Assembly: GCA_937900875.1 (NCBI GenBank)
Contig: CALCGD010000007.1
Span: 1-35,591 of the forward strand
Reading direction: 5' to 3'
Length of the DNA stretch: 35,591 bases
Source: an uncultured Flavobacteriales bacterium
GTDB taxonomy: Bacteria > Bacteroidota > Bacteroidia > UBA10329
Shown: piece by piece, positions 1 to 35,591 of the stretch
How the letters are laid out: every line of letters starts with the position of its first letter
How positions within the stretch are numbered: the stretch's first letter is position 1
Position numbers and translations under genes: made by a program
Notes under the pieces: generated by a model
What the model was told of the DNA's origin: nothing
Seen by the model: the letters and a program-made list of their open reading frames with translations, nothing else
Databases searched by the model: none

Positions 1-1
1 T

Positions 2-754
2 ACTTCCCTAATCACCATGCGTCCGTTTCGGTCTCCTCATCATACAATTTCAGATGTTGCGCTGGTTGGAGGCGGGCAAATGCCTCAACCGGGAGAAATA
101 TCATTAGCACATAACGGAGTTTTATTTCTTGACGAATTACCGGAGTTTCAGCGTTCGGTTTTGGAGGTTATGCGTCAGCCGTTAGAAGATAGGGTGGTTA
201 ATATTTCGCGAGCCCGAATGTCTGTTGAGTATCCGGCAAGTTTTATGCTTGTTTCTAGCATGAATCCTTGCCCTTGTGGGTATTACAACCACCCAGATAA
301 AGACTGCGTTTGTGCTCCTGGAGTGGTACAGAAATACCTCAACAAAATATCAGGACCACTTCTGGACAGAATTGACATTCATGTAGAAGTGACGCCCGTT
401 CCGATTAACGAATTGGCTGATTTTAGCCCGGCAGAAAAAAGCGAAAACGTTAGAAAACGGGTTATTGCCGCGCGTCAAAAGCAGATAGAAAGATTCAAAG
501 ATCATTCAGGAGTACACAGCAATTCCATGATGGGAACGAAGCTTTTAAAAGAGGTTTGTAAAATTGACGAAGCGTGTAAAACCATGTTGAAAAAGGCCAC
601 AGATAGGTTAGGGCTTTCGGCCCGAGCATTTGACAGGATTTTAAAAGTTTCTCGTACAATTGCAGACCTAGAAAACTCAGAAAACATAGAACCAAACCAC
701 CTGGCAGAAGCAATTCAGTACCGAAGTTTGGATCGCCAAAATTGGGCAGGATAA
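2..754 (+). CDS. YifB/ComM-family Mg-chelatase-like AAA+ ATPase, 3' part
   Basis: This is the C-terminal part of a YifB/ComM-type AAA+ ATPase; the gene runs off the left edge, and the frame stays open back to base 2. Counting from the first Met (base 17), residues 37-40 (FLDE) are the Walker B motif, residues 82-90 (MNPCPCGYY) the family signature, and Arg118 in the SGPLLDRID segment a likely arginine finger. Cys85, Cys87, Cys97 and Cys99 form a possible metal-binding cluster. The C-terminal helical Mg-chelatase domain follows. The Walker A part lies outside the window. ComM proteins are branch-migration helicases that help integrate transforming DNA in naturally competent bacteria; homologues are also widespread in bacteria not known to be competent. 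The truncation is due to the window edge, not to mutation. Confidence 0.95.
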   Translation, partial: TSLITMRPFRSPHHTISDVALVGGGQMPQPGEISLAHNGVLFLDELPEFQRSVLEVMRQPLEDRVVNISRARMSVEYPASFMLVSSMNPCPCGYYNHPDKDCVCAPGVVQKYLNKISGPLLDRIDIHVEVTPVPINELADFSPAEKSENVRKRVIAARQKQIERFKDHSGVHSNSMMGTKLLKEVCKIDEACKTMLKKATDRLGLSARAFDRILKVSRTIADLENSENIEPNHLAEAIQYRSLDRQNWAG

Positions 755-764
755 AATTATTCTC

Positions 765-1697
765 ATGATGATAATGCGTATAATACAAGGCCCGGGAAAC
801 CAAATGTTTCAATACGCCTATGCATTGGCTACTTCGAAACGTATTGGAGTTGAACTCAAATTAGACCTTCATTGGTACAAAGAAAACTCTGGGCACAGAC
901 CGTATGTGTTGGATCGGTTTAACATTAGCGCTAAAGAAGCTACTCCCGAAGAAATTGAGTACGTGAAGTCTAAAGACGCCCCGAATTTTTTAAACTACAA
1001 ATGGAATTTGGTTAGGGATGCGCTTGCTCCTCCACATAAAAAAGTGTTGGTTGAAGAAAGTCTAATGGCTGTGGATACAAAATTGATGCATCCACATTCT
1101 AGCTGTTACATATCTGGCTATTTCACCTCCGAAATATTTTTCTCGGACTTTAAGAAGGCCGTACTACAAGAGCTATCATTTGCTAAGGAAATGAGCCCAA
1201 AGACCAAAGAGGTTTCTTTACAGATGCAAGGCTGCAATTCAGTTGCAATCAGTTTTCGAAGAGGGGATTTTCTTAATAAGGAGTGGCAAAATGTATGTTC
1301 GGTAGAGTATTATAAGCGCGCAATGGATAAGGTGAAAGAGGAAATTGAAAATCCAGTATTTTATGTGTTTTCCGATGAATTAGAATGGATTAGGAATAAC
1401 ATTGTCTTTGATAACGATGTGCATTTTATGGATTTTAACTACCCAGATTATATGGAGGACATGCGATTGATGACTTATTGTAAGAATCACATAATCACGA
1501 ATAGCACATTTTCTTGGTGGGGCGCTTGGCTTTCTGGATCCGACAATGTTCTCTGTCCCGAATTCTGGTTGAACCCTAACATTGAAACACACAAGGTTGA
1601 GTTCGATGGTAGGTGGGTCGAGTTTTCGCATGTGCTTCCAAAATCATGGAAAAGAATTCCTAATCTTGTGGTTGGTGATACTTTTATGAAGCAATAA
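765..1697 (+). CDS. GT11-like fucosyltransferase (alpha-1,2-fucosyltransferase family)
   Basis: This 310-residue protein resembles family GT11 enzymes, which move fucose from GDP-fucose onto a glycan. Near the N-terminus is a GNQMFQYAYA segment (residues 11-20), equivalent to the GGLGNQMFQYA signature, but here preceded by Gln-Gly-Pro. Residues 163-168 read SFRRGD where the family usually has HxRRGD, so the first histidine is serine. Residues 246-255 (NSTFSWWGAW) match the conserved C-terminal motif. There is no membrane segment, so it is probably cytoplasmic. Starts at 765, 768 and 774 are all possible; 765 is best spaced from a GGGCAGG stretch at 744-750. It starts 10 bases after the ATPase gene and is followed 29 bases later by an oxygenase gene. 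The family call is firm; acceptor and linkage are unknown. Confidence 0.85.
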   Translation: MMIMRIIQGPGNQMFQYAYALATSKRIGVELKLDLHWYKENSGHRPYVLDRFNISAKEATPEEIEYVKSKDAPNFLNYKWNLVRDALAPPHKKVLVEESLMAVDTKLMHPHSSCYISGYFTSEIFFSDFKKAVLQELSFAKEMSPKTKEVSLQMQGCNSVAISFRRGDFLNKEWQNVCSVEYYKRAMDKVKEEIENPVFYVFSDELEWIRNNIVFDNDVHFMDFNYPDYMEDMRLMTYCKNHIITNSTFSWWGAWLSGSDNVLCPEFWLNPNIETHKVEFDGRWVEFSHVLPKSWKRIPNLVVGDTFMKQ

Positions 1698-1726
1698 GGG
1701 CAGCACTTTTCACTTGAAGAAGATGA

Positions 1727-2530
1727 ATGATTTTTGATTTTAAGAAACTGATGGATTTGGCTGAGAAGCATGGTCCAGAGTACCAATCCAAAGAGCCTTA
1801 TCCATACGTGTTTTTTGATGGTGTTGTTGATGTCGATGTACTAGGAAATGCCTTTGATGCTTTTCCAGTACCCGATGATACATTTTACAAGTATTCTAAT
1901 CCATTAGAAAAGAAATTTGCCAAGGACAATATTTACGAAATGCCAGATGCAATTAGCAAGATTCTGGTACAGATGAACAGTCCTTTCTTCCTCTTATTCT
2001 TAGAAACTTTAACAGGTATTGAAGGCCTAATTCCAGACCCTTATTACAGAGGTGGGGGGATGCACGCAATGGGTAAAGGCTGCAAGCTTGATATTCACGT
2101 AGATTTTAATTTGCATCCCAAACTCAAGTTAGATAGGCGTATTAATGTCCTTCTTTTTCCGGTAAAAGAATGGAAAGAAGAGTGGAATGGCGATTTTCAG
2201 GTTTGGGAAGGTGCGTTAGAAGGGAAAAAACATACGCTTAGTAAGATGGGTGAAAAGATCTATCCTAAGTTTAACAGGATGGTGATTTTCTCAACTTCAG
2301 AAAAAAGCTACCACGGGGTTCCCGAAATAATAGATTGCCCAGAAGAAATGTACCGGTATTCTCTAGCTACCTACTATTATACAAATGGTAGAACCGATAT
2401 TTTTCAAGAGTGGCAACCACACTCTACAACCTATATAAAACGACCAGATGATTTGGACGATTTAGATGAATTGAGGGAAAAGAGAAATAATGGTAGGTTG
2501 AATTCCAATACCAAGGGGATTATCAATTAA
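1727..2530 (+). CDS. 2OG-Fe(II) oxygenase (prolyl 4-hydroxylase-like)
   Basis: This 267-residue protein has the double-stranded beta-helix signature of 2-oxoglutarate and Fe(II)-dependent oxygenases. His124 and Asp126 (in DIHVDF) and His196 (in SYHGVP) form the HxD...H iron triad. Arg210 (in MYRYSLA) is the likely 2-oxoglutarate anchor. The order HVDF, then INVLLFP, then HGVPE, then RYSLATYYY matches the Tpa1/prolyl-hydroxylase-like group often found near glycan genes. No signal peptide is seen. It follows the fucosyltransferase gene by 29 bases and is probably co-transcribed, so a role in tailoring a glycan or a protein is plausible (inference). Its stop overlaps the stop of the convergent kinase gene in a shared TTAA. 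The substrate cannot be told from sequence. Confidence 0.85.
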   Translation: MIFDFKKLMDLAEKHGPEYQSKEPYPYVFFDGVVDVDVLGNAFDAFPVPDDTFYKYSNPLEKKFAKDNIYEMPDAISKILVQMNSPFFLLFLETLTGIEGLIPDPYYRGGGMHAMGKGCKLDIHVDFNLHPKLKLDRRINVLLFPVKEWKEEWNGDFQVWEGALEGKKHTLSKMGEKIYPKFNRMVIFSTSEKSYHGVPEIIDCPEEMYRYSLATYYYTNGRTDIFQEWQPHSTTYIKRPDDLDDLDELREKRNNGRLNSNTKGIIN

Positions 2531-5214
2531 ACGACCCACTTTTTTATCATTCGTTCAATATCCATTGACACCACGGGCTTAAGAAGCAAATCGTCCATGT
2601 CAGATTTTAGGTTACCATCTTCATCTCGTTGAAGAATGTTGCCGCTAAGCCCAATTACTGGTGGCACGTTTGAGAATCGTTTTTTGATTTCTGTTGTTGC
2701 TTGCAGTCCATCCATTTCTGGCATTTGAATATCCATAAACACGATGTCATATTGACTTTTGTCAAAATTTTCTACAGCCTGTTTTCCGTTAGAAAGGACA
2801 TCAACTTTACACCCCATTTTCTGAAGCATAACCTTAAATGCTTGCTGATTAATTAGGTTGTCCTCAACCAAAAGAACCTTAACGCCAGCAAGGGTTGTTC
2901 TAAGCGTGTTGGATGGATGCTTGGATAGTTTCCCATTTTTAACCGTTTCAATGTTTTGGTGTGCAAGAATTTCAAACCAAAAAGTACTTCCTTCACCCAT
3001 GTTGCTCTCTACTCCAATTGTACCTCCAAGCAGTTGTATAAGCTTCTTACTAATTGATAAACCCAATCCTGTCCCTTCCAGATTTTGGGCGGTCGTATGT
3101 TCTAATTGAGAGAAATCAATAAAAAGCTTTTTCTGATCCTTTTTTGGAATTCCAAGACCGGTATCGCTTACACTAAACCGAATCTTTTTGTCGGTCATCG
3201 TTACGTTTACACTTACAGTGCCTTTTTCTGTGAATTTGATGGCATTCCGTACGAGATTAGAAAGAACCTGAGTTAGCCTTCTTCGGTCGGAGTTGATTTG
3301 AATGTCTTCCTCTAAATTTTTGAATACCAGCTGTAGTTTTTTTACCCTCGCTTCTGGAAGGTAGCGCTCAGAAACTGTTGAAAGCAATTCAGATACAATG
3401 AATTTTTCTTTTTTCAGAACTACTTGTCCAGCTTCCAATTCAGAGAGGTTGAGTACGTCATTTACAATCGATCGTAAATCATGACTGGCACCAAGAATAT
3501 TCTGGAGCTTTGACTTTTGATCAGCCGTTAGTTTCGTGTCTAGCAGTATTTCGCTTAAGCCCATTATCCCATTCAAAGGAGTGCGAATTTCGTGGCTCAT
3601 GCTAGCCAAAAAGTCGGTTCTAAACTGAAGAGATTTTTCTGCGACTAATTTTTCCTGAAAAAATTGTTGCGATAGTTTTTGCTCGGTCACATCCACGATA
3701 GTTCCTAAATATCCACGGTATTCGCCTTGATGGCTGAACAAAGGCTGTGCTTGTTCCATTACATGAACAGTGGCCCCTTTTTTGGTTTTAAAACGATACT
3801 CAACAGAAAAAGGCTCTTTCTTCTTTACCATTTCATCCCATCCTAATCGTACTCGCTTTAAATCATCCTTATGAATCATTTTTGTCCAGCTTCCGTCTAG
3901 AATAGAGGTCATGTCGGCACCGATAATCAGTTGTAAACTTTCGTTTATATACGTGGTGTTTCCATTAATGTCAACCTGATAAATTCCAACAGGAAGAAGG
4001 GAGGCCAATTTTCTGAATTTGGTTTCGTTTTCCTTTAATGCTTTTTCAGCTCTTTTTCGGTCTGTGATGTCAATGGACCAAAGCGTAATACGGTCAACCT
4101 CTCCTTTTGAGTTTTCGACAGGATTAATGTGCCTTTCAAACCAGTATTCTTTATGGTTAAAATTGAAATGCTTTTCTACTTGAACATGTCGGCCAGAAAA
4201 AGCTCTTTCAGTTTCGACCTTAAATTGAACAAGGTTCTCCTTGGCCGTTATGTCAATCAAATTCATTCCGATACTTAGCTCGGTACCAAATTGCTCAACC
4301 ACAAGATCGTTAGCTGGTTTATTAAAGGCTAGAATTTTAAGATCCTTATCTAGAAGATAAAATGTTTGAGAGCTGCTGTTGAAAACGGCTTTCAAATTTT
4401 CTTCAGAGCGGTGTACCTCGCGTTCTGCACGAATTCTATCTGTAATATCAAATGCCCAAATTGAAACCATATTCTGCTTGCCCAAACGATCCTTTACCGG
4501 TGTAAAACGAATTTCAATTGTTTCAGTGTCAGGTGCAGGCTTATCAAATTCAATTGCCACCGTTCCTCCAGATCTAGCAACCTTTAAACCACCCAAAAAC
4601 TGCTCTTTCCAATACGGATGGATGCATTCGATAATATTCATCCCATAAGGGTCCGAATCACTAGTTTGCGTAGCAATTAGAGCTGGAGCTAGGAGGTTGC
4701 AACTTAATATTCGGTCGTCATCATTAATGAGAATGAAGCCTTGCGAATTATTGTGGTCAATCGCCTGAAGAACGTGTGATTTCTCAATATTGGCTTGTTC
4801 GTTACGTTTGACATCTGAGATATTTGTGTACGAGTAAACAACGCCACCAATCTTATCATTCTTATCGTACAAGGGACTGAATCTACCGTCAATCCAAAAC
4901 TCTTTTGAGTTAGATTTTGAGCTCAAAACCCTTTGTTCAGTACTAATGTTTCTACCAGATAATGCGGACTGAAAATTTCTGATGAATCTTTTGTTTCCCT
5001 CTTGGTCTACATAATCCCAATAGGAATTACCAGTTTTCAAATCCTCCTTAAAATAGTTGAACATCTCCCGGGCGGCCCTAGAGTTAAACCACAGGATTCT
5101 GTATTCCGAATCGAGAATAATTGTACTCCGGTTCGAATGTTCCAACAAGCTCCGCATTTCTGCACTCGGTGCTAATGGTTCAAACTTCATATTGCCTGTA
5201 AGCTTAACGTCCAT
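2527..5214 (-). CDS. Hybrid sensor histidine kinase/response regulator with four PAS domains
   Basis: This 895-residue hybrid kinase has four consecutive PAS domains at about residues 20-140, 150-265, 275-390 and 400-515. Most end in an ITDR/VTEQ-type linker. A HisKA domain follows with His541 in SMSHEIRTPLNG, then a HATPase_c domain with Asn657 (N box), DTGLGIP (684-690) and GTGLGLS (714-720). The C-terminal receiver domain has acidic residues at LLVEDN (781-786), phospho-acceptor Asp828 in VFMDIQMPEMDG and Lys879. There is no signal peptide or membrane segment, so it probably senses a cytosolic signal. No DNA-binding response regulator or HPt gene is adjacent, so its output partner is elsewhere. 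The ligand of the PAS domains is unknown. No convincing promoter box was found upstream. Confidence 0.95.
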   Translation of the reverse strand: MDVKLTGNMKFEPLAPSAEMRSLLEHSNRSTIILDSEYRILWFNSRAAREMFNYFKEDLKTGNSYWDYVDQEGNKRFIRNFQSALSGRNISTEQRVLSSKSNSKEFWIDGRFSPLYDKNDKIGGVVYSYTNISDVKRNEQANIEKSHVLQAIDHNNSQGFILINDDDRILSCNLLAPALIATQTSDSDPYGMNIIECIHPYWKEQFLGGLKVARSGGTVAIEFDKPAPDTETIEIRFTPVKDRLGKQNMVSIWAFDITDRIRAEREVHRSEENLKAVFNSSSQTFYLLDKDLKILAFNKPANDLVVEQFGTELSIGMNLIDITAKENLVQFKVETERAFSGRHVQVEKHFNFNHKEYWFERHINPVENSKGEVDRITLWSIDITDRKRAEKALKENETKFRKLASLLPVGIYQVDINGNTTYINESLQLIIGADMTSILDGSWTKMIHKDDLKRVRLGWDEMVKKKEPFSVEYRFKTKKGATVHVMEQAQPLFSHQGEYRGYLGTIVDVTEQKLSQQFFQEKLVAEKSLQFRTDFLASMSHEIRTPLNGIMGLSEILLDTKLTADQKSKLQNILGASHDLRSIVNDVLNLSELEAGQVVLKKEKFIVSELLSTVSERYLPEARVKKLQLVFKNLEEDIQINSDRRRLTQVLSNLVRNAIKFTEKGTVSVNVTMTDKKIRFSVSDTGLGIPKKDQKKLFIDFSQLEHTTAQNLEGTGLGLSISKKLIQLLGGTIGVESNMGEGSTFWFEILAHQNIETVKNGKLSKHPSNTLRTTLAGVKVLLVEDNLINQQAFKVMLQKMGCKVDVLSNGKQAVENFDKSQYDIVFMDIQMPEMDGLQATTEIKKRFSNVPPVIGLSGNILQRDEDGNLKSDMDDLLLKPVVSMDIERMIKKWVV

Positions 5215-5300
5215 ACCTTGTTAAAGTGGTGGGTGTAGTTTAGATTACGTACAAATTGAGGAAACGTTCAAGTTTTCGACCAATTGCTCAAACGAGCGTA

Positions 5301-6464
5301 TTAAGTGCGTCTTCTCGCCTTTTCTTTAATAAGTAAAGACAATTCTCGCCCAGTTTGCCCAGCTACAGCTGTGTTTTCCTCAGCTCTTCTAATCAGGTAG
5401 GGCATAACGTCCAAAATTGGGCCGTATGGTACATATTTAACCACGTTAAAGTGGTCAGCAGCTAAGTTGTAGCTGATGTTGTCACTCATGCCGTATAACT
5501 GCGAAAAGTAGATGTTTGAGTCGCTCGCAGAAATGTTCTTTTCTGTCATTAATTCAGTCAATTTCCTAGAGCTGTTCTCGTTATGCGTACCTGCCACTAA
5601 TTGAATATTTGGGTGGTGGTCGATGCAAAATTTAAGAGCAGCATCATAGTCTCTATCTGTGTCTTCTTTAGTGTTGTGAATCGGTGATGGATAGCCCTGC
5701 TGTTTTGCCCGTTCTCGCTCTTTTTCCATGTAAGCACCACGCACCAGCTTTACCCCGAGTTTGTACCCATTGTTTTTTGCGGTTTCAAAACTTGATTTGA
5801 GGAAAAGAAGCCGATCTTTCCGATACAGTTGAAGAGTATTGTAGACAACTACGGTCTCTTTATTATGTAGCTGCATTTGCTCCTCCACCAAATCGTCAAT
5901 AGCGTTTTGAAACCAAGTTTCTTCTGCATCAATTAAGATTGGAACAGCATTTTTTTTGGCCTTAGCACAAATGGTATTCATTCGTGCTTTTGCGGCTTCC
6001 CATTCAACTTGTTCCGTATCGCTGAACTCTAATTTTGCGTTCTTTTTAGAAAGCAATCTGTTGGGGAAAATTGCGGTTGGTTTAAACACAGAAAATGGCA
6101 CTCGTTTATCACCTATACCTGTGTTATTTGCCGCTAATATTTCCAACGCAGAAAGGTCTAATTCTTCAGCAGTCTCTTTTCCTTCTGATGAATAATCGAG
6201 CAAAGAGTAGACCCCAGACTTGTGCAATGTAGCAATGGTAGTTTCGCACTCGGTAATACTTTCTCCACCGCAAAAATGGTTGAATACCGTTTTACGAATC
6301 AGTCCTTTGATAGGCAATTTAAGACCAAGCCCAACATTAAGGGCAATTTTCCCAAGTTTAACCAACGTTGGACTGCCTACCATTTTGAACAGAAAATAGG
6401 CTCTGTTCAATTCTGCATCTGACTTGTCAGAAAACGCTATTTCAGTATTCTCAAAAGAGACCAT
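5301..6464 (-). CDS. Proline dehydrogenase (FAD-dependent, monofunctional)
   Basis: This 387-residue protein is the stand-alone proline dehydrogenase typical of Bacteroidota. It oxidises proline to pyrroline-5-carboxylate with FAD and passes electrons to the quinone pool. The Pro_dh barrel fills the C-terminal two thirds. Key segments are KLVRGAYM (239-246), GTHNENS (292-298), YGPILDVMPY (347-356) and YLIRRAEEN (356-364), the last carrying the paired arginines that bind the proline carboxylate. It is far shorter than bifunctional PutA; the partner P5C dehydrogenase is not in the window. A TATATTTG promoter box lies 20 bases upstream of the ATG. The kinase gene follows after 86 bases in the same direction. 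Confidence 0.95.
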   Translation of the reverse strand: MVSFENTEIAFSDKSDAELNRAYFLFKMVGSPTLVKLGKIALNVGLGLKLPIKGLIRKTVFNHFCGGESITECETTIATLHKSGVYSLLDYSSEGKETAEELDLSALEILAANNTGIGDKRVPFSVFKPTAIFPNRLLSKKNAKLEFSDTEQVEWEAAKARMNTICAKAKKNAVPILIDAEETWFQNAIDDLVEEQMQLHNKETVVVYNTLQLYRKDRLLFLKSSFETAKNNGYKLGVKLVRGAYMEKERERAKQQGYPSPIHNTKEDTDRDYDAALKFCIDHHPNIQLVAGTHNENSSRKLTELMTEKNISASDSNIYFSQLYGMSDNISYNLAADHFNVVKYVPYGPILDVMPYLIRRAEENTAVAGQTGRELSLLIKEKARRRT

Positions 6465-6484
6465 TTATGCCTGTGTAAGGAGCG

Positions 6485-6492
6485 CAAATATA
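6485..6492 (-). promoter_or_regulatory. TATATTTG -7 box for proline dehydrogenase
   Basis: On the minus strand this reads TATATTTG, an exact match to the Bacteroidota -7 consensus TAnnTTTG. It sits 20 bases before the ATG at 6464. No clear TTG element was seen at the -33 distance. Confidence 0.6.
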
Positions 6493-6538
6493 ATCGTATT
6501 GCTAGCCTAAAATGAATGATAAAAGACAGGTTTTTGGC

Positions 6539-8641
6539 TTAGAATTTAAACCTTAGTTGCACTTTGATATCAGTGCGGTGGTTGCTTGGAGTTTGCTCCA
6601 GTCCAGAGCCAACAAAGTCGCGATTGCTGTAGAAAACATTGGCTACTCTAAACCAAGCGTCAATGTTTTTGTAAATGTTGTACCTAAGCGTAATGTAGGT
6701 CTTCATTCCTCTGTAGTAATAAGCAGGAAAGCTGTACGCGTAGAGTACATCACTTTCGTAAACATAGATTCTAGCGTTGTAAGATTCAGTATCGAAATAC
6801 GCCAACCTAGCACTAAATGATACTGGGAAACCAAGCGGCTTAAAGTGAAAATCTTGATAAATCATGAAACCCTGTTCTACCTCTTGATTACCTCTTTTGT
6901 ATCTCGAATATTCAACGCGATTTCCAAGTTTAATGCTCTTATTTAAACTGTAAGTAAGATTAAGTCTGTAGGAGCTTTTAACTTCGTTTTCTATACCTCT
7001 AATTGGTGCATCGGTAAAAGTAGCCGACTCGGTAACCTGCTTGTTTTTTTGTCTAAATCTAAAGTAGACTTCAAGAGTTTTTGAAGGCCGATAAATAAGT
7101 TGCCCAACGCTTTCGTATCCGAAAGACGGACCATTAACCTGATAGCGCAGCCAAGGAAACTTGAATAAATCGAAGTAGCCATTTAAATACCAGCCTTTAA
7201 AAGGGTTGACATTGAAACCAAGATAGTACCCGGTCTCATTATTCATCCTAGAGTTTTCTGATACAGCATTGGCATAAAGTGCTTGGTATTGGGGCTGAAA
7301 ATGCCGAACCATTGCGGTTAGAGTGACCCTCGGGTCAATAGTCATAAAGAGCCCATGGGTTGTAGCAAAACCTAAGTTTTGACTTAGAGCAAATTCTCCA
7401 AAAAAGTGAAAGTTTTTCCAGATATAACTGTAGTCCAATCCGTAATTACTGTTTTGCTTACCAGAAAATTCGTACAGGTTGTATAAGGCATCGCTTCGCT
7501 GAATGTTTTTAGAATATTGATATCCGATGGCTGTTATTCCCAGGCTCAACTTTCTTCCTTTATAGCTCAAATTTCCACCATAAACAGCTTCAGTTAAAGA
7601 TTGGCGGTCTTCCAGTTCACCAGGCGTTCTATGAAAACCCCCGCTAAAAATTGAACTCACAGATTCTTCTCCTTCCGTTAGTGTGTCAGAGGCGGAAACG
7701 TTCGCATCCATCAACTTGTACGACCCAAGTGCGGTAATCTCAATTTTTCCAAACTTGAGGGTTGCGCCACCACCCCGTAAAAACCGGTTTTCGTCTACCG
7801 AAGTGTAGGGTCTTAAGCCTTGGGCGTTTCTTTTTACACTTACCCCATCTGAAGATTTACCGAACGCTAGGCCACTCCAAAAAACCAAACCCTGTCCAAA
7901 CTGTGCTTGAAAGTCACCTAGAGCGGCCGCTTTTAATACGCCCATGTTAGACACAAATAGATGACCACTATAAAAGTCGAAGCCTTGCTTCATAGTTCCC
8001 TTAAAGAACTGCTCGCCAGCGTCTTTTTCCATAGTTAACCCCCAGCTAACCTTATTAGAATATTTGAATCTATAACGGGCATAATATTTTTGAGAAGAAC
8101 CTAGGTATCTACTGTTTGGGCTTTCTGCCAATACGCTGTCTTCAATGTGCGAATAGCCCACTTGCTCGTTTAGTACTTGCTGGTAGCGCATCACCAATTC
8201 ATGACTTCCCTCTTTTATCATTTCCTTGAATGAGAAAGAAGTAGCATCTGGGTTGTCGGATACTTTAATGAACGGCTCTAATTGCCTAATCCTGTTCACG
8301 TCAAAGCCATCAACCGCTTGTAATTCGAAGATGTTGAGCAGTTTGCCGTGGGATTCAATATGGTTCCAAAGATTGGCTATCGCTATATCATCCAACATTG
8401 GCAACTGTGCCAATTCGTTAGGCGTGGTTGAGTTAATGTTTATCGGATGCTCTGCGAAAAAAAGGAGGTCGTCTAAAAGGGTATTAAAATCGAGTCCTTC
8501 ATCACCTTCTCCAAGCTGTTCTGCAATGGTTTCAATTTTCCGCTGAATGAGGTTTTCCTGCTCCGGATTTTCTTGGGCGAAGACAAAAATGCTCCCGAAA
8601 AGGAGCAAGGTAGAAAGAGTGTATTTCAACCACTTTTTCAT
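6539..8641 (-). CDS. Outer-membrane beta-barrel protein with N-terminal helix-hairpin-helix motifs
   Basis: This is a 700-residue exported protein. Residues 1-22 are a signal peptide ending in FVFAQ. Residues 55-125 form a ComEA-like helix-hairpin-helix region: ININSTTPNELAQLP, then a second unit around FELQAVDGF and VNRIRQLEPF. The rest, from about 130 on, is rich in alternating aromatic beta-strands (YYARYRFKYS, GLTMEKDAG) and ends in a C-terminal strand KVQLRFKF, as expected for an outer-membrane barrel. HhH motifs usually bind DNA backbone non-specifically; in this periplasmic position the function is undetermined. The ATG overlaps the stop of the upstream PorV/PorQ-like gene in an ATGA, so the two are translationally coupled. 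The family is widespread in Bacteroidota without an agreed role. Confidence 0.85.
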   Translation of the reverse strand: MKKWLKYTLSTLLLFGSIFVFAQENPEQENLIQRKIETIAEQLGEGDEGLDFNTLLDDLLFFAEHPININSTTPNELAQLPMLDDIAIANLWNHIESHGKLLNIFELQAVDGFDVNRIRQLEPFIKVSDNPDATSFSFKEMIKEGSHELVMRYQQVLNEQVGYSHIEDSVLAESPNSRYLGSSQKYYARYRFKYSNKVSWGLTMEKDAGEQFFKGTMKQGFDFYSGHLFVSNMGVLKAAALGDFQAQFGQGLVFWSGLAFGKSSDGVSVKRNAQGLRPYTSVDENRFLRGGGATLKFGKIEITALGSYKLMDANVSASDTLTEGEESVSSIFSGGFHRTPGELEDRQSLTEAVYGGNLSYKGRKLSLGITAIGYQYSKNIQRSDALYNLYEFSGKQNSNYGLDYSYIWKNFHFFGEFALSQNLGFATTHGLFMTIDPRVTLTAMVRHFQPQYQALYANAVSENSRMNNETGYYLGFNVNPFKGWYLNGYFDLFKFPWLRYQVNGPSFGYESVGQLIYRPSKTLEVYFRFRQKNKQVTESATFTDAPIRGIENEVKSSYRLNLTYSLNKSIKLGNRVEYSRYKRGNQEVEQGFMIYQDFHFKPLGFPVSFSARLAYFDTESYNARIYVYESDVLYAYSFPAYYYRGMKTYITLRYNIYKNIDAWFRVANVFYSNRDFVGSGLEQTPSNHRTDIKVQLRFKF

Positions 8642-9471
8642 TTATTCTTAAACACACTGAAACGGTAAGCGAGCGAAGCTTTTGGTGAAAACCCAAGCAC
8701 CGGATGCACAGATCCAGCAATGTCGAAATGCAGGTTCTTTAGTTTGAGCCCTAACCCAAAATCTGCGTGAAATGGTTGCGTGCCAATTCCAACGCGAATA
8801 GCGAATATCTTAGCAGGAAAATATTCGATACCTGCTTTGAAAACAGCAGGTAACTCAAGGTCTTTTTCTGCTTCAATTGCCACCTTCACTTTCTCCGAAA
8901 AATCGTATTGGGCTCCAAGTCGAAAGTTCATCGGTACCCGCTCACTATACGCATCAGCTAGTTTGGTACGGGTTAAGTTGAAAGCGTGAAAACCAATTCT
9001 AAACTTAGGTGTGACTTGTGAAAGCAGCCCTATTTCAGCAATAAAACTGTGTCGGTCGCCATAGTTTTCTTCTATATGCGTGTTTAAATAACTGAGTTGA
9101 AGTCCAACTGAAAGGAATTTCCAAAGCCTCTTACCGTAAGCTAAACTGTACCGACTCTGGTTGTATAATTTGTTGCCAAATCTGGCATATGTAAGGCCGA
9201 AAACGCCTGCTTTAGGCGTAGGTAAAACAGCCGTGGCGCCTTGTAAATTAAGGTTAGAGAGTAGAAAACGGTTTTCGTAATAAGCCGCAACACCTGCTTG
9301 TTCTAAACCAACTAAGGCAGCTTGATTATGATGAACAGCCCAAATATCTGTTAGTGTTACCGAGGCATTTGCCATCCCTGCCGAGCGCGCTCCGATTGGA
9401 AAGTCGCTGGTTTGCGCAAAACCGCAAATGGTAATTAATAGGATTGAAACTAGAAGTAGTAGTTGTTTCAT
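8638..9471 (-). CDS. PorV/PorQ-like outer-membrane protein
   Basis: This protein of about 277 residues starts with a signal peptide (MKQLLLLVSILLITICGFAQ). I chose the ATG at 9471 because a longer version beginning at 9516 would put 15 unrelated residues before the signal. The mature N-terminus, with GARSAGMANASVTLTD and then HHNQAALVG, is characteristic of the PorV/PorQ family, FadL-related barrels that include T9SS shuttle components. The rest is alternating beta-strand. It is shorter than authentic PorV, so a PorQ-like or general family member is the safer call. It overlaps the downstream HhH-barrel gene by 4 bases (ATGA), which suggests the two act together at the outer membrane. Confidence 0.8.
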   Translation of the reverse strand: MKQLLLLVSILLITICGFAQTSDFPIGARSAGMANASVTLTDIWAVHHNQAALVGLEQAGVAAYYENRFLLSNLNLQGATAVLPTPKAGVFGLTYARFGNKLYNQSRYSLAYGKRLWKFLSVGLQLSYLNTHIEENYGDRHSFIAEIGLLSQVTPKFRIGFHAFNLTRTKLADAYSERVPMNFRLGAQYDFSEKVKVAIEAEKDLELPAVFKAGIEYFPAKIFAIRVGIGTQPFHADFGLGLKLKNLHFDIAGSVHPVLGFSPKASLAYRFSVFKNK

Positions 9472-9546
9472 GCGGCTGCTTGGTACTGCCGAATTTACAA
9501 TTAATGGTTTATGCAAGAAGCGAAAGTTGTGTTAAGCTCTATGCAG

Positions 9547-11841
9547 TTATTCAACAATAAACTTCTGAATCTCCGCAAACCCTTGGCCCTGAACTTCTAA
9601 CAAATATGAGCCAGACGAGAGTTTCAAATTCAAGTTTTGAACGGTGGTTTCGTCATGCCTGAAAGATTCATGCACTAATTGTTTGCCCAATATGTCAGTG
9701 ACAATTAATTGATAATCCCCTATTTCGACAGATTCGAAACGCACCAAGAATGATCCGTTAGATGGATTTGGATAGATAGAGAGACTGCTTTTTGAATCGT
9801 CCAACTCCCTCACATTGTCTGGGTCAATAATGGTATTTCTGGTTACGTTGGTCATAACGGAATCCTCTCTATTAAAAAACACCCATGCGCTATTTTCGAT
9901 TACAGTTCCAATTGGCAGGTTCGGTTTCATACGAATGTTATACTGAACAAAGCTGTAGCTATCGATATAGCTTGTGCCGCTGTCAGGAAGTACAATGGCA
10001 TCCATTTCCCATACGATGGTGTTGTCTTCAAGTACATGAAATTTATGCGGAGACATGGAAAAAGGCTGAGAAAGCGTTTTAATGTCGAGGTGCGGAGACA
10101 GATGATCCACAATTCGAACGTGAAAGGCTGTATCAGAAGTTGTGTTTTGAAAATTAATGAGGTAATAAAAAGTAGAATCGTTGGGCGTAACGTCTCCTGT
10201 TTCTTGGTCTCCGGTATGAATAACAATTTTACTTACTGGAGCGAAAGGTGCCGCTTGAAATTTTGCTGGGCCTTCCTGAACTTCGTTTGTTCTGGTAAAT
10301 GTGTTATTGTTTAGACAAGCTTCTTGGGTGGTGCAAGTAAATGACGCGTCCCATGTTAGAAGTTCTCCCTCTTGAGCGGTCGAGTCCAAATAGAATGTCA
10401 TTCCCATGCATCCGCCAATTGGTGTTGTTGGATTAGTGAAAATCCATTCAACGAAACCGCTGCCAACATTAGTAGGAACAAATCCCGCATCGACAAAAGT
10501 CACCAAAGCGGGGAGGTCAACTCTCAAAGCGCAAGTACCGTTCAATGTTCCCAAAATTTTCCAATCCATCCCGCTATTGAACTCCTCACCGGCTCGAATG
10601 CCGAAATCTGGCCATAAGCTGTAAATACCAGCATCCATAGATTCTGTGAAGTAAAGTCCAAAGTCGTTATTCTCAGAATTAGGGCTTCCAGAACTCATAG
10701 TAACCGAGTATCCTTGGTTGTTGGTAGGAAACGTTTGGGTGTTGATTGATGAAGTATTGCAATAGAACATCTGACTGTTAGTTCCCGCGGGTATTGAAAC
10801 ATCATAACTGCCAATAGGTAGTTCAATGAAATAATCTCCGTTTGCATCAGACTGAGCAATGGAGACAAACCCACCTTGATTTTCTATGTAGATATTGAGT
10901 CCGAAATATCCGATTTCACTTCCGTCCTGAACACCGTTTTGGTTTGTGTCTTCAAAAACATGCCCCGAAATACTACCGCATTGCTGAGGGTCTCCATAGG
11001 TGAATCCAAAGTCGTTTCCAGGAGCCTCGGTTGTCGATGGCAGAAGGTTTATCAAATACGATTCAAAATTGGCAGGTAATGTTTGCTGTCCTAATTCGAT
11101 TGTGTTGCAATAGAATTCGGCTGGAACGGTTAAAGCGGCAACTGAATGAGTTCCAAAGGCATCAACATACATAGAGTAGTCTCCATTTGTATGACTTATT
11201 GCATAAGACGAGACTTGATTTGAAGCGGTATCTCTGAGCCAAACCCCAGAAATTCCTGGCTCTCCATCGTCTATACCATTAGAGTTCAGATCTTCAAACA
11301 CTCTTCCAGAAATGAGAGCACAACCTTCAAGATCGATTGCAGAAAAATCTGCATCCGCAAATCCTATTCCTCCTAAAGCATCTACAACCCAAACTTGGTA
11401 AACTCCCGGTGTTGTTACGAAAATGCTCTGGGTTGTTTCGCCCGTACTCCATTGGTAAACAGAAAAACCCGAAGATGCTGAGAGGGAGATACTACAACCA
11501 ACAGTATCTGTTGACAAATCCACTGAAAGACATCCAGCGGTATCTATTTGTAACACGAAATCATCGTTTGCACCTAGCGCATCGGATATGGTTAGAGTTA
11601 CAGCGTAGGGCCCATTGCCTATTGCAAAGGTATGAGTAGGGCTTGGAGTACTTGACGTGGCTCCATCACCAAAATTCCATATATAGGTTAATGGAGGCGT
11701 GCAACCCACACAAGAAGAGTTATCTATAAATGTTATTTCATTGCAGTTAGCTGTATATGTGAAATCAGCAAGAGGCTGTGCGAAAGCCGCAATTGAACCT
11801 AAGAGAAAAATGAGGGTCGGGAAGAATGAATATCGTTTCAT
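9547..11841 (-). CDS. Large secreted T9SS cargo protein with PKD and SdrD B-like domains
   Basis: This 764-residue protein has a signal peptide at residues 1-21 (ending AAFAQ). A PKD domain follows at about 24-100 (YIWNFGDG, SPTHTF). There are two SdrD B-like domains with repeated motifs, GRVFEDLNSNGIDDGEPG and GHVFEDTNQNGVQDGSE, whose Asp/Asn-rich loops suggest calcium binding. A Bacteroidota repeat of the DUF7619 type then contains PNDSTFYYLINFQNT and ENSAWVFFNRE. The last 75 or so residues (SIYPNPSNGSFLV to FIVE) are a type A T9SS sorting domain. It is probably a surface or released adhesin-like protein. It has its own promoter 18 bases upstream (TTTG-N19-TACATTTA) and lies 62 bases after purE. 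Confidence 0.9.
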   Translation of the reverse strand: MKRYSFFPTLIFLLGSIAAFAQPLADFTYTANCNEITFIDNSSCVGCTPPLTYIWNFGDGATSSTPSPTHTFAIGNGPYAVTLTISDALGANDDFVLQIDTAGCLSVDLSTDTVGCSISLSASSGFSVYQWSTGETTQSIFVTTPGVYQVWVVDALGGIGFADADFSAIDLEGCALISGRVFEDLNSNGIDDGEPGISGVWLRDTASNQVSSYAISHTNGDYSMYVDAFGTHSVAALTVPAEFYCNTIELGQQTLPANFESYLINLLPSTTEAPGNDFGFTYGDPQQCGSISGHVFEDTNQNGVQDGSEIGYFGLNIYIENQGGFVSIAQSDANGDYFIELPIGSYDVSIPAGTNSQMFYCNTSSINTQTFPTNNQGYSVTMSSGSPNSENNDFGLYFTESMDAGIYSLWPDFGIRAGEEFNSGMDWKILGTLNGTCALRVDLPALVTFVDAGFVPTNVGSGFVEWIFTNPTTPIGGCMGMTFYLDSTAQEGELLTWDASFTCTTQEACLNNNTFTRTNEVQEGPAKFQAAPFAPVSKIVIHTGDQETGDVTPNDSTFYYLINFQNTTSDTAFHVRIVDHLSPHLDIKTLSQPFSMSPHKFHVLEDNTIVWEMDAIVLPDSGTSYIDSYSFVQYNIRMKPNLPIGTVIENSAWVFFNREDSVMTNVTRNTIIDPDNVRELDDSKSSLSIYPNPSNGSFLVRFESVEIGDYQLIVTDILGKQLVHESFRHDETTVQNLNLKLSSGSYLLEVQGQGFAEIQKFIVE

Positions 11842-11859
11842 CAGGTGTCTGTTTCCTGA

Positions 11860-11890
11860 TAAATGTAGTCAAAGAGCAGATTCTAACAAA
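11860..11890 (-). promoter_or_regulatory. Promoter of the T9SS cargo gene: TTTG-N19-TACATTTA
   Basis: On the minus strand a TTTG at 11887-11890 is followed after 19 bases by TACATTTA at 11860-11867. This fits the Bacteroidota TTTG / TAnnTTTG arrangement with one mismatch. The ATG at 11841 lies 18 bases downstream. The TTTG sits in the loop of an inverted repeat, CAGATT...AATCTG, at 11877-11900. Confidence 0.6.
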
Positions 11891-11903
11891 CTATAATCTG
11901 ATT

Positions 11904-12401
11904 TTAAGAATATCCCTCAACCTCGTCTTTGCTTTCTAGCACCTTGAATTTCATGGCTTCCTTATAGTCGACCATTCTTTGCTGAACGGTTTTGTCGGAT
12001 GCCCCAATAATCTGAGTTGCTAAAATGCCAGCATTTTTAGCGGCATTTAGCGCCACAGTGGCAACAGGCACGCCATTTGGCATTTGTAGGATTGAAAGAA
12101 TGCTGTCCCAACCATCTATCGAATTAGAACTTTTAACGGGAACTCCAATCACGGGGAGTGGAGTTACAGAAGCAACCATTCCAGGAAGGTGAGCTGCTCC
12201 GCCTGCACCGGCAATAATCACTTTTAAGCCGCGGCTAGAAGCGCTCTTGGCATATTCCATCATTCGTTCTGGTGTACGATGGGCAGATACCACGGTCATC
12301 TCGAATTCGATGCCAAGCTCTTTCAAAACATCTGCGGCATCTTTCATCACCTTCAGGTCTGAACTGCTGCCCATAATTATTCCTACTTGTGGATTGCTCA
12401 T
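11904..12401 (-). CDS. purE: N5-carboxyaminoimidazole ribonucleotide mutase
   Basis: This 165-residue protein is class I PurE, which converts N5-CAIR to CAIR in purine synthesis. [10 protein letters not shown] (residues 10-19) and SAHRTPERM (40-48) are the signature nucleotide- and substrate-binding segments, with the catalytic His in [20 protein letters not shown] and VIGVPVKSS are also conserved. Length is normal. The start overlaps the stop of purK by 4 bases (ATGA), giving a translationally coupled purK-purE pair that together replaces a class II enzyme. Confidence 0.97.
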
Positions 12402-13531
12402 GCTTTTACTTTCAATGTTTGTTGAACTGTTTTAGCGATGGTTTTGGCTTCTTCCAAGGTTTCTGAAACGACCGTTACATGGCCCATTTTTCTGTATGGT
12501 TTGGTAAGCTGCTTGCCGTAAAGATGCACATTCACGCCTTTTAGGGCAAGCACATCTTCTAGGCCTTCATACTTGGCGATACCAGAAAAACCGTCCTCAC
12601 CCAACAAGTTTACCATTACCGAAGGTTTTACAATTTCTGTGTTGCCTAAACTGAGGCCTATTATTGCCCGAATGTGCTGCATAAACTGCGAAGTGTAATT
12701 GCCTTCTATGCTTTGGTGGCCGCTATTGTGCGGTCGTGGTGCTACTTCATTTACCAATACATTCCCTTCTTTGTCAAGGAAAAGTTCAACCGCCAGCAGG
12801 CCAACAATTTCAAGTTTTTCTGCCACCTTTTTTGCCAGTTTCTGTGCAGTTTCTTCTACTTGCGTAGCAACGTTTGCCGGGCTGAAAAGGAATTCTACAA
12901 GATTGGCTATCGGATTAAATTCCAGTTCAACTGTGGGAAATGATTTGATTTCACCGGCTGCATTTCTAGCCACAATTACAGAAAGCTCCTTGTCTAAATC
13001 AACTGCTTTTTCCAAAACAGAAGGTTCGTTAAATGCCTTGCCAACATCGGCAGCTGAGTTTAGCGCTTGAACCCCTTTGCCATCGTATCCGCCTTGTCTC
13101 AACTTTTGAAAAACAGGAAAGAAGTCGGTATGATTAGCGGCTTCATTTTGACCGATTAATCTGTATTCAGAAGTAGGGATATTGTGCTCAGAATAAAACT
13201 GTTTTTGGGCACCTTTATCCTGAATGAGACGGATGACGTTTGGTTGTGGATAAACCTTAATGCCCTGAGATTCTAATACTTCCAGGGCATCAACATTTAC
13301 ATGTTCAATCTCAATAGTAATCACATCCATGCCCTGTCCAAAATTCAGGACGGTATTATAATCTTTAAAGCTACCAACGGTAAAAGCATGTGCTATATTC
13401 TTGCATGGCGCATTGTCATCAGGGTCTAAAATGTGAACATCAATATCAAGATTGATGGTCTCCTGAATTAGCATGCGGCCAAGTTGTCCGCCTCCTAATA
13501 TTCCTAGTTTGGTTTTGGGGCTATAGCTCAT
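12398..13531 (-). CDS. purK: N5-carboxyaminoimidazole ribonucleotide synthase
   Basis: This ATP-grasp enzyme makes N5-CAIR from AIR, bicarbonate and ATP. The N-terminus [13 protein letters not shown] is the PurK nucleotide-fold signature. [11 protein letters not shown] is the ATP-grasp loop, and [12 protein letters not shown] is the metal and phosphate site near the C-terminus. The protein has 377 residues from the ATG at 13531. A 12-residue longer version starting at 13567 would carry an unrelated leader (MHLIATRFYLCG) and span the promoter box, so I reject it. The TACCTTTG box ends only four bases before the chosen ATG, so the message may be leaderless. It overlaps purE by 4 bases. Confidence 0.97.
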
Positions 13532-13535
13532 GCCG

Positions 13536-13543
13536 CAAAGGTA
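13536..13543 (-). promoter_or_regulatory. TACCTTTG -7 box abutting the purK start
   Basis: On the minus strand this reads TACCTTTG, an exact TAnnTTTG match, followed by CGGC and the purK ATG at 13531. Transcription from such a box usually starts a few bases downstream, which would place it at or next to the ATG. No clear -33 TTG was found. Confidence 0.6.
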
Positions 13544-13642
13544 AAACCTTGTTGCTATCAGATGCATGCACTAAAAACGTCACAGCTCGGTCAAATTATG
13601 GTATTTATAACACTTAAATTGGCGGCTCCAAAAGTTAATACC

Positions 13643-14821
13643 ATGAAAACAATATTGCCGCTTTTTGTAGCCTGTCTAGGGTTTTTGTCTACCTCGGCTC
13701 AAACTAAATTTTTTGAAGGAACATGGAAAGAAGCTGCCGCTGAAGCCAAACTACAGAATAAGTACCTGTTTGTAGACTGTTTTACAGACTGGTGTTATTG
13801 GTGTAAAGTAGCTGATAAGGAGACCTTTCCAGATAAATTGGTGGGCGATTTTCTAAATGAAAATTTTGTGGCGGTTCAAGTAGACATGGAAAGGGAAGGG
13901 GTGTATTTGAGCATGAAGTATCGCGTAACGGGGTTCCCCTCTTTTTTGGTGTTTTCTCCTGATGGAAGCTTTATCTCGAAATTTACTGGCTATACCAAAG
14001 AAAACAGCGAGTTTGTTGAGAAACTAAAGACTGCAATTGAAACGGATGTAAGGCCTAATTACCCCTCAAAGATTACCGATAGCGTTGAATTTCCAAGCTT
14101 TTATAAGAGTTCGTTTATTTCAAAAAATGGAGATCAAAAAAAGAGGGTAAATCCTGAAATAAATGAAATAAACAAATGGTTTTCAAAAAATCAAGATTAT
14201 ACATCCGAACAAGCTTGGTCTCTAATTTATAAGTTCAATGTTGGTGATAAGGCCAATAATTATTTCCTCGATAATTTGGAAATTTATGAAACCAAATATG
14301 GCAAATCTGAGGTAGAGGACAAGTTGTATGCATTGGCTTATTCAAAACTAGACACTGCACTCAATACTTTGAAAATGGAGGATCTTGATGTAGCTATAGA
14401 TTTTGCGGGTAAATATTTAGGCGATGGCTCTGAAGACCTTAAGTCGGTCTTTCTTATTCAATTTTATGAGGCCACAGAAAACTGGGTTGGATACATAGAA
14501 CGTGCGGAAATACTGATTGATAAGCACGGGTTTGAAAATCATTTAGCTGAAATAAACAGCTATTGCTGGACCATCTATCTAAAGACTGATTTAAAAGATG
14601 CCATGTACTTAGCTAGAGAGTGGATGAAAAGGGCTGTTGAAACCGAATTGAATTATTTCTATTTGGACACGTATGCGGCTGTTCTTTACAAATCTGGAGA
14701 GTATAATGAGGCTTTATCGGTAATAGATAAAGCAATTCTTGTTGGCAAGGACAATGAGCAGAATGTAGATGAATCGTTAGCTTTAAGAGACAAGATTGTT
14801 AGCGCGATAGATGGTAAATAA
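13643..14821 (+). CDS. Secreted thioredoxin-family protein with helical C-terminal region
   Basis: From the ATG at 13643 the protein has 392 residues. Residues 1-20 are a signal peptide (MKTILPLFVA...STSAQ). A longer frame from 13562 would bury that signal and is rejected. A thioredoxin fold covers about residues 25-140: CFTDWCYWCK gives a Cys51-Tyr-Trp-Cys54 active site, and TGFPSFLVF supplies the cis-proline. It resembles the Thioredoxin_7/DUF255-like group. The remaining 240 residues are helical and TPR-like (LAREWMKRAVETE, YAAVLYKSGEYNEALSVIDKAI), probably a partner-binding part. Periplasmic disulfide reduction or isomerisation is likely; the target is unknown. It is transcribed divergently from purK across 111 bases. 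Confidence 0.85.
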   Translation: MKTILPLFVACLGFLSTSAQTKFFEGTWKEAAAEAKLQNKYLFVDCFTDWCYWCKVADKETFPDKLVGDFLNENFVAVQVDMEREGVYLSMKYRVTGFPSFLVFSPDGSFISKFTGYTKENSEFVEKLKTAIETDVRPNYPSKITDSVEFPSFYKSSFISKNGDQKKRVNPEINEINKWFSKNQDYTSEQAWSLIYKFNVGDKANNYFLDNLEIYETKYGKSEVEDKLYALAYSKLDTALNTLKMEDLDVAIDFAGKYLGDGSEDLKSVFLIQFYEATENWVGYIERAEILIDKHGFENHLAEINSYCWTIYLKTDLKDAMYLAREWMKRAVETELNYFYLDTYAAVLYKSGEYNEALSVIDKAILVGKDNEQNVDESLALRDKIVSAIDGK

Positions 14822-14858
14822 GCTGAGTTCAGTCAGTTCTGATCTTGGATTGGTTTCC

Positions 14859-14866
14859 TACATTTG
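14859..14866 (+). promoter_or_regulatory. TACATTTG -7 box for hpt-adk
   Basis: An exact TAnnTTTG match lies 12 bases before the hpt ATG at 14879. It contains the TTG (14864) that a naive longest reading frame would use as start, which argues against that start. Confidence 0.6.
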
Positions 14867-14878
14867 CCGCCTTTAATA

Positions 14879-15424
14879 ATGGCCCATACTATAAAACTTC
14901 ACGACCTAGAATTCACGCCTTATTTATCCGAAGATAAATTGCGGGCAATTGTGTCTGAAGTTGCAGGTCGGATAAATCATAAATATGAAGGTAAAACTCC
15001 ACTTTTTGTCGTGGTTTTAAACGGAGCTTTCATGTTTGCATCCGATTTACTGAAAGAAGTTTCGTTTGATTGTGAAATCAGTTTTCTTCGAGTTAGTTCT
15101 TACAGAGGAACTTCTAGCACTGGCGAAGTCAAGGAGTTAATGCCAATCGGTACAGATGTTACAGACCGCGATGTGATTTTGGTTGAAGACATTGTAGATA
15201 CAGGAAAAACGATGGGCGAGGTAATGGCCAAAATGAAACTTGAAGGAGCCCGTTCGGTGAGTGTTTGCACTTTACTTTTTAAACCAGATGCTTTTCAAGG
15301 AAGCTACACGGTTGATTATATAGGAGTTGAAATTCCCGACAGATTTGTGGTGGGCTATGGACTCGATTATGACGGTCTTGGAAGAAACCTTCCATCCTTA
15401 TATCAGATAAAACCAAATACTTAG
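14879..15424 (+). CDS. hpt: Hypoxanthine phosphoribosyltransferase
   Basis: This 181-residue type I phosphoribosyltransferase salvages hypoxanthine and guanine to IMP and GMP using PRPP. VILVEDIVDTGKTM (residues 99-112) is the PRPP-binding loop with the two acidic residues; VVVLNGAFMFASDL is the first PPi-binding loop; FRLVSS-like SFLRVSSYRGT and the base-contacting VVGYGLDYDG near the C-terminus are typical. The start is the ATG at 14879; the upstream TTG at 14864 lies in the promoter. The adk gene follows after two bases, so the two purine-nucleotide enzymes are in one transcript, with obgE 81 bases further on. Confidence 0.95.
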   Translation: MAHTIKLHDLEFTPYLSEDKLRAIVSEVAGRINHKYEGKTPLFVVVLNGAFMFASDLLKEVSFDCEISFLRVSSYRGTSSTGEVKELMPIGTDVTDRDVILVEDIVDTGKTMGEVMAKMKLEGARSVSVCTLLFKPDAFQGSYTVDYIGVEIPDRFVVGYGLDYDGLGRNLPSLYQIKPNT

Positions 15425-15426
15425 TA

Positions 15427-15996
15427 ATGTTGAATTTAGTGTTATTCGGGCCTCCTGGAGCAGGTAAAGGAACCCAATCGGAAAAACTAATTGGGAAATA
15501 CGGATTAGTACACATCTCCACAGGAGACGTATTTCGAGCACTCAATCCAGACTCAGATCTTGCAAAGTTGGCAAAGAGTTATTCAGACAAAGGAAACTTG
15601 GTTCCAGATGAGATTACGATCGAGATACTTGAGAATGAAGTTGCCAAACACCCCGATGCCAAAGGCGTTATTTATGACGGATTTCCTCGTACCAATACTC
15701 AGGCAGAAGCTCTAGATAAATTTTTGTCCTCGAAAGGAAGCGGAATTACCATGATGGTAGCCCTGGACGTGAATGAAGGGGAACTGAAAACTAGGTTATT
15801 GTCGCGTGCAAAGGTTTCTGGTCGAGCAGATGATGCTGATCCGGATATCATTCAGACAAGAATTGATAATTACAATAAGCAAACAGCACCTGTGGCAGAT
15901 TTTTACAAATCGCAGGGTAAGTTGAGGTTGATTGACGGAATTGGCTCAATTGATGAAATTTTTAATCGCATTTGTACCGCGATAGATAAAGGTTAA
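15427..15996 (+). CDS. adk: Adenylate kinase
   Basis: This 189-residue enzyme interconverts ATP + AMP and 2 ADP. The P-loop is GPPGAGKGTQ (about residues 8-17). HISTGDVFR starts the AMP-binding part, and GFPRTNTQAEALD is the conserved core motif. The LID is the short form (SGRADDADPDIIQTRI) with no cysteine zinc site, as in other Bacteroidota. Length is normal for the short type. It starts two bases after the hpt stop and is probably translated with it. Confidence 0.96.
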   Translation: MLNLVLFGPPGAGKGTQSEKLIGKYGLVHISTGDVFRALNPDSDLAKLAKSYSDKGNLVPDEITIEILENEVAKHPDAKGVIYDGFPRTNTQAEALDKFLSSKGSGITMMVALDVNEGELKTRLLSRAKVSGRADDADPDIIQTRIDNYNKQTAPVADFYKSQGKLRLIDGIGSIDEIFNRICTAIDKG

Positions 15997-16077
15997 ACAA
16001 CGGTAAACCGTAGTGGCGTTGGCTACTTTTACTTGGATTAGCATAAGAACCAGCCATTACAAATTACCCTACCGAAA

Positions 16078-17067
16078 ATGAAAAGCAATTTTATTGATCA
16101 CGTTCGAATTTGCTGTAGAAGCGGTAAAGGCGGTGCTGGGTCTTCACACTTACTGCGCATGCGGGGCGATGCGGAAGGTGGTCCTGATGGAGGTGATGGT
16201 GGTAGAGGTGGCCACGTAATTATTGAAGGCAACAAGCAAATGTGGACACTGCTGCATTTGCGGTACAAAAAGCACATTATGTCTGGCCATGGCAAGTCTG
16301 GTAGTAAATCAGAATCCACTGGCGCTCAGGGAAAAGACGAGGTTATATACGTGCCTCTTGGCACCGTAGTGAAGGATGCTGAAACGGACGAAATTCAATT
16401 TGAGATAACTGAGCATGGAGAGCAGCAAATTCTAACTCCAGGAGGACGAGGTGGTCGAGGAAATGTTCATTTCAAGTCTTCCACAAATCAAACGCCTCGT
16501 TATTCTCAACCTGGAGAATTGGGAAGGGAAGAATGGAAAATACTTGAACTAAAGGTGCTGGCTGATGTAGGCCTGGTTGGCTTTCCAAATGCTGGTAAAT
16601 CAACCCTGTTATCAGTTGTTTCTGCAGCAAAGCCAGAGATTGCGAATTATCCGTTTACTACGTTGGTCCCGAATCTTGGTATCGTAGGCTACCGCGATCA
16701 TCAGTCGTTTGTAATGGCAGATATTCCTGGAATAATTGAAGGTGCGCACGAAGGCAAGGGTCTTGGTCTTCGCTTTTTGCGACATATAGAAAGAAACTCA
16801 ATTCTTCTTTTTATGGTGCCCGCTGATTCTGACGATGTTGTTAAAGAGTATCAGATTCTGCTTAATGAACTAACGCAATACAACCCAGAGCTGCTCGATA
16901 AATCGAGGGTACTTGCTGTTTCTAAATGCGATATGCTTGATGAAGAACTGGAAACCGAATTAGCTGCAACTATTGATCTCGATATACCAGTAGTTTATAT
17001 TTCTTCCGTAAGCCAAAAGGGAATTTCTGAATTAAAAGATGTTCTTTGGGAGAAAATGCAAGCATGA
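16078..17067 (+). CDS. obgE: Obg-family GTPase
   Basis: This 329-residue GTPase acts in large ribosomal subunit assembly and the stringent response. Residues 1-158 are the glycine-rich Obg fold ([38 protein letters not shown]). The G domain follows with G1 GFPNAGKS, G2 around YPFTTL, G3 [11 protein letters not shown]4 SKCD (in place of NKxD) and a SxxxxGI G5-like segment. The C-terminus stops after the G domain with no OCT extension. It lies 81 bases after adk, and hpt-adk-obg order is common in the phylum. No clean TAnnTTTG box was found in that gap, so read-through from hpt is possible. Confidence 0.96.
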
Positions 17068-17142
17068 CAAACTGTTGACACACACTGTGTTTGGTAATTA
17101 TTTATTTTCAGCATCTCAAAACAAAATCTAACCTCTATAATT

Positions 17143-18219
17143 ATGAAAAAAATCTACTCTAGTTTATCAATGCTGTTGATTTCTGCTGCTGTAATGGCGC
17201 AAGGCCTTCCCACTTCTGGCCTTCAAGTAGGACAAAGCGTTGCTAAAGAAATTATTCCAATTAACAATTCAATGGCAATTGATGCCACAGACACTCTTGG
17301 TCTGGAAGAATTTGGACAGAACATTGTGTTTTACTCATCTCCATCAGGATATGTGTTTGGAACCAATGATTTAGAAGGAGAGCTTTCTCCTGGTGTGCCA
17401 ATTCATCAATTAAATCTACAATATGCAGCAGGTTATATTGTTAATGGTGATTACAATGTAATTGGTGCAATGATGTGGTTTGGCGCAAAGGCTAACGTTT
17501 CTGGAAGCCCCGCTGATCTTAAGGTAAAAATGTACAGCCTTGCTGATAATAAAGCGCGCTCTTCAGCTACCGTAACTCAACCAGATGTTATCGGACCAAA
17601 CTCAGTTTTGGCTAATGTAAACCTACCATTTGCTGATGTAGACACAGCTTCGTTCAACACTCCTACTTACGCGTTCTTTGATGCTCCGGTTTGGTATTCA
17701 CAAGATTTCGCTATTTCTGTTGATTTGGCAGATTTGTACGGGACTCCAACTGACACGGTGATGTTGTATGCTGATGAAGATGGAGACAGCGATGGTACTT
17801 ACACTTGGACCCAGCTTGGATTTGATATTAATCCAACAGTTGCTTGGGCACTCTCTACTGGAATGCTTCAAGGAGGATTGGATGTGAATCTTGCCATTTT
17901 CGCTATTGTTTCTGAAAGCGAAACAGGTATTGACGAGCAAGGGTTTTTGAATGGAGTTAAAATGACTACATACCCAAACCCAGCAGTGGGTGCTGAAAAT
18001 ATTACCATTCAGTATGCTGTTGAATCTTCTGTCAAAAAAATTGACATTAACATTTATGACATGAATGGAAAGGTTGTTTTTACAGCAGCAGAAGGAGCAA
18101 AGGCAGGTGGTCTTTACAACCTAAACGTTCCAGCCGGAACGCTTAACGCTGGTTCTTACATCTATGCTATTGAAGCCGGAAACGGAAGAATGGCTAAGAA
18201 ATTAGAAGTTCTTAAGTAG
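17143..18219 (+). CDS. Secreted protein of unknown function with T9SS sorting domain
   Basis: This 358-residue protein has a signal peptide at residues 1-19 (MKKIYSSLSMLLISAAVMA). The central 240 residues are a beta-rich region I do not recognise; it has many Asp and Asn residues (ADEDGDSDGTYTW) but no catalytic motif. Residues 278 to the end (TYPNPAVGAEN, then KIDINIYDMNGKVV, then AGSYIYAIE) form a type A T9SS sorting domain ending KKLEVLK. It is probably released or anchored at the cell surface. The gene stands alone 75 bases after obgE and ends in a strong bidirectional terminator. Confidence 0.85.
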   Translation: MKKIYSSLSMLLISAAVMAQGLPTSGLQVGQSVAKEIIPINNSMAIDATDTLGLEEFGQNIVFYSSPSGYVFGTNDLEGELSPGVPIHQLNLQYAAGYIVNGDYNVIGAMMWFGAKANVSGSPADLKVKMYSLADNKARSSATVTQPDVIGPNSVLANVNLPFADVDTASFNTPTYAFFDAPVWYSQDFAISVDLADLYGTPTDTVMLYADEDGDSDGTYTWTQLGFDINPTVAWALSTGMLQGGLDVNLAIFAIVSESETGIDEQGFLNGVKMTTYPNPAVGAENITIQYAVESSVKKIDINIYDMNGKVVFTAAEGAKAGGLYNLNVPAGTLNAGSYIYAIEAGNGRMAKKLEVLK

Positions 18220-18237
18220 TCTGAATATTTTGAAAAT

Positions 18238-18267
18238 AAAAAGGGAGGCCATTTGGCCTCCCTTTTT
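18238..18267. terminator. Bidirectional intrinsic terminator
   Basis: The arms AAAAAGGGAGGCC (18238-18250) and GGCCTCCCTTTTT (18255-18267) pair perfectly around an ATTT loop. The plus strand runs on into Ts; the minus strand also runs into a T-rich tail. It serves both the T9SS gene (+) and the mlaF-like gene (-), which converge here. Confidence 0.9.
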
Positions 18268-18286
18268 TTATGGACTGAATTTAAAG

Positions 18287-19045
18287 TTACTTGGCTAAAT
18301 CAGCTCTTACTTTCTTCATGAATTTAGAAGCATATACAAAGTCTACTACTTCTTGGTTATCCGTACGAAGTATCTCCTCCTTCGAACCTTCCCACCATTT
18401 TTCACCCTTGTATATGAAATTGATGTTCTCTCCAATTTCAATTACAGAATTCATGTCGTGGGTAATCACAATGGTAGTGATGTCGAATTCTTCGGTAATC
18501 TCCTGAATCAACTGGTCAATTACCAGTCCTGTTTTTGGATCGAGACCAGAATTGGGCTCATCACAAAAAAGATACCTTGGGTTCATTGCAATGGCTCTTG
18601 CAATGGCAACTCTTTTTTTCATGCCACCGCTTAATTCAGATGGATAAAGCTGAGCCGCATTTGGCAGATTTACACGCTCTAAACAAAACTGGGCGCGCTC
18701 CTTACGTTCTGCAGTAGTATTATCAGTAAACATAGAAAGAGGAAACATTACGTTTGCTTCAACCGTCATAGAGTCAAAAAGTGCTCCTCCCTGAAAAAGC
18801 ATACCAATGTCCTGCCTAATTTCTTTTTTATCCTTAAAAGACATCGAGGTAAAGTCTCGACCATCGTACGTGATAGAGCCAGAATCTACCTCATGTAAGC
18901 CAACCATACATTTGGTAAGAACGGTTTTCCCAGAGCCACTCTGACCGATAATAATATTCACCTGTCCCTTGTGAAACTGCGCATCAATATTTTTTAAAAC
19001 GTGATGTTCTCCAAAGCTTTTATTGATGCCCTTAACTTCTATCAT
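18287..19045 (-). CDS. MlaF-family ABC transporter ATP-binding protein
   Basis: This 252-residue ABC ATPase belongs to the MlaF/Ttg2A group that powers phospholipid transport between inner and outer membranes. Walker A is GQSGSGKT (about 34-41), the Q-loop is MLFQGG, the signature is LSGGMKKR and Walker B is RYLFCDEP, followed by NSGLDP (D-loop region) and a switch histidine in VITHDM. The start ATG overlaps the stop of the permease gene by 4 bases, so the two are coupled. No MlaD (MCE) gene follows; the terminator comes directly after. The name mlaF is likely but left off because the partner is not seen. Confidence 0.9.
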   Translation of the reverse strand: MIEVKGINKSFGEHHVLKNIDAQFHKGQVNIIIGQSGSGKTVLTKCMVGLHEVDSGSITYDGRDFTSMSFKDKKEIRQDIGMLFQGGALFDSMTVEANVMFPLSMFTDNTTAERKERAQFCLERVNLPNAAQLYPSELSGGMKKRVAIARAIAMNPRYLFCDEPNSGLDPKTGLVIDQLIQEITEEFDITTIVITHDMNSVIEIGENINFIYKGEKWWEGSKEEILRTDNQEVVDFVYASKFMKKVRADLAK

Positions 19046-19782
19046 TGTAGAAGCATTTGGGTAAGCATAAGATTGAATATGAGCACAATTACAATACTGT
19101 AAACCACAGACACAGTACTTGCTTTCCCAACCTCAAGCGCCCCGCCTTTAGCGTGATAACCAAAATAAGCAGGCACGGTTGTAATTATAACAGCAAAGAC
19201 CACAGTTTTAATAAGCGCGTAGGTAATATAGAAAGGTTGAAACCAGTATTGAATTCCATAAATGAACATACTTCCAGGTACTTCTCCGGTTAAAATACCT
19301 GCAATGTATCCTCCAAAGATTCCAAGAATCATACTCATAATTACAATGAATGGATTGCAGATCATTGCCGCAATCATCTTTGGTCCGACCAAATAATTGG
19401 TAGAGTTAACCCCCATAATGTCCAAGGCGTCAATCTGATCAGTCACACGCATTGTACCAATTTCTCCGGCAATGCTTGACCCAATCTTTCCTGCTAAAAT
19501 AATGCTGATAATAGTTGGTGAAAACTCCAATAAAAGTGAATCTCTAACCCCTAATCCAACAGTGTAAGTCGGAATAAGAGGGCTATCAATATTGTATGCC
19601 AACTGTATGGTGAGAACGGCTCCCATAAAACCACTAACAATGGACACGAGTCCTATGGAAGCGTAACCAAGGTTCTGAACCTCTTCAAAAATTCGCTGTC
19701 TGTAAATACTCCATTTTTCGGGTTTCTTAAAAACTCGACTCATCCAAAGTACGTACCGCCCAATGTGAAGGAATATTCCCAT
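19042..19782 (-). CDS. MlaE-family lipid ABC transporter permease
   Basis: This 246-residue permease (from the ATG at 19782) has about five or six membrane segments. It carries the MlaE family pattern: GFMGAVLTIQLAY, then LVISIILAGKIG-like ISIILAGKIGSSIAGEIGTM with the conserved glutamate, then TDQIDALDIMGVN. A start at 19836 would add 18 polar residues that overlap the divergent lipoprotein promoter region, so the internal ATG is preferred; a TAAATTTA box lies upstream at 19795-19802. It overlaps the MlaF gene by 4 bases. The lipid cargo and direction are not known from sequence. Confidence 0.88.
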   Translation of the reverse strand: MGIFLHIGRYVLWMSRVFKKPEKWSIYRQRIFEEVQNLGYASIGLVSIVSGFMGAVLTIQLAYNIDSPLIPTYTVGLGVRDSLLLEFSPTIISIILAGKIGSSIAGEIGTMRVTDQIDALDIMGVNSTNYLVGPKMIAAMICNPFIVIMSMILGIFGGYIAGILTGEVPGSMFIYGIQYWFQPFYITYALIKTVVFAVIITTVPAYFGYHAKGGALEVGKASTVSVVYSIVIVLIFNLMLTQMLLQ

Positions 19783-19857
19783 GTAGTTGCGGCTAAATTT
19801 AGGGATTCTGAATACACTCAGAAAATATACAGGCACTTTCCATGTTTAAACTTGAGT

Positions 19858-19865
19858 TATCTTAG
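19858..19865 (+). promoter_or_regulatory. Possible TATCTTAG -7 box for the small lipoprotein gene
   Basis: TATCTTAG differs from TAnnTTTG at one position and ends 7 bases before the ATG at 19873. It is weaker than the other boxes listed here. Confidence 0.35.
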
Positions 19866-19872
19866 CCGTCTG

Positions 19873-20031
19873 ATGAAAAACCGACTTCATATTGTACTCA
19901 TTGCCTTGTTTTTATTGGCACTTAGTTCTTGCGCAAGCAGAAAACGAGGTAAGGGTTGCGACTGCCCTGGATTTGGGCAGGTTGCCCCTGAATTGGACAG
20001 AAAGAATGACACTACCTCATTTAGGGTATAA
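19873..20031 (+). CDS. Small putative lipoprotein with CDCPGFG motif
   Basis: This 52-residue protein begins MKNRLHIVLIALFLLALSSC, a lipoprotein signal with lipobox LSSC and acylated Cys20. I chose the ATG at 19873; the frame stays open upstream to 19765, but that part has no signal-like character. The mature part is about 32 residues, basic at first (ASRKRGKG), then C-D-C-P-G-F-G-Q, then a polar tail. The two close cysteines could form a disulfide or bind metal; this is inference. It sits between the mlaE-like gene (divergent) and feoA. No function is known to me. Confidence 0.65.
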   Translation: MKNRLHIVLIALFLLALSSCASRKRGKGCDCPGFGQVAPELDRKNDTTSFRV

Positions 20032-20066
20032 CGCTTCTTAGACCCATTTCAGGTTAATTTTCTACT

Positions 20067-20074
20067 TACTTTCG
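20067..20074 (+). promoter_or_regulatory. TACTTTCG -7 box for feoAB
   Basis: TACTTTCG differs from TAnnTTTG at one position. It lies 28 bases before the feoA ATG and just upstream of the palindrome at 20082-20096, so a bound repressor would cover the probable start of transcription. The same octamer occurs at 28030-28037. Confidence 0.5.
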
Positions 20075-20081
20075 AAACTGT

Positions 20082-20096
20082 TTAGAATCATTCTAA
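20082..20096. promoter_or_regulatory. Palindromic operator-like site before feoA
   Basis: TTAGAAT-C-ATTCTAA is a perfect 7-1-7 inverted repeat. The 7-1-7 layout is that of Fur boxes (consensus TGATAATnATTATCA; 5 of 7 bases match in each arm). A DtxR/MntR-type regulator is an alternative. Position between the -7 box and the ATG fits repression of iron uptake when iron is plentiful. Confidence 0.55.
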
Positions 20097-20102
20097 GAAG
20101 CA

Positions 20103-20330
20103 ATGACAGCAAAAGATCTTATTCTCGGACAGCACGCAATCGTTTCTGCATTCGCAGATGACGTTCTTGCTGGCTATTTGGCAGAAAGAGGCGTGGTTGC
20201 TGGAGAGCGACTTTGTGTGGAGCGCATTGCTCCATCAGGGGATCCAATCGCCATTCGTGTTTCGGACCATCTTTTGTGCATCCGTAAACGAGAAGCGTCT
20301 AGTATTCTAGTTTATACAGAACTGGTTTAG
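20103..20330 (+). CDS. feoA: FeoA-domain protein of ferrous iron uptake
   Basis: This 75-residue protein is a single FeoA (SH3-like) domain: LILGQHAIVSAF, then LAERGVVAGERLCVERIAPSGDPIAIRVSDHLLCIRKREA. The GxxG/R turn and the final beta-strands match the family. FeoA is a small cytosolic partner needed for FeoB activity. It lies 14 bases before feoB, with the operator-like palindrome directly upstream. Confidence 0.9.
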   Translation: MTAKDLILGQHAIVSAFADDVLAGYLAERGVVAGERLCVERIAPSGDPIAIRVSDHLLCIRKREASSILVYTELV

Positions 20331-20344
20331 AAAATATTACTTGT

Positions 20345-22243
20345 ATGGGTGAGGAGAATGGTAGGCTGAAAGTTGCCCTTATTGGCAATCCAAACAGCGG
20401 GAAAACCTCTCTTTTCAATAGGCTCACGGGTTTGCACCAAAAAGTGGGCAACTTCCCGGGTATTACGGTTGAGAAAAAATCCGGTCAATTTAAAACCGGA
20501 AATAAGAAAGTGGAACTGGTCGATTTGCCAGGCACATACAGTCTTGAACCACGATCATTAGATGAGAAAGTTGCTGCACAGGTCATAACCAAACCAGACA
20601 ATCCTGATCACCCTGATTTGGTGCTGATAGTTGTAGATTCCTCTCACCTAAAAACCAGCTTATTCTTAGCTCTACAAGTGCTGGAAAAGAAAATTCCAGT
20701 CATTTTGGTTCTTAATATGGCGGATCAGCTGGCGAGGCTCGGACCAAGTTTTAATGTGGAGGTGTTGGCAACCGAACTTCAGGTTCCTGTGCTGAAAACC
20801 AATGCAAGAGATGGGGTAGGAATTACTGAACTCAAAGAGGCAATTGGCTCTCACGCTTTGGCTATTTCGGACGCCAAGTGGGTTGCTAGAAAGCAGGAGC
20901 GACATGTAATTATTCGCGAAATTCTCGCTTTAGCGAAGGGAAATGAATCTGTTTCAGAGCATGTTATAACTAAAAAGCTAGACGACATCTTAACCCATAG
21001 AATTTGGGGTGTTGTTTTCTTTCTCGCATTGCTCGGCATAATGTTTCAGAGTATCTATTCTTGGTCGGCCTACCCGATGGAATTAATTGAACAGCTCTTT
21101 GCCACTGGAGGAGCGTTTTTCACTGATGTTCTGCCAGATTCTTTTCTCAGTAGATTATGGGTCGAAGGAATTTGGGCTGGTCTAGGAGGGGTGGTCATCT
21201 TTATTCCTCAAATAGCTTTCTTGTTCTTGTTTGTTGCAATTTTGGAAGAGTCTGGGTACATGGCTCGCGTTAGTTTTATTGCTGACGGATGGCTGCGAAA
21301 ATTTGGATTGCAAGGCAGGTCAATTGTTCCGCTGATTGGCGGAGTGGCCTGCGCGGTTCCTGCCATTCTTGCAGCAAGAACGATTTCCAATGAAAAAGAG
21401 CGGATTCTTACCATTATGGTTACTCCATTTATGGCATGTGCAGCACGTTTGCCTGTTTACGCTCTGTTGATTGCTATGGTAATTCCAGTTGGGTTTCAAG
21501 GTTTAGCGCTGTTATTCATGTATCTCTTAGGAGTAGTTGCTGCGCTGGGAGCAGCCCTTGTTCTAAAACGAACAATAAAATCAACATCAGACAGTCATTT
21601 TCTGATGGAATTACCAGATTACAAAGTGCCAAAATTCTCCAATGTTCTAATTGAGATTACCCGTAAAGTCACTCAATTTGTGATGAGTGCAGGTAAGGTG
21701 ATTGTGGTTATTTCGGTTATTCTCTGGTTGGGTGCATCTTATGGACCAGCAGAAAAGCGTGCAGCTATCGAAAAAAAATATTCAGAAATGGGAGTTCCTA
21801 ATTCTGAGCAGATGAAAAACGCAGAGCTTCTCGAAAATTCCTACATAGGAATGTTGGGTAAATCCATAAACCCTGTAATTGCTCCTCTTGGTTACGATTG
21901 GAAAATTGGAATTGCGTTAATCACATCTTTCGCTGCACGAGAAGTATTTGTGGGAACCATGGCTACGATTTACAGCGTTGGCGGTAGTGAGAATGAGGTA
22001 ACCTCAGTTAGAGAAAAAATGCAAGCACAGCTAAAACCAGGAACAAATGAGCCTCTGTATGACTTGCCATTTGGTTTATCTCTCATGGTTTTTTACGCCT
22101 TCGCCATGCAATGTATGAGCACTTTAGCGGTGGTTAAAACGGAAACAGGAACTTGGAAATGGCCTTTGGTTCAATTGGTAATGATGACAGGGCTGGCGTA
22201 CCTGTCAAGCTTGCTAGTTTATAATCTTGCTTCGTTACTTTGA
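20345..22243 (+). CDS. feoB: Ferrous iron transporter FeoB
   Basis: This 632-residue protein couples an N-terminal G protein to a membrane Fe(II) channel. G1 is GNPNSGKT (14-21), G2 is around FPGITV, G3 is DLPGT (60-64) and G4 is NMAD (124-127). A helical GDI-like linker follows. The membrane part begins near residue 220 and holds two Gate-type repeats, the first containing GGVACAVPAILAARTI with the conserved cysteine. It is at the short end for the family but ends normally (YLSSLLVYNLASLL), so I see no truncation. feoC is absent, as is usual outside gamma-proteobacteria. The next gene starts three bases after its stop. Confidence 0.96.
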   Translation: MGEENGRLKVALIGNPNSGKTSLFNRLTGLHQKVGNFPGITVEKKSGQFKTGNKKVELVDLPGTYSLEPRSLDEKVAAQVITKPDNPDHPDLVLIVVDSSHLKTSLFLALQVLEKKIPVILVLNMADQLARLGPSFNVEVLATELQVPVLKTNARDGVGITELKEAIGSHALAISDAKWVARKQERHVIIREILALAKGNESVSEHVITKKLDDILTHRIWGVVFFLALLGIMFQSIYSWSAYPMELIEQLFATGGAFFTDVLPDSFLSRLWVEGIWAGLGGVVIFIPQIAFLFLFVAILEESGYMARVSFIADGWLRKFGLQGRSIVPLIGGVACAVPAILAARTISNEKERILTIMVTPFMACAARLPVYALLIAMVIPVGFQGLALLFMYLLGVVAALGAALVLKRTIKSTSDSHFLMELPDYKVPKFSNVLIEITRKVTQFVMSAGKVIVVISVILWLGASYGPAEKRAAIEKKYSEMGVPNSEQMKNAELLENSYIGMLGKSINPVIAPLGYDWKIGIALITSFAAREVFVGTMATIYSVGGSENEVTSVREKMQAQLKPGTNEPLYDLPFGLSLMVFYAFAMQCMSTLAVVKTETGTWKWPLVQLVMMTGLAYLSSLLVYNLASLL

Positions 22244-22246
22244 TAG

Positions 22247-22861
22247 ATGGATCGTGAAGAAAGAATCCTAAATGCTGTAAAACCGTTTGTCCCTTCAGGA
22301 ACAGAGGAGCGCTTGGCAAGGCAAATTGTTCAGTATCGGTGTCATTTAACCATTACCCGAGACAGGAAGTCTAAGGCTGGAGATTACCGCCATCCTTACG
22401 GAAAAATTGGGCACCGTATTTCAGTTAATGGAAGCCTGAATCAATTTGCGTTTCTCATCACATTTGTTCACGAAATGGCACATTTAGTAAACTGGGAGCG
22501 CCACGGAAGAAAGGTAAATCCGCATGGTGCAGAATGGAAATTGGCTTTTCAGCAATGCATGTCTGAGTTTTTGGTAGAAGAGGTTTTTCCACCAGACGTG
22601 TTAACAGTTTTGAAGAAACACATGAAAAATCCGAAGGCTGCCACGGTTCGCGATCTTCAACTCATGCGGGTTCTTAGAAGCTACGATGCGCCTACAGAAA
22701 TGGTGTTGTTGGAAGACTTAGCACTTGGCACTGAATTTAGTCTTGGAAAACGTATTTTTAGTAAAGGTGAGAAGTTGAGAAAGCGGTTTCGTTGTGAACA
22801 GCTTGAGACAGGTAAAATTTATCTGGTGAGTGCCATAGCGGAGGTAATTCCCTCAACCTAG
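22247..22861 (+). CDS. SprT-like zinc metalloprotease-fold protein
   Basis: This 204-residue protein has a SprT-like domain with HEMAH at residues 75-79 and a third ligand His93 in NPHGAEWK, the usual zincin triad. The fold relates to SPRTN-type proteases that clear DNA-protein crosslinks, but the bacterial function is not settled. A C-terminal part (about residues 130-204) is beta-rich and has no zinc-ribbon cysteines that I can see. It begins three bases after feoB and is probably in the feo transcript, which may be a coincidence of layout. Confidence 0.85.
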   Translation: MDREERILNAVKPFVPSGTEERLARQIVQYRCHLTITRDRKSKAGDYRHPYGKIGHRISVNGSLNQFAFLITFVHEMAHLVNWERHGRKVNPHGAEWKLAFQQCMSEFLVEEVFPPDVLTVLKKHMKNPKAATVRDLQLMRVLRSYDAPTEMVLLEDLALGTEFSLGKRIFSKGEKLRKRFRCEQLETGKIYLVSAIAEVIPST

Positions 22862-22870
22862 TAGAATAAG

Positions 22871-22878
22871 TATCTTCG
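22871..22878 (+). promoter_or_regulatory. TATCTTCG -7 box for the aminotransferase gene
   Basis: TATCTTCG differs from TAnnTTTG at one position and ends 18 bases before the ATG at 22897. A -33 element is not clear. Confidence 0.45.
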
Positions 22879-22896
22879 CCACCTTAAGAACAACGT

Positions 22897-24180
22897 ATGT
22901 CAGAATCAACAATAGAAGCGATAAAAAGCGTGTCCAATCTGGCCGAAAATCTAGTTGGCTCAGAGATTATCAAAATTGCGGGCGAAATAAATGCACGGAT
23001 AGCTTCTGGCGAGAACATTATCAATCTGACCATTGGCGATTTTGACCCTGCCATCTATCCGCTTCCAAAGGCATTGTTAAATGAAATAGTGGCTGCCTAT
23101 GAAGCTGGTCATACCAACTATCCGCAAGCGAATGGAATGGAGGTTTTGCGCGCTTCTGTTGCATCCTATGTGAGAGAAAGACAAGCGTTGAGTTATGATA
23201 AAGACGACATTCTAATATCTGGAGGAGCTCGACCACTAATATATGCTGCGTATCGTGCCTTGGTCAATCAAGGCGATAAGGTGATTTTTCCAATTCCGAG
23301 CTGGAATAATAACCACTACACTTACCTCAATTTTGCAGAACCGGTAATTGTAGAATCTCTGCCAGGAAACAAGTTTTTACCAACTGCAGCAGACCTACAA
23401 CCGCATTTGAAAGATGCTGCTTTGGTTGCGTTATGTTCTCCACTTAATCCGACTGGTACTTCCTTTACCAAGCAAGGACTAACAGACATATGTGATTTAA
23501 TAATTGCCGAGAATAAAACGCGCGAAGGTCAAAAGCCACTTTACCTTTTGTACGACCAAATCTATTCAGCACTCACACTTGGGAAAACAAAGCATTACGA
23601 CCCCGTATCGCTTCGCCCAGAAATGAGAGAATACACCATTTATGTTGATGGAATTTCTAAAGCTTTTGCGGCCACGGGTGTTAGGGTGGGTTGGGCTTTT
23701 GGACCAACAAAAGTGATTGCAAAAATGAAGGCTTTACTAAGTCATGTAGGAGCTTGGTCTCCAAAACCAGAACAAATTGCAACAGCAGCTTTTTTAAATA
23801 GAACTGAAGCTGTTGATGCAACTATTCAAAAGCATCGAGATATGATTTCGGAGCGGGTGAATAAGCTCTTCAACGGATTTTCAGCGCTAAGAGAAATTGG
23901 ATATCCGGTGGATGCTATTCAAGCTGAAGGAGCCATGTACTTAACCGTGAAAATCGACCTTATTGGTAAAACAACTAATGATGGAGAGTTGCTAAAGGAT
24001 GCCAAAGATGTAACCATGTTTTTAATTAAATATGCGGGAGTTGGTATTGTTCCATTTTATTGTTTTGGAGCATCGAGGGAAAACCCGTGGTTCCGTATAT
24101 CTGTAGGTACATTAAAGACAGAATCAATCTCTGTAGTAATAGATAATCTGAGGGCTGCATTAAGCCAATTCAAGAAATGA
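22897..24180 (+). CDS. PLP-dependent class I/II aminotransferase
   Basis: This 427-residue protein has the fold type I aminotransferase pattern. SPLNPTG (181-187) includes the cofactor-contacting Asn184; LLYDQIYSA has Asp220 and Tyr223; GISKAF has the Schiff-base Lys255; and GVRVGW has Arg263. A C-terminal Arg in PWFRISVG would bind the substrate carboxylate. An aspartate-aminotransferase-like enzyme is likely, but substrate cannot be fixed. Its stop overlaps the ATG of the mannose-1-phosphate guanylyltransferase gene by 4 bases (ATGA), so the two are coupled although their chemistry is unrelated. Confidence 0.9.
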   Translation: MSESTIEAIKSVSNLAENLVGSEIIKIAGEINARIASGENIINLTIGDFDPAIYPLPKALLNEIVAAYEAGHTNYPQANGMEVLRASVASYVRERQALSYDKDDILISGGARPLIYAAYRALVNQGDKVIFPIPSWNNNHYTYLNFAEPVIVESLPGNKFLPTAADLQPHLKDAALVALCSPLNPTGTSFTKQGLTDICDLIIAENKTREGQKPLYLLYDQIYSALTLGKTKHYDPVSLRPEMREYTIYVDGISKAFAATGVRVGWAFGPTKVIAKMKALLSHVGAWSPKPEQIATAAFLNRTEAVDATIQKHRDMISERVNKLFNGFSALREIGYPVDAIQAEGAMYLTVKIDLIGKTTNDGELLKDAKDVTMFLIKYAGVGIVPFYCFGASRENPWFRISVGTLKTESISVVIDNLRAALSQFKK

Positions 24181-25268
24181 GTAAGAAAAACCCCAATCAC
24201 TACGTTGTGATTATGGCCGGAGGAGTTGGTTCAAGATTTTGGCCAATGAGCCGAACGCCACATCCTAAGCAGTTTATAGATATTCTAGGCACAGGAAACT
24301 CACTGCTTCAGCAGACTTATGATCGCGCCAAGAATGTTTGCCCAACCAAAAATATCTTCATAGTAACCAACGCTCAGTACAAAGGCTTGGTGATGGAGCA
24401 GTTAAAAGGCATTAAGGTTTCACAAATACTTCTGGAACCATCGAGAAGAAACACTGCGCCATGCGTGGCTTACGCTGCGTTTAGGATTAGAGCAATAAAC
24501 CCGAATGCGAGCATGGTTGTAGCTCCATCAGACCACCTTATTCTTAAGGATCGAGAGTTTACCGACCTTATTAATAAAGCACTTGAGGAAGTTGAGAAAA
24601 ATGAATCTCTCATCACTTTAGGAATTACACCAACTCGACCTGATACTGGATATGGATATATTCAGTTTGAAGAAAGCACTGATGACCAAGGAATTCACAA
24701 AGTGAAAAGCTTTACCGAAAAACCGGATTTGGCGATGGCCAAAGAATTGGTCAAAAGCGGAGAATTCCTTTGGAATGCTGGAATTTTTATCTGGTCCGTG
24801 GCTGGTATCTTAAATGCATTTGAACAGCATATGCCAGAAATGTATCAACTGTTTGAGGAAGGCGCGGAGGAATTCAACACTAAAAGCGAGGCTAAGTTTA
24901 TCCAAACAGCTTATGCTCAATGCAAGAGCATTTCTATTGACTACGGGGTTATGGAAAAAGCCAAGAACGTTTTTACAATTGCTGCTGATATTGGGTGGAG
25001 CGATTTAGGAACGTGGGGTTCTCTATATTCTTACTCAGAAAAGGATGAAGAAGGTCACGTAATTCAAGGGAAGAATGTTCTTACCTACGATTCTAAGAAT
25101 TGTATTGTAAACGTGCCAAAAAACAAGCTCGTTGTTTTGCAAGGAATGAAGGATATGATTGTGGTAGAAAACGATGATATTCTTCTTATTTGTAAGCAAT
25201 CTGACGAGCAGCAGATTAAGCGAATTGTGAATGATGTAAAGGCTACCAAAGGCGAGAAGTTTGTCTAG
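24177..25268 (+). CDS. manC: Mannose-1-phosphate guanylyltransferase
   Basis: This 363-residue nucleotidyltransferase makes GDP-mannose from mannose-1-phosphate and GTP. The N-terminal AGGVGSRFWPMSR and PKQF are the signature nucleotide-binding loop and lysine; VAPSDHLI and FTEKP are further family motifs. It lacks the C-terminal phosphomannose isomerase domain of bifunctional enzymes. GDP-mannose is also the precursor of GDP-fucose, the donor for the GT11-like enzyme at 765, though Gmd and Fcl genes are not here. It ends in a bidirectional terminator. Confidence 0.93.
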   Translation: MSKKNPNHYVVIMAGGVGSRFWPMSRTPHPKQFIDILGTGNSLLQQTYDRAKNVCPTKNIFIVTNAQYKGLVMEQLKGIKVSQILLEPSRRNTAPCVAYAAFRIRAINPNASMVVAPSDHLILKDREFTDLINKALEEVEKNESLITLGITPTRPDTGYGYIQFEESTDDQGIHKVKSFTEKPDLAMAKELVKSGEFLWNAGIFIWSVAGILNAFEQHMPEMYQLFEEGAEEFNTKSEAKFIQTAYAQCKSISIDYGVMEKAKNVFTIAADIGWSDLGTWGSLYSYSEKDEEGHVIQGKNVLTYDSKNCIVNVPKNKLVVLQGMKDMIVVENDDILLICKQSDEQQIKRIVNDVKATKGEKFV

Positions 25269-25296
25269 AGGGCTGTCTCTCTCATTTATCAGAAAA

Positions 25297-25326
25297 CAAA
25301 AAAGCCCCAATTTTGGGGCTTTTTTG
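25297..25326. terminator. Bidirectional intrinsic terminator between manC and fumC
   Basis: Arms CAAAAAAGCCCC (25297-25308) and GGGGCTTTTTTG (25315-25326) pair perfectly around AATTTT. T-runs follow on both strands, so it can end both convergent genes. Confidence 0.9.
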
Positions 25327-25347
25327 TTGACATTAACAGTCTGTTTC

Positions 25348-26745
25348 TTAGTTGTTCCCGATCATCTTCTTCGGGTCAACCCACTCATCGTACTCTTCAG
25401 ATGTAAGATAACCTAAAGCCAAAGCGGCAGCTTTAAGGGTGGTTCCTTCTTCGTGTGCCTTTCCTGCAATTTCTGCTGCTTTATAGTAGCCAATTTTGGT
25501 ATTTAGAGCCGTTACTAACATCAAGCTATTGTTCACCAATTCCTGAATTCTAGGATGATTTGGCTCAATTCCAGAAGCGCAGTGCTCTTCAAAAGAAACA
25601 CATGCGTCTCCCAAGAGTCTTGCAGATTGAATAACGTTATAAGCCATCACGGGCTTAAACACGTTTAACTCATAATGTCCTTGCGTTCCGGCAATTGTTA
25701 CCGCGGTATCATTTCCCATTACTTGTGCGCAAACCATTGTCAGTGCTTCACACTGCGTTGGGTTTACTTTTCCAGGCATGATAGAAGAACCTGGTTCGTT
25801 TGCTGGAATGATTAACTCGCCAATTCCTGAACGCGGACCAGAAGCCATCATTCTTATGTCGTTTGCAATTTTATTCAACGATACCGCAAGTTGCTTCAAA
25901 GCACCATGGGTTTCAACCAACGCATCATGTGCCGCTAGCGCTTCAAACTTGTTCTCGGCAGTAACGAACGGTAAACCGGTGAATTCGGCAATTTTTTCTG
26001 CCACCAAAACCGAGTAACCTGGTGGTGTGTTAATACCTGTTCCTACTGCGGTTCCGCCAAGTGCCAACTCAGAAAGGTGTTCCAAGGTGTTGTTCAAGGC
26101 TTTTAATCCATGATCTAATTGCGAAACATATCCGCTAAATTCCTGACCTATTGTTAATGGTGTCGCATCCATTAAATGTGTTCGGCCAATCTTAACCACA
26201 TTCTTAAATGCGAGCGACTTAGCCTTCAATGTATCTCTAAGAGATTCAACCCCTGGAATGGTGTTTTCTACAATCAGCTTGTAGCAAGCGATGTGCATTC
26301 CGGTAGGGTATGTGTCGTTTGATGATTGGCTCTTATTCACATCATCATTCGGTTTAAGCACCTTATCAGCATCGGTCAAACTTCCACCATTTAACACGTG
26401 AGCGCGGTTTGCAATTACCTCATTTGAGTTCATGTTGCTTTGCGTACCAGAACCTGTTTGCCAGATAACCAACGGAAATTGATCATCGTGCTGCCCGTCA
26501 AGTATTTCATCGCAAACAGCAGAAATCAAATCTCTTTTTTCTTCGGTCAACACTCCTAGCTGGCAATTTGTATGAGCAGCGGCTTTTTTCAAGTACGCAA
26601 AGCCATAAACCACTTCTAATGGCATGCTGGCAGCTGGCCCAATTCTAAAATTGTTTCTAGAACGTTCTGTCTGCGCTCCCCAATATTTATCGGCAGGTAC
26701 TTGTACCTCGCCCATTGTGTCTTTCTCTATTCTAAAATCTGACAT
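25348..26745 (-). CDS. fumC: Class II fumarate hydratase
   Basis: This 465-residue enzyme interconverts fumarate and malate in the TCA cycle and needs no iron-sulfur cluster. [15 protein letters not shown] is the superfamily signature with the catalytic serine loop; [19 protein letters not shown] and [19 protein letters not shown] are further active-site segments. Length is typical. Its promoter (TTTG-N19-TAAATTTG) is one of the best in the window. Confidence 0.96.
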
Positions 26746-26775
26746 GACCTGTTATATTTTTTCTCCAATTTCCAG

Positions 26776-26806
26776 CAAATTTACCCTCAAAGGCTAATCA
26801 ACCAAA
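26776..26806 (-). promoter_or_regulatory. fumC promoter: TTTG-N19-TAAATTTG
   Basis: On the minus strand TTTG (26803-26806) is followed after 19 bases by TAAATTTG (26776-26783), an exact fit to the Bacteroidota consensus. The ATG at 26745 is 30 bases downstream. Confidence 0.7.
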
Positions 26807-26853
26807 CTCCGATTAAATATCGTCTACTTTTACGGTTGTTAATCACACCATCC

Positions 26854-27996
26854 ATGAAACTCATTTTATCTATTTCTACCTTTTTATTGGCAGCAATTGC
26901 CACTAACGCCCAAACATTGCTGTTGGAGTCCATTCAGCATGACGGTCTAGAGCGAGACTATCGACTTTACATACCCGATGTTTATGATGGCTCAACAGGT
27001 GTTCCTTTGGTAATTAACCTTCATGGTTACACTTCAAATGGTTTCGAGCAAGAGGTTTACGGTGATTTTAGACCAATTGCAGACACTGCAAATTTCATCC
27101 TCGTTCATCCAGAAGGAACCCTAGATAATACTGGAACTACCTTTTGGAATGCATTTGGGTCTCCAAATGAAACAGTTGACGATGTAGGTTTTCTTTCTGT
27201 GTTGATTGATTCCATTGCCTCGGAATATAATGTTGATATGAACAGAATCTATTCTACCGGAATGAGTAACGGTGGTTTTATGAGTTACAAACTTGCATGC
27301 GATCTCAGTTATAGAATTGCCGCAATTGCTTCTGTTACTGGTGCAATGATTAATCCAAGTTTACTGCCCTGTAACGCGGTTCATCCAACTCCAGTTATGC
27401 AGATTCACGGAACTGCCGATCCAACTGTACCATACCTCGGGTCTACGGGCGTTCTAGGAGTTGAAGCTGCCATTGACTATTGGGTTGATTATAATAATTG
27501 CAGCACTACGGCAATTGAAACGGCTGTACCCGATACAGACCCGACAGATGGCTGCACTGCAGATCATTTTCTATACGAGAATGGAGATTCAGGTTCAAGT
27601 GTTGAGCTATATCGAATTAATGGGGGAGGTCATACTTGGCCAGGGTCAAACCCGTTTATCGCTATCGGTGTAACCAACAGAGATTTCTCTGCTTCTTCTG
27701 AAATTTGGAGATTTTTCAGTCAGTACCAACTCGATGTTTTGAGCACGGGGATTGAAGAAACTGAGCTTGAAAATTCCGTTAGTGTTTACCCAAACCCTAC
27801 CACTGAAAGTGTGGTTTTGAAATTTGACCAAGTTGCAAAACGGACGATTCAACTTCGAAATGCTTTAGGGCAAATGGTGGCAGAGTACCAGGTTTCTTCC
27901 GGCCAGTTTGAACTTAATTTAAAAGTAGCGGGTGTTTATCTACTCTCAATCACCTCAGATGAAGGAACTATTACCAAAAAGTTGATTCGAGAATGA
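26854..27996 (+). CDS. Secreted PHB-depolymerase-like esterase with T9SS sorting domain
   Basis: The protein has 380 residues from the ATG at 26854. Residues 1-20 are a signal peptide (ending ATNAQ). The alpha/beta hydrolase domain has an oxyanion segment NLHGYTSNG, nucleophile Ser138 in TGMSNGG, acid Asp189 in HGTADPTVPY and His260 in NGGGHTWPG, the arrangement of the LpqC/PHB depolymerase esterase family. The last 75 or so residues (VYPNPTTESVVLKF to KKLIRE) are a type A T9SS sorting domain. It probably acts outside the cell on polyesters, acylated glycans or feruloyl esters; the substrate is open. A longer version from 26836 uses a TTG and adds residues before the signal, so I reject it. 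Confidence 0.9.
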   Translation: MKLILSISTFLLAAIATNAQTLLLESIQHDGLERDYRLYIPDVYDGSTGVPLVINLHGYTSNGFEQEVYGDFRPIADTANFILVHPEGTLDNTGTTFWNAFGSPNETVDDVGFLSVLIDSIASEYNVDMNRIYSTGMSNGGFMSYKLACDLSYRIAAIASVTGAMINPSLLPCNAVHPTPVMQIHGTADPTVPYLGSTGVLGVEAAIDYWVDYNNCSTTAIETAVPDTDPTDGCTADHFLYENGDSGSSVELYRINGGGHTWPGSNPFIAIGVTNRDFSASSEIWRFFSQYQLDVLSTGIEETELENSVSVYPNPTTESVVLKFDQVAKRTIQLRNALGQMVAEYQVSSGQFELNLKVAGVYLLSITSDEGTITKKLIRE

Positions 27997-28006
27997 TGCA
28001 AATCAC

Positions 28007-28037
28007 TTGTTCATATCATTGGCAAGCATTACTTTCG
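28007..28037 (+). promoter_or_regulatory. Promoter of the small membrane protein gene: TTG-N20-TACTTTCG
   Basis: TTG at 28007-28009 is followed after 20 bases by TACTTTCG (28030-28037). The box differs from TAnnTTTG at one position. The ATG at 28055 is 17 bases downstream. A reading frame starting at the TTG is therefore unlikely. Confidence 0.5.
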
Positions 28038-28054
28038 AGGCAAAATTCAAAGCA

Positions 28055-28219
28055 ATGAGCGTAGGTATCGTAGTAATCTTCATGTATATGCTTCTCGGTT
28101 TCTGGATGTTGGTATTCCTCGGGATTTGGATTCCGTTGATGGCTACTTTGCTTTTTATGGAGCGATTTAGCCCACAAATGGGAGAGAAGCTTGCCGCTAT
28201 CATTGCCCCAAGAGATTAA
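28055..28219 (+). CDS. Small hydrophobic membrane protein
   Basis: This 54-residue protein begins MSVGIVVIFMYMLLGFWML. Residues 3-36 form a long hydrophobic stretch, enough for one long or two short tightly linked membrane segments. A short amphipathic tail (ERFSPQMGEKLAAIIAPRD) follows. I do not recognise a family. It has a plausible promoter just upstream and a terminator just downstream, inside the convergent arsC-like gene, which supports its being a separate expressed gene. Confidence 0.6.
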   Translation: MSVGIVVIFMYMLLGFWMLVFLGIWIPLMATLLFMERFSPQMGEKLAAIIAPRD

Positions 28220-28221
28220 GA

Positions 28222-28560
28222 TTACAGAAACGTTTTAACGTTTTCAGGAGGTCGTCCCAAGACGGCCTTTTTTTGTTTCACTACAATAGGTCGCTCAATC
28301 AATTTTGGATACTTCACCATTGCGGCTATCCATTCATCATCCGAAAGCTCTTTTCCTTTGAAGTTCTCTTTGAAATCAGCCTCTCCACGTCTCAATAAGT
28401 CGTAAGGTTTGATGCCAAGCATTTCAACGATTTCCTTCAATTCATCCTCAGTCGGAACGTCTGTCAGGTACTCAATTACCTCAGGTTCAACTCCAGCATC
28501 CTTTATCAATTGAAGTGTTTGTCTACTCTTCGAGCATCTTGGGTTGTGGTAGATTTTCAT
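28222..28560 (-). CDS. ArsC/Spx-family thioredoxin-fold protein (arsenate reductase-like)
   Basis: This 112-residue protein is in the ArsC family. HNPRCSKSRQTL has the catalytic Cys9 in the N-terminal loop, and LIERPIVVKQKKAVLGRPPE is the conserved C-terminal arginine segment. ArsC reduces arsenate with glutaredoxin or thioredoxin; close relatives (YfgD, Spx) have other roles, so arsenate reduction is only likely. No ars operon is nearby. It begins three bases after prfB and is probably co-transcribed with it. Its last codons overlap the terminator of the convergent small membrane protein gene. Confidence 0.88.
   Translation of the reverse strand: MKIYHNPRCSKSRQTLQLIKDAGVEPEVIEYLTDVPTEDELKEIVEMLGIKPYDLLRRGEADFKENFKGKELSDDEWIAAMVKYPKLIERPIVVKQKKAVLGRPPENVKTFL
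28249..28274 (+). terminator. Intrinsic terminator within the 3' end of the arsC-like gene
   Basis: AGGTCGTC (28249-28256) pairs with GACGGCCT (28261-28268) around CCAA, with one G-U pair, followed by a run of Ts to 28274. It ends the plus-strand small membrane protein gene while lying inside the opposite-strand coding sequence. Confidence 0.65.
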
Positions 28561-28563
28561 TGC

Positions 28564-29667
28564 TTAAAGTGATTCGTTCTCTTCATTCCCGAATTGCAGC
28601 AAATATCCTTTAATAAACTTGTTCAAGTCGCCATCCATCACAGCTTGAACATTGGAAGTTTCGATGCTTGAGCGTAAGTCTTTGACCAGTTTATATGGAT
28701 GGAAAACATAATTGCGAATCTGAGCTCCAAACTCCACCTTCATTTTTGACCCCTCAATTTCTGCACGAGAAGCTAAGCGCTTTCTCAGTTCCACATCATA
28801 CAGCTGAGACTTTAAGAGTTTCAAAGCAGCTTCACGGTTCGCCAATTGAGAACGGCTTTCTGTGTTTCGGATAATGATTCCACTTGGATGGTGAGTTACA
28901 CGTACTCCAGTTTCCACTTTATTCACGTTCTGTCCACCTGCTCCACCAGAGCGGAATGTGTCCCAAGTAATATCTGCCGGATTGATTTCAATATTGATAG
29001 TGTCATCCACCACAGGATAAACGAAAACCGAAGCAAATGATGTGTGTCTTCTCGCATTACTATCGAATGGAGAAATACGCACTAATCGATGCACTCCATT
29101 CTCTCCTTTTAGATTTCCATAGGCGTACTCGCCATCAATTTGTAAAGAGCATGATCGGATTCCTGCAATGTCGTCTTCTTGCAAATCATTTTCCGTGACT
29201 TTGAATCCATTCTTCTCAGCCCACATAATATACATCCGCATCAGCATTCCAGCCCAATCGCAGCTTTCGGTGCCGCCCGCGCCAGAGTTGATTTCTAAAA
29301 CCGCGCTAAATTCATCACCCTCATCACCCAACATGTTCTTGAATTCAAGGTCTTCCAAAAGATCGATGAATATTTCATCCTGGGTATTTACTTCCTCTTC
29401 CGATGCTTCACCTTCTTTATTGAATTCGTACAGAACCACCAAATCTTCTAAAGCAGTTTCGGCCTTGGCAAATGCCTTTGTCCAATCCTTTTTGGCGTTG
29501 GTCTTTTTCATCAACTCTTCCGCCTTTTTAGGGTCGTCCCAAAAACCAGGGGCAAGAGTCGTCTGGGTTTCCTCTTCAATTTCGCGCAATTTTCGGTCAA
29601 TATCCAGGTAGCCCCGCAAGTCGGAAAGCCGAGTTTTTAAATTATTAAGTTGATCGCTTGTGATCAT
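28564..29667 (-). CDS. prfB: Peptide chain release factor 2
   Basis: This 367-residue release factor (from the ATG at 29667) recognises UGA and UAA stops. The SPF tripeptide is at residues 199-201 and the GGQ motif at 244-246. A longer start at 29706 is a TTG within a TACATTTG promoter box and is rejected. The protein is continuous through the RGYLD segment (18-22), where many bacteria have a programmed +1 frameshift; here CTG GAT is read in frame with no in-frame UGA. The arsC-like gene follows after three bases. Confidence 0.96.
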   Translation of the reverse strand: MITSDQLNNLKTRLSDLRGYLDIDRKLREIEEETQTTLAPGFWDDPKKAEELMKKTNAKKDWTKAFAKAETALEDLVVLYEFNKEGEASEEEVNTQDEIFIDLLEDLEFKNMLGDEGDEFSAVLEINSGAGGTESCDWAGMLMRMYIMWAEKNGFKVTENDLQEDDIAGIRSCSLQIDGEYAYGNLKGENGVHRLVRISPFDSNARRHTSFASVFVYPVVDDTINIEINPADITWDTFRSGGAGGQNVNKVETGVRVTHHPSGIIIRNTESRSQLANREAALKLLKSQLYDVELRKRLASRAEIEGSKMKVEFGAQIRNYVFHPYKLVKDLRSSIETSNVQAVMDGDLNKFIKGYLLQFGNEENESL

Positions 29668-29703
29668 GATTATTTCAGGTTTTGGGATTGTTTTCCCGAG
29701 GCG

Positions 29704-29711
29704 CAAATGTA
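29704..29711 (-). promoter_or_regulatory. TACATTTG -7 box for prfB
   Basis: On the minus strand this reads TACATTTG, an exact consensus match, 36 bases before the ATG at 29667. It separates prfB from the upstream recX gene as its own transcription unit. Confidence 0.6.
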
Positions 29712-29730
29712 ATGCAACTGTGTGGCTTGC

Positions 29731-30186
29731 TTAGATTGATTTCAATGCTTCGGTAATAAGGTTTCCCTCAAACCCACGCTGGGCAGCAAAACGATAGATG
29801 GCAGATTTTCGTTTCCATTGGTTTTTTTCTTTCAAAGTGGCTCGCTTCTCTTCAATTGCACGGAGCAAAGCCTTTTGATAATCGTCTTCATCAATTTCGG
29901 ATAGCCCAAGTTGAATACATTTCTTGCTTACCTGGTGTCTATTTAAACCTTGAATAATTTTAACACGCCCCCATTTTTTAATATTGAATTTTCCCCGCGC
30001 GTAAGTTCTTGCAAACCGCTCTTCGTTAAGGTAATTCTCTTGAATTAAGCCAAGGACAATGTCATCTCGCCATTCCAACGGAATTTCCAAATCCCACATT
30101 TTTTGGTCCACATCTTTGTAACTGCGCTCTTGATAAGCACAGTATTTTTTTAGCTTTTCTAAAGCTGCTTTTGGGCCAGAATCCAT
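29731..30186 (-). CDS. recX: RecX-family regulator of RecA
   Basis: This 151-residue protein is helical throughout and matches RecX: YCAYQERSYKDVDQKM, then NEERFARTYARGKFNIKKWGRVKI, the repeated three-helix units of the family. RecX binds RecA filaments and limits recombination. recA is not adjacent, which is common in this phylum. It is transcribed divergently from the MFS gene over 55 bases. Confidence 0.92.
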   Translation of the reverse strand: MDSGPKAALEKLKKYCAYQERSYKDVDQKMWDLEIPLEWRDDIVLGLIQENYLNEERFARTYARGKFNIKKWGRVKIIQGLNRHQVSKKCIQLGLSEIDEDDYQKALLRAIEEKRATLKEKNQWKRKSAIYRFAAQRGFEGNLITEALKSI

Positions 30187-30223
30187 GATTGAAAATTAAC
30201 GATATGAGAATCAAAAAGGAGAA

Positions 30224-30231
30224 TAGCTTTG
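30224..30231 (+). promoter_or_regulatory. TAGCTTTG -7 box for the MFS gene
   Basis: This is an exact TAnnTTTG match, ending 10 bases before the ATG at 30242, so the message leader would be only a few bases long. Confidence 0.55.
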
Positions 30232-30241
30232 CGCATCGTAA

Positions 30242-31522
30242 ATGGAAAACAAACGCGCCCTATCCCTTTTATTCGCCTCGCATGTTGTTTCCAGCTTTGC
30301 ACAGGGCATTACCATGCTTTCTATTCCATGGTATTTTGCGTCCATAGTGAATGAATCAGTCGTGTTTGGACAAGTGCTGGCTATTGCCACGTTCATCAGC
30401 ATTTTCTGGAGCTTGTTTGCTGGAACACTCATTGATAGATACCCAAGAAAAAACATTTTTTGGATAGCGTCTGTTATCGGATTTATTGTTCTTGGTTTGG
30501 CAGGTATTTATGGTGAGATAAACCAAGAAGCACCAATATGGTTGGTTGCGTTCATTTTTGTTTTCACCTTTTTTGGGTTTAATATTCACTACCCAAATCT
30601 TTATGCTTTTTCGCAGCAATTAGCAGCTCGTGGAGATTATGGACGGGTGAACTCAATGATTGAAATCCTAGGTCAAAGCACAAATGTGCTCTCAGGCGCA
30701 TTTGGGGCAATTCTTTTGTCTGGAACTACGGGTGGCGCTATTGATTTACTCGGTTTTCAAGCAACAATTCCATTTGAAATAGAACAATGGACCATTTGGG
30801 AGATTTTTCTTTTAGATGCTTCGACTTACGCCATTGCCGCGTGCATAATCCCGTTTATTAAGTACGTTGATGTAAATCCTCTACCCATTGATATGGAGGC
30901 AATTGTGGTCCGTTTTAAGCGCGGGTGGAGTTTTTTAATGATGAATAAAGAACTGTTGGTTTTTGGCTTGGCATCTTATTCAATATTCGTTGTACTCCTT
31001 GTTGAAGTTCAGTTTCTGCTGCCAATTTTTGTAGATAATCAGTTAGAAGCGGGAGCTGATGTATATGCAAGCAGCGAAGTTTACTTCGCTTTAGGAAGCC
31101 TTTTTGCTGGGGTTATGATTCGAAAATTGACCAAGAATTTTGCGCCAAGCAAATCGGTAGTAATGCTAATGTTACTAGCTGGAATATCATTTGTGGTTGT
31201 AGCCTTTAGCAAGAGTATCATCGGGTTTTACCTGTTTTCGGTACTAATAGGATTCAGCAATGCGGGTACACGAATAACCAGAGTTACATTTCTGTTTAAC
31301 CATGTTCCGAATAATATTATCGGGCGGGCCAATAGCATTTTTTACATCTACAATATTGCAAGTCGTGGCATACTCATTACCATTTTTGCAATGCCGTTCT
31401 TCTCAGAATCGAACAACATTACTTGGACTTACATCATCAGTGGCATTTTCATCTTGGTTTCTGTTGTGCCTCTATTGGCAACACTTAGCAAGCTCCAGGC
31501 CATGAAGATTAGAACAGAATGA
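30242..31522 (+). CDS. MFS transporter
   Basis: This 426-residue protein has about 12 predicted membrane segments. The loop between segments 2 and 3 reads GTLIDRYPRKNIF, the MFS motif A region (GxLaDrxxRk). The sequence resembles the multidrug and macrolide-efflux-like branch (MFS_3), but the substrate is not identifiable. The stop abuts the stop of the convergent gene at 31523 with no gap and no terminator in between. Confidence 0.9.
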   Translation: MENKRALSLLFASHVVSSFAQGITMLSIPWYFASIVNESVVFGQVLAIATFISIFWSLFAGTLIDRYPRKNIFWIASVIGFIVLGLAGIYGEINQEAPIWLVAFIFVFTFFGFNIHYPNLYAFSQQLAARGDYGRVNSMIEILGQSTNVLSGAFGAILLSGTTGGAIDLLGFQATIPFEIEQWTIWEIFLLDASTYAIAACIIPFIKYVDVNPLPIDMEAIVVRFKRGWSFLMMNKELLVFGLASYSIFVVLLVEVQFLLPIFVDNQLEAGADVYASSEVYFALGSLFAGVMIRKLTKNFAPSKSVVMLMLLAGISFVVVAFSKSIIGFYLFSVLIGFSNAGTRITRVTFLFNHVPNNIIGRANSIFYIYNIASRGILITIFAMPFFSESNNITWTYIISGIFILVSVVPLLATLSKLQAMKIRTE

Positions 31523-32452
31523 TTACTTCATCCAAAAGGTTTCTCCAAAAATCCAAGCTGGATGATTAGGAGGAACTAATTGGGTTTGAAACGAAACGTT
31601 CTCTAAAAAAACAGCTACTTGTTTAGATAAATGTTCGTTTTGTGTATTGGATATTGTACTGAATACGTTGCTTTTTCGAATCTCAAATTCACCGGTGCTA
31701 TTCAATTTTAATTCAAGTTCACATCGGTATTTTGCATCTTCAGGAATTGCCAATTTAGCGCTGAGCGATTGACAAATTGAATCCTCCACGTCCTCGTTGG
31801 ATATTAATTTAGGAAACCCTTTGGGTAGGTATTCACCCCAATTGTAATCAGTTTTAAAAGGCGCATTCGGCACCGAATAATAGTTCTGGAAAAAGTGATT
31901 CGCTCCGTTGCCTGTGTAAATGTGAAACATCTGATTCATGTCGAAAACAGAAAGTATTGGCGTATCAAACGAGATAAACACCTTGTCTTCAGAAACATAA
32001 AATGGATTGTTTGCCATCTTGTGCAAAATGCTGTCATTCTTTAACCAACCACTTTTCGGAATTCTATCCGCAACAATTGCTTCTTTCAACTGATAGCTTA
32101 TTAATCGCGATAATTCCGCCTCGTCAAACATGATTCCGTTGCGGTAAAAACTCAACTTACACTTATCTAAAGGCACACCATTTACTTCAGTAATAAGATG
32201 ACAAAACGTTTGGCCATCACGACTCAATCCCACCCAACCAAGCAGATATTGGTCTACATGGTAAAGGGTGTCGCCACTTTGTTTATTAACTACGTAAGTA
32301 AAGCCCTCCGTATTTCCTCTTTTGTGAGAGAAGGTTAACGAAACCAGCTGGTGAGTTCCTATTTCATTCTGCAACTCAAAACTAAAACCTGTATGCTGGG
32401 CATATCCGGCATTAGCTAAGAATAGAATTAACAGTACAGCTCTGAATAACAT
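31523..32452 (-). CDS. Secreted protein of unknown function
   Basis: This 309-residue protein begins with a signal peptide (MLFRAVLLILFLANAGYAQ). I do not recognise a family. The mature part is mixed alpha/beta with several aromatic beta-strands, and a central FHIYTGNGANHFFQNYYSVP segment. The last 75 residues (ELELKLNSTGEFEIRKS, then SKQVAVFLENVSFQT) loosely recall a TonB C-terminal-like pattern, which is weak. There is no sorting domain, so it is probably periplasmic or outer-membrane associated. It follows the glutaryl-CoA dehydrogenase gene by 15 bases and is likely co-transcribed. Confidence 0.75.
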   Translation of the reverse strand: MLFRAVLLILFLANAGYAQHTGFSFELQNEIGTHQLVSLTFSHKRGNTEGFTYVVNKQSGDTLYHVDQYLLGWVGLSRDGQTFCHLITEVNGVPLDKCKLSFYRNGIMFDEAELSRLISYQLKEAIVADRIPKSGWLKNDSILHKMANNPFYVSEDKVFISFDTPILSVFDMNQMFHIYTGNGANHFFQNYYSVPNAPFKTDYNWGEYLPKGFPKLISNEDVEDSICQSLSAKLAIPEDAKYRCELELKLNSTGEFEIRKSNVFSTISNTQNEHLSKQVAVFLENVSFQTQLVPPNHPAWIFGETFWMK

Positions 32453-32467
32453 CAGAATTGGGTTGGA

Positions 32468-33646
32468 TTAGGTGAAGGCGTTTATACCAGTAACATCCAT
32501 GCCAGTTATTAAAAGATGAATGTCGTGCGTGCCTTCGTAGGTAACTACACTTTCCAAATTCATCATATGGCGCATAATTGGATACTCACCTGTAATTCCC
32601 ATGCCACCAAGCATTTGTCTCGCTTCGCGAGCAGTTCTTAAGGCAATTTCAACGTTATTTCTCTTTGCCATTGAAATCTGTTGTGGCGATGCTCGATGAT
32701 CATTTTTTAAAACCCCCAATCGCCAAACAAGTAATTGCGCTTTGGTTATTTCGGTAATCATCTCAGCAAGTTTTTTCTGCTGAAGCTGAAATCCGCCAAT
32801 TGGTCTTCCAAACTGAATTCGCTCTTTAGAGTACCTCAATGCTGTGTCGTAGCAATCCAGTGCAGCACCTAAAGCGCCCCAAGCAATGCCGTATCTTGCA
32901 GAGTTTAGGCAACTCAATGGCCCTTTCAGTCCGCGGATGTCTGGAAACAGGTTCTCTTTTGGAACCTTTACATTATCAAAAACTAACTCGCCAGTTGCAG
33001 ATGCCCGCAAACTCCATTTTCCGTGTGTTTCAGGGGTAGTAAAACCTTCCATTCCACGCTCTACAACGAGTCCTCTAATTGTACCTTCTTCGTCCTTGGC
33101 CCAAACCACAGCAATGTCTGCGAAGGGTGCGTTGCTAATCCACATTTTAGCGCCATTCAAGATTACGTGATCCCCAGCGTCTTTAAAGTTGGTAACCATC
33201 CCGTTTGGGTTAGAGCCATGGTCTGGTTCTGTAAGCCCGAAACATCCGAGCAATTCTCCGGTAGCCAATTTTGGTAACCATTTTTGCTTTTGGCTTTCGG
33301 TAGCATAGCTCCAAATTGGAAACATAACCAACGAGCTTTGAACCGATGCGGTGCTTCTGAGGCCGCTATCGCAGCGCTCCAATTCCTGCATGATGATGCC
33401 GTAAGATATTTGGTCTAATCCAGGTCCACCGTATTCGGCTGGAATGTATGGCCCGAATGCACCTATTTCTCCTAATCCTTGTAAAAGATGTCGTGGAAAT
33501 TCAGCTTTCTGAGCGTATTCCTCTATAATAGGAGATACGTTTTGCTTAACCCAAGCTCGCACGGTATCTCTAATAAGTTTGTGTTCATCTGTAAGTAACT
33601 CATCTACCAAATAGTAGTCGTGTCCTTCGTATCTGTCGTCTGCCAT
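32468..33646 (-). CDS. Glutaryl-CoA dehydrogenase-type acyl-CoA dehydrogenase
   Basis: This 392-residue flavoprotein matches glutaryl-CoA dehydrogenase: SVQSSLVMFPIW, then LLGCFGLTEPDHGSNP, then GKWSLRASATGE, then CLNSARYGIAWG, then NLESVVTYEGTHDIH with catalytic Glu near residue 371. It would oxidise and decarboxylate glutaryl-CoA to crotonyl-CoA in lysine and tryptophan catabolism, passing electrons to ETF. The similarity through the middle and end is close enough to prefer this over a generic acyl-CoA dehydrogenase. A TACTTTTG promoter box lies 19 bases upstream. Confidence 0.9.
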   Translation of the reverse strand: MADDRYEGHDYYLVDELLTDEHKLIRDTVRAWVKQNVSPIIEEYAQKAEFPRHLLQGLGEIGAFGPYIPAEYGGPGLDQISYGIIMQELERCDSGLRSTASVQSSLVMFPIWSYATESQKQKWLPKLATGELLGCFGLTEPDHGSNPNGMVTNFKDAGDHVILNGAKMWISNAPFADIAVVWAKDEEGTIRGLVVERGMEGFTTPETHGKWSLRASATGELVFDNVKVPKENLFPDIRGLKGPLSCLNSARYGIAWGALGAALDCYDTALRYSKERIQFGRPIGGFQLQQKKLAEMITEITKAQLLVWRLGVLKNDHRASPQQISMAKRNNVEIALRTAREARQMLGGMGITGEYPIMRHMMNLESVVTYEGTHDIHLLITGMDVTGINAFT

Positions 33647-33665
33647 AGTGCTAATTTGTGGACGG

Positions 33666-33673
33666 CAAAAGTA
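33666..33673 (-). promoter_or_regulatory. TACTTTTG -7 box for glutaryl-CoA dehydrogenase
   Basis: On the minus strand this reads TACTTTTG, an exact match, 19 bases before the ATG at 33646. The rest of the 136-base divergent gap holds a weaker TAATTTAG (33757-33764) that may serve the plus-strand gene. Confidence 0.55.
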
Positions 33674-33782
33674 GGAAAAGCTGATGCTGCCTAAAAACGA
33701 ACAAATTGAAGACTTGTCCTTCTGACATTCATCACGGTGTTTCCGTTTTCGAAAATTAATTTAGAAGCCTGAAACAAATTAC

Positions 33783-34610
33783 ATGAGAACTTTTGTCATT
33801 ACTTCGTTTATCACAGTAATCTGCCTAGCGTTATCTTTTGCTTTTGAAGATAAGCCAGCGATGAGTGTTTCTGCTGGAGCGCCAGTATCTCGGACTGGGT
33901 CGCCAGGCGATGGAATGACGTGTATGGATCAATGTCACGGAGCTAATCCAGGGACTCCAAACGGCAACGAGGCAATTACCCTTATCGGGTTGCCAATTGA
34001 AGGGTATGTTCCTGGACAAGTTTACAACTTAACCCTTGCAGCCACTGGCAGCTCTAATGATATTTTTGGTTTTGAAATATCGCCTCAGGATTGGACAGGA
34101 GAAATGCGTGGGTCTTGGATTACTGGAGGATCCAATCTCGTTCAAATACTGAATACCAAATGGATGACGCACACATTTGCGGGTAATTCTGGTTCTGGAG
34201 GAGCTCGCAGTTGGGATTTTCAATGGGAAGCACCTAGTCTTGGAACTGGTGATGTAAATTTTTATTTCACCTCAATTTTTGCCGATGGTATGAATGCTCA
34301 TTTGGGCGATGTGATGCTACAGGATAGCGTAATGATTATGGAAAATAATGGCGTGAGCATAACCGAGCCAACAACTGAGGTGACTGTTTCTCTCAATTCT
34401 TTGGAGAAGGTTATCAATATTAATAACCCAATTCGGCTAGTATTTAATGTTCAGGTGTTAAGTCTTGACGGAAGACTCGTGCACAACGCAAACGTATCGG
34501 GATTGGAATCTAAAATTGATCTCGCCTCCCATGCACAAAATGGCGTTTACTTAGTTGTTCTAAGAGGTGAGGGCTTTATGCAAACGCTCCGAGTGGCTCT
34601 ATTGAAATAA
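33783..34610 (+). CDS. Secreted Reeler/choice-of-anchor-like protein with CX3CH motif (copy 1)
   Basis: This 275-residue protein has a signal peptide (about residues 1-21). GAPVSRTGSPGDGMTC leads into Cys47-Met-Asp-Gln-Cys51-His52. A beta-sandwich follows (PGQVYNLTLAATG, FGFEISPQDW, ARSWDFQWEAP, FYFTSIFADG), resembling Reelin-domain or choice-of-anchor proteins of Bacteroidota. The C-terminus (FNVQVLSLDGRLV to VALLK) is a T9SS-type sorting domain without the usual YPNP. The neighbour at 34717 is a paralogue with Cys and His at the same residue numbers. The role is unknown; covalent haem binding is possible but unproven. Confidence 0.75.
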   Translation: MRTFVITSFITVICLALSFAFEDKPAMSVSAGAPVSRTGSPGDGMTCMDQCHGANPGTPNGNEAITLIGLPIEGYVPGQVYNLTLAATGSSNDIFGFEISPQDWTGEMRGSWITGGSNLVQILNTKWMTHTFAGNSGSGGARSWDFQWEAPSLGTGDVNFYFTSIFADGMNAHLGDVMLQDSVMIMENNGVSITEPTTEVTVSLNSLEKVININNPIRLVFNVQVLSLDGRLVHNANVSGLESKIDLASHAQNGVYLVVLRGEGFMQTLRVALLK

Positions 34611-34716
34611 CGGAGCCTTAAAATTTGTTGAAACTAAAACTGACAATTATCAGTAAATTGTTCCTAATAAATGTCGCTTGTCGGTATATTGGCGCCTAAT
34701 CTATAATCGTTTATCC

Positions 34717-35544
34717 ATGAAAAAGAAGTTTACTCTAGCACTTACTATGTTGTTGATGGCCGGAATGGCGTATGACTACAATCACAATTCTGCCCACACA
34801 TTTAGTAATGGAGCGCCTGGAGGTCAAACAGGGTCTCCTGGAGACGGCAGTAACTGTTCATCTAGCTGTCATACTGGAGGACCTTCTCAAACAAATGAAA
34901 CGGTAAGCATTACCTCGGATGTTCCAGGTAGTGGGTGGGTTGCTGGAACGACTTACTCTTTCACAGTTACTGCAACCAACGCTGGTGGTACTGAATTTGG
35001 ATTCCAAATCTCTCCTCAAGACAATGCAGGAAACCTTATTGGAACACTCATAGCTTCTGGTTCAGGAACAAATTTTTCGGCTGGAGGAAGTGATTATATC
35101 ACGCATGCTCCTGGAGGAACAGCTGGTGCAGGAAGCAAAACATGGACGTTTGAATGGACCGCTCCTGTAGGGGGCACAGGAAGCGTGACTTTCTATAGCG
35201 CTATCAATTTCTCTGACAACACAGGCAACCAATTCAACGATGTGATTGTTACCGAGACACATGTTATTCCAGAATCAAATGTTGGTATAAGTGAAGCAGA
35301 ACTTGCTTCAATTTCCATATACCCAAATCCTGTGATTAATGAAATACATGTTGCCGCAAAAGATGTTGACGAAGAAATCATGATTACCATGTATTCAATG
35401 GATGGAAAGAAAGTTTTGCAAGAGCAATTTGATGGTGGAGACATAACTATTGACATCGCTTCCAGAAACTTGAACACAGGAGTATATTTCTTGAATTTAG
35501 AAATTGACGGAAAAACAACAATCAAGAAATTGTTGGTTAAATAA
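34717..35544 (+). CDS. Secreted Reeler/choice-of-anchor-like protein with CX3CH motif (copy 2)
   Basis: The protein has 275 residues from the ATG at 34717; the longer frame from 34678 puts 13 residues before the signal peptide (MKKKFTLALTMLLMAGMA) and is rejected. NGAPGGQTGSPGDGSNC leads into Cys47-Ser-Ser-Ser-Cys51-His52. The beta-sandwich (FGFQISPQDN, SKTWTFEWTAP, VTFYSAINFSDN) parallels copy 1 strand by strand. The C-terminus has a full type A T9SS sorting domain (SIYPNPVINEIHV to KKLLVK). Equal length and motif placement show a tandem duplication. A terminator follows directly. Confidence 0.8.
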   Translation: MKKKFTLALTMLLMAGMAYDYNHNSAHTFSNGAPGGQTGSPGDGSNCSSSCHTGGPSQTNETVSITSDVPGSGWVAGTTYSFTVTATNAGGTEFGFQISPQDNAGNLIGTLIASGSGTNFSAGGSDYITHAPGGTAGAGSKTWTFEWTAPVGGTGSVTFYSAINFSDNTGNQFNDVIVTETHVIPESNVGISEAELASISIYPNPVINEIHVAAKDVDEEIMITMYSMDGKKVLQEQFDGGDITIDIASRNLNTGVYFLNLEIDGKTTIKKLLVK

Positions 35545-35563
35545 TAGCAATAAGAACAGTTAC

Positions 35564-35591
35564 AAAAAAGGTGCTTTGCGGCACCTTTTTT
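35564..35591 (+). terminator. Intrinsic terminator at the right edge
   Basis: AAAAAAGGTGC (35564-35574) pairs perfectly with GCACCTTTTTT (35581-35591) around TTTGCG. The T-run reaches the window end. It closes the tandem secreted-protein pair. Confidence 0.85.

Follow-up and report, generated by a model that had tools for sequence, protein, structure and literature searches.

The window analysed here, a 35,591-nucleotide contig of an uncultured Flavobacteriales bacterium, ends in two tandem genes for choice-of-anchor V proteins (NCBIfam NF041895; V hereafter), both of which are probably Reeler-fold, cytochrome-f-like surface haem proteins with relaxed cysteine spacing. The best explanation of the whole, a surface haem c carried on a Reeler fold and encoded in an electron-transfer gene group, is given a probability of roughly 0.6. 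It builds on family membership, predicted fold, motif conservation, gene order, maturation genes and T9SS signals, all of which are established here. Haem c is the simplest account of a near-invariant C-Xn-C-H motif found together with cytochrome-like neighbours that follow the same loop rules, an association with maturation type and a cytochrome-f-like frame.

Two V genes at the end of the window

Both genes, copy 1 (P0001) and copy 2 (P0002), exceed the curated NF041895 cut-off of 42 bits (Table 1). Translation confirmed the first-pass annotation of a 275-residue pair in which Cys47-X3-Cys51-His52 follows a GAP...TGSPGDG segment, the two cysteines and the histidine occupying identical positions in the two copies. 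For copy 2, the listed open reading frame begins with a TTG at 34678 (288 aa), and the length of 275 aa is counted from the ATG at 34717. The copies are paralogues, as indicated by 31% identity over 279 columns (BLASTP 125 bits, E = 3e-39), and a genome-wide search returned them as the sole V matches in their own genome. Copy 1 barely passes the Pfam Reeler model (PF02014; 21.2 bits against a cut-off of 21), for which copy 2 is unlisted, and it is divergent, with a terminal branch of 0.95 in a tree of 234 V domains. Export of T9SS type, as first proposed from the sequence, is supported by the sorting tails of both copies and by SprA of the T9SS translocon in the same genome (TIGR04189, 2070.8 bits), the GldL match falling below cut-off. 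The tail of copy 1 is marginal for TIGR04183 (cut-off 23 bits) and, at 19.9 bits, lies below the PF18962 cut-off of 27.

Table 1. Features of the two V genes and of the linked contig C141
Feature	Position	Strand	Basis
Copy 1, choice-of-anchor V / Reeler-like, 275 aa	33783..34610	+	NF041895 78.2 bits
CMDQCH (C47-X3-C51-H52) of copy 1	33921..33938	+	translation, sequence
Weak T9SS type A sorting tail, copy 1, residues 211-271	34413..34595	+	TIGR04183 23.5 bits
Copy 2, choice-of-anchor V / Reeler-like, 275 aa from ATG	34717..35544	+	NF041895 87.3 bits
CSSSCH (C47-X3-C51-H52) of copy 2	34855..34872	+	translation, sequence
His codon of Tyr-x-Thr-His segment, copy 2	35104..35106	+	97 aligned V domains
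T9SS type A sorting tail, copy 2, residues 201-275	35317..35541	+	TIGR04183 46.6, PF18962 50.8 bits
55 bp identical to start of own contig C141	35537..35591	+	exact overlap
Hairpin and T-run just past copy 2	35564..35591	+	by eye
Lipoprotein, 128 residues, CATSSGCH (CX5CH)	C141:71-454		
YceI protein	C141:438-1019		
DUF5777 beta-barrel protein	C141:1009-1989		

Constancy of the motif and looseness of its spacing

An NF041895 search of 247 genomes from the class found V in 172 (~70%), and no relative was found on viral contigs. The C-Xn-C-H motif is present in 151 of 152 V domain matches, a set comprising 140 loci and the two window genes in which a few loci overlap and hence a few domains are counted twice; the single exception, L016 (G012:C17), has had its N-terminus removed by an in-frame stop. 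It likewise occurs in 98 of 98 V matches from 79 named loci, and divergent members also carry it, in a set where L245 begins at a contig edge within the motif and one row is a repeat region outside the domain. The conservation of C-Xn-C-H is far above chance. These counts come from class-wide searches in which the better-scoring matches were taken and many lower-scoring ones left out. Invariance within alignment A1 is a product of selection, since its rows were chosen by motif; the counting profile was built from the motif-bearing A1, a bias partly offset by the whole-genome loci having been found via NCBI's model. Two sub-cut-off NF041895 matches in giant frames of genome G058 (24.8 and 21.6 bits) are without the motif, and both were missed by our own V profile. 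Poor conservation of His52 among homologues, which the first-pass annotation had named as evidence that would count against its proposal, was not found in the V matches examined.

A single motif per open frame was observed in 249 of 250 V matches, lying at a median of 45 residues downstream of the heuristic start (242 rows), shortly past the putative signal peptide; a crude signal peptidase rule, a hint at most, makes the first cysteine residue 19-21 of the mature protein for 102 of 251. In the V gene of L016, an in-frame TAG lies between motif and sandwich and represents an assembly error or a pseudogene. V, again with a single motif, also forms the N-terminal domain of some large proteins (L214:5821-10710, L176:2763-4787, L183:1983-5501) that combine it with esterase-like domains, TIG domains and Ig_7 repeats.

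The spacing between the cysteines is loose. Among 234 distinct V domains, n = 2 in 141, 4 in 59, 3 in 16 and 5 in 11, with n = 6 (3 domains), n = 8 (2) and n = 1 (2) rare. The first-pass statement that relatives carry CxxCH, the canonical c-type motif absent from the two CX3CH window copies, is thus true of the majority, though n spans 1 to 8. Most other members of NF041895 have CX2CH or CX4CH, and the window copies share the N-terminal motif and the sandwich of the family, with no difference in architecture. A minimum of 43 spacing changes is needed on a tree of the 234 domains (shuffle mean 84), and n = 3 accounts for 10 changes on the same tree (shuffles 15.6), which was built with FastTree with the motif left out and is unrooted, 50 of its 231 branches being starred as well supported. 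V domains with CX4CH, CX5CH and CX2CH are present in the window's genus too, and, as judged from sequence, CX3CH is one among several recurrent spacings in the family. The first-pass annotation had read the extra residue as a variant haem site, a metal site or a disulfide; haem is the most likely of these meanings, whereas the notion of CX3CH as a special trait of the window pair was ruled out by the looseness of spacing across the family. As to which spacing is ancestral, n = 2 is the commonest, but the unrooted tree does not give the order of CX2CH and CX3CH.

Spacings of n = 1, 5, 6 and 8 are uncommon for haem c, which counts against a haem site in V, as does the statement on System I in PMC3601427 given below. 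The one-residue forms are CTCH in L234 (G220:C100) and CSCH in L244 (G220:C37), and genome G220 has three PF01578 matches, of both Ccm type and CcsBA size, as do its congeners G100 and G064. Unusual spacings are already regarded as haem motifs elsewhere, CX3CH and CX4CH being counted as haem-binding sites in iron oxidisers in the available part of PMC5566968; the portions of PMC4222556, PMC9084895 and PMC3884852 that were accessible make no mention of cysteine spacing.

It is highly improbable that CX2CH members hold the haem site while the window copies are degenerate, carrying at most one thioether or no haem. The divergence and weak sorting tail of copy 1 are in keeping with such decay, as is the statement, in an excerpt of PMC3601427, that System I attachment errs when the cysteine spacing is non-physiological. 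However, decay should drop one of the cysteines or the histidine, and none of them is lost in the above-cut-off members with an intact N-terminus that were examined. In addition, spacing variants arise repeatedly on the tree, and the lipoprotein encoded downstream in the same genome is itself of the CX5CH form.

Predicted fold, gene neighbourhood and maturation genes

AlphaFold2 was used to model the copy 2 domain and L151, a CX2CH relative (mean pLDDT 88.6 and 89.2, respectively), and the best PDB match of both models is the F-spondin Reeler domain (PF02014; PDB 2zou, 3coo; Foldseek E 1.3e-6; Z 13.3 and 13.7). Pfam Reeler matches 49 of 97 V members at E <= 0.01. The bacterial V members examined keep Cys-Xn-Cys-His, whereas eukaryotic Reeler domains are not known to carry this motif. 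The second fold family is cytochrome f, at Z 9.3-9.8 for copy 2 and 9.9-10.6 for L151. Rows within one Z unit count as tied, and for copy 2 cytochrome f is equalled in Z by integrin and cohesin rows, while other sandwiches reach at most 9.2 with L151, just under cytochrome f. In seven of the eight cytochrome f rows, L151 residues 8 to 167-169 align with cytochrome f residues 1 to 248-251 (138-143 residues, rmsd 3.1-3.4), the eighth row (1q90) aligning 159 residues at rmsd 6.8. Most unrelated sandwiches align from L151 residue 32-42 and omit the motif segment, with four rows starting at 3 or 25.

The motif of L151 consists of Cys27, Cys30 and His31, and cytochrome f has in its sequence Cys21, Cys24 and His25, which we take to be its haem site; if L151 residue 8 lies on cytochrome f residue 1, the modelled motifs would be in register to one residue. 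The sixth ligand of cytochrome f is its own N-terminal amine, and the title of a cytochrome f PDB entry speaks of unexpected haem ligation. Cytochrome f (PetA; PDB 1ctm) offers a haem-c beta sandwich with an N-terminal segment that aligns with V, but it has no sequence similarity to V, whose spacing is loose, and its small domain and b6f partners were not seen for V here. Homology at the sequence level was ruled out by hhalign (probability 4.4 over 10 columns). No Pfam cytochrome family matches any of the 97 V members, which stands against haem c, as do Reeler being the closer fold and the tie of cytochrome f with integrin and cohesin rows for copy 2.

The fold can also be read differently. 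A small Cys-Cys disulfide loop might pin the N-terminal segment onto the Reeler sandwich, standing in for the disulfide of eukaryotic Reeler domains, with the histidine packing or hydrogen-bonding and the protein serving as a surface adhesin or scaffold. F-spondin Reeler as the top fold match, the Ig-like, TIG and PKD domains of large V members, the fact that loops of length 1 to 8 are all closable and the oxidising conditions met by T9SS cargo would all suit this arrangement. It is nevertheless considered unlikely, as it leaves unexplained a constant histidine beside the second cysteine and a cytochrome f match that spans the N-terminal segment.

A further histidine, in a Tyr-x-Thr-His segment, is conserved in 81 of 97 aligned V domains and replaced by Gln in 12; judged from the alignment, a second iron ligand and a structural residue are both possible roles. 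With three near-invariant candidate ligands and this histidine, the Cys-Cys-His set, perhaps joined by the Thr-His residue, might bind copper, zinc or iron in a metal-trafficking or metal-sensing surface protein, and the copper-binding protein YcnI, which has an Ig-like fold, is among the fold matches. Such a role appears improbable, because YcnI ranks below cytochrome f and its matches, covering model residues 42-167, omit the motif segment, because Cys-Xn-Cys-His with adjacent cysteine and histidine is a hallmark of haem c, and because some gene neighbours are cytochromes.

The window contig (C7) stops 47 bases past copy 2, and its 55-bp overlap with C141 places the genes for a cytochrome-like lipoprotein, a YceI protein and a DUF5777 protein directly downstream of copy 2. 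In L271, from genome G239 of the same genus, V, lipoprotein, YceI and DUF5777 are contiguous in that order. Across the genus, 9 of 12 V loci have a YceI gene after V, eight of them recognised by profile and the window via the overlap. The contig link is further supported by relatives of the flanking genes: copy 1 is preceded by what is by sequence an acyl-CoA dehydrogenase, of which a like-starting relative stands beside V in 6 of 11 genus stretches, and elsewhere in the genus relatives of the two genes that come after DUF5777 on C141 are found near V. Confidence is lowered by the own-genome lipoprotein, for which no Pfam or NCBIfam match was found at E <= 0.1, and by six other genomes of the genus in which DUF5777 lies on a different contig from V, mostly with a YceI gene and lipoproteins of its own. 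Across the class, 37 named loci include 4 kb of sequence either side of V, and in 9 of these a partner gene lies no more than 4 kb away (downstream in 7 and upstream in 3, one locus having both); a neighbour-rank test found no enrichment of CxxCH genes near V (7/287 vs 6/278). Both the minority status of the gene group and the null test count against haem c; the latter means either that the group extends over several genes or that class-wide enrichment is absent.

Near V-YceI there is a conserved group (L266:3273-5994, L269:7-2671, L274:2561-5276) of an MKRRGFIKKA-starting protein with a weak TAT-signal match, a CAVPGCH protein of ~330 residues and a protein of ~147 residues, the last two of which follow DUF5777 on C141 in the window genome. 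A hairpin with a T-run lies just past copy 2, and a similar one separates V from the lipoprotein gene in G239 (L271, ~1930-1960). It is a possible attenuator setting the ratio of V to downstream gene products; a terminator scan of 33600-35591 found no site, perhaps because the contig ends there.

The partner lipoproteins resemble cytochromes to varying degrees. One (L196:3111-3779) scores above the PSCyt1 and Cytochrome_CBB3 cut-offs, those at L196:3790-4158, L191 and L271 fall below them, and in L198 a multihaem cytochrome adjoins V; the C141 lipoprotein is tied to these partners solely by a profile of our own building (39.5 bits). Lipoproteins of the PSCyt1 / Cytochrome_CBB3 type are, like V, exported proteins with a haem-c-type motif, loose spacing and a CAxSGCH loop, but they have a lipoprotein anchor (by eye) in place of the T9SS tail, and no sequence relation to V was seen. 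Among 57 distinct partner motifs, n = 2 in 24, 3 in 4, 4 in 23, 5 in 4 and 6 in 2, and haem binding by those with n other than 2 is putative. The n = 4 loops are alike in the two sets, with Ala first (35 of 59 in V, 14 of 24 in partners), Ser third (32 and 12) and Gly last (45 and 23), the partner loops having been counted slightly differently; the n = 2 loops differ, and the sets have no ORF in common. These shared rules suggest that one attachment machinery may have shaped V and partners alike, and a disulfide loop would not explain why cytochrome-like partners have the CAxSGCH loop and spacing in common with V. Lipoproteins with two motifs, CX4CH followed by CX2CH, also occur in the V gene group (L193:3212-3886, L196:3111-3782, L151:1669-2415, L170:4321-5067).

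The cytochrome c maturation genes that the first-pass annotation proposed to look for are present, with two PF01578 proteins and a CcmE bearing CPSKY beside which CcmC- and CcmF-like genes were identified by eye; the CPSKY form is that of System I*, according to the accessible portion of PMC3601427. The mere presence of a PF01578 assembly protein is uninformative as a test, as 242 of 247 genomes of the class have one; of the five without, two bear V (G136, 69% complete; G174, 80% complete). Genomes were divided according to how many PF01578 matches they have and the score and frame length of these, with ResB left out and the Ccm-type class comprising every other single-type genome, i.e. the remainder. 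On this division, n = 2 in 10 of 10 V domains from the eight genomes whose single PF01578 match is of CcsBA size, compared with 80 of 145 from Ccm-type genomes (Fisher p 0.005); the counts are 8/8 vs 64/110 by genome (p 0.02) and 4/4 vs 24/45 by family. The three genomes that have both types show n values of 1 to 5, with n = 2 in 4 of 11 V domains, and the lone V domain from a PF01578-less genome has n = 2. A separate set gave n = 2 in 38 of 38 rows, mostly from one family and with one domain counted twice, and the six genomes of that family in the PF01578 survey have CcsBA size only. The association between spacing and maturation type, post hoc and confounded by phylogeny, is suggestive, and it too is left unexplained by a disulfide.

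A proposed surface haem c model and its implications

We infer haem, its ligands, electron transfer and tolerance of the spacer along the following lines. In the periplasm, a single haem would be covalently joined to both cysteines of C-X3-C-H, with the adjacent histidine as an iron ligand; the haem would be attached first, after which the folded protein would exit via T9SS and stay anchored to the cell surface through its C-terminal tail. A cytochrome-f-like pocket serves as the working model because the motif occupies roughly the position of the cytochrome f haem site, close to the N-terminus of the mature protein and beside a beta sandwich. For the second ligand, the N-terminal amine and the conserved Thr-His histidine are both candidates, and the substitution of the latter by Gln in some members, by which the second axial ligand is not invariant, weighs against haem c. 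The spacer may vary because Ccm-type machinery, here the System I* with CPSKY CcmE, tolerates variation. The gene group of copy 1, copy 2, haem-c-like lipoprotein, YceI and DUF5777 barrel would most likely serve electron movement at the outer membrane. A broader proposal, put forward tentatively as possible rather than likely, is that V forms an unrecognised class of surface cytochrome, Reeler-fold, cytochrome-f-like, mono-haem, maybe ligated by the N-terminal amine and exported by T9SS, in which System I* takes n from 1 to 8 and CcsBA lineages have n = 2.

A non-cytochrome fold with a c-type motif has a precedent in the haem-bearing Cache domain (DUF3365/Tll0287), whose haem is supported by spectra; as described in an excerpt of a preprint (PMC12889525), it differs from V in its fold, its canonical CXXCH and its sensory or redox role. 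Literature searches returned nothing on the V family, on DUF5777 or on Reeler with cytochrome c in Bacteroidetes, only tick and insect work for Reeler with haem in bacteria, only unrelated work for Reeler with cytochrome f, and none for cytochrome f ligation.

Collectively, V is a family present in ~70% of the sampled genomes of its class for which the literature search found no described function. If its members carry haem c, many Bacteroidota would have surface cytochromes delivered by T9SS, and cytochrome counts based on CXXCH would be too low, standard searches missing many in the phylum. The natural spacings of V would then provide a substrate set with which to probe recognition by Ccm (System I*) and CcsBA. 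Haem c in V would also point to a haem-capable sandwich common to the Reeler fold and cytochrome f.
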